64,000 nt of DNA from Thermoguttaceae bacterium (GTDB lineage: Bacteria; Planctomycetota; Planctomycetia; Pirellulales; Thermoguttaceae), in contig JANXBW010000018.1 in NCBI GenBank assembly GCA_025060325.1, positions 1-64,000 of the forward strand, written 5' to 3'. The position numbers and the translations under genes were made by a program. The notes beneath the pieces are model-generated. The model was not told where the DNA came from, did no database searches, and saw only the letters and a list, made by a program, of their open reading frames with translations. Positions 1-64,000 of the stretch are shown here, piece after piece (positions within the stretch are counted from its first letter, which is position 1; each line of letters begins with the position of its first letter).

Positions 1-1
1 G

Positions 2-997
2 CTACGGCATTCCCCGAGGCTTGAGTCCTGCTTTTTGATAAATGGCATCGATCACGCGCATGTTGGCAATAAAGTCTGCCGGACCTGTGGGCAAAGTCTC
101 CCGAGTCTTGACCGCGCGAACAAACGCTCGGAGCTGGTGATCGTATGTGCCCAGGCCAGGAAATTTTTCCCGCCTGGTGCCGGCCGGCGTCTTTACCCAC
201 ACGTTATGATACACAGTTTGCGGGGCATAAGGATTGAAAACACGAATATACCCGTCGCTTCCTACGATCTTGGCCCGGCTCCGCAAAAGCACAAGAGAAA
301 AAAGTGAACAGACGATGCGACCTTCTACCCCATTTGGGAAGCGGAGGATTGCCTCTGTCCATCTGTCCACCTGTGGATCGTGGAGCTTCATTCGCACCGA
401 AACGACCTCGGGCTCTTCGCCAACAATAAAGCGACACAAATGAATCGGGTAGCAGCCCACGTCCATCACCGCTCCGCCGCCTAGCTCGTAGGTATACCGC
501 ACCGGATCGGGAAAAATGGCCGGCACACAAAGATGACCTTCCACATAGCGCAGCTTGCCAATCTCGCCGCTTGTCACAATTTCCTTAAGCCGATTCAGTA
601 GCGGGTGATAGCGCGAATGCAAGGCCTCGACCAGTAGCCGACCTGTGCGTGCCGCCACCTCGGCCATCCGCTCCGCTTCGGCCGCATTGGCCGCGATCGG
701 TTTTTCGCAGAGCACATCTTTCCCTGCTTCCATCGCGCGGATGGACCACTCCGCATGAAGCGAGTTCGGGAGCGGGTTGTAGATGGCGTCAACATCCGGA
801 TCGGCAAGAACGTCTTCGTAGCGACTGTGAACGCGGGGGATCCCCCACCGCTGGGCGAACCGCTCCGCTTTTTGACGACTTCGCGAAGCAATGGCCACCA
901 CCTGTGCCTCCGGAAAACGCGAGGCCGGCTCCACAAGCGCCTTCGGCACAATACGTGCACAACCAAGCACTCCTATTCGCACAACGCCCGTTGTCAT
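2..997 (-). CDS. Gfo/Idh/MocA-family NAD(P)-dependent oxidoreductase
   Basis: About 331 aa. The N-terminal Rossmann fold starts with a GVLGCARI glycine loop within the first 15 residues. The motif CEKP near residue 95 carries the family's conserved lysine. The middle of the protein has GGGAVMDVGCYPIH, typical of the C-terminal substrate domain of the dihydrodiol/glucose-fructose dehydrogenase-like branch. The family oxidises or reduces sugars, inositols and related polyols; the substrate here cannot be read. I chose ATG at 997 because AAGGA lies about 9 nt upstream, whereas the longer frame begins with TTG inside that region. The gene ends at the window edge with its stop codon present. It follows a glycoside-hydrolase-like gene and a GMC oxidoreductase on the same strand, so a shared sugar-catabolic transcript is likely. 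The family call is firm. Confidence 0.9.
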   Translation of the reverse strand: MTTGVVRIGVLGCARIVPKALVEPASRFPEAQVVAIASRSRQKAERFAQRWGIPRVHSRYEDVLADPDVDAIYNPLPNSLHAEWSIRAMEAGKDVLCEKPIAANAAEAERMAEVAARTGRLLVEALHSRYHPLLNRLKEIVTSGEIGKLRYVEGHLCVPAIFPDPVRYTYELGGGAVMDVGCYPIHLCRFIVGEEPEVVSVRMKLHDPQVDRWTEAILRFPNGVEGRIVCSLFSLVLLRSRAKIVGSDGYIRVFNPYAPQTVYHNVWVKTPAGTRREKFPGLGTYDHQLRAFVRAVKTRETLPTGPADFIANMRVIDAIYQKAGLKPRGMP

Positions 998-1080
998 AGC
1001 GGAAATTCCTTTCAATAGCCGATTGTATACGAATTACCTGTCGCAAAAACTTGCGGGACTCCCTTGATGTAAAGTCGAGC

Positions 1081-3969
1081 TTACTTCGCAAGGTCCGCCT
1101 GGCCGAGAATTTCGACATCGGCGGCTCGCTCGGGCGGGGTTGTCACCAACTGCACCAGGCGGCCTTGACGAATGCGGCCTTCGAGCACAGTTCGGTACGG
1201 GGCATGGAGGCGGAAATCGGCCTCCCACTCTCTTGGCCACGCAGGGAGCAGGTAAATTTTCCTCCCGTCAACTTGAAGGAGCATCGCCTGAACGGCCTTC
1301 ATGAGCACGGCACCATGGTCCTGGTCGGGTATCCAATCGTAATTGGGGCCCCAAAAAGCAGGAAACCGCGATGGCGGATGTTTACGGCGTGCTCTTTGCA
1401 CCACATACTGTTTTGCCTCTTCCGCCCGACCCAGGTACGCTAAGAAGATGTCATCTTGTCGCCAACCCAAAGCTCCGCGATCTGTCCGGCGATCCAGGGC
1501 GACCATCGCCCAGTGGACATTAGGCTTCTGTGCCGTAAGCAGGCGGAAAGGGAAGACGGCATAGAGTTCCGGATTCTCGATATTGCGTTTGTCGCGGAAT
1601 TGCCGCGCCGGAGCCAGTCCCACTTGGCCATCTTCAAATGTCCGCAAGGGAATTTCCGGCAAGCGATCCCGGAGCCGCTGCCAAAAGCTTCGCTCCTCGG
1701 CCGTGGTAAGTTCCTCTGGCAAGGACAAAAGCCTTGCCGTGACCGCATGAAGCCCCGCTACCTCCGGCATAGGGTTCTCGCAGTCCCACCAGGTTTCAAG
1801 CGCCTGAGCGGGATAAAGCCGCATTTTCCCGTCCGGGCCGTCGGGATAATGTTCGTCGAAAAAGCGAAGAATGGCATCGGCCGTCGGAAGAACTTTCGTT
1901 TTCAAAAACGCTTTGTCCTCGGTATGCTCCCAGTAATCAAGCAGGAGCCATACAAGCTCAAGGCCTGAAACCCACTCCCATTTGTGCCAGCGACTTTCCT
2001 GCAGTTTGTCCTCCCGCAGCTCAAACGGGGTCCATCCATACGTGGCAGGAAAGACGTCTCCCCAGAAGTAAATGCATTCGGGAATAAACGCCCCGCCATG
2101 GCCGAAATAACGCCTGGTCCGAAACTGAAAGAGCGGCATCAGATCGTCCACATACATCCGGAAAAGTGGAAGCATCAGGTCAAAGTCGCCCGCGGCACAC
2201 ATCCCATAGTAGGGCAGACGCGTGTTCTGCCACCAGTAACCGGGTCCCCACTGCCGATAATCAGCGTGGCCTGGCCGGCCCTCCTCGGGCACAGTGAAAA
2301 GCGAGCCGTTGAACTTAATCGGATAACGTCCCCGGCCAGCACAAGCAAATAGATATCGCTGAAGGGCATAAGCCCGGGCAACTACCATGGCATCGGAAAG
2401 CCCGACCGGGTCAACTTCCTGCCACGCTTTGGCCGTTTGCTTCCCGTCAAGGAAAAGGCAGACTTCCCCGGTCGGCCTTACCACAAGGGCCACATGATGC
2501 CACTTACCTAGCGCAAGCTGTTGGCCAGCTCTAACAGTCAAATCACCGACAATCGCCCGCAAGGTGCTCCCAGGATGGAAGTCCAAAAGAAAACCGTCAG
2601 CGCCGCCGGGCGTAATTTTATCAACAATTCGTCCACCAGCTCCTTTGGGCTCTTGATCGAAGCGGCACCATGCCTCGACGGTAAGTCCACTGGCAAAGCC
2701 CTCTTGTGCAAGCTCGCTAAGTATTAGGGGCGCAGAAGGAACCCCCTGGTAACAAAATCCCGACTGGGCAGGAAGCAATTCTTCTGGCCCAGTCCGCGCC
2801 AAATCCACAACTTCTTTCTCGGTCAGAGCCTTTTCCCAAATCGTTACCCGGCCCAATTGCCCGGCAAATTGCGAGCCTCCCGCCTGGTCCATGGCGATAC
2901 GCACGGGATGGGAATTCGCTGGGATAGGCGCGCCGCTTTGCGGCAAATCTGGTAATTTTGCCTCCCAAATGTGGATGAAGCTCCGGCTCCAAAAATTTTT
3001 CCACCATTCCTCATGAAATCCCCGGCGCTTTTCAAGTGGTATCTGGGAAGCGTGCTTGAGGATGTCAACTGTGGACTCAAGCCAGCTTTCCGGGGAAGAA
3101 GGATGGGCCGTGTGAACCGCCACTTCAAACCGATGAGATCGGGCTGGGCCGCAAGCCAATGTAGCTGAGTCCCGGATTAGACCGGTTGGCGCAAGGACAA
3201 TCGCTCCGAATGTCCGATGCCGCAGCGGATCTTCCCGCGGGAAGTCGGCCACTCCCTGCAGTTTAGCGCAAAGCTCCGGCCCGACTGACTCCTTGTTATG
3301 CCGATACCACCCCACGATACAACCTAGAGCTGGTATCTCCTGAGCCGGCACTAGCGTGTCCGGCTCAATTGTCATCATAAGCTTATCGGGGTGACCCATC
3401 AGAACATCGCTTGCCTCCGTAGGCGGGAGCGTTTCCCGAGTCGTTCGCCATAAGCCAAGCTGAGCGTAAGCCACCGTTGGCTGGTCGGTTGTCCACTCGA
3501 TGTAGACAACAGGCCGATGAGCGTCCACCCACAGCCGGAGGTGTACCTGGCCTGGTTCTTCCTGGCCAAAACTTGCCCACATCGTGCCGTCACGAACAGT
3601 CAACTTTTGGCGAAAATATTTCGTGTTGACCGGATCTGGCTTTTCTACCCACAGGCGGAGGCCACCCACTTTGAGCAGTCGCCCATACGTATCCCAGGCA
3701 TCACCGCGGGCAAGAAAAAGCCGAAGACACCCCTCCCGGTCTATCCATGCGTTGAGGGCCACTTCTCCATTACCAAGCGGCATTGTGCCGTAATGGTCCT
3801 GGCTAGGCGTCGTCCACACGATCTCGTAATAAGCCTCAAGGTTGGGCTGCCCGGAAGCGCTCGCCCGGGAAAACTGCTCGAGCGGCGTCACCAGCGCGAC
3901 TGCCAAACTTATCCAGACCACCGGAGGAGGAGTTCGATTAAGCCGCCCTGGCCAAACTTGCGGGGCCAT
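1081..3969 (-). CDS. Large secreted glycoside-hydrolase-like protein with DUF5703-type N-domain, LamG insert and alpha/alpha toroid
   Basis: About 962 aa. A signal-like hydrophobic stretch (PVVWISLAVALVTP) is followed by a beta-rich N-domain with MPLGNGEVALNAWIDREG, which resembles the DUF5703/GH95-type N-terminal region. The middle holds a concanavalin-like LamG module (LTVEAWCRF, KWHHVALVV, FLDGK). The C-terminal half is rich in W, H and acidic residues (GHGGAFIPECIYFWGD, ALETWWDCENPMPE), as in alpha/alpha-barrel glycosidases. This suggests export and polysaccharide cleavage; the sugar is unknown. ATG at 3969 has AAGGGG about 9 nt upstream. A longer TTG start at 4011 would overlap the GMC gene by 8 bp, but its purine-rich SD is too close. 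It lies between the GMC and MocA genes on the same strand. Confidence 0.75.
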   Translation of the reverse strand: MAPQVWPGRLNRTPPPVVWISLAVALVTPLEQFSRASASGQPNLEAYYEIVWTTPSQDHYGTMPLGNGEVALNAWIDREGCLRLFLARGDAWDTYGRLLKVGGLRLWVEKPDPVNTKYFRQKLTVRDGTMWASFGQEEPGQVHLRLWVDAHRPVVYIEWTTDQPTVAYAQLGLWRTTRETLPPTEASDVLMGHPDKLMMTIEPDTLVPAQEIPALGCIVGWYRHNKESVGPELCAKLQGVADFPREDPLRHRTFGAIVLAPTGLIRDSATLACGPARSHRFEVAVHTAHPSSPESWLESTVDILKHASQIPLEKRRGFHEEWWKNFWSRSFIHIWEAKLPDLPQSGAPIPANSHPVRIAMDQAGGSQFAGQLGRVTIWEKALTEKEVVDLARTGPEELLPAQSGFCYQGVPSAPLILSELAQEGFASGLTVEAWCRFDQEPKGAGGRIVDKITPGGADGFLLDFHPGSTLRAIVGDLTVRAGQQLALGKWHHVALVVRPTGEVCLFLDGKQTAKAWQEVDPVGLSDAMVVARAYALQRYLFACAGRGRYPIKFNGSLFTVPEEGRPGHADYRQWGPGYWWQNTRLPYYGMCAAGDFDLMLPLFRMYVDDLMPLFQFRTRRYFGHGGAFIPECIYFWGDVFPATYGWTPFELREDKLQESRWHKWEWVSGLELVWLLLDYWEHTEDKAFLKTKVLPTADAILRFFDEHYPDGPDGKMRLYPAQALETWWDCENPMPEVAGLHAVTARLLSLPEELTTAEERSFWQRLRDRLPEIPLRTFEDGQVGLAPARQFRDKRNIENPELYAVFPFRLLTAQKPNVHWAMVALDRRTDRGALGWRQDDIFLAYLGRAEEAKQYVVQRARRKHPPSRFPAFWGPNYDWIPDQDHGAVLMKAVQAMLLQVDGRKIYLLPAWPREWEADFRLHAPYRTVLEGRIRQGRLVQLVTTPPERAADVEILGQADLAK

Positions 3970-4003
3970 GAGTTTGTTCCCCTTGCTTTGCGTTGACCTG
4001 CTT

Positions 4004-5623
4004 CTAACCAACTTCCTCCCTCACCCTTGCACACACATGGGCCGCCACCCGCATGGCATTAGCCATTAATGTCAACGTGTGATTCTTGGCGGATAACGCC
4101 GGCAATGCTGCCCCGTCGGCGATCCAAACGCGTGGACACCCCGTCAGCCGGCCAAACCGGTCGCACTCATAGCGTAAGCGAGGTTCCGCCCGCATCGGCA
4201 GGCAACCTGCGTAGTGGATTGAGCCGCCGTAGATGCTTCGCTCGGCCAGAAGCGCTAGCGCGAAAAGCCCAAGCTTGCGGTTGACGCGAAGGGCCTTGCG
4301 GATAACTCGCCCGGGAATATGCACTTCCGGCCCGCGAAGTTCAAGCACTCCATCACCGCGTAGCCGAAGTGTGCCCGGCGGCAGGGCACCGCTTGGAAAA
4401 TAGAGGATCACCACCACCATCGCTGGAAGCATATACTTGACAAACGTCAACGAAGTGCGCACGGAAAATGGCATGTGGCGGAAGAATTCGGCCCGCGGCA
4501 CGTTCATCGTCTCAAACACTAAGCCCTGAAAGTACGGGCGATACTCCGGCCACTCATAGAGGATAGCTAATGTTGCAAACCCATAGCCGGATACATCGAG
4601 CGGTTTGCCAATCCGCCGCAACACAAACGACGGAACATACACGGCGGGATTATCGAGCAAAGGAAGTGTCGTCTGATAATCGCGAAAGCTAGCCAGCACA
4701 ATTCGCGCCGAATTAACCGCCCCCGCAGCTAAGATAAGCTCGCGCGTGCAAAACGTCCTCCTTTGGCCGGTGTGGATGTCTCGACATAAAACCTCAAGCG
4801 CATCCTCCCTGGGGCGGAATTCCTCGACCAAATTACCCGGCCGATATTCGACCGCGCCTGCGGCGATAAGTTTTTCCAAAGTAAACACAGGGTTATAAAA
4901 ACAGCTGACATCCGCAAACGCCTCGGCATTGGTGTAAGGATAAGGTTTCCGACCGTCCAAAGGCTGGGTGAGGACAGCCGACCGCATTCGGCCCACAAAA
5001 ACCCGCCGACGGTTGAGCCAACTCTTATTCCGGGTGTAAGCCTCCAAAATATACTGCGAATTTGCCCCGAGGCGGATAGGTGGCTGGAGATAGGCCGTCG
5101 AACCATAATAAGGCGAGAGATCATCCTCGGCGCCGTTGATGCCCATCTCCTGAGTGAGCAGATCGTAGTACGGTTCAAGCTCGCTTGCCCGAACGGGGAA
5201 GTCCGCCAAGTCATGGTCCGTGTAACGGTAAGCCGCTGCTCCCCAAGCATTAGCCAAACCGCCTCGAGCAAGAGAGCGAACCACCGAAATTCGCTCTTGA
5301 TCCACAGGAAGAAGTTCATCAGCCCGTTGACGAACAAAAGCAAATTTGGGTACGGTGAGCAAGAAGGAGATATGCGGATTGCGTGGATTGAGATTGTATA
5401 GGCCGGAATAATCGGCACCGATCAGCAACTCAAATGTGGCCGACCGCTCCGCAAAGTCGTAAAAATTTTCCTCGATCTTCGGTGGGGAATGCGGCGCGGT
5501 AATGCCCACGTCAAGAATAACTGGCCGAATACCTTCCCGGCTACACTGAAGGGCGGCCGCTACGCCCCCCGGGCCAGAACCGATAATTACCACCGAATGA
5601 ACTCCGTTACCTTGTTGGCTCAT
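4004..5623 (-). CDS. GMC-family FAD-dependent oxidoreductase
   Basis: 539 aa. The N-terminus has the FAD-binding motif GSGPGGVAAA (residues 15-24). The C-terminus has YGGSIHYAGCLPM followed by WIADGAALPALSAKNHTLTL, the usual GMC_oxred_C arrangement with the conserved His and Asn. Proteins of this type oxidise alcohols or sugars; the planctomycete-type short GMCs are mostly uncharacterised. A hydrophobic stretch near residue 385 (FVKYMLPAMVVVILYF) may be a membrane-associated or buried helix. The gene ends about 35 nt before the glycoside-hydrolase-like start, so it is the probable first gene of a three-gene minus-strand unit. ATG at 5623 has GAGG 8 nt upstream. Substrate unknown. Confidence 0.85.
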   Translation of the reverse strand: MSQQGNGVHSVVIIGSGPGGVAAALQCSREGIRPVILDVGITAPHSPPKIEENFYDFAERSATFELLIGADYSGLYNLNPRNPHISFLLTVPKFAFVRQRADELLPVDQERISVVRSLARGGLANAWGAAAYRYTDHDLADFPVRASELEPYYDLLTQEMGINGAEDDLSPYYGSTAYLQPPIRLGANSQYILEAYTRNKSWLNRRRVFVGRMRSAVLTQPLDGRKPYPYTNAEAFADVSCFYNPVFTLEKLIAAGAVEYRPGNLVEEFRPREDALEVLCRDIHTGQRRTFCTRELILAAGAVNSARIVLASFRDYQTTLPLLDNPAVYVPSFVLRRIGKPLDVSGYGFATLAILYEWPEYRPYFQGLVFETMNVPRAEFFRHMPFSVRTSLTFVKYMLPAMVVVILYFPSGALPPGTLRLRGDGVLELRGPEVHIPGRVIRKALRVNRKLGLFALALLAERSIYGGSIHYAGCLPMRAEPRLRYECDRFGRLTGCPRVWIADGAALPALSAKNHTLTLMANAMRVAAHVCARVREEVG

Positions 5624-6526
<903 letters not shown>

Positions 6527-6783
6527 AACCAAGCTTAAAATCGCGCGAGGGAGTCAAGTTACAACGTAGAGAATGTGCTCCCCCTGTTTAGCGCCGGCAG
6601 TCGCGACGGATGTGTGCCACCGCCGGTAAACCCGTGCGGATAGGGCGGTAGCCTTGTGCCACTGCCACTCGTGGCAACCTCGCCTGAAAGCAGCTCGAAC
6701 TATCACCTAGCCGGCGAGGCCCGGGTTTTTGTCAAAGTGTTTCACACGGCTCATACTCTTTAACGGAACCGGATCGAAAGCCG
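6527..6783. other. glnB-glnD spacer
   Basis: 257 nt between two same-strand genes. It contains a small TGCCAC/GTGGCA palindrome (about 6665-6679) without a T-tract. Whether glnB and glnD share a transcript cannot be decided from sequence. Confidence 0.35.
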
Positions 6784-9426
6784 ATGCCCGAAGCTGCCCC
6801 TGATTCGTTGCGGTTAAGTCCACACGTTATCGCAGCCCGGGAGGAATTGACAGAGAACTTGTCACGCTGGGCCGATCTGGTGTGGACTGCCGATCCGTGG
6901 ACTATCGCCGCCGAAATTGTGCAGATCCGCCGAAAATTCGTCGTTGACGCAATCCAGCATGCTGCCCAGGAGGACGGTTGGCCGCTTGATCGCTTGGCAA
7001 CGCATTTGGCCGTGGTAGCCCATGGCGGCTTTGGTCGAGGTGATCTTGCCGCTTATTCCGACACGGATCTTCTCTTCCTGCTGGGAGGACCGTTTCGCAA
7101 AAAGCTAGCCACGACTATTGCGGCTATTCTGCGCGAGCTTGTTGACATCGGCCTTAACGTGGGACATTATGCCCTTACGCCCCGACAACTTATCGGCCTT
7201 GCGGGCAAGGACCCGGTCGTATTCACTTCCCTTTGCGAAGCGAAGTTTCTTTGGGGAAATAATGCGCTTTTTGCGCAAACGAAAGCGGCGCTTCGTCTTT
7301 GGACGGCCGTGTGCCGCAGCCGGCTCTATCATGGTATTTTGCGTGCTCGTCAGGAGGAACGCGAGCGATATGGCGAGACAGTCTATCTCAACGAGCCAAG
7401 CGTCAAACGCTCCGAAGGAGCACTGCGTGACCTACACATGATCCGATGGCTTTCGGCCTTGCAATCAGGCAACCCAAACTTCGCTAGCTTGGTAGCCCGC
7501 GGAATTCTTCGCTCGGAGGATGTAAGCTTACTTGAGGACGCGTGGAGCTTTCTTCTTCGGGTTCGTCAGGCGATGCATCTTCATCTGGGGCGTCCAACGG
7601 ATTTGCTCACTCGGGCCGAGCAAGTTTACTTAGCGGAAAAGTTTGGTTTCCGCCGGAGGGAGGGGCTTTTGCCGGCCGAGCTGTTTATGCGTGAATATTT
7701 CCGGCACACATACACAATTAGCCGCTGTGTACATGTTGCTGCGGAGGCCACGGCACCGTATGCTCGCGCCAAGCGAGCTTTGCAAATTCTTCTAGGGAAA
7801 AAACTGGGCCCGGACTGGGTAGTCAGCCAAGGGCGGATTCTACCCACTACTCGGGGACAGCGCCGACTGAAGCAGAGCTTGGAAGCTGTCCTCGAGTTTG
7901 TCCACGCGGCGATGGAATGCAATGCAGAAACCGATGCCCTTGTCTGGGAACTTATTCGCTCGGCACATAGTCAGCAGGTCAGTCCACCGACGCCGCGAGC
8001 TAAGTCGCTTTTTTGGGCAATCCTTGATCGTCCAGTCCGGCTGGGAGAGGTACTTAGCCGCCTCCATGAGGCCGGAATTCTTGAGCAATTTGTGCCGGGG
8101 TTAAATCGCGCAAAAGGCCTGCTCCAGTTTAACCAGTATCACAAATACACGGTGGATAGGCATTGCTTGCGGGCAGTGGACTGGGCTGCTTCGCTCCGCA
8201 TGGAGCCGGGACTATTGGGAGAGGTTTATCGGCAGTTGCCGCGAAAGGCCGTGCTCCACCTTGCTTTGTTGATGCATGATTTGGGCAAAGGATTCGAAGA
8301 AGACCACTCCCAAGTAGCCAGGCGTTTGGCTGAGGAAGCGGCTTCATTTTTGAGCCTGCCGGCCGAAGACGCCGAGGACCTCGTCTTCCTAGTGGAACGG
8401 CACCTTCTGATGAACCATCTTGCCTTCCGGCGCGATAGCGGGGATGAGCATCTTGTTGTTCAATTCGCGGTGGAAGTCGGGTCGGTGGAGCGCCTGAGCA
8501 TGCTCTTTATTTTGACGGCGGCCGATCTGGCGGCAGTAGGTCCGGGCGGCTGGAATTCATGGAAGGCCGATGTGCTGGCCGAACTTTATCAACGTGCCCA
8601 CCGACATCTGACCGGAGAAGTCGCTTCCGCCCCGCCGGAATCTTATGTTCGTCAACAATTGGAGGCCGTTCAGAAATGGTTGGGGCCTTCGGCCGAAAGC
8701 CCTTTCTTTGCTTCGCAGCTAGCCCACTTACCGGCCACTTATCTGAGTGCCACTCCTGCCTGGAGGGTCGCCGAGGATTTACGACTACTAGCTCGCCTTC
8801 GACGCAATGAAGTGCATGTGGAAGTCACGTGGCATCCGCAGCGGGAGACCGTCAGCATCCTCTTGGCAACTAACGAGGCTATTGGACCGGGGATTTTTCA
8901 TAAACTGGTGGGAGCAATTAGTAGCGAGGGCTTCGAGATCTTGGCCGCCGATATTCATACTCTCCACGACGGCTGGGTGATTGACCGCGTGGAAGCACGC
9001 GATCCAGACTACCCCGGTCAACCTCCGGCGGAAAGGTTGACCAACTTAGCTGACAAAATTCGCCAAAGTGTTCGCATTCCGGGGCCGGTAGACTTTCGTT
9101 TTCGGCAGAGCTGGTTCATGCGGCCGGCCAGCCGGCCCACTGTGGCTGCCGCCAAAACTCGTGTGCAAACTTCCAATAGAATTTCCCCCAATTTCACCGT
9201 CATCGATGTTTTTGCTGTGGACCGGCCGGGCTTGCTTTTTACCTTGGCCAAGACCCTTTTTGAAATGGGACTATCTGTGGCGCGGGCACGAATCGGGACC
9301 TACCTCGATCAGGTTGTTGACGTCTTTTATGTCACCGATCAAAACGGACTCCCGATCACCGACGACGCGAAGTTGGAGGAGATCCGTAATCGCCTCCTAA
9401 CGGCGGCGGAAGCCCTCCCCAAATAG
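6784..9426 (+). CDS. glnD: [Protein-PII] uridylyltransferase / uridylyl-removing enzyme
   Basis: 880 aa, close to the family norm. The nucleotidyltransferase motif GGFGRGDLAAYSDTD (residues 81-95) has the metal-binding Asp pair. The HD domain motif MHDLGKGFEEDH (His498-Asp499) would serve deuridylylation. Two ACT-like segments occupy the C-terminal 180 residues (VEVTWHPQRETVSILLATN, then TVIDVFAVDRPGLLFTLA), the glutamine-sensing part. All four modules are present, so the enzyme looks functional. It would add UMP to, or remove it from, Tyr51 of the GlnB encoded just upstream. Its last 30 bp overlap the 3' end of the convergent membrane-protein gene. The Shine-Dalgarno is weak. Confidence 0.96.
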   Translation: MPEAAPDSLRLSPHVIAAREELTENLSRWADLVWTADPWTIAAEIVQIRRKFVVDAIQHAAQEDGWPLDRLATHLAVVAHGGFGRGDLAAYSDTDLLFLLGGPFRKKLATTIAAILRELVDIGLNVGHYALTPRQLIGLAGKDPVVFTSLCEAKFLWGNNALFAQTKAALRLWTAVCRSRLYHGILRARQEERERYGETVYLNEPSVKRSEGALRDLHMIRWLSALQSGNPNFASLVARGILRSEDVSLLEDAWSFLLRVRQAMHLHLGRPTDLLTRAEQVYLAEKFGFRRREGLLPAELFMREYFRHTYTISRCVHVAAEATAPYARAKRALQILLGKKLGPDWVVSQGRILPTTRGQRRLKQSLEAVLEFVHAAMECNAETDALVWELIRSAHSQQVSPPTPRAKSLFWAILDRPVRLGEVLSRLHEAGILEQFVPGLNRAKGLLQFNQYHKYTVDRHCLRAVDWAASLRMEPGLLGEVYRQLPRKAVLHLALLMHDLGKGFEEDHSQVARRLAEEAASFLSLPAEDAEDLVFLVERHLLMNHLAFRRDSGDEHLVVQFAVEVGSVERLSMLFILTAADLAAVGPGGWNSWKADVLAELYQRAHRHLTGEVASAPPESYVRQQLEAVQKWLGPSAESPFFASQLAHLPATYLSATPAWRVAEDLRLLARLRRNEVHVEVTWHPQRETVSILLATNEAIGPGIFHKLVGAISSEGFEILAADIHTLHDGWVIDRVEARDPDYPGQPPAERLTNLADKIRQSVRIPGPVDFRFRQSWFMRPASRPTVAAAKTRVQTSNRISPNFTVIDVFAVDRPGLLFTLAKTLFEMGLSVARARIGTYLDQVVDVFYVTDQNGLPITDDAKLEEIRNRLLTAAEALPK

Positions 9427-11664
9427 CGTCCTGTCCCGAACCTGCTCCCCTAAGTTGATGGCAGCCTGATGGTAGATGCGCAGGACTAAGTCCCGCGACG
9501 CTAAGTTAACCCCGTGACGACTGGCCGCCGAGGAAAGGGAAAAAAGCACAGCATCCTGTGTCGACTGCCACCGGTCGGCATGCCACCGGTAAATGGCCAC
9601 AACCTCAGGATCTGACGGCCGAAAAAGATGTATCCGCCCCGAAAATGCAATCCATCTGAGCCACCAAGGAAGGGATGCTTTTACCTTTTTAGCCGCCTCT
9701 TCGCTGGAAAAAGCGGCGATCTTTTCACCTCCTGCGTCGAGGAGTGCCCGAAGAACTTCCGCTCGCCAAGTGTTCCTGTGCAGGTCCGTCTCTTGAACCA
9801 CCACATAACCCACCTGGGGTTGATCCACATAAGCCCACAAATCGTCTACACAAATCATGGGACGCCTTGACCACAGACCTGCGTAACCCAGCCAGTCGGC
9901 CACCCAGGTAGTTTGGTCCTTTTGGGACGCCAAATATGTGGCTGCCTCGTGAGAGGACAACGCTACCTGGTTAGGAATCGCCGTCAAGGCATCCACGCCA
10001 AGAAGACAAGTGATAAGCCCCACAGCGAGGTAGCCGCCACGGCGGCCGAGACAACGGCCCACTTGAAGGACACTCCATGCCGCGGGGCCTATCCCCACGA
10101 TCACCACTGGGCCGAAATGTCGAGCGGCGATATACCCATACTTCCAGACCCAAAAAAGGCAGGCTACCAAGTAAAAAGCAACAAAGTAACGAAGGAGAAG
10201 ATCCTGTGGACGGCAAAGCTTCCGCAGGGCCAAAGCTCCTACCAGAGCCGGCACAGCCAGCAAATATCCAAAGGCGTCCGCTAACTCCTGCACAGCAAGA
10301 ACGGGGCGGCGGAAAATCCATCGCAGCGTTGGCTCCGGAGAGGCCGGCCGGTATGCGAAGCTCTCCCGCAAAAAACATTTGGCTAAGCCAGTAGGGATGA
10401 GCCCAGCAGCCAGGTCCGTGTCAACAAGCTTCCCTTTGTCAACAACCTTTCCCTGGCCAACCGCCGGAAGATGAGGATCTTGGACCGAGTGGGTCCCCGC
10501 GGGGATGGGCCCCCGCTCCGCTGGCCAATGAGGATAGGGAGCTTTTGTCAACACATCATTAACCAGGGAACCGACAAGTTCCGATACCGACTGGGGACGA
10601 AGGATAAGCCAATAGGGCACAAAAACGCTTAATGCGCCGAGGGTCCAGCAACCGATAATTCTTGCCCGGTAGGACGCACTGGGGAAGAGCCAACCGTCTT
10701 TTTCCCTCGTTTTACCTCCCCCGTGCAGCCTGCCCACGTCGGCCCCGAAAGACGGTTTTTCGTCAACAAAAGAAAAGCTCTCGGCAATCTCTTGCCAGCA
10801 AGTCCGCCTCATCCTCGATCGGGCCCATGCAGTCATGCGGGGTAAAACTAAAGGGGAACTGAAAAAGACGAGGCCGAATGTGACCAGAATTAACCCGGCC
10901 CGATGGCTCATGGCTCCAAGCGCCGCCAGGAGGCCTGCAAGAAACGCCCAGCTTAATTCCTCCGAGTTGGCCTCCGCCCGGCAAGCCAAAAACCTTCGGG
11001 CAATAACCGAGCTTTTTCGGCATGGGTACGTAAGCGCTGACCCTTTACCTAGGTCAACTCCCGTAAGATCGCCGCGTTGACGAAGACTCGTTCCCGTCGG
11101 GAGAGATAGTCTTGACAATAATGCTCTCTTATTTCGGACAGCCTCGCCAAAGCGGACAAGACAGTAAATACTTCCGGCCGCGAAAGCTAAACCTATTGGA
11201 TCGGCAATCCCGTCCGGGCCTAGCCTTGCCATTTCCGGCAGAACGCAAAATAGTAACCCCGATGCGAGTCCACAGCTTGGCCCCAGTAACCGAGCGATCG
11301 TCATGTAAACAAGAAGGCAACTAAGGACAGCACCACCCGCGGCGGTAAGCTGGCTCGAGAAAGCCCAATCGACCCAATCCCCAACCAACCATGAGCGAAA
11401 GGCATGAATACTGGCCAACAAAATCGGATAAACAGGCTCCGAACCTTGTCGCCGAAGTGCTTGGTCCACACCCTCCGATTGAATTTCTTGAGCCAGGGCA
11501 ATCATCCGCAGGGCATCGGGGGCTGGGCCTCCGGACATCGTGATGAGTAAGGACTGAAAAGAGACGTTGATGGCAAGAAGCGTAAGAAGAGCGCCCAAGG
11601 GGTGCAAAAACGCACCCTTGTTCTGGCCCAGACTCGGCTCACTTACCCTCAAAGCCATCGTCAT
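9397..11664 (-). CDS. Polytopic membrane protein, glycosyltransferase family 39-like (PMT/ArnT type)
   Basis: 755 aa. A first membrane helix (LGALLTLLAINVSF) is followed by a luminal-type loop with APDALRMIALAQEI and EPVYPILLASIHAF. These match the usual layout of lipid-linked-sugar glycosyltransferases: an acidic residue after TM1, then a P-x-Y-P motif. Many hydrophobic segments follow (for example FLAGLLAALGAMSHRAGLILV and WTLGALSVFVPYWLIL). A long hydrophilic insertion around residues 180-330 is unusual. The likely role is transfer of a sugar from a polyprenyl-phosphate donor at the inner membrane; acceptor and sugar are unknown. The 3' end overlaps glnD by 30 bp, tail to tail. Two ATGs (11664, 11658) are possible. 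Confidence 0.65.
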   Translation of the reverse strand: MTMALRVSEPSLGQNKGAFLHPLGALLTLLAINVSFQSLLITMSGGPAPDALRMIALAQEIQSEGVDQALRRQGSEPVYPILLASIHAFRSWLVGDWVDWAFSSQLTAAGGAVLSCLLVYMTIARLLGPSCGLASGLLFCVLPEMARLGPDGIADPIGLAFAAGSIYCLVRFGEAVRNKRALLSRLSLPTGTSLRQRGDLTGVDLGKGSALTYPCRKSSVIARRFLACRAEANSEELSWAFLAGLLAALGAMSHRAGLILVTFGLVFFSSPLVLPRMTAWARSRMRRTCWQEIAESFSFVDEKPSFGADVGRLHGGGKTREKDGWLFPSASYRARIIGCWTLGALSVFVPYWLILRPQSVSELVGSLVNDVLTKAPYPHWPAERGPIPAGTHSVQDPHLPAVGQGKVVDKGKLVDTDLAAGLIPTGLAKCFLRESFAYRPASPEPTLRWIFRRPVLAVQELADAFGYLLAVPALVGALALRKLCRPQDLLLRYFVAFYLVACLFWVWKYGYIAARHFGPVVIVGIGPAAWSVLQVGRCLGRRGGYLAVGLITCLLGVDALTAIPNQVALSSHEAATYLASQKDQTTWVADWLGYAGLWSRRPMICVDDLWAYVDQPQVGYVVVQETDLHRNTWRAEVLRALLDAGGEKIAAFSSEEAAKKVKASLPWWLRWIAFSGRIHLFRPSDPEVVAIYRWHADRWQSTQDAVLFSLSSAASRHGVNLASRDLVLRIYHQAAINLGEQVRDRTLFGEGFRRR

Positions 11665-11888
11665 GAGGTGTGACGGAGGAGGGCGGGGACTTTAAACGGG
11701 CAAGCAGCTTTCCCGTTGGCGCAGCAAGACAATGTGAATTCCGTTTGGGAGCCAAATGCTAACGTAAGCAGGCGGTTCGTCGAAAGGGTAAAATTTCAAT
11801 GAGGCTCGCCTCAGATTTGACCCCTCATGCGCGAGCCGGTTTATTGTCCGCTCGGAATACTCGTCCCGTTATGTGTGGAGGCAATCGG

Positions 11889-12470
11889 ATGGGCATGGCC
11901 AGCGTGAAGTCAACGACAGTTTTCTGGTTAGTTGGCTGTGCAGCCCTACTTGCGGGCGGCGGATGCAGCACCGTAGTCAGTCCGGTCCCAGTCGGGGAGG
12001 GTCCTGCCCTACTTACCCCGGAAGAGTGGGATGGAGAATGGTACCATCCGGAGGGAACAGTCACTTTGAATGTGCTTGACCCTCATGGGGGAGTGTTGGA
12101 GGCGGCTTTTGTCCAGAAAGACTCGCAATCGGGCGGTCGCCTCAGGATGCAGTCGGTTCGCGTGCTCATAACCAAGGCCGGTGACTGGTTTTTGTGCAAT
12201 TTCCGTCCCGAGGATGACCCGAAACGAGGATACCTATGGGGCCGGATCAGGACCGAGCCCAAAAGGATCCTGGTCTGGTTTCCGAATGCGATAAAGTTTG
12301 CTAACTTAGTGAAGAAAGGTATTCTGCCGGGCACGGTAGATGATAAAGGGAATGTGGAACTGGGGACATTAAATCCGGACCATTTGAAAGTGATCGTTGG
12401 GGAAGCCGAGGGGACCCTGTTTGTTTGGGATAGCCCCCTCGTCCTTTTCCGGCGGACTGGGGGTCAATAG
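11889..12470 (+). CDS. Hypothetical lipoprotein
   Basis: About 193 aa, not recognised. It begins with a lipoprotein signal: a short basic start, a hydrophobic core (VFWLVGCAALLAGG) and Cys in AGGGCSTVV. The mature part is small and mostly beta-strand-like, with EEWDGEWYHPEGTVTLNVLD at its beginning and LFVWDSPLVLFRRTGG at its end, which looks like a lipocalin-sized domain. ATG at 11889 has GGAGG seven bases upstream (11877-11881), while the longer frame lacks a site. The gene is monocistronic as far as can be seen. Confidence 0.8.
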   Translation: MGMASVKSTTVFWLVGCAALLAGGGCSTVVSPVPVGEGPALLTPEEWDGEWYHPEGTVTLNVLDPHGGVLEAAFVQKDSQSGGRLRMQSVRVLITKAGDWFLCNFRPEDDPKRGYLWGRIRTEPKRILVWFPNAIKFANLVKKGILPGTVDDKGNVELGTLNPDHLKVIVGEAEGTLFVWDSPLVLFRRTGGQ

Positions 12471-13419
12471 CAATATGCGGACGTCCGGCCCCCCAGTTTT
12501 GGGCCTTGCCGAGGAATTAAGACCTTGTCCTTTGACGCCTCACTTAACGTTGTACAAAGCTTTTCCCCAGCCCGTTGAGAGCCACCGGATAGCTGTTTAG
12601 CCTCAAGTAAGGCCGACGGCGGGAGTTAACCTCTGCGGTTTTCGACCGCGCCAATTTCCCTTTCAGTCGCGGATTCGCAGAGCCTGGAATTGGTGCCCTG
12701 CGATCACAAGATGGCGAGGAGCCGGCGCGGATAGCTAGCCCGGACGTTGCCCCTCAATCCAAACGATTTGCTGGGAAGAAAGGCTGTTGTGCCACCCCGG
12801 AGAGCGCTGGGACGTCACCAACTTGCTAAGGCATATCCCTTTAAGGCTTGGCGGCCACTTCGGAGCAATCTCTTCAATCTTCTCGGTCCCGCGAGTATTT
12901 GCAGTAGGAGCTAAGCCCAGTTTGATTCCCCTTCCAAATTGGGAGCATATTCCCGTTTCGGGGCCACAGTGGGGCGGGGCTATGGTTGAGCTGAGTTCCC
13001 TGTCTCCCCGGCGCTCTCGACTGTCGTTTGCGCGATACCGAGCAATTCGGTCGCTCAACGGCAACCTGGCTTTCGTCGCTCACCTAAACGGGCACCCCGA
13101 TGTGACACCTGGGACCTGGGAGTGCTACTTCTCCATTTAGGCGCCGACTTTCTCCGGACGGCTTGTCGCGGCTGTCGTTTCCGATTATCCTGGAACAACG
13201 CAAACCGGGAGAATTTCGGTCCGACTTGGGGGTTGCGACATTCCTACCAAAAGCTTGTCGCGGGGGTCAATGGGGCCCGTGAGCATTTCCGTCTCTGCGT
13301 AAGTACCTCGATGGTTTGAGCGGCACAAAAGGTCCATATGTGCTGCTGCTACGGGGTTTACGCTCTAGTGTTTATTTGCCAGGAAATTTGCGCTAGCAAC
13401 AGAGCGGAGTCATAAACGT
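12471..13419. other. Gene-poor region between two lipoprotein genes
   Basis: 949 nt. Short open frames exist on both strands (the longest 117 codons at about 12787-13140), but their predicted proteins have no recognisable motif, no supporting Shine-Dalgarno and overlap each other in several frames. I see no RNA gene or repeat. Confidence 0.5.
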
Positions 13420-13917
13420 ATGCATCATCGACAAGGAAAGGTCTTGGTGCTAACCAGAACCGCGGCAGTACTGGGCGTAGTGATAATTGGTTTATTCGCC
13501 TCGGGGTGCGGACGAAGTGGACCGAAGGTGGTACCCGTTTCGGGGGTGGTCCTCGTCGACGGGCAGCCTATTAAATTGCCGCAGGGTGTTCAGGCGTTCG
13601 TCCAGTTCGTTCCCGCGGGCGCGCCGGCAGCCTCCGGCGAAATTGATCCCCAATCGGGCCGATTCACGTTGACGACCTTCGAGCCGGGTGACGGATGTGT
13701 CGTGGGTCAGCACAAGGTCGCGGTGATCATCCGGGCAATGGTGGGTACCCAAAGTGTCTCTTTGGTTGACGAAAAGTACGCTAAGCCGGAAACGAGCGGC
13801 ATTACGGTAAGCGTTGACGGCCCTACTGATAAGCTAGAAATCAAGCTCCAGGGTCCGCTAAAGCGGCTCCCTCCCGGGGCGATTCAACCGCTCTCCCAGG
13901 ATCCGAACATTATGTGA
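13420..13917 (+). CDS. Small planctomycete-type lipoprotein with transthyretin/carboxypeptidase-regulatory-like fold
   Basis: 165 aa. The signal peptide has core GVVIIGLFASG and lipobox Cys (ASGCGRSG). The mature part opens with VVPVSGVVLVDGQPI. This 'V-x-G-x-V-x-x-DG-x-P' pattern is typical of the small immunoglobulin- or transthyretin-like lipoproteins found beside DUF1559 genes in planctomycetes. A following GCVVGQHKVAVII matches the family's 'G-x-Y/H-x-V' strand. Function unknown; an envelope role is likely. GGAG lies 10 nt before the ATG. The DUF1559 gene starts 99 nt downstream on the same strand, so they are probably co-transcribed. Confidence 0.85.
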   Translation: MHHRQGKVLVLTRTAAVLGVVIIGLFASGCGRSGPKVVPVSGVVLVDGQPIKLPQGVQAFVQFVPAGAPAASGEIDPQSGRFTLTTFEPGDGCVVGQHKVAVIIRAMVGTQSVSLVDEKYAKPETSGITVSVDGPTDKLEIKLQGPLKRLPPGAIQPLSQDPNIM

Positions 13918-14016
13918 GGCGATGAGCCCTTGTCATCGCGGGTAAGCGGGACAACGAAATCGGTCCGGTTTTGGTTGGCGGAGTCGTAAAACCAGCTGAC
14001 AAAGGGAGGCTAAGTT

Positions 14017-14997
14017 ATGCGCTCAGAGGTGTCCCACCACGTGTGTCATCAGCGCCATGCTTTTACGTTGGTTGAGTTGCTTGTGGTTATCGCCATTATT
14101 GGGATCCTGATTGCCCTGTTGCTTCCGGCCGTCCAAGCTGCGCGGGAAGCAGCGCGGCGTTCGCAGTGCACCAATAATCTAAAGCAACTGATGATCGCAA
14201 TGCACACCTACGAAAACGTTGTTAAGTCCTATCCGCCTGGCCGAATGGGTTCCGACTGCTCGGATTACTATGGGTTGACGTCGACCAACCCTGCAGCGGC
14301 CAACTATGCGGCCGATTATCAACGGCAGGGCACCAGCGGATTTGTCATGCTTCTCCCGTATTTAGAACAGCAACCGCTTTACCAGTGGATAGGATTCCAG
14401 TTGGGCGCCATTGCCCCGGCGAACTGCGGTTTAGGACCAAGTACGGCTAACTGGTACCAATTGATTCCGAATTATGACCGTCTGTTCCGTACCCGACCGG
14501 CAGTCTTCGTTTGCCCGAGCTCGACCGATGAACCTCTTTACCAAAGCGGTACGCCTGTTTATTCGACCGGTTGTTACGCCTTGTGCTCCGGTTCGATCGG
14601 CCCAAGCCAAGGTATTAGCGGCGCAGTGAAGGCGGGCAACACCGGCATGTTTATGTACATCCGCTCCTTGCCGCCCGCCATGTGTACCGACGGGTTAAGC
14701 AACACTTTCTTCATGGGTGAGGTGGTCAGGTCGCACACACCCGAGGGTGTCAACCGTTGGTGGATCGCTGGCCGGCATACCGACTCTCTGCGGACAACGG
14801 ACAACCCGCTTAATACGCGGCCGGGAACAGGTGTCCACTACAACGGCAATAACGGTGCTTTCGGGAGCTTCCATCCAGGTGGTGGCAACTTCGCGTTTGG
14901 CGATGGCACGGTTCGGTTCATCTCAGATACGATTGATCTTACCGTCTATCGTGCCCTCTCCACGCGAGAAGGCGGCGAGAGCAACCTGAGCTTCTGA
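14017..14997 (+). CDS. DUF1559 protein with prepilin-type N-terminal methylation motif
   Basis: 326 aa. Residues about 13-45 hold the type IV pilin-like segment HAFTLVELLVVIAIIGIL followed by LPAVQAAREAARR. The C-terminal FHPGGGNFAFGDGTVRFI is the 'H-x9-DG' motif of the planctomycete DUF1559 family. Such proteins occur in dozens of copies per planctomycete genome, are thought to be processed by prepilin peptidase, and have no established function. The Shine-Dalgarno GGGAGG lies about 8 nt before ATG 14017. A small lipoprotein precedes it, the usual pairing. This is the only DUF1559 gene in the window. Confidence 0.95.
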   Translation: MRSEVSHHVCHQRHAFTLVELLVVIAIIGILIALLLPAVQAAREAARRSQCTNNLKQLMIAMHTYENVVKSYPPGRMGSDCSDYYGLTSTNPAAANYAADYQRQGTSGFVMLLPYLEQQPLYQWIGFQLGAIAPANCGLGPSTANWYQLIPNYDRLFRTRPAVFVCPSSTDEPLYQSGTPVYSTGCYALCSGSIGPSQGISGAVKAGNTGMFMYIRSLPPAMCTDGLSNTFFMGEVVRSHTPEGVNRWWIAGRHTDSLRTTDNPLNTRPGTGVHYNGNNGAFGSFHPGGGNFAFGDGTVRFISDTIDLTVYRALSTREGGESNLSF

Positions 14998-15447
14998 TTC
15001 CGCGATAAATGAAGACCACTGAGCTCACCCATTTGGGGGTCGGTGAACAGGATCCACCGAGCCGGTGGTCGATGCGATAGCTTGTGGACGCGCAATTAAC
15101 CATTGACCGCCGTCGGGTCGCTACCCGGGGGCGGTTTGTTTGCGCTAAAATACAGGTCCTCGTGCGCTAAGATCCAGGTCCCCAATCAAGCGAGGAGACG
15201 ATGCACCCGGCTGTCCGCAGTGCTAAGGAAGGCACTCCTAACCGCGGAGCTCCCCGACGGCGACGGCTTCCCGTCTGCACCGGGGTGGAAGCCCTTTAGC
15301 CAGCGGGCTACAAGGCGTACCGCAGCGGTGTATCCCAGGGAGGCCTTGGTGTTAACGAACGACGTTGTGGACGATTCAAACAACAACTTTGCACAGGTTT
15401 AGGCACGGAGAGCTAGGTACGCCCGGTGGCGGAGGCGTGCAGCGCTT
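14998..15447. other. Intergenic region after DUF1559, with a hairpin
   Basis: 450 nt between convergent genes (DUF1559 and birA). CCACCG-AGC-CGGTGG (15054-15068) forms a 6-bp stem, and GACCAC/GTGGTC (15014-15019 and 15065-15070) offers an alternative outer pairing. No T-tract follows, so it is not a clear intrinsic terminator. Nothing else is recognised. Confidence 0.4.
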
Positions 15448-16404
15448 TCACAGCACATGCCCAGAAAACACTTTCACGATTCCGCCCTGGGGCTCTTCAA
15501 TAAGTAATGCGCCGTCGGGAGCAATCCCCCGACAAACACCAGTGATCACCTGGTTTCCCGATCGCACGCGGAATTCTTCACCTATCCCTACGCACCATCG
15601 GTTGGCCAGCTCTGCGGCAGCGCCGGGGCGGATTGTCATTTCCGCCCAAAGTTTTCCCAACTTCTCAAGCCATGTCGCCACAAGGTCACGGTTGTCCCAC
15701 ACGACGCCCGTCAACTCGCGCAAGCTTGTGGCCCTTAATTGAACCTCCGGCGGCGCTTCTCTAAACAAGCAATTGGTGTTAACGCCCAGACCGATCACTG
15801 CCCAATCGGGCTCGGCTAACTCTACGAGAATCCCCGCGACCTTCTTACCGTTTATATAAACATCATTTGGCCACTTTATGCCAACGCTAAAAGGTGGGCG
15901 ACTGAGAGCGCCGTCGGTCGTTGCCGGTTTATCATCCTTCCGCTCCTCGCCCGTGATGACGAAAAATCGCTCAGCTGGAGCGGCTGATCCACTAGCCAGC
16001 TGGTGGGGCTCAACTTCAACAATAGCCATGGCGAGGGCGACTGCGGCCGAAAGGCCCAGCTGACTTCTGGCACAACGAAGGTCAAGCTGGCCCACTCCAG
16101 GCACTGGAACTACCTCCAGCTTAACGACCAGGCTCATTGCGATACTTCCCGGGCCTGTCCACCAGGTGCGGCCATCCCGACCTCGCCCCGCCGTTTGCCG
16201 GTCGGCTAGGATAAGAAGGGGTACCCTGGAGCCCAACTCAAGCGGTTCTATCTTGATGAGTCGCAAAGCGTGTGAGTTCGTGGAATCAAGCTCGTCGTGA
16301 TGTTCAACGTTGCGGATAAGAGTTGGCCGGCCAAGGTATTCATCCCTGACAGAACACGTGATGTTGGGATTTGGAGCGCCCGACCGTATTTCTGAGTCGT
16401 GCAT
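15448..16404 (-). CDS. birA: Biotin--[acetyl-CoA-carboxylase] ligase (monofunctional)
   Basis: About 318 aa. The biotinyl-5'-AMP loop GRGRDGRTWW (residues 73-82) and the downstream GIKWPNDVYINGKKVAGILVE are diagnostic of BirA/BPL. The C-terminal SH3-like domain follows (VRSGNQVITGVCRGIAPDGALLIEE). There is no N-terminal helix-turn-helix DNA-binding domain, so this is the non-regulatory ligase that biotinylates acetyl-CoA carboxylase carrier protein. A poorly conserved insertion between the ATP loop and the KWPND motif contains a charged ERKDDKPATTDGA segment. I favour ATG 16404; a TTG at 16425 is also in frame and neither has a strong ribosome site. Confidence 0.92.
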   Translation of the reverse strand: MHDSEIRSGAPNPNITCSVRDEYLGRPTLIRNVEHHDELDSTNSHALRLIKIEPLELGSRVPLLILADRQTAGRGRDGRTWWTGPGSIAMSLVVKLEVVPVPGVGQLDLRCARSQLGLSAAVALAMAIVEVEPHQLASGSAAPAERFFVITGEERKDDKPATTDGALSRPPFSVGIKWPNDVYINGKKVAGILVELAEPDWAVIGLGVNTNCLFREAPPEVQLRATSLRELTGVVWDNRDLVATWLEKLGKLWAEMTIRPGAAAELANRWCVGIGEEFRVRSGNQVITGVCRGIAPDGALLIEEPQGGIVKVFSGHVL

Positions 16405-16927
16405 AGCGATCGCTTTGGAAACCAATTTCCGAAATTAACCAGTATTCTGATAACCCAACTGACGAATTTAGCTATACGCCTGGCGGCCAGTGGCTAGGAC
16501 AGCAGCCCGACCACCTTCGGGAGCCGTTAATCATAGGCGCGGCGTTAGAGCTGTCTCACGTGTTAGGTGCGGGGAAGAAGCTTTCTAGTGCCTATCGCGG
16601 CAATTAAACGGTTTAAAGAGCCCCGGCACTACAGCCTAAAGCAGCCGGAACCAAGCGCATAGGGCCAAGGTTACAACGGTTGGCTTTGGAACGCTGCTCC
16701 CCGCTCTGAACCTCTGGGGTTAGCCTTTTGGGGAGGCAGAGGTTAGGATGAACTAGCTCAACCGCCGGGTCCGGCTCAGACGAATCTGTCCCGTAAGCAC
16801 AGATCAGGCTCAGCATTTTGGTGAGGCACTTATTCCATATTGGCGGCAAAGGACAACTCCAACGCGAAAACGCCAAGCCATCGCAATTTATTGGATTAGC
16901 GTCGTTAACTCAGGGAAACCGGGAAAT
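16405..16927. other. Intergenic region upstream of birA and the small 101-aa gene
   Basis: 523 nt between divergent genes. I see no RNA gene, repeat or convincing coding frame. Promoters for both neighbours are expected here but no strong consensus stands out. Confidence 0.4.
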
Positions 16928-17233
16928 ATGGGTCGCCGCCGAACCTATCAAGAGCGCAAGATCCGGGATTATTATCGTCACCAGCCCCTGATTCGCCTGC
17001 AGCGGGTGGAGGAGCTTGTGTCGGAACTCTATTTAGCCGAGGGCAAGAAGCGGCAGTATCTCTGGCGGCGAGTAGCTCAGGCTCTGGCCGGCTTGGGCGT
17101 CCCTCAGAGCCGCATCGATCATTTGGTGGCGACGGACAACCCCTCGTTTTTGGCCAAGCTTGTCAAAGAACTGATCGACAAACCGTTGCCGGCCCCGCCC
17201 GAGCCGCCTGACCCGTTCGGGTCGTTGAAGTGA
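16928..17233 (+). CDS. Small basic hypothetical protein
   Basis: 101 aa, not recognised. The N-terminus is strongly basic (MGRRRTYQERKIRDYYR), the middle is helical and charged, and it ends in a Pro-rich tail (LPAPPEPPDPFGSLK). A GGGAAA purine run precedes the ATG at a usable distance. Composition and codon pattern look like a real gene rather than noise. Isolated on its own strand with long gaps on both sides, it gives no contextual clue. A nucleic-acid or ribosome-associated role would fit the charge, but that is only a guess. Confidence 0.7.
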   Translation: MGRRRTYQERKIRDYYRHQPLIRLQRVEELVSELYLAEGKKRQYLWRRVAQALAGLGVPQSRIDHLVATDNPSFLAKLVKELIDKPLPAPPEPPDPFGSLK

Positions 17234-17806
17234 GAATTGAAACTCGTTATGGGCTTTCTGGGTGGACCTTGGGTGGCGGCTTGTGCCCGCTGAGGAGCCG
17301 CGGATCACCTCTTTCGTTCAGGCAAGTTCGCAGCCGATCGAGCTCGCGGCTTTTTCAAAGAGAAAGGGGCCTCCTTTGAAACCTTTCCCCCAAGCAATCC
17401 CTGCCACCGTCCCCTGAATGGTGAAAGCATTTGGCGCCGTGCGGGTGGGCCATTCCCGCCGCCTGAAGCATGATATTAAATGTTAAGCCTTTGGGGCGGT
17501 GGATTTGGTAATGGTTAAGGCAGCCGGCTCCGAGAACTTGCACGGGCCTCTTGAGTTTAAGCGTCATTGAGACGGACAATTCTCCGCACATTGGCTGCAT
17601 AGAAGCTGGGCGGTGAACCTGAATTGGACTGGATTCCGTCCTGTCCCCAAAGCGGCTCGACTCGAAAGATTGGTGGCCTCAGGATCCTAGAAAAGATGCG
17701 CAAGCTGGGATAGATAGCCGGAATGGGAGAAATAAGTGGTTCGATCTAATGCCACCCTCGGCCAGGATCTTCACGCGCCGTTTAACTAAGGTGCGGGCTT
17801 ACCGGA
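17234..17806. other. Intergenic region upstream of thyX
   Basis: 573 nt with no accepted gene. Minus-strand frames here (for example about 17355-17600) lack any recognisable motif. No repeat or RNA seen. Confidence 0.4.
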
Positions 17807-18784
17807 ATGGCTTCCAATCGGGAAATCGCCGAAAAGCTCCGGTGGAAAAAGTTTCATGTCCTTGATGAGGGATTCGTGTGCCTGGTCGACGTAATGGGGG
17901 ATGATTCCGCGGTTGTCCAGGCTGCCCGAGTGAGTTATGGCAAAGGGACGAAAACCGTTTCCGACGATCGGACACTCATCCGCTATCTCATGCGGCACCG
18001 GCACACCACGCCCTTCGAAATGGCGGAGCTAAAGTTCCTTGTCCGCGTGCCGATGGACTGCTGGCGACAATGGATCCGTCATCGAACGGCCTCCGTGAAC
18101 GAATATAGCACGCGCTATTCGGTCGCGATCGATGCCACTTTGAAGACCCCACCGGACCGCTGGCGAAGACAAGCGACCACTAATCGGCAAGGGAGCGAGG
18201 GGTTTCTTGACCCAGAGATTGGCCAGCAACTTTCGGAGGAAGAAAAAAACCTGCAAGATTTGGCGCGTTCGGTCTACCGTAAGCGGCTCGAGCTGGGTGT
18301 AGCGCGCGAGCAAGCTCGGAAAGATTTGCCGCTTTCAACCTACACCGAGGCGTACTGGAAAATCGATTTGCACAACCTGCTTCATTTTCTTGAATTGCGA
18401 ATGGCCCCTTCGGCCCAGTGGGAAATCCGGGAATATGCTCGGACAATCGGCTACGAGATTGTGCGTCCACTTTTCCCGTTAGTGTGGGAGGCCTTTGAAG
18501 ATTACCGACTCCAGGCGATGACCTTGTCGCGGCTGGAACAGGAGGTGATCCAGCGCCTTGTGGCCAAAGGTAAGCTTCCGGCAGCGGAGGCGGATTTTCT
18601 TGAAGCCCAGGATCCCTCTTGGGCCCCCCTTGCGCGCTGCCGGGAACGCGACGAGTGCCGCACGAAGCTCCAGAAGCTAGGCTTGTTGACATCTTCCGAG
18701 ATACCTGACCCCCAAAAAAGCAGGGGATTGGTTGCCCCGGAGGAAGAAAACGATTCGCTTCCTTCCGGTCAGGGCGGGGCCTAA
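17807..18784 (+). CDS. thyX: Flavin-dependent thymidylate synthase
   Basis: 325 aa. The signature RHRTASVNEYSTRY begins at residue 91 and matches the ThyX motif RHRxxSxNExSxRY. Upstream, RYLMRHRHTTPFEMAE and downstream LHNLLHFLELR and AQWEIREYA are further ThyX landmarks. The enzyme makes dTMP from dUMP using FAD and methylene-tetrahydrofolate. The protein is longer than the usual 220-270 aa; the extra residues form a C-terminal extension after about residue 240 that includes CRERDEC and an acidic Ser/Gly tail. No thyA gene is visible here. Confidence 0.96.
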   Translation: MASNREIAEKLRWKKFHVLDEGFVCLVDVMGDDSAVVQAARVSYGKGTKTVSDDRTLIRYLMRHRHTTPFEMAELKFLVRVPMDCWRQWIRHRTASVNEYSTRYSVAIDATLKTPPDRWRRQATTNRQGSEGFLDPEIGQQLSEEEKNLQDLARSVYRKRLELGVAREQARKDLPLSTYTEAYWKIDLHNLLHFLELRMAPSAQWEIREYARTIGYEIVRPLFPLVWEAFEDYRLQAMTLSRLEQEVIQRLVAKGKLPAAEADFLEAQDPSWAPLARCRERDECRTKLQKLGLLTSSEIPDPQKSRGLVAPEEENDSLPSGQGGA

Positions 18785-18999
18785 TTTGAGCGATTCAAAA
18801 TCCACTTTGTTGATATTTTCCAGCGGTATTTCCTAACGTGACCGGGCAACGCCTCTGGCCCGGGACGTTTTCGATTCACGTCCGGTGATTGTTTACGAGG
18901 TGTTTTCGCGAAGGAATCTGTATCGAAGGCTTCAACAGCGAAAAAGCTGATGTCGGTGCAAGCTAACGAAATTCACGAAATCCAATTCAGCTAGTTGAC

Positions 19000-19815
19000 A
19001 TGCCGCAGATTGCCATTTTGAACCAAAAAGGCGGCGTCGGGAAAACGACCACCGCCGTTAACTTAGGAGCGGCCCTTGCCGAGCGCGGCTATCGGGTGTG
19101 CCTTGTGGATTTGGATCCTCAAGCACATGCGTCGCTTCACTTGGGGGTCGAGCCTCGGCCGGACGCTAGCTCTGTTTACGACGTCCTGGTGCGGGACATG
19201 CCGCTGGCATCAGTGAGGCGTCAGGTGGGAAAAAATCTTTACCTCGTGCCTTCCCATCTTGATTTAGCGGCTGCAGAGGTTGAGCTTGCAGGGGTAGTTG
19301 GCCGGGAAGTTATCCTCCGTGATAAGCTCCACGAAGATTCGGAGAAATTCGACTTTCTTTTTGTGGACTGCCCGCCATCCCTCGGCATTCTTACCATTAA
19401 TGCCTTGGTCGCGGTGGACGAAATTTTTATTGCGCTCCAGCCGCATTTCTTGGCCCTTCATGGACTAAGTAAGCTTTTGCAAACAATCGACCTGGTGGTC
19501 CGCCGGCTAAATAATCGCTTGCGAGTTACCGGCATCATTCTCTGCATGTACGACGGTACCACCCGACTGGCCGCCGAAGTGGGGCAGGACGTTGAACAAT
19601 TTTTTCGGCAGATGCGAGGTCAGCGAGCCCCATGGTCGGAGGTGCGCGTTTTTCAGACCCGCATCCGACGGAATATCCGTTTGGCCGAAGCACCCAGTTT
19701 TGGTCAGTCGATCCTTGAGTACGCCCCGGACTCGCCCGGGGCACAAGATTATAGACAACTAGCTGAGGAAGTCCTCACTCTGTACGGACTACCGCCCAAC
19801 AAATCAGCCGAATAA
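19000..19815 (+). CDS. ParA/Soj-family Walker-type ATPase (orphan)
   Basis: 271 aa. The deviant Walker A KGGVGKTT (residues 10-17) has the signature lysine. Motif A' is LVDLDPQAHASLHLG and Walker B is FDFLFVDCPPSLG. The C-terminus holds FQTRIRRNIRLAEAPSFG, typical of Soj-like ParA. Proteins of this family position chromosomes, plasmids or large complexes on the nucleoid. No parB-like gene follows: the next same-strand gene encodes a flavodoxin-fold enzyme. It is therefore an orphan ParA, or parB lies elsewhere. A weak hairpin ACACC/GGTGT follows the stop codon. Confidence 0.93.
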   Translation: MPQIAILNQKGGVGKTTTAVNLGAALAERGYRVCLVDLDPQAHASLHLGVEPRPDASSVYDVLVRDMPLASVRRQVGKNLYLVPSHLDLAAAEVELAGVVGREVILRDKLHEDSEKFDFLFVDCPPSLGILTINALVAVDEIFIALQPHFLALHGLSKLLQTIDLVVRRLNNRLRVTGIILCMYDGTTRLAAEVGQDVEQFFRQMRGQRAPWSEVRVFQTRIRRNIRLAEAPSFGQSILEYAPDSPGAQDYRQLAEEVLTLYGLPPNKSAE

Positions 19816-20148
19816 AACACCTATATGCGGTGTCTCGCGAAGCAAGGCCTGCGGCTTCGAACTTAGCCGCCATTCGGGCGATAAGAAGCACTGCGCCCCG
19901 AAAGGGCCAGGCGTTAGGTAAACACTGGCAAGACTAAGGTTTATCCCTCGCGGTACCTTGCGCTTATGTCAACTACGATGAAACGCAAAAATTGGGCATT
20001 TTTCATCTTTCATCACCACGGGATCTATCAGGCGACTAGTTCTTGGTGGCGTGCGGAGGCGTGGGTTAACTAACCTTTGGTAAGCTGTGGGTCCGGAGAC
20101 TGACAGTTTAGCAACCTTGACTAAAGCAACTTGGGACGGAGTCAACGA
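19816..20148. other. Intergenic region between parA and the flavodoxin-fold gene
   Basis: 333 nt. It contains only the short ACACC/GGTGT hairpin right after the parA stop and the GGGACGGA purine run before ATG 20149. No parS-like 16-bp palindrome (TGTTTCACGTGAAACA type) is visible here. Confidence 0.4.
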
Positions 20149-20730
20149 ATGAACGTGCTTGTTGTAATTGGGCATCAGCGGCCGGGTAGCTTCTGTCATG
20201 CAATTGCCGAAACTGTGTGCGAAACTCTCCGTTCGTTGGGACATGCCGTAAACTTCCACGACCTGTATCAAGAACGATTTGACCCGGTGTTGCCGCACGA
20301 GGAGATTCCCAAAGAGGCCGCCCGTCCGACCGTCATCCAGGAACATTGCCGACAACTCCGGCAGGCTGATGGACTGGTGATTGTGCATCCAAATTGGTGG
20401 AGTATGCCACCGGCCATCCTTAAGGGCTGGATTGATCGAGTGTTTTGTCTGGGAGTCGCTTATGAATTCGGCCCGGATGGCCAAGTGATTCAGCATCTGG
20501 CCGGGAAGCGAGCAGTCGTGTTTACGACCTCCAACACGCCCTATGATCTGGAGATGCAGCTTTTTGGCGATCCGCTTGAGAATCTATGGCGAAATTGCAT
20601 CCTCGGCTTCTGCGGGATCACTGACTTTCATCGCCGAAACTTTGGCCCGATCATCACAAGCACCTGGGAAGAGCGCCGCAACTGGCTAGGAGAGGTTCGG
20701 CAGATCATCCAGCAGCGGTTCCCTGCTTGA
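20149..20730 (+). CDS. NAD(P)H oxidoreductase, flavodoxin-like fold (KefF/MdaB type)
   Basis: 193 aa. It begins MNVLVVIGHQRPGSFCHAIAE, where the early G-x-x-x-P-x-S-x region binds FMN phosphate. The middle has HPNWWSMPPAILKGWIDRVF, the hallmark of the NQO1/MdaB/KefF flavodoxin-like family. These enzymes use NAD(P)H to reduce quinones or related acceptors and occur as dimers in the cytosol. ATG 20149 is preferred over a TTG 18 nt upstream because the purine run GGGACGGA lies just before it. The neighbours parA and a HAD hydrolase give no obvious functional link. Confidence 0.9.
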   Translation: MNVLVVIGHQRPGSFCHAIAETVCETLRSLGHAVNFHDLYQERFDPVLPHEEIPKEAARPTVIQEHCRQLRQADGLVIVHPNWWSMPPAILKGWIDRVFCLGVAYEFGPDGQVIQHLAGKRAVVFTTSNTPYDLEMQLFGDPLENLWRNCILGFCGITDFHRRNFGPIITSTWEERRNWLGEVRQIIQQRFPA

Positions 20731-20833
20731 CATGCACCGCAAAGTGACCCCGACGGTGTTGAACAAACCCTGGTTGTGGATGCCGGCTAATTTCGACGAG
20801 ACAAAATAGACAACGTTTCAACCCCATAAAGTC

Positions 20834-21814
20834 CTACGGTGCACCAGCCAGGCCAAGGCAGCTAAGAAGTTGCGTCCAGCTGTGGACGAATATGTCCGCT
20901 TGGGCGTCCGAAGAGGCTTCCCGTTCCGGCAACCGCACATTAAATCGGTCAAGCCCGGCTAGCACTGTGCGCAGTCCGAGCGAATGAGCCGGCACAATGT
21001 CATGCTGCCAATCATTGCCCACATGAAGAACTTCCTCCGGTTGGATGCCGAGTTGCTCGGCTACCTTGAGCGCCCGGAGAAAAATTTGGCGGCCCGGTTT
21101 AGCACATCCTTGTTCCCAGGAAAAAAACACAAGCGCCGGATGGAACCCCAACTCTTCGACTTTGCCACCTAGAAACGCCGGGAAGAGTAACCGACTATAA
21201 AACTGAGCATTACTAATGATGCCCAACTGGTAGCCGTGGATTTTGAGGCTTTGCAAAAGGTCGCTGACTCCGGGCCCTGGGATCACGGGGTTTCGCACAA
21301 CTTCCCACAAAGTCGTCACTCGACGCAGAAGCGTTGGATCCCAGCAAGCCGGTTCGATCTCCCCCGCCTCCGCTAACTCGTGAAAAAGTCCTTCGAAAAC
21401 GTCAACGATATTGATCTCAGGGCAGTCCACGTCCGGGGCCATGCCGGCTTGCTGGGCCACACGGATCGCCTCAGCCAGCCTGCCACTGATACCGGTCATA
21501 TTGCCTCGGCACTTGACGCCGCAGGAGCGAAGGATCTCCGCCAAGGCCGCATCAGCAGCTGGTGAAACCTCCGAGAATCTCTCTGTCCTAACCGACAAAA
21601 AAAGCGTTCCGTAAACGTCGAAAAAGACGAGGCGAATACCCTTAAGGTGACGGAGCTGCGGCGGAGCCTCGGGCGCTTGAAAAGAGCGTGCCCACGTTTG
21701 GGAACGGATGAGCGAAATGAGCTCAGCCTCTTCTTGAGGGGGAATAACTGGGGCGACTGACTTCTCTCCAACGGCCGTGTCCCAGATTGCTCGCTCCACG
21801 TGAGTGCTCGCCAA
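20834..21814 (-). CDS. HAD-superfamily hydrolase
   Basis: 326 aa. HAD motif I is FFDVYGTLF (D-x-Y-G-T), preceded by a non-catalytic N-terminal extension of about 60 residues. A later GIISNAQF provides motif II, CAKPGRQIF the motif III lysine, and EVLHVGNDWQHDIVPAHSLG motif IV with its acidic pair. Family members are phosphatases or dehalogenase-like hydrolases; the substrate is unknown. The first Asp of motif I is followed by Val, and the usual second Asp (DxD) position is Tyr. That occurs in dehalogenase-type and some phosphatase branches. The start is uncertain: TTG at 21814 is the longest option and lacks a good ribosome site. Confidence 0.85.
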   Translation of the reverse strand: MASTHVERAIWDTAVGEKSVAPVIPPQEEAELISLIRSQTWARSFQAPEAPPQLRHLKGIRLVFFDVYGTLFLSVRTERFSEVSPAADAALAEILRSCGVKCRGNMTGISGRLAEAIRVAQQAGMAPDVDCPEINIVDVFEGLFHELAEAGEIEPACWDPTLLRRVTTLWEVVRNPVIPGPGVSDLLQSLKIHGYQLGIISNAQFYSRLLFPAFLGGKVEELGFHPALVFFSWEQGCAKPGRQIFLRALKVAEQLGIQPEEVLHVGNDWQHDIVPAHSLGLRTVLAGLDRFNVRLPEREASSDAQADIFVHSWTQLLSCLGLAGAP

Positions 21815-22244
21815 AAATCTCGGGAAATTCGCGATCTTACGGACCGCTAGTAGAGCTAACTCAAGAAATTATGGCACCAGTCCCCTGACCCTAACGGTGT
21901 TGGGGGGCGAACTTCTTCTATCCGGCGGCGGGGATGCGTTATTCGCACTCGCCCCAGGGGACTGCGAGCGCGTCGCGTAAAAAATCCAAACCGGCACTCA
22001 CCCTTTGACATCGCGAAGGGGTACAGACCACCCCGCTCCGCGACGCGTGCCCGGCCGCGGTGCTCGGAAATTAGCCTGCAAAGGTTCCCCAGCTTATATT
22101 TGCTGATAGGGAGGCGCCAAGCGTCTTCCCAATGACTCGGGCTGCCCAACCGATTCCAAAGCCAAAGAATGGGTGCTGGGCGCTAAATTCCACCTTTACG
22201 AACAGGTCATTCGGCCGGATTCCAAAATGTTGCGGATTTTGGTC
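21815..22244. other. Intergenic region between divergent HAD and HEAT-repeat genes
   Basis: About 430 nt. Minus-strand frames (about 21856-22149) have no recognisable motif. No RNA, repeat or clear promoter is visible. Confidence 0.35.
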
Positions 22245-23687
22245 ATGAATTCCCGTGTGGGTCGGGACTCTGGAATTTGTCCCGAGGGAGGGCAAAGCAC
22301 TTCGACCGCTTGGTTATCCCGGCACACTTTGCCGGCCTGTCGATCCTTCGTGCCTCGAGTCGCCGAAACTGCGATTGCCCTAACCATCCTTCTTTGTGGC
22401 ACTTTGGTTCTGCCTGCTCCGGGGCGAGCCGGCGGGCAAGAGCCGGTTGCTGACCCAGCACAGTCACCCCCTGCTAATGCTACCGCTACCGAGGGTGGGG
22501 TGAGTCCTCCGGGGACAGCCGAACAACCTGCATCTAGCCAAGGGGGGCAAAGCCGGTTTGTCCAATTGAAGCTCAAATCGGGTGTGCAGCTAGTGGCGGC
22601 CCTACTCAATCCTGACGAAGTTCCTCGGAGTTCATTTCGTTTGCTTCTCGAAGAGGGTCTTGAGGTTGTCATCCCCCGAAGTCTGGTGGAGGAGTGGGCT
22701 GCCATCAGGCCGGAAAAAGTTGAGTACGAACGTCGTTGGCCCCAGTCTCCGCCAACTGTGGAGGGGCACTGGGCGATGGCGGAATGGTGCCGAGAGAAAT
22801 CGCTTCTTGCTGAGCGAGATAGGCACCTGCAGCAGATTTTGGAACTCGATCCTAATCATGCGGAGGCCCGGCGTCTGCTGGGATTTGTTTCCCGGGATGG
22901 CCAGTGGACTACACGCGAAGAACTGATGCGGGCCGACGGTTTTGTGCTCTACGGTGGCCGGTGGATGTTGCCGCAAGCCGTCCGCTTGCTTGAACAAGAG
23001 CGGAAGATCAAGGCAGCGCAAGGAGAGTGGAAACAAAAAATTAGTCGGTGGCAAAGCTGGTTAGATACAGGCCGGCAGGGCTTGGCCCGCGAGCAGATTG
23101 CTCAGATCAAAGATCCTTTTGCAGTCGACGCCCTTGTTGACGCGCTGAAGAACGAAAAGCGGGATTGGGCCCGACTTCTTTTTGTTGACGCGCTAGCAAG
23201 AATTGGGACGGCGCGGGCCGAGCAGGCCTTAGCTTATTGCGCCCTTGCCGACCCGGCCGAAGAGGTACGTCTTACCTGCCTGGATCACCTAAAGAAGCGC
23301 CATAGCCGGGCGGTTGTTGACTACTTCATCGGCAAATTGCGAAGTAGCGATAACGTGGAAGTCAACCGGGCGGCCGTCGCGCTCGGAGAGCTGGGTGATC
23401 CATCGGCCATCGGCCCTCTTATCGAAGCCTTGGTGACCACTCATAAGATCAAGATTTCAACCGGTAATCCGGGTCAGATAACAACAAGCTTCGGGACGGG
23501 GGGAACTGGCGTCTCGGTAGGTGGCGGACCAGTGGTGGTCACCCAGGCCGTCCAAAACCGTCAAGTGTTGGACGCACTGGTCAAGTTGACCGGAGGTACC
23601 AACTTCGGCTTTGATCAGGCTCGGTGGCGGGCTTGGTACGCCGCCGAGCGCCGCGCCGACACGCCGGTTAACCCGCGCCGAGACTGA
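22245..23687 (+). CDS. Secreted HEAT-repeat/PBS-lyase-like protein
   Basis: About 480 aa. An N-terminal segment with a hydrophobic run (TAIALTILLCGTLVLPAPG) ending at RAGGQEP looks like a signal peptide. A low-complexity Pro/Ala/Gly stretch follows. The middle contains EIDPNHAEARRLLGF-type TPR-like helices. Residues about 300-420 form HEAT-like repeats (FAVDALVDALKNEKRDWARLL, PAEEVRLTCLDHLKKR, NVEVNRAAVALGELGDPSAIG). A Gly/Val/Thr-rich loop (FGTGGTGVSVGGGPVVV) interrupts the last repeat. The likely role is protein-protein interaction in the envelope; partner unknown. Start uncertain: ATG at 22227 or 22245, or GTG at 22173. Confidence 0.78.
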   Translation: MNSRVGRDSGICPEGGQSTSTAWLSRHTLPACRSFVPRVAETAIALTILLCGTLVLPAPGRAGGQEPVADPAQSPPANATATEGGVSPPGTAEQPASSQGGQSRFVQLKLKSGVQLVAALLNPDEVPRSSFRLLLEEGLEVVIPRSLVEEWAAIRPEKVEYERRWPQSPPTVEGHWAMAEWCREKSLLAERDRHLQQILELDPNHAEARRLLGFVSRDGQWTTREELMRADGFVLYGGRWMLPQAVRLLEQERKIKAAQGEWKQKISRWQSWLDTGRQGLAREQIAQIKDPFAVDALVDALKNEKRDWARLLFVDALARIGTARAEQALAYCALADPAEEVRLTCLDHLKKRHSRAVVDYFIGKLRSSDNVEVNRAAVALGELGDPSAIGPLIEALVTTHKIKISTGNPGQITTSFGTGGTGVSVGGGPVVVTQAVQNRQVLDALVKLTGGTNFGFDQARWRAWYAAERRADTPVNPRRD

Positions 23688-23688
23688 G

Positions 23689-23709
23689 CACCGCGCGGTG
23701 TATGTTTTT
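23689..23709 (+). terminator. Probable intrinsic terminator after the HEAT-repeat gene
   Basis: The palindrome CACCGCGCGGTG begins two bases after the stop codon and is followed by TATGTTTTTC. The stem is short (CACC/GGTG around a GCGC loop), so efficiency is uncertain. Confidence 0.5.
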
Positions 23710-23797
23710 CTTGCCGCCGGAAGCAACTGCTTACCAGCTTACAGGCCGGGCGTGAAAAGCCTTCGCAATTCCTTGATCGCCCCCTGGAACGCGCAAA

Positions 23798-25168
23798 CTA
23801 CTCTCGCTTCCTCCCCCATAGTCGTAACAGGGGCCAAAAACCCCAGTCTTCAAGCCAGGCTGTTAGCCAGATCTGCGTCCGCGGGGGAAGCCAGGACTCG
23901 GAAACGACGGCAATTGCTAGGCGATCCTCCAGGTTAGGACGAAAGATCATGGCTATCAAAAGTGGCAAGTACCACCCTAAGTACAGGCCACCCTGATAAG
24001 GGTGCCACAACTGTACCCCCAAAATCAGCGTTGCGGAACAACTCATCAACGTGCCAAGGTTCTTGTGAGTGGGCCAAAGGGCATAGCTTGCTGCCAAAGC
24101 AATAAAAGTGGCCACAACCGGGATCCGAAAAGCTTGTACACGACCAGACCAGAAACCATCCGCCTGCGGGAGCTTCCAAGCCAGCCAGCCCACAAGCTGG
24201 CGAAAATTCTGCCAAGTGGTCCCGTGATCTGGGACGCCGGCCAAGTACGCAATAAGGGTTGCCACCCACACTGCGACCCACACCACCGGAAGGGCAAGCA
24301 CAAGGCCGAGCACAAACCGCAATAGCCCGCGGCGGAAATAAAAGCTCGTCCACAATGGGATGAGGAAAAACGCGTACCCCATTACCCATCCTGCCGCTCC
24401 CAGGAGCATCCCTGCAAGCATCGGCTGTCTGTAAGCGACCACCGCCCACAACAGAAGGGCCCCCGGCAAGAAATGATCAAGGCGTGGGTTCATTTGGACA
24501 GTATAGGGCAATAGGAGGTAAAGCGAGGCCATTCCCACCGCCGTGTGGATATTCTCGAAGTGAACATGGCCGAGGTAAATAAGTCCGAGCACAATTGACA
24601 GGTGTACAATCACAACCGCCAAGCGAACAAGAAAAATGCTGGCCCGGTGCGGGGCGTTACGGGTGGGCGCCGGGGGAGAGATCCCCTCCCTGGCTTGCTC
24701 ACTGGTCGCTTCCGATACAGCCGGCATTGCTCCCACAAAGCCGAGGCGGTAAAGCAGCGGGCGCTTTAGCCGCACGGCTTCCTCCGGTTGCAAGATACCC
24801 ACCGCCGCCAACTGGGGAATCCTTTCCGAAGCTAATCCACCAATCTGAAAGATAAGCAAAGCAATAGTGGTAAATGTCAATCCACTGGCGTTGAGGTTCG
24901 GCTCCAAGAGCGGTCGGCGAATAAGAAGCGGGTCAAGCAATGCCCGCAAAAGAAACAAAACTGTCAACAAAAAAATGAGTTCGTATCCACCCGAAATCCC
25001 CCGGGAGATCCACAATAGTCCCGGGGACATCGCTATCAAACCTAAGAGGTCAAGGTTCCGAATACTTGCCAAGCGGTAGAACTTGAAGAAGATCCCAATC
25101 GTCAAAAGAGACGATAGGTAAAACCACGTCGCCGGATTGATTTCATATTCGGGAAGTAGTCCCTGCAT
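23798..25168 (-). CDS. Polytopic inner-membrane protein of unknown function
   Basis: 456 aa with about ten hydrophobic segments (for example FYLSSLLTIGIFF, LIFLLTVLFLLRALL, VHLSIVLGLIYLGHVHF, LLRFVLGLVLALPVVWVAVWVA). A soluble loop around residues 150-180 is rich in Pro, Arg and Glu. Conserved-looking motifs are HFENIHTAVGMASLYLLLPY and NPRLDHFLPGALLLW. The layout recalls GT87-like mannosyltransferases or O-antigen-type integral membrane enzymes, but I cannot place it confidently. It points toward the HEAT-repeat gene tail to tail, with the probable terminator between them. Confidence 0.75.
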   Translation of the reverse strand: MQGLLPEYEINPATWFYLSSLLTIGIFFKFYRLASIRNLDLLGLIAMSPGLLWISRGISGGYELIFLLTVLFLLRALLDPLLIRRPLLEPNLNASGLTFTTIALLIFQIGGLASERIPQLAAVGILQPEEAVRLKRPLLYRLGFVGAMPAVSEATSEQAREGISPPAPTRNAPHRASIFLVRLAVVIVHLSIVLGLIYLGHVHFENIHTAVGMASLYLLLPYTVQMNPRLDHFLPGALLLWAVVAYRQPMLAGMLLGAAGWVMGYAFFLIPLWTSFYFRRGLLRFVLGLVLALPVVWVAVWVATLIAYLAGVPDHGTTWQNFRQLVGWLAWKLPQADGFWSGRVQAFRIPVVATFIALAASYALWPTHKNLGTLMSCSATLILGVQLWHPYQGGLYLGWYLPLLIAMIFRPNLEDRLAIAVVSESWLPPRTQIWLTAWLEDWGFWPLLRLWGRKRE

Positions 25169-26145
25169 GGGGTGATTTGGATCCGTTGGCAGGTCTGCCT
25201 TACCAAGTTGCTTGCCGGGGCTTAGGCATGATGTTACGCACAGAGCGTTGAGCCATCCTCCGCCGGGAATACTTGCAGGAAAACCTCAACACGACGGAAG
25301 GAACCGTTGACACGTGGCTTCTCAATAGCCCGCCCGCAAATAACCCCCAATCTCAAGATAATAACCCGGCCGATGGGTACAAGATAGTCGCCACAGCTGG
25401 ATGGGCATCTCATTCTTGGGGACCCCAAAGAAGTGGTAGGGCGGAGAGTTACCCCTGTGCTAATTGGTCGATTGTGCGCCGGCGAAAAACCGATAGTTTC
25501 TGAAGGCTGTCAAGTTTTTGTGTTTGGAAGCTTTGCCCTAGATTCCGCCGTTTGCCTCACAGGTAAAGTAGGAGCTTGCAGAACCGGTAACGGCTTACCT
25601 CTCGGGCCATCAACACTTTGGATGGCGTGCGTCAGAATTCACTAATTCACTGGGCAGTTTATCGAGCAGAAAAGTTAGCCCGGGAAAGTAGGTGATTCGG
25701 GGAAAATTTCTCGCCGCTTGGGGCCGCTTGTGCCACTGGAAAAGCCCCAAGAAAAGACGAACTATCCACGCCTTCCGCGGTCTTGACCCGCACTCGCTTC
25801 TTTTGCCCGTCCAATGCGCAATACCCCGCCGGCATTACCCAAAACGCCACGAATAGCCCTTGTTCAATCGGCTGACCCGACCACCTAAAACTTCACCCCC
25901 AGACCGCGGATAATCCTGGTCGCAGGTCGTTTTGCATTCCCCCCAAAGGTGGCATCCATTTGGATATCATTAGGATCTTTAAAGAATTTCCAGCCCCCTG
26001 CCGAAAATAGCCCCGGACAAGCTGGGTCCAGGCCCAAGCTTGAAGGTGGACTTCTCTCGAGTTTGGTTTTTCACTTGAGAACATCGTCGTCCTTGTCTCC
26101 GCGAGCAGCTTGCTTTTCAGGTACATTTCGAAAGGCCAATCTCGT
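25169..26145. other. Long gene-poor region upstream of the TolC-like gene
   Basis: 977 nt between divergent genes. Small frames on both strands show no recognisable protein motif. I see no tRNA, repeat or riboswitch-like signature. Promoters for both neighbours must lie here. Confidence 0.4.
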
Positions 26146-28608
26146 ATGCGTCGGCACATCAGCGCTTTTTTGCCGGTGATGGTTTCCCTTTTGGCTTTGG
26201 GACTTGGTTGCCGACCGCAACAACCGTTTTTCTTCCGCGAGGATGGGGATCTGTCCCACTACGTGGAGAAGGCCACGGAGATCGAGTACCCCGACGTCGA
26301 AGAACCCAGCTTGGCCGACGCAGCCCTGGCCCAAGCCCCTTTAACGGTGAGCAATCCTGATCCCCAAGAGTACTGGGACTTGTCGCTCGAAGAGGCCATG
26401 CGAATTGCTCTTGCCAACAGCAAGGTTTTTCGGGTGGTGGATCAGCCTCAGAGCTTGCTTGTCAACGGCGACTTCGCCGGTACCGTCTACGACCCTGCCC
26501 TTGCTGAAAGCAATCCGCGTAGTGGACCGGAGGCAGCGCTGGCGGCCTTCGATGCCCAACTTGCCACCAGTTTAATGTTTCAAAAGCATGACACGCCGCA
26601 GAACTCGGCCGCAATCGGCGGTTTTCGGATTCGTCCTCAGGCGTTTCAACAGGACCTCGGCACCTTCCAAATGCAACTGCGGAAAATGCTGGCCACAGGT
26701 GGCACTGTCTCGCTCACCCACCGCGTCATTTACGATTTCAACAATCAGCCTTTTCGTCAACACCCAAGCGACTGGAACGTAGCGGTCGAGGCACAGTTCA
26801 GTCAGCCTCTGTTGCAAGGGAATGGTGTCCGGTTTAATCGGATTGCTGGGCCGGGTTCTCCCCCAGGTATCTATCAGGGTGTCGTCATTGCCCGAATCAA
26901 CACGGATATTTCTCTCACAGACTTCGAGGCTGAGGTCCGCGACCTGGTCTTCGGGGTGGAACGAGCCTATTGGGAGCTCTATTACGCTTACCGCTCGCTT
27001 AATGCCCTTAACCGGGCTTTAGGGGAAGCACTCGACACCTGGCAGAAAGTGCGTGCGGAATACGATGCCGGCAAGGCTTCGATTCAGGACGAGGGCCTAG
27101 CGCGCCACCAATACTTCCTGTTGCGGAGCCTGGCCGAACAGTCGCAGGCCAATTTGTTCCGCCGAGAAGCCTCCCTGCGGTATGTCATGGGTCTTGCGCC
27201 GGCGGATGGACGACTGATTCGCCCAAGCGATGAACCAACCACAGCGAAGTTTGTCTTTGACTGGAATGCGGCGCATGCGGAGGCCCTTGTCCGCTCGGTG
27301 AATTTGCGGCGGCAGCGCTGGCGGGTAAAACAGCGGGAACTTGAGCTAGCGGCGGCGAAGAACCATCTTCTTCCTCGGCTTGATCTGACAGGTGCTTACC
27401 GCTTCCTGGGTCTAGGGGATGAACTGATCGACCCCACGGATGGCAATCCAAATCCCACCGCGAGCGGCAGCGATGCCTACTCCTCCCTTATGAGCGGTGA
27501 CTTCCAGGAATGGGAACTGGGTGTGCAGCTGAGCCTGCCTCTGGGCTTCCGGCGGGAGATGGCGGCCGTCCGACATGCCGAGCTGCAACTTGCTCGCGAT
27601 CGGGCCGTTTTACAGGAGCAAGAATTGGCCCTGGTCCAACTTTTGGCCGACGCATATCGGGCCATGGACGAAAGTTACGTACGAGCGCAGACCAACCTAA
27701 ACCGCCTCTTAGCCGCCCAACGGGAACTTGAGGGTTACAAAGAGCGTGAACGAGTAGGCCTACCGGTCCGCCAAGCTGCGCTTAACTTCATCTTGGATTC
27801 GCAACGGCGTGTAGCCGAGGCAGAGATCGACTACTTCCGGGCTCTTGTTGACTACAACCTGGCAATCGCCAACTTTCACTATCACAAAGGATCGCTCTTG
27901 GAATACAACGGCGTATATTTGGCCGAGGGTCCCTGGCCGCAAAAAGCATACTTTGACGCCCTCCGGCGGGCGCGTGCTCGGGATGCAGCGCTCTACATCG
28001 ACTACGGCTTCACCGAGCCGCCGGTGGTCAGCCGCGGTGCCTACGAGCAACACGCCGGCCTGAGGGCCGCCGGCGTCGAGCTTCCGGACAGGGAGGTAAC
28101 TCTGCCGCCGAAAGCAGAGGAGATCCCGGCGGAAGTAATTCCCACTCCCCCGCCCGAACCAGCTCCGCAGGAAAAACCGGAGGCAGCTAAGCCGGAAACC
28201 GATTCGTCGGTGCCCACCCAGCCAAAAAGCGAGGGAGAAGCACAACCGGCGGCGCCGGCCAATCCGTCAACAGGTGCCGCCACCCAATCACCGCCGAGCA
28301 AACCACTTGCCGGACCGGTGCTTCGGAAACCGGAGAATCACTCAGACGGGCGTTCGAATTCCACGAGTACTGGCTATGACCTAGCCAACTTAGACCTGAC
28401 CGCCTTGGTGGTGGGGGCGCCGAAAAGTGCTACCCAACAAAGTCAAAATGCACGGACCGACACTGGCCAAGCTCTCCCCGCGATAGCTTGGCAAACACCC
28501 CCCGAGCGAAGCCGCGATCAGCAGATTAGTCCCCAATACCCGACGGCTGCTTCCGGGGGGTCGGACAACCGAGGATGGCGACCAATCGGTTCCCAAAGGA
28601 TTGAGTAA
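26146..28608 (+). CDS. TolC-family outer-membrane protein with long Pro/Glu-rich C-terminal tail
   Basis: About 820 aa. A signal peptide with a near-lipobox (LLALGLGCRPQ) is followed by two TolC-like halves. The first includes WDLSLEEAMRIALANSK, the second LRRQRWRVKQRELELAAAKNHLLPRLDLTG. Long amphipathic helices flank each (ERAYWELYYAYRSLNALNRALGEAL; AEIDYFRALVDYNLAIANFHY). It should form a trimeric outer-membrane channel for an efflux or type I secretion system. No inner-membrane pump or adaptor gene is adjacent. After about residue 640 the protein continues for roughly 180 residues of Pro/Glu/Ala/Ser-rich, probably disordered sequence not usual for TolC. ATG 26146 has AAAGG upstream. Confidence 0.88.
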   Translation: MRRHISAFLPVMVSLLALGLGCRPQQPFFFREDGDLSHYVEKATEIEYPDVEEPSLADAALAQAPLTVSNPDPQEYWDLSLEEAMRIALANSKVFRVVDQPQSLLVNGDFAGTVYDPALAESNPRSGPEAALAAFDAQLATSLMFQKHDTPQNSAAIGGFRIRPQAFQQDLGTFQMQLRKMLATGGTVSLTHRVIYDFNNQPFRQHPSDWNVAVEAQFSQPLLQGNGVRFNRIAGPGSPPGIYQGVVIARINTDISLTDFEAEVRDLVFGVERAYWELYYAYRSLNALNRALGEALDTWQKVRAEYDAGKASIQDEGLARHQYFLLRSLAEQSQANLFRREASLRYVMGLAPADGRLIRPSDEPTTAKFVFDWNAAHAEALVRSVNLRRQRWRVKQRELELAAAKNHLLPRLDLTGAYRFLGLGDELIDPTDGNPNPTASGSDAYSSLMSGDFQEWELGVQLSLPLGFRREMAAVRHAELQLARDRAVLQEQELALVQLLADAYRAMDESYVRAQTNLNRLLAAQRELEGYKERERVGLPVRQAALNFILDSQRRVAEAEIDYFRALVDYNLAIANFHYHKGSLLEYNGVYLAEGPWPQKAYFDALRRARARDAALYIDYGFTEPPVVSRGAYEQHAGLRAAGVELPDREVTLPPKAEEIPAEVIPTPPPEPAPQEKPEAAKPETDSSVPTQPKSEGEAQPAAPANPSTGAATQSPPSKPLAGPVLRKPENHSDGRSNSTSTGYDLANLDLTALVVGAPKSATQQSQNARTDTGQALPAIAWQTPPERSRDQQISPQYPTAASGGSDNRGWRPIGSQRIE

Positions 28609-28730
28609 GGCGGTAGCCAGCAAGCAGACCGACCGCAACTGTCTTCCGCTTTCTTTCGCCCGGCTATGCCAAGCTGGTGTCACAGCTGTCAACAAAAACG
28701 GAAAGAAATCTGCTTGCGGGACAAATAGCC

Positions 28731-29384
28731 TCAGAGGTCTCCAAGCGAGGACGGCCCTAAGTGTCGTAGGTGGTCCACTTGATTGTAGGCTAAGATACGG
28801 AACCTTCCGTCTCCTTCGTAACCAAGGACAGTTATCGAACCGTTGGCCAACGGGGGCAATTCCGCGACGCCCTCATGGCCGAGAAGCGCAGCCAACGCAA
28901 AGCGGAAAAGAGCACCGTGCCCCACCACCACGGTGTGTCCCGTGTGTCGGGCGGCTATCTCCTCCAGAACCTCTTTCCCCCGCTGCCGCACCTGATACCG
29001 CGATTGCCCGCCGGGGATCACATAGTAGGGGTCGCCACTGCTCCAGGCGGCATACTCTTCTGGAAACAACACGGGCAGTTCGCTCCGGAGTCTGCCCTGG
29101 AATATTCCGGCGTGAAGCTCCTTCAGGCGATCATCAAAGAAAATCGGCAAGCCGTGTACAGCGGCGATCCGCTCTGCCGTCTGCCTTGCCCGAAGCAGCG
29201 GACTGGAGTAAACCGCCGTAACCGGCACCGAAGCTAATGCCTGGGCCACCGCCTCGCTTTGCCTTTCCCCATGAGGGGAAAGAGGGATATCACTTTGCCC
29301 TTGGACTCGGCCCTCCGCGTTGTAGACACTCTCTCCGTGGCGCACCAAGTACAAGGTGTGAAAGCTGCCCGGTAACGCGTCCAT
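28731..29384 (-). CDS. Histidine phosphatase family protein (phosphoglycerate-mutase-like)
   Basis: 217 aa. The phosphohistidine motif LVRHGESVYN (RHG at residues 15-17) is at the N-terminus. PLSPHGERQSEAVAQAL and VYSSPLLRARQTAE follow in the usual order. The second catalytic histidine is in TVVVGHGALFRFALAALLG. The family includes cofactor-dependent phosphoglycerate mutases, cobalamin-pathway CobC and broad phosphatases. The short length and motif spacing fit the phosphatase branch, but the substrate is open. It sits 3' to the TolC gene on the opposite strand, with the FucI-like gene upstream on its own strand. Confidence 0.92.
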   Translation of the reverse strand: MDALPGSFHTLYLVRHGESVYNAEGRVQGQSDIPLSPHGERQSEAVAQALASVPVTAVYSSPLLRARQTAERIAAVHGLPIFFDDRLKELHAGIFQGRLRSELPVLFPEEYAAWSSGDPYYVIPGGQSRYQVRQRGKEVLEEIAARHTGHTVVVGHGALFRFALAALLGHEGVAELPPLANGSITVLGYEGDGRFRILAYNQVDHLRHLGPSSLGDL

Positions 29385-29474
29385 CGTTTGCTATCAGGCG
29401 AACGCCCCCGCGGTCCCTAGGCTTAGCTGCAAAGGCCCACCTTAGCAGGGACGACACTCTAAGCCCACTTGCCT

Positions 29475-31031
29475 TTAGCCTAAGAAGTCCCAAGCGATAC
29501 CTAAGCGGCGCAGTGCGTAAGCAACCTCCCGATGGTAATCGCCGTACACCACCGCCCAGTGGAATCCTCGCATCCGCTCGGCCAAGACCAAGTCGCCTAC
29601 TTTGTGACGAACCTCGATCTGTGAACGGCAGATGTCCATAAATGGATTGCCGGCAATCTCGCCGAGGAGACCGACCCATTGCTGCGAGGAAAAGTCCGGT
29701 ATGACGCATGTGATTTGCTGGCCCTCCCGCATTTCCACCTTTGGGGCCGCTCCGTAGTCCGATTCGAAATGCGTCACAATCCGCACCGGCTCAGCGTTCT
29801 TGCCGTCCATCTTTCGAGGCGCTGTGCAATGCGCCAGGGTGATCATTCCCTTGTGCGGGAAGGTTGGATTGCAGAAGAACACTGGCTTGCCGGAGATGTT
29901 CCCCAACAAGATACAGCCCGGGATAACGACGAAGTCCGACTCGCAAAAGGCCATCCAGCCGTCATCGTTGAGGGTGGTTAGCGGCAAGCAAGCGGTCGTT
30001 TCCGACACTGGCATGATAGTGCCCATGCAGCCAAGCACGGTCACAGCGCGACACTCGGCTTCGACCATAGCCCGGCGGAAGACATGCTCCAGCAGGAAAG
30101 CCCGCTCCACAAAGCCCCGATCACACTCAAGGGAGACTCCCGGGGCAGCCAAATAGGCCTCCGTTCGTTTCCGCGCAAGCTCCACCATGCCACTATTCTG
30201 CCGGGCTTCCTGAATGAGCTTGGCCAAAACATCGTACGGCAAGGTGCGTATATCAAACTGCCATTTTTCCTTAATGGCCGGTTCAACCGCCGAGAAGGGG
30301 TGTGCCCAAGCGCCTGGCCCACCCACAGCGATAATCCGCATCCCCACCGTATTCCGCAGACCGCATAGTGCCCGCAGCCGCCAAAGGACCTCCTGCATAT
30401 CGTCAACGACGACGTCGCTGTAATCAATGTGGGTGATCTGGCGGGTATCAGTGTGTTGACGCAGATATCGTGGGATAACGATTTCGTAATGAAGATAGAC
30501 CGGCCCGGACTGGTGGCGAACAAAGAAGATCGTATCCTTCCCCAGCCTACCGATCGGGTTTAGATCCCCGCCGTAGGCGTACACTAATAGCACATCGGCC
30601 TGCTGGACTTCGGGATCGTTTGCCAAGACTCCTTCATTGTCCACAGCTGCCAGAGAAAGGAGCCGCAGCGGGAAATCCGCCTGCGATGACAGCCACTGCA
30701 ACTCCGAACGAATGCGGGCAATTTCCTGCTCCAATTCGGCCTGATTGTGAATGCCGCCCCACGGCCGCCAGCTTGTCTGTGGCCGCGGTTGATAAAGGCG
30801 ATAGACAAAGATCGGTTTGACCGCAAGTGCCTTTCGAGGCGGGGCTTGAGGCAGATCCTCGCTGACCGCCGAGGAAGCTGCGGAGAAAGAAGCCCAGAGG
30901 AAGCCGCCCGCCGTGACTCCGCCCACTCCGCCGAGGAAGCTTCGTCGACTAATACCACCGGACACCTCTCCCCGGAGATCCGGACAGCAAGAAATGCTGC
31001 GGCATCCGCTTGAGCAATGATGGGCGCGCAT
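29475..31031 (-). CDS. Tat-exported L-fucose/L-arabinose isomerase-fold protein
   Basis: About 518 aa. A Tat signal is present: ISRRSFLGGVGGVTAGGF followed by an Ala/Ser-rich segment. The mature protein contains DVLLVYAYGGDLNP, and in its C-terminal third CESDFVVIPGCILL, PVFFCNPTFPHKGMITLAHC and GFHWAVVYGDYHREVAYALRRLGI. These resemble the C-terminal domain of FucI/AraA-fold isomerases (substrate-interacting 'HCT' and 'GxH' segments). An exported sugar isomerase is odd, since the enzymes are normally cytosolic; a binding or modified role is possible. ATG 31031 has AAGGAG 8 nt upstream. An ATG six bases earlier is too close to that site. Confidence 0.7.
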   Translation of the reverse strand: MRAHHCSSGCRSISCCPDLRGEVSGGISRRSFLGGVGGVTAGGFLWASFSAASSAVSEDLPQAPPRKALAVKPIFVYRLYQPRPQTSWRPWGGIHNQAELEQEIARIRSELQWLSSQADFPLRLLSLAAVDNEGVLANDPEVQQADVLLVYAYGGDLNPIGRLGKDTIFFVRHQSGPVYLHYEIVIPRYLRQHTDTRQITHIDYSDVVVDDMQEVLWRLRALCGLRNTVGMRIIAVGGPGAWAHPFSAVEPAIKEKWQFDIRTLPYDVLAKLIQEARQNSGMVELARKRTEAYLAAPGVSLECDRGFVERAFLLEHVFRRAMVEAECRAVTVLGCMGTIMPVSETTACLPLTTLNDDGWMAFCESDFVVIPGCILLGNISGKPVFFCNPTFPHKGMITLAHCTAPRKMDGKNAEPVRIVTHFESDYGAAPKVEMREGQQITCVIPDFSSQQWVGLLGEIAGNPFMDICRSQIEVRHKVGDLVLAERMRGFHWAVVYGDYHREVAYALRRLGIAWDFLG

Positions 31032-31358
31032 TGCCATGTCTCCTTTTTGATAACGGCACCCGAGGGTCCAATCCAAACCAACCGGCCCCAACCTTTCCCA
31101 AAACGGCTATTAAGGTCTGGGATGCGCCGCCACCTCGTCGGCCGGAAGCCCACTCCAGGCAGAGCTTCACCGGGCGAGCACGAATGTCAAAGCAACTCCC
31201 TCCCCACTGCGCAGGGCAAGACAACTCTTACTTTACCGGCTTTGTGACTTTTTTGCAATTAGCACCTGCCGGATTTGCCGAAATCGCGCGGCGGCTCCAC
31301 CGGTAACTCAGCCAGGGTGCTAGTCGCCCGGCGTGAGCGAACCACAGAAAGTGTCTAA

Positions 31359-32225
31359 TCACCCGCGGAGAAAAACCTGGCGGAGGAAATCGGCGTTTCG
31401 CTTGTAACTTTCCACAAGCCCCAAAGCGGGGTCCACAGCCCCTTCGAGCACCAACCAACCCTGCCAGCCGAAATCGTCAAGAATGCCTTTGATTCGGCGG
31501 AAATCGAGTCGACCTTTCCCCAGAATTGTGCCAGACTCTTTGCAATGAATTTCGCAGATAAGTTCCCCGCCCAATTTCCTCATGTCTTCGTATGGGTCGT
31601 AGCCTTGATGAAGCATGTTGAGCATGTCGTAATAAACTTTTACGGCCGGAGAATCGACAGCGCGGACAATCCGCAGATGGCCCTCCGCATCAAGGGTGCT
31701 TTCCACTCCGAGAATGACGCCGGCCTTTTCCGCCCGGGGCGCAAGCCGCCGTAAACGCTCGATCACTCGCTCCTGAAGCTCTGGTTTGCCGCGAAGATCA
31801 GCCTCTCCGAAGAATGCAAGCAGAACCACTTTCTGACCCATAAGCGGCATCACCTCGATACACTCGCGGACCCACTCCTCCGCCCTGTCATTGGTGGCCA
31901 ACGGAACGCGATTGAGTCCAGAGATTGCCAGCGAGCAAATCGCCACGCCCAATTCGGCCGACTTGGTCTGGTAACGCTCGCGAACCTCCGGCAGCCGAAG
32001 GTCTTCCCCTTGCTCAACTGTTCGGAAGTTCACTTGAACACCATCAAGGCCGATCTCTCGTGCCACCTCGAGCGCCCGCGATTGACAGGTTGCTCCAAGG
32101 GACCAATCACAGGCACCAATACGGAATCGCTGGGCCGAACCAGCGGCCGTCGCTAACCGAATTTGCGAGGCCAGACATGTCCCAAGCGTGCTACCCAGGA
32201 ATAAACGGCGGGAAAGATGATGCAT
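31359..32225 (-). CDS. Xylose-isomerase-like TIM-barrel sugar epimerase/isomerase with Tat-like signal
   Basis: 288 aa. The N-terminal SRRLFLGSTLGTCLASQ has a twin-arginine pattern and hydrophobic core. The barrel contains IGLDGVQVNF early, then LGVESTLDAEGHLRIV (metal Glu), VKVYYDMLNMLHQGYDPYEDM (metal Asp) and ICEIHCKES with later GKGRLDF, the AP-endonuclease-2 family pattern. It probably isomerises or epimerises a sugar or inositol derivative outside the cytoplasm; the substrate is unknown. AGGAG lies 8 nt before ATG 32225. It sits between a sulfatase and the fucose-isomerase-like gene, all on the same strand. Confidence 0.85.
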   Translation of the reverse strand: MHHLSRRLFLGSTLGTCLASQIRLATAAGSAQRFRIGACDWSLGATCQSRALEVAREIGLDGVQVNFRTVEQGEDLRLPEVRERYQTKSAELGVAICSLAISGLNRVPLATNDRAEEWVRECIEVMPLMGQKVVLLAFFGEADLRGKPELQERVIERLRRLAPRAEKAGVILGVESTLDAEGHLRIVRAVDSPAVKVYYDMLNMLHQGYDPYEDMRKLGGELICEIHCKESGTILGKGRLDFRRIKGILDDFGWQGWLVLEGAVDPALGLVESYKRNADFLRQVFLRG

Positions 32226-32382
32226 CTTCGTTTCTCCTTTCGCTTTGTTAACAAAAATGCGTTCACACCATCCGAAAACCGATCAGAAACCCCACTGTCC
32301 GTTAACGGAACTTGCGAGGAATCTTGTCGGCTCTTGAACACACACCAACAACTTCGCCTCAACCCTAGCTGTCGGCAAAGCT

Positions 32383-33924
32383 TTACTGCGATTTTTTCGT
32401 TGATGAAATCTGTGAAGGCACCGGCCAGCGTGGCGAGGGCACATGGGCCTCGTTCATCAGTGATTCCATTTTCCTTACAACATCGGGGAATCTGTCCGCC
32501 AGGTCGTTTTGTTCACCCAGATCCGCTTCCAGATCATATAGCTCAGTTTTTCCGTGGAGCATAGGCTTGCGGATTGCCTTCCATTTGCCGGCCCGAACGG
32601 CTTGAGCTGAGCCCCGCTCATAGAACTCCCAGTATAGGTAGCGATGTTGCTTCTGCTGGCTTGCCCGACCTAAGAGCGTCGGGACAAAACTAATTGAGTC
32701 TAACCCCGCCGGAGCCTTTACACCGGCCAATTCGGCCGCGGTGGCCATCAAGTCCCCAAAATAACCAACATGGTCGGAAACTGAACCTGGCGCGATCTTA
32801 CCAGGCCACCAGGCGATAAATGGCACACGAATTCCCCCTTCGTACAGATCTCGTTTTAAGCCGCGAAGCGGCCCAGCGGGGCGAAAACGCTCGAAATTTT
32901 GGCCGCCCTCTTTATGTGGCCCATTATCGGAACTGAAAAGCACCAGGGTCTGCTCAGCAATCCCTAGCTGGCGAAGGAGGTCCAAAATCCTACCCACGTC
33001 TCTATCCAAAAGCGTGATCATCGCCGCCTGACCCTTGTCCGGATTGGGCCAGTCACAGTTTGCATAAATCCCGTAGTCGGGGACCTCTTGGCCATCCGCC
33101 AAGAGCCGCGTGGCCTCGTTGTTGGCGTGGGGAATCGTATAGCAAAGGTAGAGAAAAAACGGGCCTTCTTTGTGCCTGTGGATAAACGCTATCGCTTCTT
33201 CAGTCAACAAATCGTGACTATAGTCCAGCTTTTTCTCTGCCACCCCTGCCCCTAACTTTTCGTAGGGTTTTCCGTCGCGGCGAAGCACGTTTCGCAGGCG
33301 GACTTGTTCCCAATTCCGCCACAGAAACTCCGGATAGTAATTGTGCGCATGGGTCTGATTGAGGTAGCCGAAAAAGTAGTCGAATCCTTGCCGATTGGGA
33401 TGACCCGGCGTATCTTCTTCGCCCAAACCCCATTTACCGATAATACCCGTCGCGTAGCCGGCCTGCTTAAGCAACTCGGCAACAGTGAAGTCCTCATCCA
33501 CGAGCGATTGCCGGACTTTGTCCGCATTTCCCCGGACACTGCAGTGGCCTGTATGTTGACCAACCATCAAGACGCATCGCGAAGGTGCACACACAGTAGA
33601 ACCCGCGTAAAACTGCGTGAAAAGCATCCCTTCGGCTGCCATCCGATCCAGGTGCGGAGTGCGAACTAGTTTTTGACCGTAGCAACCGAGGTCTCCATAA
33701 CCAAGATCGTCTGCCAAAATGAAAATGATATTTGGCCGCCTGTCCGGTGGATTCTGACCACGGGCAGGCTGGCCATGGAGCATTACCTGGACAACAGCCA
33801 GAACCCATATAAACAAATAGGTCACCCGGCCCCAGTATCCGCCAAAATGGGCACCCCTGTTCCACCAATGGGATAAACTTGTCGTGACAATTGGGCGGGT
33901 TCTTTTAGCAGTCATGATCGGCAT
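32383..33924 (-). CDS. Type I sulfatase (arylsulfatase family)
   Basis: About 513 aa. After a signal/anchor segment ([15 protein letters not shown]) the mature enzyme starts [22 protein letters not shown], with the Asp pair that binds calcium. The formylglycine motif is CAPSR with Cys near residue 112, fitting C-x-(A/P)-S-R. Downstream are [23 protein letters not shown] and [16 protein letters not shown], the latter giving the second metal site. The enzyme should remove sulfate esters from carbohydrates or aromatics after formylglycine activation; the activating enzyme is not in this window. ATG 33924 is one plausible start; GTG 33960 and ATG 33915 also exist. Planctomycetes typically encode many such sulfatases. 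Confidence 0.95.
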
Positions 33925-34776
33925 GGATGGACCCCACTCCCGTACACAAAGACCGATCACGGACGCGGAGCACCTCGGCTGCCCGCCCTGTTAAAAGCAC
34001 TACCGCAGCTCCCCAAGATACGAAACACAGCGGTCCGGGCAGCCCAGGACGCGCAGCCTGTCCGCAAAATTGCGCAGACCAATTTGCTTTTAGGCGGGGT
34101 GTGCGGGATTCTTCCCCATTATCCAGCGTGGTATCCGCCATACAAGGATTTTGACGTTGGGAAAGACTTGGCTACGCTTCGGCCGATCTGTTCCCGAGGC
34201 GGGCTCTTCGCCGAGCTATTTTGGATGAATGAGCTTACACAGGCCGCAGAGCGGTTTTCGCCCGCGTTAAGAGCTGCGGCTAGCGGTAGCAAGCACGGGA
34301 GGGAGTGTACCAATCCGCAGAATGAACGCTCGGGGGAAACCTCCTAGCATTAAACTTTGGGAGCACGCCCCACTACCGAAAAACCGCACCCGGGCTGGCA
34401 AGGTGCACTTCACCTCTTCTTACATCCGAATGCCTTGATAAGGTCGGTTTTGGGCAGACCGGGATTCGGTGAACAAAGGCGGTATGTTTGTCGGTCTCTG
34501 ACCGACGCCCCTATCGCCATCCGCTAAACAAGGCTGGCAAGAGAGAAAAATCCCTTGGGAGCTTCTCATCACTCCCGAAAGCGGCAGAGGGACAAGGACA
34601 GCGCAAAACCAGTGTTAGCTTGTACACTAATCGGGGTAAACCTTGTCGCGGGCAGTGGCAAGGTCCCGGCGGAGGTGGGCAATCCCCTTGGTAAGCGGAA
34701 GCTGACAAAGGGCACGGTGCTCTACAGTTTGGCCACGGCTTACCGTCCCGACACTTTGCTCATGAGCTTACTTAAT
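33925..34776. other. Gene-poor region between sulfatase and fabI, with a perfect hairpin
   Basis: 852 nt. GTCGGTC-TCT-GACCGAC (34490-34506) forms a perfect 7-bp stem with a 3-nt loop, without an adjacent T-tract on either strand. It could be an operator or an RNA element. Plus-strand frames here lack recognisable motifs and were not accepted. Confidence 0.4.
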
Positions 34777-35619
34777 TTAAGAGGTCGCGGAACGGACGCG
34801 CTGGTTCGAGGTTGCCAACACACGACGAATGATTTCGTCATCAAAGAAGTTGAATCCTAGGCCGGCATCTACAACAACCCTTTGGCCATTGATTCCACTT
34901 GAACGTGGGCTGAGCAGGAAGCATACGACGTTGGCCACCTCCTCTGCCTCTAACGCCCGCCGCCGGGGGATGATTTGCTCCGCGTACAAGTAGCTTTCGG
35001 TGAACCCAGGGATCCCAGCCGCCGCTGTGGTGCGGACCAACCCCGCCGCTACGACGTTGAACCGCACTTCGGAAAAGCGACTAAAGGATTTGGCGAGGAA
35101 GACAGCACAAACCTCCAGAGCAGCCTTGATCGGCGCCATCAAGCCGTAGTTTTCCGCCGCCATTAATGGGCTTGCGATCGACAGAGTCACTACGGCGCCT
35201 TGCCGATCAATTATGTCGCGAAATTCTCGGGCGATAGCGACCAAAGAGTAGGCGGAAATGTCAAAGCTTTTAAAGAAGGCTTCCTTGGACCACTCATGGA
35301 AGGGACATCCGCCGGGCGGATAATCGGCCCAGGCAATCGAGTGCACAATCCCAAAGATTGAGCCATAGCGAGCGGCGATTTTATCTCGTAACGCCGCGAT
35401 TTGCCCGTTTTCCTCTACGCGGCAGGTGTACACGTGCTCATGCTCTTCGGGGTCAATAATGGCGCGAACTTTGTCGGCAATGTGCTGGTCGCGAACCGAA
35501 TAAATACATTCGGCGCCTGACTCGCGCAAGACCCGGGACACGTGATAGGCGATACTCCAACGATTAGCTACCCCGAAGATAAGGATTCTCTTTCCGGCAA
35601 GTTGAAGGAAATCGGCCAT
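34777..35619 (-). CDS. fabI: Enoyl-[acyl-carrier-protein] reductase (NADH)
   Basis: 280 aa. FabI landmarks are present: GKRILIFGVANRWSIAYHV in place of the normal GxGxxG, and the catalytic Y-x6-K as Tyr158 and Lys165 (NYGLMAPIKAALE). The late RSSGINGQRVVVDAGLG is the usual C-terminal signature. The enzyme performs the last reduction of each fatty-acid elongation cycle. ATG 35619 has GGAG 7 nt upstream, so the GTG four codons earlier was not chosen. It is about 20 kb from the main fab cluster in this window and stands alone. FabI is the triclosan/isoniazid-type target; no resistance feature is evident. Confidence 0.95.
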   Translation of the reverse strand: MADFLQLAGKRILIFGVANRWSIAYHVSRVLRESGAECIYSVRDQHIADKVRAIIDPEEHEHVYTCRVEENGQIAALRDKIAARYGSIFGIVHSIAWADYPPGGCPFHEWSKEAFFKSFDISAYSLVAIAREFRDIIDRQGAVVTLSIASPLMAAENYGLMAPIKAALEVCAVFLAKSFSRFSEVRFNVVAAGLVRTTAAAGIPGFTESYLYAEQIIPRRRALEAEEVANVVCFLLSPRSSGINGQRVVVDAGLGFNFFDDEIIRRVLATSNQRVRSATS

Positions 35620-36024
35620 GGGTTTCTCCACTTTTTTACACGCTCACTTTGCCCATTAATTTCGCCCTCACCCTGTGACGGCTTCAAACCGTAGACCACG
35701 AGTTGGGCATCAAAAGTAAAGTTGTGAGCACGTCTTTTAAGCTGACAAAACCGTGTCTTACCAATTTTCGGAATCAAAATTTGTTTTCTTTTATCTCCCC
35801 GCAGCTTTAGTTTCCCCCTACGCGGGTGAATGAGCATTACCCTAGTCGTTGACGCGACAACACGCGGAAAGACCACAACTAAGTTCGCCCAGAGCGAATC
35901 CTGTCTAAGCTTATCGGTCGGGCGACACACCCCAGATGCGTCTTCCAATCGCGAAATTCTATGGGAGTATTGTCAAGAGTGCTGCCGAAGAGCTTGCCGA
36001 AACCTTAGCCAACAAGTTGAATTT
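35620..36024. other. Intergenic region upstream of fabI
   Basis: 405 nt. A 126-codon minus-strand frame overlapping the fabI start is composed of implausible sequence and overlaps a better-supported gene. No RNA or repeat is visible. Confidence 0.4.
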
Positions 36025-36822
36025 TTAGTAGCCCCCGATTTCCCTCGGCTTCCGCCCCGGCCAAAGGGTCTCGACCCACCGCCCCAGTTCGCTTGCAAGC
36101 ATCCGCAGGTCGCTCCCCACCGCTAAGAATTGCATACCCTGTCGCGCGCGGGCTACTGCACTTTCCGCGTCCATGCAGTGAATGCCCACCGGCGTGCCAC
36201 AGCGGCGGCAAGCGCGGAGTACCGACTGAACGGCAGCCTCGTGCTCTTCTGGCGAAGGAAATGTCCCGTCGGTCCGTCGCATGGTAAACCGTAGGTCTAC
36301 TGGCCCGATGAAGATCGCATCGCAGCCGGGCAAGCTCGCGATTGCCTCTGCATTTTCCACACCTTGTGGACTTTCAATCTGCAGCACGACAAGGATCTCG
36401 TCATTAGCGTGCTGGTAGTATTCCTCGACAGTTGTGCGGAAATTAAGGGCGTGCATTCCGCCGCCGGCACTTCGCACCCCAATGGGCGGGTATTTGGCAG
36501 CTGCAATCGCAAGTTGCCCTTGGGCTGCGTTGTTGACCATTGGCACGACGATGCCAAATGCTCCTGCATCCAAAGCCCGTTTAATGAACGGCACCGATCC
36601 CTCCGGAACACGGACAAGCGGGACGCAGCCAGCATCGGCAATTGCCCCGATCAAAGAGGCCGCATGAGACCAGTCAATCGGCGCATGCTCAAGATCCAGG
36701 GTGAGCCATTCGAAACCACTCCGGGCAAGAAGTCTCGTGGCATGGAGACTCCCTAACGTGATCCATGTGCCGAAGCTTACCTCACCCTGCCGGAGCCTCT
36801 CTTTAACCGGGTTTTTCATCAT
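36025..36822 (-). CDS. HpcH/HpaI-family aldolase (2-keto-3-deoxy sugar acid or HHED aldolase)
   Basis: 265 aa. The family motifs are clear: FGTWITLGSLHATRLLARSGFEWLTLDLEHA, the arginine in PLVRVPEG, and GAFGIVVPMVNN. The acidic metal ligands sit in VLQIESPQGVENAEAI (Glu) and FIGPVDL (Asp). These are divalent-metal class II aldolases cleaving 2-keto-3-deoxy acids to pyruvate plus an aldehyde. The exact substrate is not determinable, though a sugar-acid or aromatic-acid route fits the surrounding carbohydrate genes. Two consecutive ATGs start the frame and neither has a strong ribosome site. Confidence 0.92.
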   Translation of the reverse strand: MMKNPVKERLRQGEVSFGTWITLGSLHATRLLARSGFEWLTLDLEHAPIDWSHAASLIGAIADAGCVPLVRVPEGSVPFIKRALDAGAFGIVVPMVNNAAQGQLAIAAAKYPPIGVRSAGGGMHALNFRTTVEEYYQHANDEILVVLQIESPQGVENAEAIASLPGCDAIFIGPVDLRFTMRRTDGTFPSPEEHEAAVQSVLRACRRCGTPVGIHCMDAESAVARARQGMQFLAVGSDLRMLASELGRWVETLWPGRKPREIGGY

Positions 36823-37649
36823 GCTTCGGTCTCGCTCGTCCCCAAGGCTGCCTATCAGTTCGGATAATCGCCTTGTGCTGTTGACAAAATTACGATGGCA
36901 AGCGACGCTATTTTGCTGCCTATTCCCAACTTCTCGATGGCCGACAACAGAATGGTTTACTCCACCGCACCGCGGCTGAAGCTTCTCCCCGTCAACATCG
37001 GCCTGGCCAGCCCGGACTTCTTTTCACCAGGTTCGCCCGCTATCTCAAAGCGTCAATGACCGAGGCGGAGCGTAAAGTCTCGACCGTTTCCGCCGCCTAT
37101 CCTCTGTGGGAAGTCTTAGCCCGATGCTATATTGAGTTAGGCGGTGATGCCGGCCGGAAACGGATCATAGCGGGCACCCCTCCCCACCCTCAAGCACGGC
37201 TTTGGGTCACTGGCAGCCGACTCGCCTTCCCATTCTTGGGGAGTGAGTAAGACCCTTGCACAAGGCGATCGCCTACCTTAAGGCTGCCAAAGCACTCGTG
37301 CCCTAAACGGCCCCTTAGCCCCGCGCGGCTCCGCCGGGGAAGCATCCTGACGCCGCAGCGGGCTTGCGGTTTTCCTCCCAACTCCGAAAAACATCGAGCC
37401 ACCCAAACCGTTCCCCGCCATAAGAAGGGGGGCTGGCAAAAAGTTAGCCGTGATACTCCCCGGAAATCGTTGGTGGCAGAGCGAATGCCGCCCCACCTCG
37501 GGACGGGAGCTTTGCCAAATCAACCGGCTTTGTGCAGGGGGCACCCCTTCGCCTCTATGCCTGTGCTTGGTCAATCCCTCCGGTTGGTTAATCTGTTAGG
37601 TCTTCGCGCAAGCACGGTAACTCGGAAAGGCGTTGCGCCCAGCGAATCG
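36823..37649. other. Long intergenic region ahead of repeat copy A
   Basis: 827 nt with no accepted gene. It includes TTGACA at 36887 without a well-spaced -10. A GC-rich segment around 37300-37350 has no clear stem. Confidence 0.35.
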
Positions 37650-37785
37650 TTTAAGTAGCTCCACACGGGACAGATACCGCAAGTACCTGAACTTGATCTC
37701 GCCAAGAAAAAGGCTCGGCTTTCTCTGCCACTTAGATAAGCAAGTTACCAAGCGTAACACTTCCGTTAAGGGGGCATTTAATGGC
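37650..37785 (+). repeat. Copy A of a ~136-nt dispersed repeat
   Basis: This stretch aligns along its whole length with 48188-48323. The left arm (TTTAAGTAGCTCCACACGGG versus TTTAGATAGCTCCACCCGGG) and the right arm (AACACTTCCGT, then CATTTAATGGC versus TATTTAGCGGC) are well conserved. The middle varies, with one single-base gap. Both copies keep CGCCAA plus an A-run plus GGCTCGGC. By eye about 70% of positions agree. It ends 29 nt before the beta-helix gene's ATG, so it may lie in that gene's leader. Both ends carry TTTAA, which could be a duplicated target site or simply part of the element. Confidence 0.7.
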
Positions 37786-37814
37786 TTAACAAACACTTGG
37801 GTGGAGAAACACTA

Positions 37815-39176
37815 ATGAACTCAACACCCCAGCTCCGTGTGGGAACGAGGCCGTTACGAATACGTCAGGGTGGCCACCTCCTAAATCCACGAGGTTCGGC
37901 CGTAATTGCGCTAGCGGCTGTCGGTCTCCTTTTACCTCCGGTTTTCGGACGGGATTTTTATTGCGATCCCGCGAAAGGCTCGCTCCGGGGAGACGGTTCG
38001 GCAGAGCGGCCGTGGGGCAGCCTGGAGGGAGTACTTGCCGCCGGCTTGGTCCAGCTTTGCGATCGCCAAGGGCAGGTGCGAAACCCTGACGCCCCGGTCA
38101 GGCCTGGGGATACCATTTTGCTCCGCTCCGGCTGGCACGGTGTAATTCGGATCCCTTTTGGCTACAACGACCGTCCCATTACTATCGCGGCAGAGGCTGG
38201 CCATTCCCCCCAGGTGGGGTGGCTCGAAATTGGAGAAGGTAGGCGGTGGGTCATTCGAGGTCTCGCGGTTTCCCCATCACTTGCGCCGAAACCGCTCGAG
38301 CGAATCCCGAGCCGATTGGTCATGCTTGGAGAGCGGGGTGGCCCAGACAGCGCCGAACTTGTTATCGAGGATTGTTTCATTTTCACCGAATTAGATAGCT
38401 CTGGCTGGTCTGCCGAGGATTGGATCCGCAAGGCTCGCAGTGGCATTTGGCTTGGGCGAAATGGTCGGGCGCACGTGGCACGGAATAACTTCGTTTTGAA
38501 CACGCGTTTTGGCATTGAGCTTTGCGCCCCGGAATGTGTTTGCGAAGGGAATGTGGTGGCCAATTTTTCAGCGGATGGCATCCGGGCTACCCGCGACGGC
38601 CAGGTCGTCCGTCATAACGTTATTAAGAACATCTTCGTGTCGGCTCGGGATGGTGACGACAACCATGATGACGGTATTCAGGTCTTCCTTTTCAACGTGG
38701 GACGAGGAACCGTCCGCGATCTGGTCATCGAGGGGAACATTGTCGTCGCACGCGAGCGGCCCGACCTGCCATTCCCCAATCAACTACAAGGCATTGGCTG
38801 CTTTGATGGGCCCCTTGTCAACTTTACCGTCCGCAACAACGTCGTGTGGACGAACCACTATCATGGCATCTCTCTTTACGACGCACAGGCGTGTCTTGTG
38901 GAAAACAATGTGTGTTTTGCTTTGGGGCAGTCGCGCGCTCGGCCCTGGGTGATGCTTGGCCAAAAACAAAACCAGGCCCGCGGAAATACTGTCCGAAACA
39001 ATCGTGCACATAGCTTTAACTTCCGCGCCGACCCCGCGGTGATCGAAAGCGGCAACCAAAATGTGGATGAATTGTTCTTCCGTCAGCGACTCCGGGAACT
39101 TTTGGCTGAAATAAACGCCCACTTCGGCGAAGTCCATCCGGTGGCCAAACGGCCCCGGCTTGAACTGAAAGACTAG
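37815..39176 (+). CDS. Secreted right-handed parallel beta-helix protein
   Basis: About 453 aa. A signal segment (AVIALAAVGLLLPPVFG) precedes RDFYCDPAKGSLRGDGSAERPWGSL, the common start of planctomycete pectate-lyase-like/beta-helix proteins. Repeating strands with Asn ladders follow (HVARNNFVLNTRFGIELCAPECVCEGNVVANFS, LVIEGNIVVA, FTVRNNVVWTNHYHGISLYDAQACLVENNV). Such proteins bind or cleave acidic polysaccharides; no catalytic set can be assigned. ATG 37815 has GGAG 8 nt upstream, making the longer frame start unlikely. The repeat copy A lies immediately upstream and may form its 5' leader. Confidence 0.88.
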   Translation: MNSTPQLRVGTRPLRIRQGGHLLNPRGSAVIALAAVGLLLPPVFGRDFYCDPAKGSLRGDGSAERPWGSLEGVLAAGLVQLCDRQGQVRNPDAPVRPGDTILLRSGWHGVIRIPFGYNDRPITIAAEAGHSPQVGWLEIGEGRRWVIRGLAVSPSLAPKPLERIPSRLVMLGERGGPDSAELVIEDCFIFTELDSSGWSAEDWIRKARSGIWLGRNGRAHVARNNFVLNTRFGIELCAPECVCEGNVVANFSADGIRATRDGQVVRHNVIKNIFVSARDGDDNHDDGIQVFLFNVGRGTVRDLVIEGNIVVARERPDLPFPNQLQGIGCFDGPLVNFTVRNNVVWTNHYHGISLYDAQACLVENNVCFALGQSRARPWVMLGQKQNQARGNTVRNNRAHSFNFRADPAVIESGNQNVDELFFRQRLRELLAEINAHFGEVHPVAKRPRLELKD

Positions 39177-39478
39177 TTTGACCGACGGCCTCTTCAGAAC
39201 GCAGGCCCCCTGGTAAACTGATTTCCCGCGAGAGGCGGAAACTACGACCGGGAGCTCATGCCGGACCGGCGCCAGCTTGAGCTTCTCTTCGGTAAGGCCG
39301 CGATTAAGTTGAGCTTAACTTCTTGCGAACGAGGGTTGCCGCTCCGGCCCGTGAGTAGAAGAATGATGAGTTAACACTTAATCGCGCCTTAAACGGTGCT
39401 TCACGACCGCCTGCGGGCGGAATCGCAAGCCGAGATTCTCACGCACCTGGTTGCCACCGGAAGGAAGTTGCCGGACTT
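39177..39478. other. Intergenic region upstream of asnB
   Basis: 302 nt. Only the purine run GGAAGGAAG before asnB is notable. No RNA or repeat recognised. Confidence 0.35.
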
Positions 39479-41437
39479 ATGTGCGGCATTGTTGGCGGCG
39501 TGTGGACTGATTCCCGACAGACAATTAGTCCGCCGATTCTTCGGGAAATGGTGCGGCTCCTCTGCCATCGCGGACCGGATGACGAGGGTTTTTTCTTTTG
39601 GCCACCCCGGAGCGACGGCAGCACGCGGGGGATTCATGTGGCCCTAGGGCATCGCCGGCTTGCCGTCATCGACTTGCAGGGCGGCAAGCAACCCATGGGT
39701 AACGAAGACGGCAGTGTCTGGGTGGTGTTTAATGGCGAAATTTACAATTTTCGGGAGCTCCGAGAACGCCTCCGACAAGCCGGTCACCGCTTTGCCACCC
39801 GAAGCGACACCGAAGTGCTTCTCCATCTTTATGAAGCCGAAGGAATCGGCATGCTCTCGCGGCTGAATGGCATGTTTGCTTTTGCCATTTGGGACTGCCG
39901 GGAGCAGCTCCTTCTCTTGGCGCGAGACCGCTGTGGAGAAAAGCCGCTTTTTTATTTGCCGTCGGAGGGAGGCCTTTTCTTTGCAAGCGAAGTAAAGGCG
40001 CTGGTCCGCCTTCCTTTTTTTCGTGCGGAAATTAGTCCACGAGCCATTGATCTTTACCTAACCTATCAATATGTGCCTCATCCGTACACGATCTATGAAG
40101 GGGTCTACAAACTTCCGCCGGGCCATTATCTTGTTTGGCAAAGCGGCCGGGTGCGGACTGACGCGTTTTGGACCCCGGATTTTCAGTCGGAAGTCAACTA
40201 CCCGTTAAAAGGCGCAAGCGAACAACTCCGTGAACTTCTGAGCGATGCCGTACGTTTACGGCTGGAAAGCGACGTACCCCTGGGTGCCTTTCTCTCCGGG
40301 GGAATTGATTCGACCATTGTCGTGGGCCTGATGCGTCAACATGCCAGAGAGCCGGTCCATACCTTTTCCATCGGCTTTCCCGTCCGTGCCTACGATGAAA
40401 GGAACTATGCGCGGGCTGCCTCATCCTATCTCGGGACTGTCCACCACGAATATCTTGTCGAGCCGGATGCTGTGGCTATCCTTCCTCGGCTTGTCTGGCA
40501 TTATGACGAACCTTTCGCCGATAGTTCAGCCATTCCTACCTGGTATTTGGCAGAGAAGACCCGTCAACATGTGACAGTCGCGCTCACGGGCGACGGGGGC
40601 GATGAGCTATTTGCTGGCTACCCCCGTTATTGGGCGGTGCGACTTGCCTCCTGGCTCGATAGCCTTCCAGCGGGCGGGAGGAGGCTTGGCACCAGGTTGC
40701 TTCTGAAAACCCTGCCCCACTCAGCGCGGTTCAAATCCCCCTGGCGACGGCTTCGTCGATTCTTGGAGCAGCTTGAGCTTTCCCCCCTTGAGCGGTACCT
40801 GGAATGGATCGGCATCTTTCCAACCGCGATCCGGATGGATTTGTACACCCCGGGGTTCGCCGAGCGAGTCCGCGGGGAAGATTGCTATCGCGCTGCCAGT
40901 TTCTTAGAGGAAGCTTTCCTGAAAGCTGACCGGCGCGACCCGCTAACTGCCATAATGATTACCGATCTGGTAACGTATTTGCCTTGCGACCTAATGACCA
41001 AGGTGGATATCGCCTCCATGGCCCATGGTTTGGAATGCCGGCAGCCGTTCCTGGATCACCGGGTCGTGGAGTTCGCCACGAGGCTCCCGCTCAGACTAAA
41101 AATCCTGGGATTTCGGGGGAAAAGAATTTTGCGGCAAACTTTTCGGGATCTGCTTCCGCCCCCAATTCGGCGCCGCGGTAAGATGGGCTTTGGTGTTCCC
41201 CTCGATGCCTGGTTTCGGGGCCCGCTACGGCCCTTGTTAAAGCAGGTGCTGCTCGGCCAGCGCCTGCTCGGCCGAGGGATTTTCCGCCAGGAGGCAATCG
41301 AGCGGTTGATGGCGGAGCATTGGGATCAGCGCCGGGACCATAGCGCCCGACTTTGGGCACTTCTCGTCCTAGAACTTTGGATGCAGCTGTGGCTCGACGG
41401 AAAGCTTCAGCCGCTGCCGAAGATCACCTCGGCCTGA
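39479..41437 (+). CDS. asnB: Asparagine synthase (glutamine-hydrolysing)
   Basis: 652 aa. The mature N-terminus MCGIVGGVW places the catalytic cysteine at position 2 for glutamine hydrolysis. The glutaminase domain continues with LGHRRLAVIDLQGGKQPM, VVFNGEIYNFRELR and RSDTEVLLH. The synthetase domain has the PP-loop LGAFLSGGIDST, then TGDGGDELFAGYPRYW and KVDIASMAHGLECRQPFLDHR. Length and order match AsnB-type or exosortase-cluster amidotransferase-like asparagine synthases. ATG 39479 is fixed by the need for Cys2. The beta-helix gene upstream and the DegP gene downstream share the strand, but the gaps argue against one operon. Confidence 0.96.
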   Translation: MCGIVGGVWTDSRQTISPPILREMVRLLCHRGPDDEGFFFWPPRSDGSTRGIHVALGHRRLAVIDLQGGKQPMGNEDGSVWVVFNGEIYNFRELRERLRQAGHRFATRSDTEVLLHLYEAEGIGMLSRLNGMFAFAIWDCREQLLLLARDRCGEKPLFYLPSEGGLFFASEVKALVRLPFFRAEISPRAIDLYLTYQYVPHPYTIYEGVYKLPPGHYLVWQSGRVRTDAFWTPDFQSEVNYPLKGASEQLRELLSDAVRLRLESDVPLGAFLSGGIDSTIVVGLMRQHAREPVHTFSIGFPVRAYDERNYARAASSYLGTVHHEYLVEPDAVAILPRLVWHYDEPFADSSAIPTWYLAEKTRQHVTVALTGDGGDELFAGYPRYWAVRLASWLDSLPAGGRRLGTRLLLKTLPHSARFKSPWRRLRRFLEQLELSPLERYLEWIGIFPTAIRMDLYTPGFAERVRGEDCYRAASFLEEAFLKADRRDPLTAIMITDLVTYLPCDLMTKVDIASMAHGLECRQPFLDHRVVEFATRLPLRLKILGFRGKRILRQTFRDLLPPPIRRRGKMGFGVPLDAWFRGPLRPLLKQVLLGQRLLGRGIFRQEAIERLMAEHWDQRRDHSARLWALLVLELWMQLWLDGKLQPLPKITSA

Positions 41438-41473
41438 GAAGGGTTTATGGAATAGATGAGCCGTGGGGCCGAG

Positions 41474-41554
41474 CCTGCAAACTTTCCCGCTGAGTGTCCG
41501 AAGGGGACCGTTCTAAACCGTTTGGGGAACTGCGTGCGGCCCCAAGTTTGCAGG
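41474..41554 (+). other. Inverted repeat downstream of asnB
   Basis: CCTGCAAACTT (41474-41484) is exactly complementary to AAGTTTGCAGG (41544-41554), enclosing 59 nt. The flanks also contain GGGGCCG and CGGCCCC that could pair competitively. The intervening region before the DegP gene (41555-41818) has no accepted gene. There is no downstream T-tract, so it is not a classical terminator. Confidence 0.45.
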
Positions 41555-41818
41555 GAAAAGAGAGTGTTGAAGCCGGCTGCCAGTTTGACTTGCAAATATG
41601 TCGGGGAAAGTGCAAGGCCCTCCCAAGCTCGCGTATCGCCCGTGAGGTTGCTACCAAGAAAACGGGGCGGTTTTCCCCTCGCTTATCCGGGAGTGGAGAT
41701 TAAGAATAGCTTCGGGGATTCCTTTGGGCAAAACGGGCATTTAGTGATTGACTACGAATGCAAAACATGAATGTCACCAGGTACCTTTCGCATTGGGGTG
41801 GGAGAAGGAGGAGGAGCG

Positions 41819-43306
41819 ATGAACCGACATAAAGCGTGGATGGTGACGGTGGCAATGCTATTGGCCGCGGGCATCTTAGCCGCTGCAGCGTGGCGGTTGC
41901 CCGCCCTGATATCCGAGTTAAGTTACGCAGCGGAGCGCGGCCAGGCGCAAGCGCTCAGGGAGGCGTTGGCCTCTGGTCAAGCTGGACCCGCAGGGTTCCA
42001 GGCCGTCGCTCGAGCCATTCGACCTTCGGTAGTCAGCATTAATTCGGTCACGAAGATTCGCTCCACTGCTCCGCGGCTTCCACGGGCACCTTTTCCAGAT
42101 TTACCTGAGGAATTTCGCTGGTTCTTCGAGCCCCGGCTACCTTTCCCGGAGGAATTTGTGCAGCGTGGGCTAGGAAGCGGGGTTATCGTTAGTGCGGACG
42201 GTTACATCCTCACTAATCACCATGTTGTGGCCCGTGCTACGGAGATCGAGGTGACCCTTTCTGATGGCCGACGGTTCCCCGGTAAGGTCGTAGGGAGTGA
42301 CGAGCGGACCGATTTGGCCGTCGTTAAGATCGAGGCCACCGGACTCGTGCCGGCAGTGCTGGGCAATTCCGACGCCGTCGAAGTGGGTGAATGGGTGGTT
42401 GCGATCGGCAGCCCGTTTGGGCTCGACCAGACGGTGACGGCAGGAATCATAAGCGCCAAAGGTCGTTCCGACGTAGGCATCGCCGACTACGAAGATTTCA
42501 TCCAGACCGACGCCGCTATTAACCCGGGCAACAGCGGGGGACCGTTAGTCAACATGCGCGGCGAGGTCATCGGGATCAACACCGCCATTGCCTCCCGAAC
42601 CGGCGGCTTCATGGGCGTGGGATTTGCTATCCCAAGCAACATGGCCAAAGCTGTGATGGATGCCATCCTCACCCACGGCCGCGTGGAACGGGGATTCCTA
42701 GGCGTAACACTCCAGCCGCTTACAGAGGAGCTGGCGGAGTCGTTCGGCTACAAGGGTACCAAAGGTGCATTGGTGGCTGACGTCACGCCCGACCAGCCGG
42801 CAGCTAAAGCCGGGATCAAGCCGGGCGATATCATCGTGGAGTACAACGGCACGCCGGTTGAGAGCGTGACTCAACTCCGCAACGCAGTCGCGATGACCCG
42901 CCCGGGCACGAAGGTGAATATTGTGGTCGTCCGCGAAGGCCGGCGCGTGGAGCTTCGGGGTGTAGAAATCGGTCAATTCCCCGAGGACCTGCCGGTCCGC
43001 GGTGTGCCGCGCGAGGAGGCAGTCCAAGACCTTGGTCTTAGCGTTCAAACGCTCACTCCCTCTGCCGCTCAGGAACTAGGCTTGCCTGAAGACGAAAAAG
43101 GTGTTGTCGTAACTGGTGTGGAGCCTGGAAGTCTTGCTGCGATGGCCGGGATCCGACCGGGCGACGTTATCCAAGCAGTGGGCGATCGTCCGGTGACAAA
43201 CGTGTCGGAATTCCGGGCTGCTATTAAAGATTTGGGTGGTACGGGCATTCGGCTGCAGATCCGGCGCGGCGACACGCGGCTGTTTATCTTCTTGCGGGGG
43301 CGGTAG
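41819..43306 (+). CDS. Do/DegP-type periplasmic serine protease with two PDZ domains
   Basis: About 495 aa. The N-terminal membrane anchor or signal is VTVAMLLAAGILAAAAW. The catalytic triad reads as His135 (YILTNHHVV), Asp165 (RTDLAVVKIEA) and Ser239 (NPGNSGGPLV). PDZ1 begins about residue 300 with RGFLGVTLQPLTEELAESFG; PDZ2 covers LGLSVQTLTPSAAQELGLP to the end. Such proteases degrade or refold misfolded envelope proteins under stress. ATG 41819 sits after a strong GGAGGAGG run; the longer frame from 41771 lacks that support. A strong terminator follows at 43468. The specific Deg subtype is not assigned. Confidence 0.95.
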   Translation: MNRHKAWMVTVAMLLAAGILAAAAWRLPALISELSYAAERGQAQALREALASGQAGPAGFQAVARAIRPSVVSINSVTKIRSTAPRLPRAPFPDLPEEFRWFFEPRLPFPEEFVQRGLGSGVIVSADGYILTNHHVVARATEIEVTLSDGRRFPGKVVGSDERTDLAVVKIEATGLVPAVLGNSDAVEVGEWVVAIGSPFGLDQTVTAGIISAKGRSDVGIADYEDFIQTDAAINPGNSGGPLVNMRGEVIGINTAIASRTGGFMGVGFAIPSNMAKAVMDAILTHGRVERGFLGVTLQPLTEELAESFGYKGTKGALVADVTPDQPAAKAGIKPGDIIVEYNGTPVESVTQLRNAVAMTRPGTKVNIVVVREGRRVELRGVEIGQFPEDLPVRGVPREEAVQDLGLSVQTLTPSAAQELGLPEDEKGVVVTGVEPGSLAAMAGIRPGDVIQAVGDRPVTNVSEFRAAIKDLGGTGIRLQIRRGDTRLFIFLRGR

Positions 43307-43467
43307 TCGGCGACAGATGATCTCGGCAACGGAAGCTTATAGTCTGGCCGCAGGAAAAGCGATCGGCCGGCCAACTTATACTGGCAGCTTTGCCATGGAT
43401 GAATCCGGGGCTTTGTCAAGCACCTAAGCCCGGCTAACCCTTCCAACTTCGCCTGAAGTTTCTTAGA

Positions 43468-43509
43468 GGACGGTCTGGGCCCTAGCTTCTCAGATCGTCC
43501 TATTTTTTT
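43468..43509 (+). terminator. Intrinsic terminator for the DegP-like gene
   Basis: GGACGGTCTG (43468-43477) pairs with CAGATCGTCC (43491-43500) with one G-T mismatch position, followed by TATTTTTTT. This is the clearest rho-independent terminator in the window. Its right arm touches the stop codon of the convergent polX gene. Confidence 0.85.
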
Positions 43510-45230
43510 CGCCGGAGGAGTTTGGCAAGCTCAGACCACGGGCGAGCGTTTGCCACATCCGCCTTCGTTAGTCCGCCGCGGCGCGCCTGGAGCACTCCGT
43601 ATCGCATTGCATCCAACCCGTCAACGCTGTGGGCGTCGGTGGCGATCACCACCAGAACCCCGTGCTTTTTGGCACTGGCGCAAGCTACATCGTCAAGGTC
43701 CAGTCGCTGAGGGTGTGCATTTAGCTCCAGCATTTTGCCTAAAGCGGCTGCCTTGTGGATGACTGCTTCCAAGTCGATTTGGTACGGTTTGCGTTTGCCA
43801 ATGAGCCGGCCCGTGGGATGGGCAAAGCAAGCAACGTGGGGATTTTCTAAGGCCTCGAGGACGCGCCGGGTAATCTTTTCGCGGGATTGGTTCTGGCCGT
43901 AGTGGACGCTTGCTACCACCCAGTCGGCTTCGGCTAAAACGTCATCCGGCAGATCAAGGCCGCCTTCTTCCAGAATATCCACCTCCACCCCCTTGAGAAT
44001 GCGGATGCCCTTAAGGCGCCGATTGAGCCGATCGATTTCTTCCCACTGCTTGCGGAGGCGATCAGCATCCAAACCGCCCACCATGCTAACCCGCTTGGAA
44101 TGATCTGTGATGGCGATGTAACTCAGCCCCCTTGCCTTAGCCGCCAAGGCCATTTCCTCAATCGACGCCGTGCCATCTGTCCAGTCGCTGTGGACATGAA
44201 GGTCGCCTTGAATGTCAGAAATTTCCACCAACTTGGGTAAGGTACCGGCCTCGGCCCAAGCGAATTCCTCGCGGGCCTCACGGAGCTCCGGCGGAATCCA
44301 CGCCAGTCCCAAAGCTGCGTAAACTTCTTCCTCCGTTCGGCCAGCAATTCGTTTCTCGCCGCGGAAGACACCGTACTCGTTGACTTTTAACCCCAGGTCC
44401 TTTGCCCGCCCACGAAGCACGATGTTGTGATCTTTGGAGCCAGTGAAATACTGAAGAGCGGCTCCGAACGATTCTTCTGGCACTGCCCGAAGGTCCACCT
44501 GCAGACCAAGCTGCAGGCGAACCGACATTTTGGTGTCGCCCCGCGCTAAGATCTTTTCCACGCCGGAGAATCGGCCGAAATGATCCATTACTGATGCGGG
44601 ATTATCCGCGACGACAAGAAGATCTAAGTCGCCAACTGTTTCTTTGCCCCGGCGGTAGCTGCCGGCAAATTCCATTTGCCGAATACCTTTGCACCCCTCC
44701 ATGTGTTGACGAATACTTTGGGCGATTTGGTCGGCCACGGCCCAATACATTCGCTGGGCCGCTTGGGCCGCCAGCTCCAGACCTTCCAGAATGGCGGCTT
44801 CCGTCTTCTCCCCGAAACCCTTAAGCGTCCGAACACGGTGTTCCAAACACGCCTGGCGAAGTTCGTCTAAATTGGTAACCCCAAGCTCGCGGTAAAGTGC
44901 GGCCGCTCTTTTTGGACCCAAACCTGGAATCCGCAGAATTTGGAGGACACCTTCGGGCACTTGCGAGCGAAGCTCTTCCAAAAGAGGCAAAGTACCGGTC
45001 TGAGCCAGTGTGGCAATTTTCTCCGCTAGGTCTTTACCAATTCCGGGAAGCGAGCTCAGGTCTCGCTCGCCACTTTCGACAAGATCGGCCACCGACTCGG
45101 TCATCTCACCCACAGTGCGGGCAGCGTTCCGATAAGCACGCACCCGAAATGGATTAGCCCCCTGAAAGTCGAGAATATCCGCAATTTCCTCAAGGGCGGC
45201 GGCAATCTCGGCGTTGGTCAATCCGGCCAT
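43500..45230 (-). CDS. polX: DNA polymerase/3'-5' exonuclease PolX
   Basis: About 576 aa from ATG 45230, close to the typical bacterial PolX length. The N-terminus MAGLTNAEIAAALEEIADIL matches PolX starts. Helix-hairpin-helix motifs LSSLPGIGKDLAEKI and LRIPGLGPKRAAALY follow. The nucleotidyltransferase site is FAGSYRRGKETVGDLDLLV with Asp pairs and later VDLRAVPEESFGAAL. The PHP phosphoesterase domain starts IQGDLHVHSDWTDGT and continues YIAITDHSKRV and VDILEEGGLDLPDDVL. It works in base excision repair, filling gaps. A longer start at 45272 is possible but unusual for the family. Confidence 0.94.
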   Translation of the reverse strand: MAGLTNAEIAAALEEIADILDFQGANPFRVRAYRNAARTVGEMTESVADLVESGERDLSSLPGIGKDLAEKIATLAQTGTLPLLEELRSQVPEGVLQILRIPGLGPKRAAALYRELGVTNLDELRQACLEHRVRTLKGFGEKTEAAILEGLELAAQAAQRMYWAVADQIAQSIRQHMEGCKGIRQMEFAGSYRRGKETVGDLDLLVVADNPASVMDHFGRFSGVEKILARGDTKMSVRLQLGLQVDLRAVPEESFGAALQYFTGSKDHNIVLRGRAKDLGLKVNEYGVFRGEKRIAGRTEEEVYAALGLAWIPPELREAREEFAWAEAGTLPKLVEISDIQGDLHVHSDWTDGTASIEEMALAAKARGLSYIAITDHSKRVSMVGGLDADRLRKQWEEIDRLNRRLKGIRILKGVEVDILEEGGLDLPDDVLAEADWVVASVHYGQNQSREKITRRVLEALENPHVACFAHPTGRLIGKRKPYQIDLEAVIHKAAALGKMLELNAHPQRLDLDDVACASAKKHGVLVVIATDAHSVDGLDAMRYGVLQARRGGLTKADVANARPWSELAKLLRRKK

Positions 45231-45412
45231 AAGCGGCTGTATCCTTTCAGCGACGATCGACAAGAGCCCCAAAGCCCCACAAAATGGCTGTCTACGCGGT
45301 TACTCTGACCGCTTCAGACGCGGTTGTTGTCCTTCTCAAATGTGATCGCTTCCAATCTCGTTTACACTGGGGTGAAACAAAAATGCCCGCTCGATGGGGC
45401 GATGCTATCGTG

Positions 45413-46405
45413 CTAGATGTGCAGTTCCACGATGTCCTTGTCCTGAAGAACGTAATCACCCTTGACCTGCGTGCCGGGATGAACGGCCGAGCCCCAAACC
45501 CGGCCAAACTTGAGTTTTTTCACATAGTCGTTGTGGATTAACGCCGCCAAATCAAGCAGGGTGCTTCCGCGGCGGAGCGTAAACGGGCGGTCGAGGTCCG
45601 GCTCCTTTTGAGCAGGATGCTTCGTGTACACGCGGACGATGTCTAAAGCTTCGAAGATCGCCTTCTGCAACACGTCGAGACCCTCGCGGGTCTTAGCGGA
45701 AATCACATACTCCGGAAAGTCCACCGGCAGAAGCTCATGCAGTAACTCCAAGCGATCGCGGGCCTCCGGCAAGTCGATCTTGTTAGGCACAAGGAAAGTT
45801 TGCGTGTACGACAAGCCCAAATCGTCTTCGTCCAAATAGGATTTCCGGGCAAGGCGAGTTTTGGTCTGATTAAGCCGATTTAATATGGCCTGACAATGCT
45901 CAATGCCGTCGTCACTACCAAGATCGACCAATAGCAGCACCAAGTCGGCCGATCGGATGAGGCCGTACATGTACGGCTCGCAGAAGTCCGCGGTTATCGG
46001 TGGCGTATCGACGAGCTGGATCATTACGTCTTCGTAGGGCATCATCCCCGGCAAGGGGACCTTAGTGGTGAAAGGATAGTCGGCAATCTCGGGCGTAGCC
46101 CGGGTCAGGGTAGCCAAAAGCTGGCTCTTGCCGGCGTTTGGACCGCCGATGATTACCGCAGTACCGGCCCCTTGCCTGGGGATTCGGAAACTCCGGGTCT
46201 TTTTGCCACTTTTTTTCTCTGCCTCGAGCTCTCGCTTCGTCTTAGCGATTTTGGCCTTGATCGCCGCCTGGAGGTGGTCTGTCCCCTTATGCTTGGGGAT
46301 TTCAGCGAGCATCCACTGGAGACAACGAAGCTCTTCCTCCAACGTGGTAGCACGTCGGTAAGCTTCCTCGGCCTTTAGATATTGCGGGGTCAGATTCGCA
46401 GGCAT
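45413..46405 (-). CDS. TGS-domain GTPase of the Obg/DRG branch
   Basis: 330 aa. The P-loop is GGPNAGKS (residues 87-94), preceded by a coiled-coil-like charged segment (KAKIAKTKRELEAEKKSGKK). G2 is within IADYPFTTKVPLPGMM, G3 is VDTPP and G4 is NKID (VPNKIDLPEA). The C-terminal TGS domain reads PFTLRRGSTLLDLAALIHNDYVKKLKF through DIVELH. This matches the archaeal/eukaryotic DRG-like layout that also occurs in some bacteria; such GTPases act on ribosomes or translation. GGAG lies 10 nt before ATG 46405. polX lies 182 nt downstream on the same strand. The G3 motif DTPP rather than DxPG is the main sequence variation. Confidence 0.88.
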   Translation of the reverse strand: MPANLTPQYLKAEEAYRRATTLEEELRCLQWMLAEIPKHKGTDHLQAAIKAKIAKTKRELEAEKKSGKKTRSFRIPRQGAGTAVIIGGPNAGKSQLLATLTRATPEIADYPFTTKVPLPGMMPYEDVMIQLVDTPPITADFCEPYMYGLIRSADLVLLLVDLGSDDGIEHCQAILNRLNQTKTRLARKSYLDEDDLGLSYTQTFLVPNKIDLPEARDRLELLHELLPVDFPEYVISAKTREGLDVLQKAIFEALDIVRVYTKHPAQKEPDLDRPFTLRRGSTLLDLAALIHNDYVKKLKFGRVWGSAVHPGTQVKGDYVLQDKDIVELHI

Positions 46406-47003
46406 GGCCTACGAGACTCCTATCTAAAGGGCCCACGCGGACTCATTGGGGGCAACTGAGCAGTCACAATCCACTGGTCGTGGGGGGCTATTCTCGGCAA
46501 TCCTGGCCTCTCGACAGGTCCAATAGGAACCTATGACTCTCAAGTTTAAATACGCCGCCAAGCAGAGAGTGATACGCCTCTCCGGGCCCAAACCACCTGA
46601 GGACTTCCGATTGATTTTTCCCCTCGGAAACGACCCGTGGTAGTCAAGCCAATAGGCCCGGGACGCCAGGGCATTCCATTCGCCTCGATGGTAAGTTAGG
46701 CACGAGCCTAGCCTCCCCCCGAGGCCTGGGGGGTTGAGGCAAATGAGTCTCGTCCTTACCACCCTTCATGGCACAGGTTACCCGACGAAGGGGGACATTA
46801 CCCGCCGTAAAGAACGACTTTTCCGAAATTCCACATCTTAGCTCAGCTTAACGGACCTTTGGCCAAAAAGGGCATTTGCTCTATCCCATCCAGTTTGACT
46901 AATCAGCCGACATAACCTAGGCTAGTGCGAAGCCCGGGCTATCGGGGAAGCACCCCAGTTGCTTGGCCCGCCGTTACCATTCCGTAGTAGGGAGGCTCTT
47001 TCG
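46406..47003. other. Intergenic region between the GTPase gene and csrA, with a GC-rich hairpin
   Basis: 598 nt between divergent genes. At 46711-46740, GCCTCCCCCC-GAGGCCT-GGGGGG with outer GCCTC/GAGGC can form a stable stem without a T-tract. The csrA Shine-Dalgarno GGGAGG (46990-46995) contains GGA, which CsrA itself recognises in other bacteria, so translational autoregulation is plausible but not shown. Confidence 0.45.
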
Positions 47004-47354
47004 ATGTTGGTTCTAACCAGGCGGAAAAATGAAAGCATTATCATTAACGATAACATAAGGATAGTCGTCATTGGGGTGTACGGTGACCGGGTCAGGCTAG
47101 GAATTGAAGCCCCGCCGGAAATACCCGTTCATCGCAAGGAGGTTTTTGATCTCATCAAGCGAAAGCTTGCGGAAAACACCGGCAAACCTGAGGAGCCAGC
47201 CCGATCATCGCAACCGCCGGCGGAGCCTGGCCCGGGTGAAAGCCCCCGCCCGTCAGATCTCTCCCAGGAGGGCGGAGGAAAGATAAGCACTGAACACCGG
47301 CGCCCGGCATCCTCGGAAGCGAATCAGTGTGAGGGGGTGGCGGTCGCTGGCTAG
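47004..47354 (+). CDS. csrA: Carbon storage regulator CsrA with Pro/Ser-rich C-terminal extension
   Basis: 116 aa, against 60-80 in most CsrA proteins. Residues 1-50 are standard: MLVLTRRKNESIIINDNIRIVV, GDRVRLGIEAPPEIPVHR and EVFDLIK, including the RNA-binding Arg near the start and the V-x-R near residue 45. After about residue 58 the chain becomes Pro/Glu/Gly/Ser-rich and probably disordered. CsrA binds GGA motifs in mRNA leaders and controls translation. ATG 47004 has GGGAGG at 46990-46995; an upstream in-frame start at 46959 adds a non-CsrA peptide. No fliW or flagellin gene adjoins. Confidence 0.95.
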   Translation: MLVLTRRKNESIIINDNIRIVVIGVYGDRVRLGIEAPPEIPVHRKEVFDLIKRKLAENTGKPEEPARSSQPPAEPGPGESPRPSDLSQEGGGKISTEHRRPASSEANQCEGVAVAG

Positions 47355-48113
47355 TGTTTCCCGGGCGACTCGTCCGACAGGCTGGGCTGAGTCGAAATCT
47401 CATCCAGCTGGCAGGACCAGAATTAAATCCGCCTCTAACAACCTGCGCCTTCGTCGGCTTTCCTCAGATTCGCTGGCGGGCAGCGTGTCAAAAGCAAATA
47501 GGCGCCTTACGCCGAGCGCCGGCCATATCCCCCGGGCACCGAGCGGCTCAGCGATTGGTCCCTGGGTCTGGCGAAACTAAGCCCCAGGGCAAAGCCCGTA
47601 AAGGCTAGCGCAGGGACGCCCGTGGGTTTCTCCCAAAACTTTGGAAAGTGACCTCAACATTATCCTTTGCAAATTTCAAGATTATCCTCTGCAAATTTCA
47701 TGCAATTTACGCGAAAATTGACGCAGACTGACGCCGGTTTGAGGGACCAACTCACGGTCCCCCATCAGAAGGGAGTTACACGAATAGGTGGTAGTCGCCC
47801 AGAAAAATCGGCATGGGTTGCGGCCCCTACTATAAGCCCATTTGGGATTATTGGCCCCCGGTAAGGGTGGTCTAGCACGGCTCGCCCGAATCCCAGTGGC
47901 CTTGCCAGGCGTCGGGGGCCGCGTATACTACTTTGCAAGTTTTTTGCCACGCAAAAGTGAATCATCCAAAACCGGCGCTAACGAGTTCTCCGGCCATCGA
48001 GGAGCCTCTCGGAATCAACCGCGGCGACGTTCGAAGCGCGAAAACGGCTGGGGTGCGGAGGGCTGTCTGGTCCGCTTTTTAGCATGCCCCGTATTTAACC
48101 CAGTTTTGAAATT
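47355..48113. other. Intergenic region between csrA and tRNA-Glu
   Basis: 759 nt. Apart from the 22-bp tandem repeat at 47659-47702 I see nothing recognisable. A 116-codon plus-strand frame ends inside the tRNA and is not credible. Confidence 0.45.
47659..47702 (+). repeat. Two-unit 22-bp AT-rich tandem repeat
   Basis: ATTATCCTTTGCAAATTTCAAG (units at 47659-47680 and 47681-47702) occurs twice, with two mismatches. It is notably AT-rich for the neighbourhood. It lies in the csrA to tRNA gap and may be a protein-binding direct repeat. Confidence 0.8.
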
Positions 48114-48187
48114 GGCCCCGTCGTCTAGCCAGGTTAGGACACGGGCCTTTCAAGCCCGTAACACGGGTTCAAATCCCGTCGGGGTCA
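48114..48187 (+). tRNA. tRNA-Glu (anticodon UUC)
   Basis: The acceptor arm GGCCCCG pairs with CGGGGTC (with a G-T pair at the second position) and has discriminator A. The anticodon stem is CGGGC/GCCCG around the loop CTTTCAA, so the anticodon is TTC. The T-arm is CGGG-TTCAAAT-CCCG. The CCA end is not encoded. The ~136-nt repeat copy B begins at the very next base. Confidence 0.95.
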
Positions 48188-48323
48188 TTTAGATAGCTCC
48201 ACCCGGGAACGATAGCGCCCGCACCTGAAGTTGCTCTCGCCAAATAAAAAGGCTCGGCGATCTTTATGACTCCTCCGGGCAGGCGCCGAGCGCTACACTT
48301 CCGTCGTGGAGCTATTTAGCGGC
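48188..48323 (+). repeat. Copy B of the ~136-nt dispersed repeat, abutting tRNA-Glu
   Basis: The ends are inverted: TAGCTCCAC (48194-48202) and GTGGAGCTA (48306-48314), outside which TTTAG appears on both sides. An inner stem GCTCGGCG (48252-48259) / CGCCGAGC (48284-48291) stands beside an A-run, so read on the minus strand it is a hairpin followed by CTTTTTATTT, a terminator-like arrangement. It aligns end to end with copy A at 37650. No open frame fills it. It may be a non-autonomous mobile element or a structured RNA. Confidence 0.75.
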
Positions 48324-48441
48324 AAACGGCTCCTCACTCGACGCTTGTCCTGAATGCCTCTAAACGCAGCCCCCCGCTAGTACCCGTTGACCCCGGCCAG
48401 AGTGGTTTAATCGCTCGCCGCGCCCAGGTGAATGGCTCCCC

Positions 48442-48470
48442 AACGGAAGTGTAGCGTTTGGCGGCTTGCT
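48442..48470. repeat. Partial match to the repeat's right arm (inverted)
   Basis: GGCTCCCCAACGGAAGTGTA followed by GCGTTTGGCG matches the reverse complement of copy B's right arm with few differences. It includes an exact 14-mer ACGGAAGTGTAGCG. It lies within a 102-codon minus-strand frame (48334-48642) that may or may not be coding, so the match could be coincidental or a fragment of the element. Confidence 0.45.
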
Positions 48471-48719
48471 GGTAGAACTGGTAGAAGAACGCGGTCTGCT
48501 GACGAAAGTCGGGTCGACAGGCAAGCCACTCATAAACATCAGCGACCGGTTCCTTCATTGTTTGCCAGCCGTAATGGCCCCTTAAGTTCCCCCGGTTGAC
48601 GCATCTGGGCTCCAGCAAAAGGAGCAGGAAGGCCCTGTGCACCTAGTGGTCGCGATGGAGGACCCCGAGACAGATCCCCCGGTCTTCGGGCAAAAGCCAG
48701 ATGATGGTGCTACCTTCCA

Positions 48720-48857
48720 TAGCTCGGCCCCTGAGGTTGAGGGTGTTTTTGCCAAGATTTCTGTCCCGACCTTAAGGCCGAGCCTTTTTATTTGGCAAGA
48801 TCAACGCAAGGTGCTTGCGCTATCCTTCCGGTGTAGAGCTGGTGTAGAGCTATTTAA
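48720..48857 (-). repeat. Copy C of the repeat, inverted and diverged
   Basis: Read on the minus strand it begins TTAAATAGCTCTACACC and continues GGATAGCGCAAGCACC, TTGCCAAATAAAAAGGCTCGG, as in copies A and B. On the plus strand GCTCGGCC (48722-48729) pairs with GGCCGAGC (48776-48783), followed by CTTTTTATTT, a terminator-like structure. It carries an 11-bp tandem duplication of GTGTAGAGCTG (48831-48852). The arm distal to the hairpin is not conserved. Confidence 0.65.
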
Positions 48858-49332
48858 TTTCGGCCGCAGCTGGGGAAGTAAGCGGATAAACCACGATGTC
48901 GCACTGGCCCGCCCCGCTTTGTCGGAACTCGCCTGCACATTCGCGCAAAAACCTTAGCGCAACTTCGTGGTCCATTGGGTCACAGTCCAAAAAGGCGCCA
49001 ACAAAGGACCCAGCGGGCGGGCCGCGGCGGCCCACGCGGCTTTCGGCCGGCCGACCCTAGCCCGCCGGGAAAAAGGACTGCTTACGCCGTTTACGCTCTA
49101 ACCCTTTGTCCGCTTGCTTTTATGGGGCCGTAAGGGGGCAGAAACAGAGTTTTGCGGCCGACTGTGCCGAATTTCGTGCCAATAGGCAAGCGTCTATTCT
49201 CGTAACTCTCTATTTCTTAGATGCTTACGTCAACCGCTTCGGGGGTAGAGCCGCGGAAGATAACCCCCGGACGGGGGGCGGCAGAAACTTGACATTAAAT
49301 AAGGGCGGGTGTTAGGCTAGGGGAGGAGACTC

Positions 49333-49446
49333 GGCGCAGGGAGACTGCGCCGGGAGTACCAATTTCAAATGCGACATTTGTTCGCAGAAAGGGTTGAGAC
49401 TCGTACTCCCGGGGCCGGATCGGGGCGCGGAAGTTGAAATCCGGCC
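49333..49446. other. Cluster of perfect stems; possible structured RNA or leader
   Basis: Four perfect stems lie within 114 nt. GGCGCAG/CTGCGCC (49333-49339, 49345-49351) is followed by CCGGGAGTAC/GTACTCCCGG (49350-49359, 49403-49412; the first two bases are shared with stem one). Inside it is CAAATG-CGA-CATTTG (49366-49380). Then comes GGCCGGAT/ATCCGGCC (49413-49420, 49439-49446). No known RNA family signature is recognised. It lies about 180 nt upstream of the HEAT-repeat gene. The strand is not determinable from palindromes alone. Confidence 0.5.
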
Positions 49447-49627
49447 GTTTGGTTGCCTTGAGGCGGGTGTCGATACAGGTTCTTGAACGGCTCGGTCCAG
49501 CAATTGGTACTCGAACCGCTTCATCTTGTAAACAGATCGTGGGGTAGACTGGGGGCGGATCTTCGTGGGGCCAGGCGGCTAATCCCGGAGGCCTAACGAG
49601 TTTTCCTTTCGATTGGGAGGTAGAAGC

Positions 49628-51451
49628 TTGTCAGTGAAAGATACTCGGCCAACCAAGGCTTGTGCTTACTGGAAAGGGGCCTTGGCGAGGTGGCTTGGCG
49701 TGTTGTTGCTCGTATGTTTGGAATCGTGGGTTTTGGCGCAGCAACCCGGGCCTGACCCCGCTCAGGCACAGCCCGCTCCGGTCGCCGGTCAGCCTTCTGC
49801 GCCGCCGGGTGTGCCTCCGGGGGGCCAGCCGGCGCCCAATGCTCCGGCACAGGCGCCCGCCCCCGGTGCTGGGACCGCGCAGCCCGTTGCACCAGCGCAG
49901 CCGGCCGGCGCGCCTCAACCCCCTGGAGCAGGGCCCGCTCCTGCCCCCCAGCAACCTCCGGGGGGCGCGGCCGGCCCGGCACAGCCGGTACCTGCGGCGG
50001 CCCAGCCTCCCTTGGGAGCACTTCCCACGCCCAGCCAGCAGGCGGGGGTCCAATATGTGGAGCTGCGCCCGCCCCAAGGCCGCGACGAGCGCTACTACAC
50101 CCAGCTTCGGGCGAGAGAAATCCTCGGGATCCTTAGCTCGGGCACCGTACCGCCGGATAAGGAAGCGGTGTTTCGGGAGTATTACGAGCAGTATGCCTTT
50201 GCCCGATGGACATGGCCGGAGCAATTCGGGAAATTGCCCGAGTTTCGGCGAGAACTTCGCAACGAGCTTTTAACGGCCCGGGGCAAACCCATTCATGCTC
50301 AGCTTCGGCAGCTGGCGTTTGATACGCTGTCTCGATTTGCTCGGGACGAAGGGGGACCGTACCACCCCGCAACGCGGGTCAGCGCGGTATTGGCTATTGC
50401 CGATTTGAATGCTCAGGAATCAGTAAACCCGAAAGACCAGCCCGTCGTTCCGCTCCCCGAGGCGGCGGCCCTTCTTGTTGATTTGCTAAAGCAGGACAAT
50501 TTGCCAGATGCCGTCTTGGCGGCGGTGCTTGTTGGATTAAGGCGTCATGCGCTTCTTGGAATTGCCGACCAGCAGCTGGTGGACAACGAGCTTATTCCCC
50601 GGCTCGTCACGATAGCGGGGACAAAGGTGCCTCCCTCCGGCCGATCGCTCGAGGGACATCATTGGATCCGTGCCCGGGCGATGGAGTTGCTGGGCCTGTT
50701 TGGCTCAGCCGGTCAGAATGGGGAAGTGGCTCAGCTCTTGGTCAGCGCGGTTGCCATCAACGAGGAATCCCCGACGGTTCGCCGGGCGGCGGCACGGGCT
50801 TTGGGCCTGATTGATTTGTCCGGGTTAACTAAGCCCACCCCCCAAGAGGTTCTTTACGCCCTCGGCCGGTTTATCTCCGATGTATGTGAGGCGGAGATCA
50901 AGCAGCTTGAAGAGGAGATTCAGGCAGGAGACTTGCCCACGCCAGGTCGTGGGTTAGGTGTTCCGGGGATGACGCCCTATAGCCCATACCCTGGAACATA
51001 CACCTCGGAATACCCCGGCGAGACCTACATGCCGGAGGCCTACGCGGCGCCGGGGATGCCCGGGCCAGGGTATCCGACGCCAGGTGGGGTTCGGCCCGGC
51101 CAGCAGGCGACCGAGGACCGCACGCTCCCGAATCGCCGCCGGCTAAAGAACCTCCTGAATGCGGCATTTGTCGCCATCACCAGTGTCGACGAACCGATGT
51201 GGGTCCCGGCCAATCGGCCAATGGATGGCGTGGCGGCGGTTGTGCCTCAATCGGGCCCCACAAGGGACGCCTTTCAGCAGCTTTTTGAGCGGCTCCAAGC
51301 GGTGTTGGCTATCTGCGACACCAAGGACCTCGACCGGCAGACCCTTCGGGACCGCATTCGGGCCGAGTACGATCAGATTCAAGAGCTTTTGATTAAGCTT
51401 GAGGCTTTAGGTCAGACCGCCAGTACCCCGGCTGCGGCGCCGCAGGGCTAG
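49628..51451 (+). CDS. Secreted HEAT-repeat protein with Ala/Pro/Gln/Gly-rich linker
   Basis: About 607 aa. A signal-like core WLGVLLLVCLESWVLAQQ precedes about 110 residues of Pro/Ala/Gln/Gly low complexity (GQPSAPPGVPPGGQPAPNAP and similar). The folded part contains helical repeats (TRVSAVLAIADLNAQ, PDAVLAAVLVGLRRHALLG, SPTVRRAAARALGLIDLSG), the HEAT/armadillo style. A second Pro/Tyr/Gly-rich linker (MTPYSPYPGTYTSEYPGETY) interrupts before a helical end. Function unknown; an envelope scaffold is plausible. TTG 49628 lies 7 nt after GGGAGG (49615-49620); GTG 49634 is the alternative. Confidence 0.8.
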   Translation: MSVKDTRPTKACAYWKGALARWLGVLLLVCLESWVLAQQPGPDPAQAQPAPVAGQPSAPPGVPPGGQPAPNAPAQAPAPGAGTAQPVAPAQPAGAPQPPGAGPAPAPQQPPGGAAGPAQPVPAAAQPPLGALPTPSQQAGVQYVELRPPQGRDERYYTQLRAREILGILSSGTVPPDKEAVFREYYEQYAFARWTWPEQFGKLPEFRRELRNELLTARGKPIHAQLRQLAFDTLSRFARDEGGPYHPATRVSAVLAIADLNAQESVNPKDQPVVPLPEAAALLVDLLKQDNLPDAVLAAVLVGLRRHALLGIADQQLVDNELIPRLVTIAGTKVPPSGRSLEGHHWIRARAMELLGLFGSAGQNGEVAQLLVSAVAINEESPTVRRAAARALGLIDLSGLTKPTPQEVLYALGRFISDVCEAEIKQLEEEIQAGDLPTPGRGLGVPGMTPYSPYPGTYTSEYPGETYMPEAYAAPGMPGPGYPTPGGVRPGQQATEDRTLPNRRRLKNLLNAAFVAITSVDEPMWVPANRPMDGVAAVVPQSGPTRDAFQQLFERLQAVLAICDTKDLDRQTLRDRIRAEYDQIQELLIKLEALGQTASTPAAAPQG

Positions 51452-51830
51452 AACCGCCTGATAATCTTCGGATCACGCTCTTTGGTTTTGGGCTTTGGTT
51501 TTCGCCGTGGGCTGTTTCGCCGGCCGGCTTGTGCTGCGCCATTGTGGTCCAGCAGACTTCTTTTGCCGGATTTTTGGCAAGATCCCTCAGTAAAGGACTG
51601 CCTTTCAAGCTCCATCCCCTTTATCTGGCCTCGACCGGACCATCGACTTCGAAGCTGCCCTTGCTGCAACAAACCCTGGCGGTAACAAGGTTTTCCCCCG
51701 GAGGTCCAATCGCTCTCAAGCACGCGCGTACCCCTGGGGATAATACTGTCCGCGCGAGCGGTTCATCTGAGCGTCGTGTTAGATGTGTCCGTACAACTGA
51801 CGAGTTCGGTTTGCAGGATGCCCGCCGATG
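51452..51830. other. Intergenic region between convergent genes
   Basis: 379 nt between the HEAT-repeat gene and the ketosynthase-like gene. Frames here have no recognisable motif. No clear terminator is visible on either strand. Confidence 0.4.
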
Positions 51831-53168
51831 TCAGACACGGGCGACAAGGACGCCGGCTGCCTGTGCTTGGGGGGTATAAGCGAGCTGGATGAAGGCATCC
51901 CCGGCCGGCATACCACTTTCTCGGACGACGTTGACGGGGCATTCGGGATCAGGATGGCAGAAATTGCGAATGGGGTAAAGCTCCCCGGCTCTCAGCGCAA
52001 GGAGGCCGGCGATTAGCTCGGTAACAGCACTAGCACCTCCCAAATGACCGAGGTAGGCCTTAGCAGCCACAACGGGCGGGGCGCCGTTTGCCTGCCCGAA
52101 GACGCCGGCGATTGCTCTGGCTTCCGCTCGGTCTCCGCTTCGCGTCCCTAAGCCCTGAGCCGAGATGAAGGAGATTGTGGACCGCCTCTTCCCCTCTTGG
52201 GAAATGAGTCGTTGCAAGACCTGCCGGAGAGCACCTTCCACATCGGTTTGCCAGGAACTGCCGACCTGACACGCGGAAGCGCAGGCCACGATTTTTCCGT
52301 ACACTGGGGCAGCCCGTCTTGCCGCCGACTCGGCCGACTCCAGCACGATTGCCGCCGCTCCCTCGCCCAGCACCGTGCCACGACGCTGGCGATCGAAAGG
52401 CCGACACGATGTTGCCGGTTCACCACCGGCGACCACCTGCTCTTGCGTCAGCGCGTGGATAATCTTCATCGGATGGAGCCTGCTGCCGGTTGCGCCAACA
52501 ACCATCAAGTCGGCATGGCCGGCAGCAATAATCCGCGCCGCCTCGGCAATGCCGACCAGTCCGCCTGCTTCCCGGAGGGTGATCGAGTTACTCGGCCCGC
52601 AGAATTGACAATAAATCGCGATGTGACTGGCCGGCATATTAGGTAGATACTTCAGAAGCCATAACGGAGTCATTTGGGACAGGCCCTTTTCGCCCCAAAG
52701 GGCAAAGCGGAAAGCGCCGTCCTCGGTGCAAGCGCGGACAGCTGCGATAAATTCCTCCGGAGTTGTCAACAGATAATCGCAGCCGAAAACAACGCCGCAA
52801 CGATCCGACGGGAACAAATCGGGTTGCCAGCCCGCATCGGATAAGGCCCGCAAGGCCGCGGCCACGGCCATTTGCGACTCTCGGCACATTAGTTTGAGCC
52901 CCTTTCGTAAACTCTTAGCAATCTCAGCCGGGGGCGGGCCGAAATTGTCAAGCGATCCCGTGAACTGCCGCACCGGCGCCGCAATCCGGAGCGGTTCGGC
53001 TGCACTAGGTAAGCGTCCCGAGTTTTCGCCAAGTAGCGAAAACGGCCCAATACCGTAGCGCCCTTCGGTAAGACCAGTCCACAACTCCTCCGCGGTTAGC
53101 CCCAGCGGGCACACAACGCCAACGCCGGTGATCACGACATCACGCGATTCCGAACCTGCTTGCCACAT
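51831..53168 (-). CDS. Beta-ketoacyl-synthase-like protein lacking the catalytic cysteine
   Basis: About 445 aa. The thiolase fold is evident from DVVITGVGVVCPLGL, CGVVFGCDY, SCRPFDRQRRGTVLGEGAAAIVLE and AKAYLGHLGGASAVTELIAG. At the nucleophile position, where KAS enzymes have TACASG-like sequence, this protein reads GPSNSITLREAGGL, placing Glu200 where Cys belongs. The first catalytic His is also replaced (SAQGLGTR, Gln338), while Lys370 and His375 remain. It cannot perform Cys-dependent condensation; it resembles chain-length-factor or decarboxylase-like KS partners. Only the secretin-like gene separates it from fabF. ATG 53168 was chosen over TTG 53174. Confidence 0.88.
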   Translation of the reverse strand: MWQAGSESRDVVITGVGVVCPLGLTAEELWTGLTEGRYGIGPFSLLGENSGRLPSAAEPLRIAAPVRQFTGSLDNFGPPPAEIAKSLRKGLKLMCRESQMAVAAALRALSDAGWQPDLFPSDRCGVVFGCDYLLTTPEEFIAAVRACTEDGAFRFALWGEKGLSQMTPLWLLKYLPNMPASHIAIYCQFCGPSNSITLREAGGLVGIAEAARIIAAGHADLMVVGATGSRLHPMKIIHALTQEQVVAGGEPATSCRPFDRQRRGTVLGEGAAAIVLESAESAARRAAPVYGKIVACASACQVGSSWQTDVEGALRQVLQRLISQEGKRRSTISFISAQGLGTRSGDRAEARAIAGVFGQANGAPPVVAAKAYLGHLGGASAVTELIAGLLALRAGELYPIRNFCHPDPECPVNVVRESGMPAGDAFIQLAYTPQAQAAGVLVARV

Positions 53169-53480
53169 CGACAAATTCCGTCCGCTGGATCTTCTTAAGC
53201 GATTCGCGTTTTGGCTTTGTGTAAACAGTGTGTGTACTAATACAATGGATCAATTTATACCCGGGTTACAGCTGGGTTCCCGGCTTTTTGGCCCCCTGTT
53301 CACGGCCGGTTTTCTTCCCCGATTGGGGAGGTGCTTCAAAGTTGGGGTGCACTCACACTGCCACAAACCAGGTTTCGGGTAGCCCACATTCTACGCCACC
53401 AGGCGGCAATAAGCGAAGGTCACCCGGCGGGCGCAAATCCCTAGAGGGCCCCTACCTTGTGCCAGGGAGAGGCCGGTCAC

Positions 53481-53717
53481 ATGGCTTCCGTAGGCCTGGT
53501 ACAAATGATCCCCCGGTGGGCGGGCGAGCGGTATCAGCCGATGGAGTACTGGTATTTCCATCTGCAGAGTTTTAATCGCTTGCTTTTCCGTTATGGCTTA
53601 TCCCAAGACTGGGAGTACCGACGGCCCTCCGGAGGCAGGGGCGGGCAAGGAGTTGGCACCTTTCAAGCCCACAGTTTGTGGATGTCAATAGTTCCTCCGG
53701 CCGCCGGTGCTGGGTAG
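53481..53717 (+). CDS. Possible small protein (78 aa)
   Basis: Low-confidence gene. ATG 53481 has GGGAGAGG 8 nt upstream. Residues 10-45 look protein-like and aromatic (RWAGERYQPMEYWYFHLQSF, then RLLFRYGLSQDWEYR), and the end is Gly/Pro/Ala-rich. The 3' end overlaps the convergent secretin-like gene by 33 bp. No family is recognised. It could be a real small protein or a chance frame in the 516-nt gap between the two minus-strand genes. Confidence 0.35.
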   Translation: MASVGLVQMIPRWAGERYQPMEYWYFHLQSFNRLLFRYGLSQDWEYRRPSGGRGGQGVGTFQAHSLWMSIVPPAAGAG

Positions 53718-55028
53718 TGTTGTGGAGGCAGCCTGAGCGGCGGAGGCACTAGCCGTCTTGACTTCGACTAGTATCAACACATTCCCTCGAGGGGAAGAGG
53801 CGGACAGGGGGAAAATCCACGAGGAGAAAAGGCTGCTTTCGACTGGGAGGGGAACCGGAGCCATTCCCAAGTCAACAAGCAAAGCTTGTTCGACCACCCA
53901 GCGGAAGCGTTCGTGAAAAGTGGCCTGAGCCCGTTGCGGGACCTCAAGCCGAGGACGCGAAGGTTGCCCCGGGCCGCCGGCAAATTCGAGCACCAAAGGA
54001 ACCAGCCGCTCAATTTGCGTCACCTCAAGCCGAAGGACGACATCTATCTGCTGCCGGTCCACACTGAGAAGCGGGCTGATCTCAAGAGTGAATCCTTCGT
54101 CAACAAAGGATGTCTCTGGGGAGAAGCCGGGCCATGTCTCCGGCCGCCATGCCAGATACTTAGTGTACGGCCTGGCCTTCGTGGCGGAGACGACGGTCAT
54201 CTGCCCATTGGGGATGGCAAGTTGCGGAGCGTGATGCTCCCGATAATCCGGCCGGCGCCGAAGATCGGCTAGGAGTAAGGAAGCGTCTTCGCGATACAAC
54301 ACCCATGCTTTGATGCCTGGCGAATGCACCTTGACCGGCGTTAGTGCGTGCAACCACGAGGCCTGCCACCCCGGGTTACTAACCACGATAAGGCGGACAC
54401 TCATGTTGATGATCTCGGCACCGTTAGCCGTGAAGCGACGAATCACGTCCGCGACCACATCCTGAATCTCAGGCGTATGGAACACCTGGACTTTTTCTCG
54501 CCCGACTGAAAGGAGCGCCGGCACCTCGCCGTGCCAAACTTCATAACCCGTCTCCCGAAGAATCCAGTCCAGGACAGCAACCTCGGGCCTTTTGGTTGTT
54601 TGGATCTGCGAAGTGTACACGCGGATATCATATTCCCGCCAAATCTGGCCGGCGTTGGCAGGGAGAGTCACCGGCTGAGACTGGGATCTCGAGGCCTCTC
54701 CTGTGGATGCAGTCGATGTGCCTGTGGCACTGGTCCAAGTTCCGACCGAAGATCGGTTCCCCCCTTGCGTCCCAACTGCCACAGAGGCGTTGGGCGACGC
54801 CGCGGAAGTTGCTCCTGGAGAGATCAGCTCTTGACGGCCAAGGGCGGGGATTTGTCTTTCGGCCGAGTCTTGACTTTGGGCGGAATTTTCGCCGGCTGCC
54901 CGCCACTGAAACCCCTGCCCGTAAAGCTCGGCCCGAGGCATCACCATAAGGAGAACAACTCCCAGTGCGACAGCAAACGTCCCCGGGAGGCGAGGCCCAC
55001 AGGCAGCCCAGAATACAGACGACCACAC
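53685..55028 (-). CDS. Secreted secretin-like (type II/III secretion N-domain type) planctomycete protein
   Basis: 447 aa. A signal peptide (FAVALGVVLLMVMPRAELYG) is followed by about 90 Ser/Thr/Ala/Gln-rich residues. The folded part has YDIRVYTSQIQTTKRPEVAVLDWILRETGYEVWHGEVPALL, then VQVFHTPEIQDVVADVIRRF, recalling secretin N-domain or NolW-like folds. LVVLRLEVTQIE-type strands (GFTLEISPLLSVDRQQIDVVLRLEV) match the core of secretin beta domains. I see no complete pore domain, so it may be a partial or atypical secretin. GTG 55028 has AAGGAGG 7 nt upstream. It lies downstream of fabF, past a probable terminator. Confidence 0.6.
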   Translation of the reverse strand: MWSSVFWAACGPRLPGTFAVALGVVLLMVMPRAELYGQGFQWRAAGENSAQSQDSAERQIPALGRQELISPGATSAASPNASVAVGTQGGNRSSVGTWTSATGTSTASTGEASRSQSQPVTLPANAGQIWREYDIRVYTSQIQTTKRPEVAVLDWILRETGYEVWHGEVPALLSVGREKVQVFHTPEIQDVVADVIRRFTANGAEIINMSVRLIVVSNPGWQASWLHALTPVKVHSPGIKAWVLYREDASLLLADLRRRPDYREHHAPQLAIPNGQMTVVSATKARPYTKYLAWRPETWPGFSPETSFVDEGFTLEISPLLSVDRQQIDVVLRLEVTQIERLVPLVLEFAGGPGQPSRPRLEVPQRAQATFHERFRWVVEQALLVDLGMAPVPLPVESSLFSSWIFPLSASSPRGNVLILVEVKTASASAAQAASTTLPSTGGRRNY

Positions 55029-55167
55029 GGGTGGATCCTCCTTGTCCCGATCGGTTGCCCCGCGTGCGTCCCAGGATCCGGATCACGGGCGGTTGAGAAT
55101 GCTCCGTCTCCTCAAGCCCTCTCGGGTAGGTAGCCCCGCGGTGCCCCAATTGCACTCGAGGAGGCGC

Positions 55168-55185
55168 AAAAAACCCCAGGGGTTT
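55168..55185 (-). terminator. Probable intrinsic terminator downstream of fabF (minus strand)
   Basis: On the minus strand AAACCC-CTG-GGGTTT is followed by a further TTT, giving a 6-bp stem with a T-tract. It lies about 175 nt after the fabF stop and before the secretin-like gene's ribosome site. The surrounding 55029-55361 gap holds nothing else I recognise. Confidence 0.6.
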
Positions 55186-55361
55186 AAAAGGGAGAAAGCC
55201 TTGTAACCCCAAGAATCCGGGCCTGACGGAATTTTCAACAGATTCCTTTTCTGCCTGCTTGAGAAGTCGGTCTGGGGCAAAACCAAATTCTTATGCCGCT
55301 TTGAGCCCGTCGGCGTTCCCGGCGTAACCCCGGGCGACGCTGCGTCAGGGCTTCCAATCCG

Positions 55362-56612
55362 CTATGCCCGACCGTTTCTTAGTTTCCCTACTAAGAGACA
55401 AGCGTTATGGCCGCCGAATCCGAAGCTGTTAGACAAAGCCACCGAAATATCCCGTTCGCGAGCTACATTGGGTGTGTAATCCAAATCGCACTCCGGGTCG
55501 GGTGTTTCGTAGTTGATCGTCGGCGGCACAACTCCGTGCACGATGGCAAGCACAGTAAAGATTAGCTCGACCCCACCACTTGCCCCCAACAAATGGCCGA
55601 TTTGGCTTTTCGTGCTAGAAATCGAGACTCGCTTCGCGTAGTCGCCAAAGACTTTCTTTATAGCGACGGTCTCTGCTTGGTCGCCTAAAGGCGTGCTTGT
55701 GCCGTGGGCGTTGATGTAGCCAACCTCTTCGGGGGAGACACCGCCGTCTTGGAGGGCAAGCGCCATTGCTCGAGCCGCCCCGACCCCGTCTTTGTCTGGC
55801 TGAGTAATGTGCGTTGCATCCGATGTGGTGCCGAAGCCGAGAAGTTCCGCGTAGATTCGGGCACCACGCTTACGGGCGTGCTCTAGCTCCTCCAGCACCA
55901 CAATGCCTGCGCCTTCGCTAAGAACGAAGCCGTCGCGCTGGGCGTCAAATGGTCGGCTCGCCCGTGGGGGGTCGTCATTTCGCTCGGAGAGGGCTCGCAT
56001 TGCGCTGAAAGCAGCAAGTCCCAATGGGGTGACAGCCGCCTCGCTCCCTCCGGTGATGACAATGTCGGTCTCTCCGTGGCGGATACTTCGGGCGGCATCG
56101 GCCACCGCATTGGCAGCGCTAGCGCAGGCGGTCGCGACGGCACCTGAGGGCCCGGTTAATCCAAAATGGATCGACACCTGGCCACTTGCCGCATTGGCCA
56201 TCATTTTCGGCACTGTGTACGGCGACACCTTCTCCGGTCCCTTATCGAGCATCCGCAGATGCTGGAGCTCGATCTCCCGCAGTCCGCCAACGCCTGACCC
56301 GATAATCACGCCGCACCGTGTGGGATCTTCTTTTGAGAAGTCCAGACCGGCGTCGCGAACGGCATCAATAGCGGCAACCAAGGCAAATTGGGTAAAACGG
56401 TCAAGCCTCTTGACTTCCTTGTCCGGGATGTACTGTTCCGGGTAAAAGTCGCTGACTTCCCCCCCAATTTGAGAACGGAACTGAGAGGCGTCAAACAGAC
56501 TTATCCGCCTGATCCCACTTTCGCCGCGGACAAGGCGTTCCCACACCGTGGGGACGTGACATCCCAAGGGGGTAACCAACCCCATTCCGGTAATGACTAC
56601 TCGGCGTCTCAT
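55362..56612 (-). CDS. fabF: 3-oxoacyl-[acyl-carrier-protein] synthase II
   Basis: 416 aa, normal length. The nucleophile is Cys163 in [10 protein letters not shown]. The two catalytic histidines appear in [15 protein letters not shown] and [11 protein letters not shown], with the conserved lysine in STKSQIGH. The N-terminus [17 protein letters not shown] is typical. It condenses malonyl-ACP with acyl-ACP in chain elongation. It starts 4 nt before the acpP stop (ATGA overlap), so the two are translationally coupled. The intact catalytic set contrasts with the degenerate KS-like gene about 2 kb downstream. Confidence 0.97.
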
Positions 56613-56893
56613 GATTCATCCGAAACAGCCTGTTCCTTGCTTTCCTGACTGCTGAGAACCGCCCGCTCAATGTGCTCAATCGCCTGGCCAACAGTCTGGA
56701 TTTTCTCCGCTACCTCTTCAGGAATGGATATTTGGAAGGCGTCCTCCAACGCCATGACAAGCTCGATCTGGTCGAGGGAATCAGCACCCAGATCATTGAT
56801 GAAGTGGCTTTCCGGGGTAATTTCGCTTCGGCTGACACCTAATTCTTCAGCAATAATGTCCATTACTTTTTCTGCGATTTTACTCACTTCCAC
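56609..56893 (-). CDS. acpP: Acyl carrier protein
   Basis: 94 aa. The phosphopantetheine serine is Ser39 in [17 protein letters not shown], and the preceding FINDLGAD is canonical. The C-terminus is extended and acidic ([11 protein letters not shown]). It carries growing acyl chains for FabD, FabF and FabG encoded alongside. It overlaps fabF by 4 nt. Upstream there is a 786-nt gap to fabG, unusually long within this cluster, so acpP-fabF may have their own promoter. The start ATG 56893 is preceded by a GGAGGA-type purine run. Confidence 0.97.
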
Positions 56894-57679
56894 GTCCTCC
56901 TACACCATCACCTGAATCGAACCAACGCTCATCAAGACCGAGCTCTAAACTCGGTCCTAGAAAGTTTCGTCATCTTTGCCAGGCGCCTAAAGGACCGGTA
57001 GCAAGCCCGCGGACGGTCCCATAAAGATTAACCGTCTTGTGCAAAATCGCAAGATTCCCCGCTTTGTCGGCAAACGGGAAACGCCACATCCCTGCTATTC
57101 CACCGCCGAAAACGGGGCGGTTTTCGGGCCATCTATAGCGTTCCTACAGACTTCGCGTCCAGCTCAATCCGAGTTGTTTCAGGAAACCGATCCTCAAAAA
57201 GGGGATAACCAATCCCCTCCAGAAGGTGACGAACCTGCCTAACGGGCCGAAGTCTGAGTTCTCCACTTACTGGCTTAGCCGGCCCCGCGCCGCTAACGGC
57301 CGAGTTTAACTCCTCCTTGCCAGAAAGGTCCGGCAGTAACGCTGGCCAAAGTCAAGCTCTTTCCGTAGCAGCCCGCACCGTATCTCCAGATACATCCTTG
57401 TCGTTTTCGACCAGCTTGCGGGACCTCAGCCGGGCACACCCCTGAGTGTCACCCGGTCGTTTGGTCAACGCCCCTCGAACCTCGGGAGTGGCTTCCGGTT
57501 TAGCCGGGGCAAACCCGCAACTGAGCAAGCGAGCTGGTCCTGGACGAATGTTGATCCCGTTGGCTTCACACTAAACCTGGGTTTAGAAGCTCGAAAAACC
57601 CAAAGCTGGCCAGTTCTTTTCCTTGTAAACTCAGCTAGTAAATTCCTGTTAACCTTATGGACCGTGTGCGGGCACCAAC
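56894..57679. other. Unusually long gap between fabG and acpP
   Basis: 786 nt inside an otherwise compact fab cluster. Plus-strand frames (for example about 57039-57242) have no recognisable motif. No RNA or repeat is identified. A promoter for acpP-fabF is the simplest content. Confidence 0.45.
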
Positions 57680-58450
57680 TTAAGCCGTCAATCCTCCATC
57701 AACGACCAGGACATGGCCGGTGATAAACCCCGCGGCCTCACTGCAGAGAAATAAGACCGCATCAGCTACATCTTGGGGGTCCCCCAAGCGACCCAGAGGG
57801 GTACGTTGTTTAATTTCCTCGATCACTTCTTGGCCCAACTTGGCACTCATTTCTGTGCCGATAAACCCCGGAGCGACCGCGTTGACGGTGATATTACGTT
57901 TTGCTAACTCCCGCGCTAGCGTCCTTGTCAGACCAATAAGTCCCGCCTTGCTGGCTGAATAGTTGGCTTGGCCAGGATTGCCGATCATTCCCGAGACACT
58001 GGCGATGTTGACAATCCGTCCCGAATGGGCTCGGATCATCGCCTTGGCCACCGCCCGGCACATCAGGAAAGCACCCCGCAAGTTGACATTAAGTACTGCG
58101 TCCCATTCGTCGTCTTTCATCCGCAGGATAAGATTGTCCCGGGTAATGCCCGCGTTGTTGACAAGGATGTCAATCCGCGAAAATGTCTTAAGCACGTCTT
58201 GGACCATGCGGTCCACCTGAGCAGCATCACTGACGTCGCACACCCAGCCCTTGGCCCGAAAACCTTTGCTTTCAATTCCGGCGACGGTTCCATCCAAAAG
58301 CTCCTTATTGATGTCCACACATGCTACAGTGGCCCCGGCATCGGCTAGCGAAAAGGCAATCGCCTGACCGATTCCTCGTCCAGCGCCAGTAACAAGCGCC
58401 ACCTTGTCCCTCAGATCCACGCGTAAACGGGATGCGGTTTCCGCGCTCAT
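57680..58450 (-). CDS. fabG: 3-oxoacyl-[acyl-carrier-protein] reductase
   Basis: 256 aa. The NADPH-binding TGAGRGIGQAIA is at residues 21-32, then NNAGITRDNLILRMKDDEWD, the FabG-specific stretch. The catalytic triad reads Ser151 (IASVSG), Tyr164 and Lys168 (QANYSASKAG). The C-terminus FITGHVLVVDGG completes the SDR fold. It reduces 3-ketoacyl-ACP. The neighbours fabD upstream and acpP downstream support the assignment. ATG 58450 begins the longest frame. Confidence 0.97.
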   Translation of the reverse strand: MSAETASRLRVDLRDKVALVTGAGRGIGQAIAFSLADAGATVACVDINKELLDGTVAGIESKGFRAKGWVCDVSDAAQVDRMVQDVLKTFSRIDILVNNAGITRDNLILRMKDDEWDAVLNVNLRGAFLMCRAVAKAMIRAHSGRIVNIASVSGMIGNPGQANYSASKAGLIGLTRTLARELAKRNITVNAVAPGFIGTEMSAKLGQEVIEEIKQRTPLGRLGDPQDVADAVLFLCSEAAGFITGHVLVVDGGLTA

Positions 58451-58661
58451 GAGGAATTCCTCTTGGCCCGCCTCCTCACAGGAACGATCAATGGTGAAGC
58501 AGTCAACTCACCGACGACAACGGCAAGGCCTGCCGGTCTGCCTCACCGCTGCCTTCCCAAAGGGCGAATTGTTCGGGAGTGTTTCTTGCATCCTCAGCAA
58601 TCGTGTTTCGAGCTGAGGTTTGCCCTCCTGCCCTGCGCGAGTTTTCGGCCGGCGAAGTCCG

Positions 58662-59570
58662 CTATACTTCTACCCCGTAACAAGCCACGTTCCTGTCGAT
58701 CCGCCGCATCAGTCCACGTAAAACACGCCCAGGCCCCACTTCGTAAAACTGGTCGAAACCGGCCGCCAGCAGGTACCGCATCGATTCCTCCCAGCGAACC
58801 GGCTCGATAACTTGCCGGATCAACAGCTCCCGAATCTCCTCCGGATCATCGTGCGGCCGGGCATCCACGTTAGAGATGACGGGAATCCGAGGTCGACGCA
58901 GCCGGGCCGTTGCGATGGCCTCAGCCAACTTTTGGTCGGCAGGCTTCATAATCGGGGTATGAAATGCCCCTGCGACTGCAACCGGTACTACCCGCGAGGC
59001 ACCCGCCTTGACCGCTAAATCCGCGGCCCGTTCGCAAGCTGCCGTTGTCCCCGAAATCACGGTAACCCCTGGGCAAAGGAGGTTGGCTACTCGCAGGATT
59101 TCGCCCTGGCTTGCCTGTTCGCAGATGCGCTCGACCTCCACCAATTCAAGCCCCAGGATGCTGATCATGCCTCCCGGTGTGGCCTCTGAGGCCTGCTGCA
59201 TTGCTGCCCCTCGGCGCTGGACGATAAGCAGCCCCTCGGGAAACTCCATTACGCCGGCAAAAACCAGGGCGCTGTATTCACCCAGGCTGAGCCCGGCCGC
59301 GGCCTCGCAGGCGAGCACGACGTCGGGAGACTCCGCCCGGAGAGCCTCGACGGCGGCTAAACTGGTCACAAAGATGGCAGGCTGACTGTAAATGGTGGAA
59401 TCCAAAGTCTCGGCCGGCCCGTTGAAGCAAAGCTGGGCCAGATCGTACCCCAGGATTTTGCCTGCCTCATCAAACAAACGGCGAGCTGCGGGAAGCGACT
59501 CGTAAAGCCGCTTCCCCATTCCGACAAACTGGGCGCCCTGCCCGGGGAAAAGAAAGGCAATTCGGCTCAA
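58662..59570 (-). CDS. fabD: Malonyl-CoA:ACP transacylase
   Basis: 302 aa. FLFPGQGAQFVGMG lies at the N-terminus. The serine nucleophile is Ser95 in AAGLSLGEYSALVFAG, a GxSxG motif in which the usual His after the first Gly is Leu. The conserved arginine is in IVQRRGAAMQ and the general-base His204 in VAGAFHTPIM. It loads malonyl groups onto AcpP for the FabF reaction. It lies 33 nt after rpmF and 211 nt before fabG on the same strand. plsX and fabH, common neighbours in other bacteria, are absent between rpmF and fabD. Confidence 0.96.
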   Translation of the reverse strand: MSRIAFLFPGQGAQFVGMGKRLYESLPAARRLFDEAGKILGYDLAQLCFNGPAETLDSTIYSQPAIFVTSLAAVEALRAESPDVVLACEAAAGLSLGEYSALVFAGVMEFPEGLLIVQRRGAAMQQASEATPGGMISILGLELVEVERICEQASQGEILRVANLLCPGVTVISGTTAACERAADLAVKAGASRVVPVAVAGAFHTPIMKPADQKLAEAIATARLRRPRIPVISNVDARPHDDPEEIRELLIRQVIEPVRWEESMRYLLAAGFDQFYEVGPGRVLRGLMRRIDRNVACYGVEV

Positions 59571-59603
59571 GCGAGGGGTCCCCTCCGGTGGGAATGCCGG
59601 CCG

Positions 59604-59783
59604 TTACTTTTCCTTTTCCTCCACAGTCCGCCCCATGTAGTAGCCGCAATTCGGGCAGACGCGATGCGGGAGGGTGGGCTTGCTGCACTTCCCGCACAGC
59701 ACGAGCTGCTTCGGCTTTAAGGCGTCGTGAGCACGACGGGAACCGGTCCGGGCGTTACTATGCCTTCTTTTAGGAACAGCCAT
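59604..59783 (-). CDS. rpmF: 50S ribosomal protein L32
   Basis: 59 aa from ATG 59783. It begins MAVPKRRHSNARTGSRRAH, the standard L32 start, and contains the CGKC and CPNCG cysteine pairs that bind zinc in the C+ form. It ends with a charged tail (GRTVEEKEK). The upstream five codons of the longer frame are not L32-like. It opens the fab cluster, the common rpmF-fab order, which couples lipid and ribosome production in many bacteria. The DUF177 gene usually upstream is not here. Confidence 0.96.
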   Translation of the reverse strand: MAVPKRRHSNARTGSRRAHDALKPKQLVLCGKCSKPTLPHRVCPNCGYYMGRTVEEKEK

Positions 59784-60719
59784 GGCCTCAGTCCGCAAGA
59801 CCCCTATTCTTTACCAAAACCAGGAAGTACCAGATGTTTTCTTCGGCTTAAGTTACCGACCTCGCGGCAATGTCTCCGCAGGGCATCAGAAGTTTTCCCA
59901 CGCCGCAAAGTCTGTGGAAATTTCGAGCGACACTGAAGTATCCGAAATTACTAACAGCGGCGTCACGGCAGGTCCGTCCCCCCGGGTAGCAAAGGATCAT
60001 TTACCAGGAGTCTATCTTTGCTCCCGCCACCAATAAAACAAACCTCCCGTGAGGAGCGGTGACCACTGATCGGTCGGCGACACCGCCCGGGAGGCCGGCG
60101 AGCCCGACATTTTACTAAGCCCAGTTGCGGGGAACAACCGGAGCCTTTTAAGGGCTTCACTAAATGGGTACGGAATGGTCCACCATAGTCCCTCTCGGGG
60201 AGTGTTCCAACCCCCAATTCGAGAATACCTACAGACAGCCAGCGCAATCAATGAGTTAAAGCCGTGGGGTAGCCATTGCACGTTCAATGGCCCCAGTGTT
60301 GGAGGAGCGCACGGGGAAGTCCCCTTTCCCACAAAACGCCGAAACGGTTTGCGGATCGGGCCATGGCGACTTCTACTGGGTCGGAATGACGGGGCATGCT
60401 GCCCCCGGCCCGAAAATCGTCCGACAAAAGCGACAACTTTGCGGGCCGGAGCACCCGGGAAGTTTGTAACGTGGGAATCTCGACGGCTCCGCCCGGGAAG
60501 ATCCTATGAGTCCGAGTGGGACTCTGAACTTCGGGGCTATAACGCGACGAAGCAAACTGACAACACGGGAAAAAAAGCTCCTCCGGCGGACGGGCAGAGC
60601 CACCATTTCTCTGGAATTTTGTGGGACAGCTCAGATTTGGACGGCCGGGGTCCGCGAGGGGCGGCCTCCAAAGGGGAGATGCTGGCCAGCACGGGCCGAG
60701 CGCTTCCCAACAAACTCGC
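59784..60719. other. Long gap upstream of rpmF with a minus-strand terminator-like hairpin
   Basis: 936 nt. Plus-strand frames of up to 211 codons occur but overlap each other and the PQQ-protein gene, and show no motif. The only structure I can support is the hairpin at 60043-60094, listed separately. Promoters for the rpmF-fab cluster must lie just upstream of 59783. Confidence 0.4.
60043..60094 (-). terminator. Large hairpin, terminator-like on the minus strand
   Basis: CCTCCCG (60043-60049) and GCGGTG (60056-60061) pair with CACCGC (60081-60086) and CGGGAGG (60088-60094), with a 6-nt internal bulge. On the minus strand the stem is followed by TTTGTTTTATT, as an intrinsic terminator should be. 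The nearest upstream minus-strand gene ends at 60720, so it would cap a long 3' tail or an unrecognised RNA. Confidence 0.55.
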
Positions 60720-62186
60720 TTATTTCACTTCCCCCTCTCGCGTCTGGCGAATGTCATAGCACCAAAGGTTGTCATGGTGCCGGAGGTAAAGCCGGCCGTC
60801 GCAAATTACCGGATGGGCCCAAGCGTCCCGAACTTTTCCGCAGGGCAGCTGAAACTCACCCACGAAATCGAACTGCTTGCGCGAGGGGTCAATCAGGGCC
60901 ACCTTCCCCGACTCGTCCAAAACATAAAGCCGCCGGTCGGCATAAATGGCTGCCCCGGTGGTTAGCTGTTTTGTCTCCGCCAATGTCTGGCCGGTTTGCC
61001 AATCGATGGCAAACCACCACTTTGGTCGCCGATAACCACCGATCCACAGAACCCCATCCACAAGGACCCCGGAGCCAGTCACCGTGTCGACCGGATGGGT
61101 CCAGAGGTGTTCGGGGGCGAGCTTTTCCTTGCCCCCTATGAGCCGGTATTGACGCCCAAGTTGTGTGTAAGGTGTGACATAGAAGATACGGCCATCGCCA
61201 AAGATGGGCGTCGAGACATTCGTATCAAACTGGTTCCGAAGCGGAACTGTCCACAGTAGCTTGCCGGTTTCTGCATCAACACCGAACCCGTAAGCAGCCG
61301 AACAATTGGCGATCACCGCTCGGCCAGCCCAACGGAAAATAATGGGCGAGCTATGGGACACGAAGTCATCGGCCGAGATAGGGGGCGTTGTCCACAACAT
61401 TTTGCCGGTGTTCTTGTCGAGGGCTGCCATCAGCGCGCGGCGACCCCCGGGAGTGATGATCAAGCGATCTTTGTAAACCAAGAGGCATTCGCTAATTCCC
61501 CAAGGGATTTCCCGCCCCTCAAAGACGCGAAGCATATCCACCGCCCATAGCTCTTTGCCGGACTGCGAATCAAAGCAAGCCACTCGACCATGAGCGTTAC
61601 AGTGATACAACTTTCCTTCGGAATAGGCGCAGCTTGCCCGTGCACCAGGGTAAGAGCCAAGCCAAGCCTCTCCATTTTCCGTCTTCCACAAAAGATTTCC
61701 TGCCGTGTCGAAGCTGAAAATGACTAATCTGTCGCCGACATCTCCCGCAACGTACACACGGTCGCCGACGACAATTGGCGAGGCCCAGCCCCGCCCCAGC
61801 CCGGTTGCTGTCCACAAGAGTTGAGGACCACCGGGAGGCCAGGAGGCAAGCAACCCTTTCTCATCACTAATCCCGTCCCGACGTTTGCCCCGCCACTGCG
61901 GCCAGCCCGGCTCCGGCGAGGCTAATAGGCCATTGACCACATTCTTCTCCACCGAGCCTGGACTGCCTGCGGTTGGAGGAATGCTCTCACCGCTCTCGGC
62001 CACTTGGCTGCTGCCGGTTGACGCCGAAGCGTTTACGGAAAGGGCGGCGGTCGATAGGTGTCCAACCGACTCCGTGGCTTGCGAACTTCCGCTGCAACTT
62101 GTCGCCATAAAGCAAAAAAGGCCAAGCACACTAATCCCGGCGGCAACCTGAAATAGAGCGTTCGAAATCGTTGACCAATTCGGCAC
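60720..62186 (-). CDS. PQQ-like beta-propeller repeat lipoprotein
   Basis: About 488 aa from GTG 62186, which has AGGAGG (62194-62199) 7 nt upstream; the longer ATG frame at 62264 lacks this. A lipobox is present (LFCFMATSCSGSS). Propeller blades repeat WPQWRGKRRDG, LLWTATGLGRGWASPIVVGDRVYVAG, GRVACFDSQSGKELWAVDM, ALDKNTGKMLWTTPP and VDAETGKLLWTVPL, the W-x-x-G-type PQQ/BamB pattern. Such outer-membrane or periplasmic propellers are abundant in planctomycetes and mostly of unknown function. The Ser/Ala-rich linker after the lipobox is typical of exported planctomycete proteins. Confidence 0.9.
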   Translation of the reverse strand: MPNWSTISNALFQVAAGISVLGLFCFMATSCSGSSQATESVGHLSTAALSVNASASTGSSQVAESGESIPPTAGSPGSVEKNVVNGLLASPEPGWPQWRGKRRDGISDEKGLLASWPPGGPQLLWTATGLGRGWASPIVVGDRVYVAGDVGDRLVIFSFDTAGNLLWKTENGEAWLGSYPGARASCAYSEGKLYHCNAHGRVACFDSQSGKELWAVDMLRVFEGREIPWGISECLLVYKDRLIITPGGRRALMAALDKNTGKMLWTTPPISADDFVSHSSPIIFRWAGRAVIANCSAAYGFGVDAETGKLLWTVPLRNQFDTNVSTPIFGDGRIFYVTPYTQLGRQYRLIGGKEKLAPEHLWTHPVDTVTGSGVLVDGVLWIGGYRRPKWWFAIDWQTGQTLAETKQLTTGAAIYADRRLYVLDESGKVALIDPSRKQFDFVGEFQLPCGKVRDAWAHPVICDGRLYLRHHDNLWCYDIRQTREGEVK

Positions 62187-62309
62187 GAGGGACCCTCCTA
62201 AGACTAAGTGGTAGCCTTGATCAAATTTTTTTAGGAAGGAAGATTGGGGACCGCACTGAGACATAGAGGACAGTTACGTTGGCAATTGCAGCGGGAACTC
62301 CCGTTGCTA

Positions 62310-63296
62310 TTATTCGAAGGAAATGCCAATTTCTTTTCCCACCGCAAAAATATGTTGCTTAGAGCGTTCGTATTCTTCCGGTCCTGCCAAATGCTCCATC
62401 ATCAACGGCGGTTGCTGAGGAAGCTCGGACAAGCGCCGCAGGTAGGTGCGATAGTCCAACACACCGGTGCCGATGACCACTTCCCGGAAATGGATCTGCA
62501 TCTCGACTTCCCAGGCCACGTCTTTCGCATGACAACTTACGATCCATGGCCCAAGTTTATCGAAACATTCGTTGATGACCCTCGTGTTATCGTAGAACCT
62601 CTGTGGACTATTGATGAGATTGCACGGATCCAAATGAACGCCAAAAGCTTCGCGACCCACAGCCAGGATCATCTCTTTGTAACTGTCAGCGCTATCGGGA
62701 AACGCCCAGCCCATCATTTCATAACAGAACTTGGCCCGTTTCGGCTTGACGGTGTCGATGATTCGGCGAGCATTTTCTACGGCTATGTCGAAGAATTCGC
62801 GGCTCAAATTTTTAGGGTGAGGCCCAAACCAAACTTTCTCGTTAAACGAGCCGGCGATGTTAACGCAACATAAGGCGCCCAGCTCATCAGCCAAAGCTAG
62901 GCCTTCGCACACTCGGTCGAAGTTCTCCTTACGCCTAGCTGGGTCGGGATCCATTAGATTGCACCATCGGCCCACTTCGGCGATAACCACGTCGTGCTTG
63001 GAAAACGCGGCGGAAATGTCGCGGATTCGCTCCTTGTCGCTTAAAGAGACAGCCGGGCAGTAGGCAGCGCGATAACCTAGCCGGCGGTGAGCAACTGCTA
63101 ATTCCTCTGGATCCTGTGGCGGATTAAAGATCGGCCCACCCAGCCGAACGGGGTACCGAGGCACACCCCCGCAACAAGTCTCAGCCGTGGGGGTTCCCAG
63201 TGCTCGCGCCCGGCAACTTCGGAAGGGTTCAACGGCCGCAAAGACCGCGGCGACGCTTAGGCTGGCAAATCCACGTCGGGAGAATTTCGGAGGCAT
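62310..63296 (-). CDS. Tat-exported sugar phosphate isomerase/epimerase-like TIM barrel
   Basis: 328 aa. The N-terminus has SRRGFASLSVAAVFAA, a twin-arginine signal. The AP-endonuclease-2/xylose-isomerase-like barrel contains KFCYEMMGWAFPDSA (metal Glu), FGVHLDPCNLIN (Asp/His metal region), WIVSCHAKDVAW (His) and VIGTGVLDYRTYLRRL. It is related in type to the gene at 31359 but diverged. The reaction is probably isomerisation or epimerisation of a sugar or inositol in the periplasm. GGGAGG lies about 8 nt before ATG 63296. The PQQ-propeller gene is downstream on the same strand. Confidence 0.88.
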   Translation of the reverse strand: MPPKFSRRGFASLSVAAVFAAVEPFRSCRARALGTPTAETCCGGVPRYPVRLGGPIFNPPQDPEELAVAHRRLGYRAAYCPAVSLSDKERIRDISAAFSKHDVVIAEVGRWCNLMDPDPARRKENFDRVCEGLALADELGALCCVNIAGSFNEKVWFGPHPKNLSREFFDIAVENARRIIDTVKPKRAKFCYEMMGWAFPDSADSYKEMILAVGREAFGVHLDPCNLINSPQRFYDNTRVINECFDKLGPWIVSCHAKDVAWEVEMQIHFREVVIGTGVLDYRTYLRRLSELPQQPPLMMEHLAGPEEYERSKQHIFAVGKEIGISFE

Positions 63297-63941
63297 AATG
63301 TGATCCTCCCAAAAGGTATAACCCGATGCTTTAAGGGAAAGGCTGCGTCTCTTCTGGAGGCACCTGCGCCAAGTAAAGTTGCTCGGGAACCCTTCTCTGA
63401 ACTCCTCTTAAATGCTTTTCAAATGCTTTATGAATTGCAGCTTAAAAAGCTTTTTCAGCTCCGGCTAAATGATAGCGGCACGATGACGCTGCGTCATGCG
63501 CGATTGGGGTCACTAATATTTTGACCAAGAAAAATCTCGAATCGCCGCCCGCAGCTGAGGGTTTCAGATTGGCACGTGGAATAAACACAGAGGGCCTACC
63601 CATTTGTGTCCATCGCTCATCGTTACTTCCGAGGGCGGGTCCGCCTCCCAATGAAGAGCCCAAAAAGCACCAGCCGGCTGGGGAAATCTGGGCAAACTTT
63701 GCGGGCGTCACGGGTTTTTTCCGTTTCGACGATCAATCCGGCCGATTCCTTCTGATGCCGTATGGTGTCGCAGGCGCCCAGAATCGGCCTCCAGAACGCC
63801 GGCATTGCCACGGCTGTGCCTTCTTTAATCCGATGTGTCCTGCCGCCAGGTGAAACGCCACCTCCGTTAGCCTCGAAGAAGCCACGAATCGCGAATTATG
63901 AATCACGGGGAAAGTCGGAACTTTTTCCTGAGGGGTTAACC
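63297..63941. other. Intergenic region between divergent genes at the right end
   Basis: 645 nt. A 110-codon plus-strand frame (about 63521-63853) begins with TTG and has no recognisable motif, so it was not accepted. The purine run before ATG 63942 supports the next gene. Confidence 0.4.
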
Positions 63942-64000
63942 ATGTTCAGGAGTTGCCTGTCGATCGGAATTGGGCTTCTGCTCGTAGGGGTTGCCTGCCC
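63942..64000 (+). CDS. N-terminus of a probable lipoprotein, cut by the window edge
   Basis: Only 19 codons are visible. MFRSCLSIGIGLLLVGVAC looks like a signal peptide ending in a lipobox (VGVAC). A GAGGGG run about 6 nt upstream supports ATG 63942. The rest of the gene lies outside the window. Confidence 0.6.
   Translation, partial: MFRSCLSIGIGLLLVGVAC

Follow-up and report, generated by a model that had tools for sequence, protein, structure and literature searches.

A conserved ketosynthase-like protein with glutamate in place of the catalytic cysteine in Planctomycetota, a probable non-catalytic KSbeta-like subunit

Introduction

What does a ketosynthase-like protein do when glutamate occupies the place of its catalytic cysteine? 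This question is raised by a gene in a stretch of 64,000 nucleotides from a Thermoguttaceae bacterium (contig JANXBW010000018.1, positions 1 to 64,000; hereafter, the window), which encodes the 445-residue protein P0001 (51831..53168, minus strand). A sequence-only reading of the window had proposed that the protein either supplies primers by decarboxylating malonyl-ACP or acts as a partner subunit of a FabF encoded nearby. In the current study, both proposals were weighed together with further alternatives, using alignments, phylogeny, gene neighbourhoods and a structural model.

Results

The P0001 gene runs on the minus strand from window position 53168 to 51834, followed by its stop codon at 51831-51833, and gives 445 aa from an ATG; an alternative start, TTG, lies two codons earlier (53174). 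The protein matches both Pfam ketosynthase domains, ketoacyl-synt (PF00109, 2.9e-36) and Ketoacyl-synt_C (PF02801, 1.7e-18), and these matches, together with the comparison of its AF2 model (pLDDT 90, pTM 0.90) with PDB structures, place it in the KAS I/II thiolase fold. The earlier description of a ketosynthase-like protein with the family fold intact, given with no strand, is thereby confirmed for a complete KAS I/II-type protein on the minus strand. With the NCBIfam fabF model (TIGR03150, cut-off 493.75), P0001 scored 207.2 bits, below the cut-off, and the window FabF (L004), to which P0001 is 30% identical over 419 residues, scored 635 bits. A comparison with the gene of a sister genome, to which it is 69% identical, gave differences at 64% of third and 17% of second codon positions, with zero stop codons and with dS saturated. 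This large excess of third-position differences in an open frame indicates that the P0001 gene is under purifying selection.

Alignment to the window FabF placed Glu200 (LREAGG; codon 52569..52571) at the position of the nucleophilic Cys and Gln338 (AQGLGT; codon 52155..52157) at that of the first catalytic His, and showed that Lys370 (codon 52059..52061), aligned to the conserved FabF Lys, and His375 (codon 52044..52046), at the second catalytic His position, are retained, all four codons lying on the minus strand. The four residues had been read correctly from the sequence. Thus, where a condensing KAS II has a Cys-His-His triad, P0001 has Glu, Gln and His. Additionally, the GFGGxN loop with its gating Phe is replaced in P0001 and its orthologs (group A) by a PQGQA-like motif, whose Q436 is present in 56/56 aligned sequences. 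Positions 88, 89, 92 and 96 remain basic; they lie in a helix that aligns to the ACP-docking helix of FabF.

For the survey of homologs, 84,980 named genomes were scanned and at least 546 relatives were obtained, the best 80 of which (42-69% identity) were used as orthologs; all of these were titled Planctomycetota or lower groups, apart from one "bacterium" and with six Kuenenia titles taken as mislabelled. Among these best 80 of at least 546 relatives, the nucleophilic Cys was absent and Glu stood in its place in 80/80, Lys was found at position 370 in 79/80 and Asn at position 375 in 79/80, and position 338 held His in 72, Gln in 5, Phe in 2 and Asn in 1. The combined Cys/His/Lys/His positions of the same best 80 read EHKN in 71, EQKN in 4, EFKN in 2, and EQKH, ENKN and EHSN in one each. 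Glu200 was also found in 56/56 rows of alignment A2, which has 43 invariant columns among its 56 sequences. Judged by these alignments, Glu is fixed in group A, and Gln338 and His375 are local departures from the family.

In the order, 40 genomes were sampled, our own included, and an ortholog was defined by an E value of 3.5e-82 or better with at least 41% identity. By this definition group A occurs in 36/40 genomes, a count that takes in G020 (partial) and G022 (the weakest, which falls with group A in a small tree), and a match at E <= 1e-50 was found in 39/40. The residue at the Cys position was Glu in 34/34 of the group A sequences of the order. The sequence-only reading had named Cys in sister genomes, or a loss of conservation, as what would reveal a local mutation or a pseudogene. 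Neither was found for Glu200, and its interpretation as a local mutation or as decay was rejected, given Glu in every ortholog and the purifying selection. Gln338 fared differently: as most relatives have His there, it is a local change, and of the two substitutions proposed for a survey only Glu200 proved to be conserved. That P0001 is a decaying FabF duplicate devoid of function is hardly credible, for although Gln338 is a local loss of the kind expected from decay, the open frame under purifying selection, the 43 invariant columns and the presence of the gene in 36 of the 40 genomes all argue against it.

The same residues bear on whether P0001 may be a malonyl-ACP decarboxylase of the KSQ-like type, which would convert malonyl-ACP to acetyl-ACP and so prime FabF. 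Known decarboxylases include ketosynthases with Cys changed to Gln, to which Glu is isosteric; most orthologs retain His338 and Lys370, and their combination of His with Asn is like the active-site pair of KAS III. However, a KSQ has Gln for Cys and keeps both His, whereas P0001 has Glu200 and Gln338, His338 is absent in 8/80 orthologs and Asn375 is present in 79/80. Furthermore, FabH matches were obtained in 20/20 genomes searched, our own included (15 above the family cut-off), with two above the cut-off in our own genome, and with FabH present primer supply by P0001 is not needed. These data disfavour the earlier proposal of a primer-supplying decarboxylase and make it rather improbable.

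A second paralog, termed group B, is encoded on contig C14 of our own genome and is 40% identical to P0001. At E <= 1e-100, group B was found in 31/40 genomes of the order, and the residue at the Cys position of the 31 group B sequences examined was Glu in 19, Asp in 7, Arg in 3, Gly in 1 and Ser in 1, meaning that an acid is retained in 26/31 and that the acidic residue is not fixed clade-wide. The five non-acidic members (G010, G014, G017, G022 and G039; Arg, Gly or Ser) include four with an acid one residue earlier, in which the charge looks as if shifted by one position. In 6/20 regions (L085, L086, L088, L091, L098 and L099), group B adjoins a divergent gene of a single cluster (c9). By its sequence, the c9 gene beside group B looks like a fatty-acid desaturase, which suggests a link of group B and this neighbour to membrane lipid adjustment.

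The phylogenetic position of these proteins was estimated by two quick tree searches with SH-aLRT as the only support measure. In the first tree, of 87 ketosynthases left after duplicates were removed from 110, the 71 Glu/Asp proteins and L099 (Ser) formed one clade of 72 (SH-aLRT 99). The second tree, of 83 rows, some of them drawn from 20 regions in other genomes, recovered the same acidic clade with 54 rows (SH-aLRT 99), namely 51 with Glu/Asp, one with Ser, one with Asn and one with Gln, the last being a distant clade member (L224); the Cys-containing ketosynthases of the L003 type formed a separate clade of 18 rows (SH-aLRT 99). P0001 is accordingly described here as a member of group A of this acidic-residue clade. 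The aryl-polyene ketosynthases of E. coli CFT073 were also tried as a yardstick and were unhelpful, as both translated ones have Cys.

In the window, a fabD-fabG-acpP-fabF set on the minus strand ends 2.2 kb upstream of the P0001 gene, which shares its strand. The set comprises FabD malonyl-CoA:ACP transacylase (58662..59570; TIGR00128, 312 bits, cut-off 260.9), a FabG-type ketoacyl-ACP reductase (57680..58450; TIGR01830, 330 bits, cut-off 297.75), the acyl carrier protein AcpP (56609..56893; PF00550 and NCBIfam acyl carrier protein models) and FabF (55362..56612), which has an intact Cys-His-Lys-His and is a candidate partner of P0001. The FabF that the earlier reading had placed 2 kb away does end 2.2 kb upstream of the P0001 gene. 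Between the two lies a minus-strand ORF of 447 aa (53685..55028) for which a Pfam and NCBIfam search returned no match; ORFs related to it are found just upstream of group A in 11/21 group A loci, the window included.

The neighbourhood varies among relatives. Group A and FabF are encoded on the same strand within 3 kb in 10/33 genomes having both, and genes read as nusA-infB-rbfA follow group A in 9/20 regions, sometimes past another ORF, with infB confirmed for some. No L003-type ketosynthase was seen among the seven ORFs on either side of group A in the window and 20 group A regions. A scan for promoters and terminators across the operon gave 0 promoters and 4 terminator-like sites, both below the means of shuffled sequences.

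A different arrangement was found elsewhere in the phylum, where 292 genomes were searched and 20 regions around acidic or divergent ketosynthase matches were taken. In 17/20 regions, a member of the acidic clade is encoded on the same strand and upstream of an intact Cys-His-Lys-His ketosynthase of the L003 type, within 0.7 kb. Five of the 20 regions had been chosen because two ketosynthase matches were already listed as adjacent, and the pair was seen in 13/15 of the others. The clade members of the 17 pairs comprise 15 with Glu/Asp, one with Gln and one with Asn. The gap is between -8 and 22 bp in six pairs and 373 to 661 bp in five, 661 bp being the longest, and is undefined in three (L224, L227 and L232), where over-long frames overlap. 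The longest belongs to the G251 pair (L215), in which one protein belongs to the group A lineage and another ORF separates the two genes. The three regions without a pair are an anammox genome with other ketosynthases, a region with no such ketosynthase in 12 kb, and a contig end. A DH-ACP-DH set, once with KR, directly precedes the pair in 5/17, and none was seen adjoining the pair in 12/17. As read from the gene order, the succession of clade member and intact ketosynthase is the KSalpha/KSbeta ("chain length factor") arrangement.

The anammox genome G303, which holds hydrazine synthase alpha, encodes two Cys-less ketosynthases (L217, 5304-6699 and 7292-8594) in which Phe and Ala replace the Cys and Asp replaces the first His; one of the two adjoins an intact ketosynthase. 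Both fall outside the acidic clade, and a link of this clade to the anammox ketosynthases was rejected.

The 17 clade members outside the class also inform the two enzymatic alternatives. The acid is retained in 15 of them and the first His in 6, and their four-position patterns are EHKN, EHKH, ESKL, ESKN, EFKM, EFKN, EFAN, EFVN, EHTD, EHTE, DHKN, QGRE and NNKH. Decarboxylation requires the two His, according to Rattray et al. (PMC2649909). The retention of the acid where the first His is lost (11/17 lack this His) indicates that the acid is not tied to a decarboxylation machinery and is unlikely to be a catalytic partner of the His, which further weakens the KSQ-like alternative.

The second enzymatic alternative is a new chemistry, in which the Glu/Asp carboxylate would attack an acyl thioester or act as a base in acyl transfer or hydrolysis. 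CoA-transferases use Glu or Asp in this manner, both Glu200 and Lys370 are nearly or wholly invariant among the group A orthologs (80/80 and 79/80), and the exchange of Glu for Asp in group B (19 and 7 of 31) fits a need for charge. Against this stand the Arg, Gly and Ser of group B (5/31) and the Gln and Asn elsewhere, the loss across the phylum of the surrounding His, Lys and Asn, and the tandem pairing with an intact ketosynthase, which points to a subunit. We regard such an enzyme as unlikely, while the mostly conserved Lys370 and His338 would leave room for a catalytic role in the order.

Two intact ketosynthases of our own genome were considered as partners of P0001. The first is the window FabF; the second is the KSalpha of a DH-KR-ACP-DH-KS cassette on contig C66 (L235 6558-10557), which lacks an acidic ketosynthase and comprises DH 6558-7073, KR 7206-7976, ACP 8058-8483, DH 8600-9112 and KS 9259-10557. 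The partner ketosynthases of the pairs in other genomes are 52-68% identical to this C66 enzyme, and an L003-type partner ketosynthase is present in 38/40 genomes of the order, our own included. The feature of being encoded beside KSalpha, found in 17/20 regions of other genomes, is divided in our own genome between a KSalpha on contig C66 and a FabF 2.2 kb upstream. The C66 cassette is fatty-acid/polyketide-like with a long ACP (141 aa), and similar sets occur in most of 12 such regions. Our own genome also encodes a very divergent intact ketosynthase on a long branch (L005, contig C4, 1066-2331), beside a leucine-rich-repeat-like ORF.

Rate covariation was estimated for these pairs. With InfB as the sole control, group A and FabF gave a rho of 0.51 (p 6e-5, 57 branches, 30 genomes). 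On a tree of InfB and GyrB, for which 21/30 genomes were used (17/25 with group B) after exclusion of the GyrB rows of G036, G037 and G039, whose frame a motif search did not recover, and of six genomes without a GyrB locus among the 30 listed, the value was 0.28 for A-FabF and 0.22 for A-KSalpha, and the control pair A-GyrB gave 0.53, which is at least as high. The covariation that had at first favoured FabF thus singled out neither candidate. Covariation was also considered for a further alternative, namely that the A and B paralogs dimerise with each other and bind ACP or lipid intermediates without condensing them, as a carrier or regulator. Most genomes of the order encode both paralogs, and their covariation was 0.58 with InfB as the sole control; however, it dropped to 0.23 when GyrB was added, G024 (99% complete) has group A but no group B match, G006 (94%) has group B but no group A, and outside the class the clade members pair with a Cys ketosynthase. 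An A-B dimer is therefore very unlikely.

Discussion

Based on this evidence, we propose that P0001 is a non-catalytic KSbeta-like subunit that would form a heterodimer with an intact FabF-type ketosynthase, either the window FabF or the C66 KSalpha, and we give this reading a probability of about 0.65. Against it weigh the lack of an L003-type ketosynthase close to group A, the 12/17 pairs with no DH-ACP-DH set adjoining, the non-acidic members of group B, the covariation and fold comparisons, which single out neither a partner nor the CLF, and the mostly conserved Lys370 and His338 of the order. The heterodimer, the absence of catalysis and the role of Glu are what we infer from the alignments and the gene pairs. 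The part of the earlier reading that saw a partner subunit is supported by analogy with the 17 pairs in 20 regions, whereas the nearby FabF as that specific partner is only possible, being within 3 kb in 10/33 genomes. The window FabF is a possible partner owing to its shared neighbourhood with group A, and the C66 KSalpha is at least as likely, since clade members, including L215 of the group A lineage, are paired with that type of ketosynthase.

In the proposed mechanism, P0001 would have kept the ketosynthase fold, would have ceased to form an acyl-enzyme and would act by dimerising with the intact enzyme. The partner would contribute Cys-His-His and make the C-C bond, and P0001 would contribute its side of the dimer and of the acyl tunnel, as well as a basic face for ACP docking. 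Known chain length factors have Gln at the Cys position, and Glu200 would occupy the place of this Gln; this isosteric replacement could mimic the acylated Cys and thereby hold the pocket in one state. In the ishigamide KS-CLF, ACP contacts the CLF (PMC8358021), which is a precedent for ACP docking on a dead subunit.

A more far-reaching version would extend this order-wide: the P0001-type protein would pair with the FabF of the adjacent fab set, and primary fatty-acid elongation would be carried out by a heterodimeric KS-KSbeta in which the fixed carboxylate of the dead subunit imitates the acyl-enzyme. We hold this version to be tentative and on the doubtful side; if true, primary lipid synthesis would have adopted the chain-length-factor principle from secondary metabolism.

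The following data were found in the literature. In Rhodopirellula baltica, RB4527 (NP_866153) has Glu163, His298, Lys328, Asn333 and Pro at Phe392, and RB3714 (NP_865682) carries Asp163, with Ile in place of the Lys; these two proteins are treated as odd FabF paralogs with no function given (Rattray et al. 2009, PMC2649909, Table 2). As tabulated there, NP_866153 matches the common group A pattern (EHKN plus Pro at Phe392). Accordingly, the Glu variant, called unusual in the sequence-only reading, is indeed unusual as chemistry and is not new, Glu and Asp having been tabulated in 2009. No description of a Glu/Asp KSbeta family was found in the literature searched, which included passages of PMC2649909, PMC4790861, PMC8358021, PMC7949117, PMC10132072 and PMC3098273. 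The residue change is thus already known in two proteins, and a dead ketosynthase partner is a known kind of thing; new, as far as we have seen, are the acidic clade itself, how well it is conserved, and the pairing of its members in tandem.

These results turn two scattered R. baltica oddities into a conserved protein clade of Planctomycetota with a testable job. Non-canonical ketosynthases are found among the lipid synthesis genes of this phylum and among the proposed ladderane genes of anammox bacteria, and some of them would be accounted for by a dead-subunit partner. For the acidic clade, a mere hit to the ketosynthase domain misleads, and its members are not countable as condensing enzymes.

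Concerning known systems, a close likeness is with the type II PKS subunit called KSbeta or chain length factor (actinorhodin CLF 1tqy_B, Iga12 and AntE), which shares the common KS fold without the nucleophilic Cys; similarly, homologs of P0001 are encoded beside an intact ketosynthase, some with DH and ACP genes. The P0001 model matches the structures of the actinorhodin CLF (1tqy_B; Z 54.0, rmsd 2.3 A, 27% identity) and of FabF (KAS II; 2alm, Z 56.8), and the 50 PDB entries listed by VIA-align, which are of the FabF/FabB type plus the actinorhodin CLF, range from Z 53.7 to 56.8, with the CLF not separated from FabF. P0001 differs from FabF in that it lacks the Cys, one catalytic His and the gating GFGGxN loop. 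It differs from the chain length factors in having Glu200 and not the typical Gln, and in sitting by a fab set and not adjacent to KSalpha, and its heterodimer is a prediction. According to a 2023 catalogue of chain length factors (PMC10132072), KS-CLF pairs occur in 14 phyla, Planctomycetes included, and the definition of a CLF may need widening. The anammox non-canonical FabFs Kuste3606 and Kuste2805 resemble the acidic clade in that the locus number of the Cys-less kuste3606 adjoins that of the canonical FabF kuste3605 (PMC4790861). They differ from it in that their Cys is replaced by Val or Phe, not by an acid (PMC2649909).
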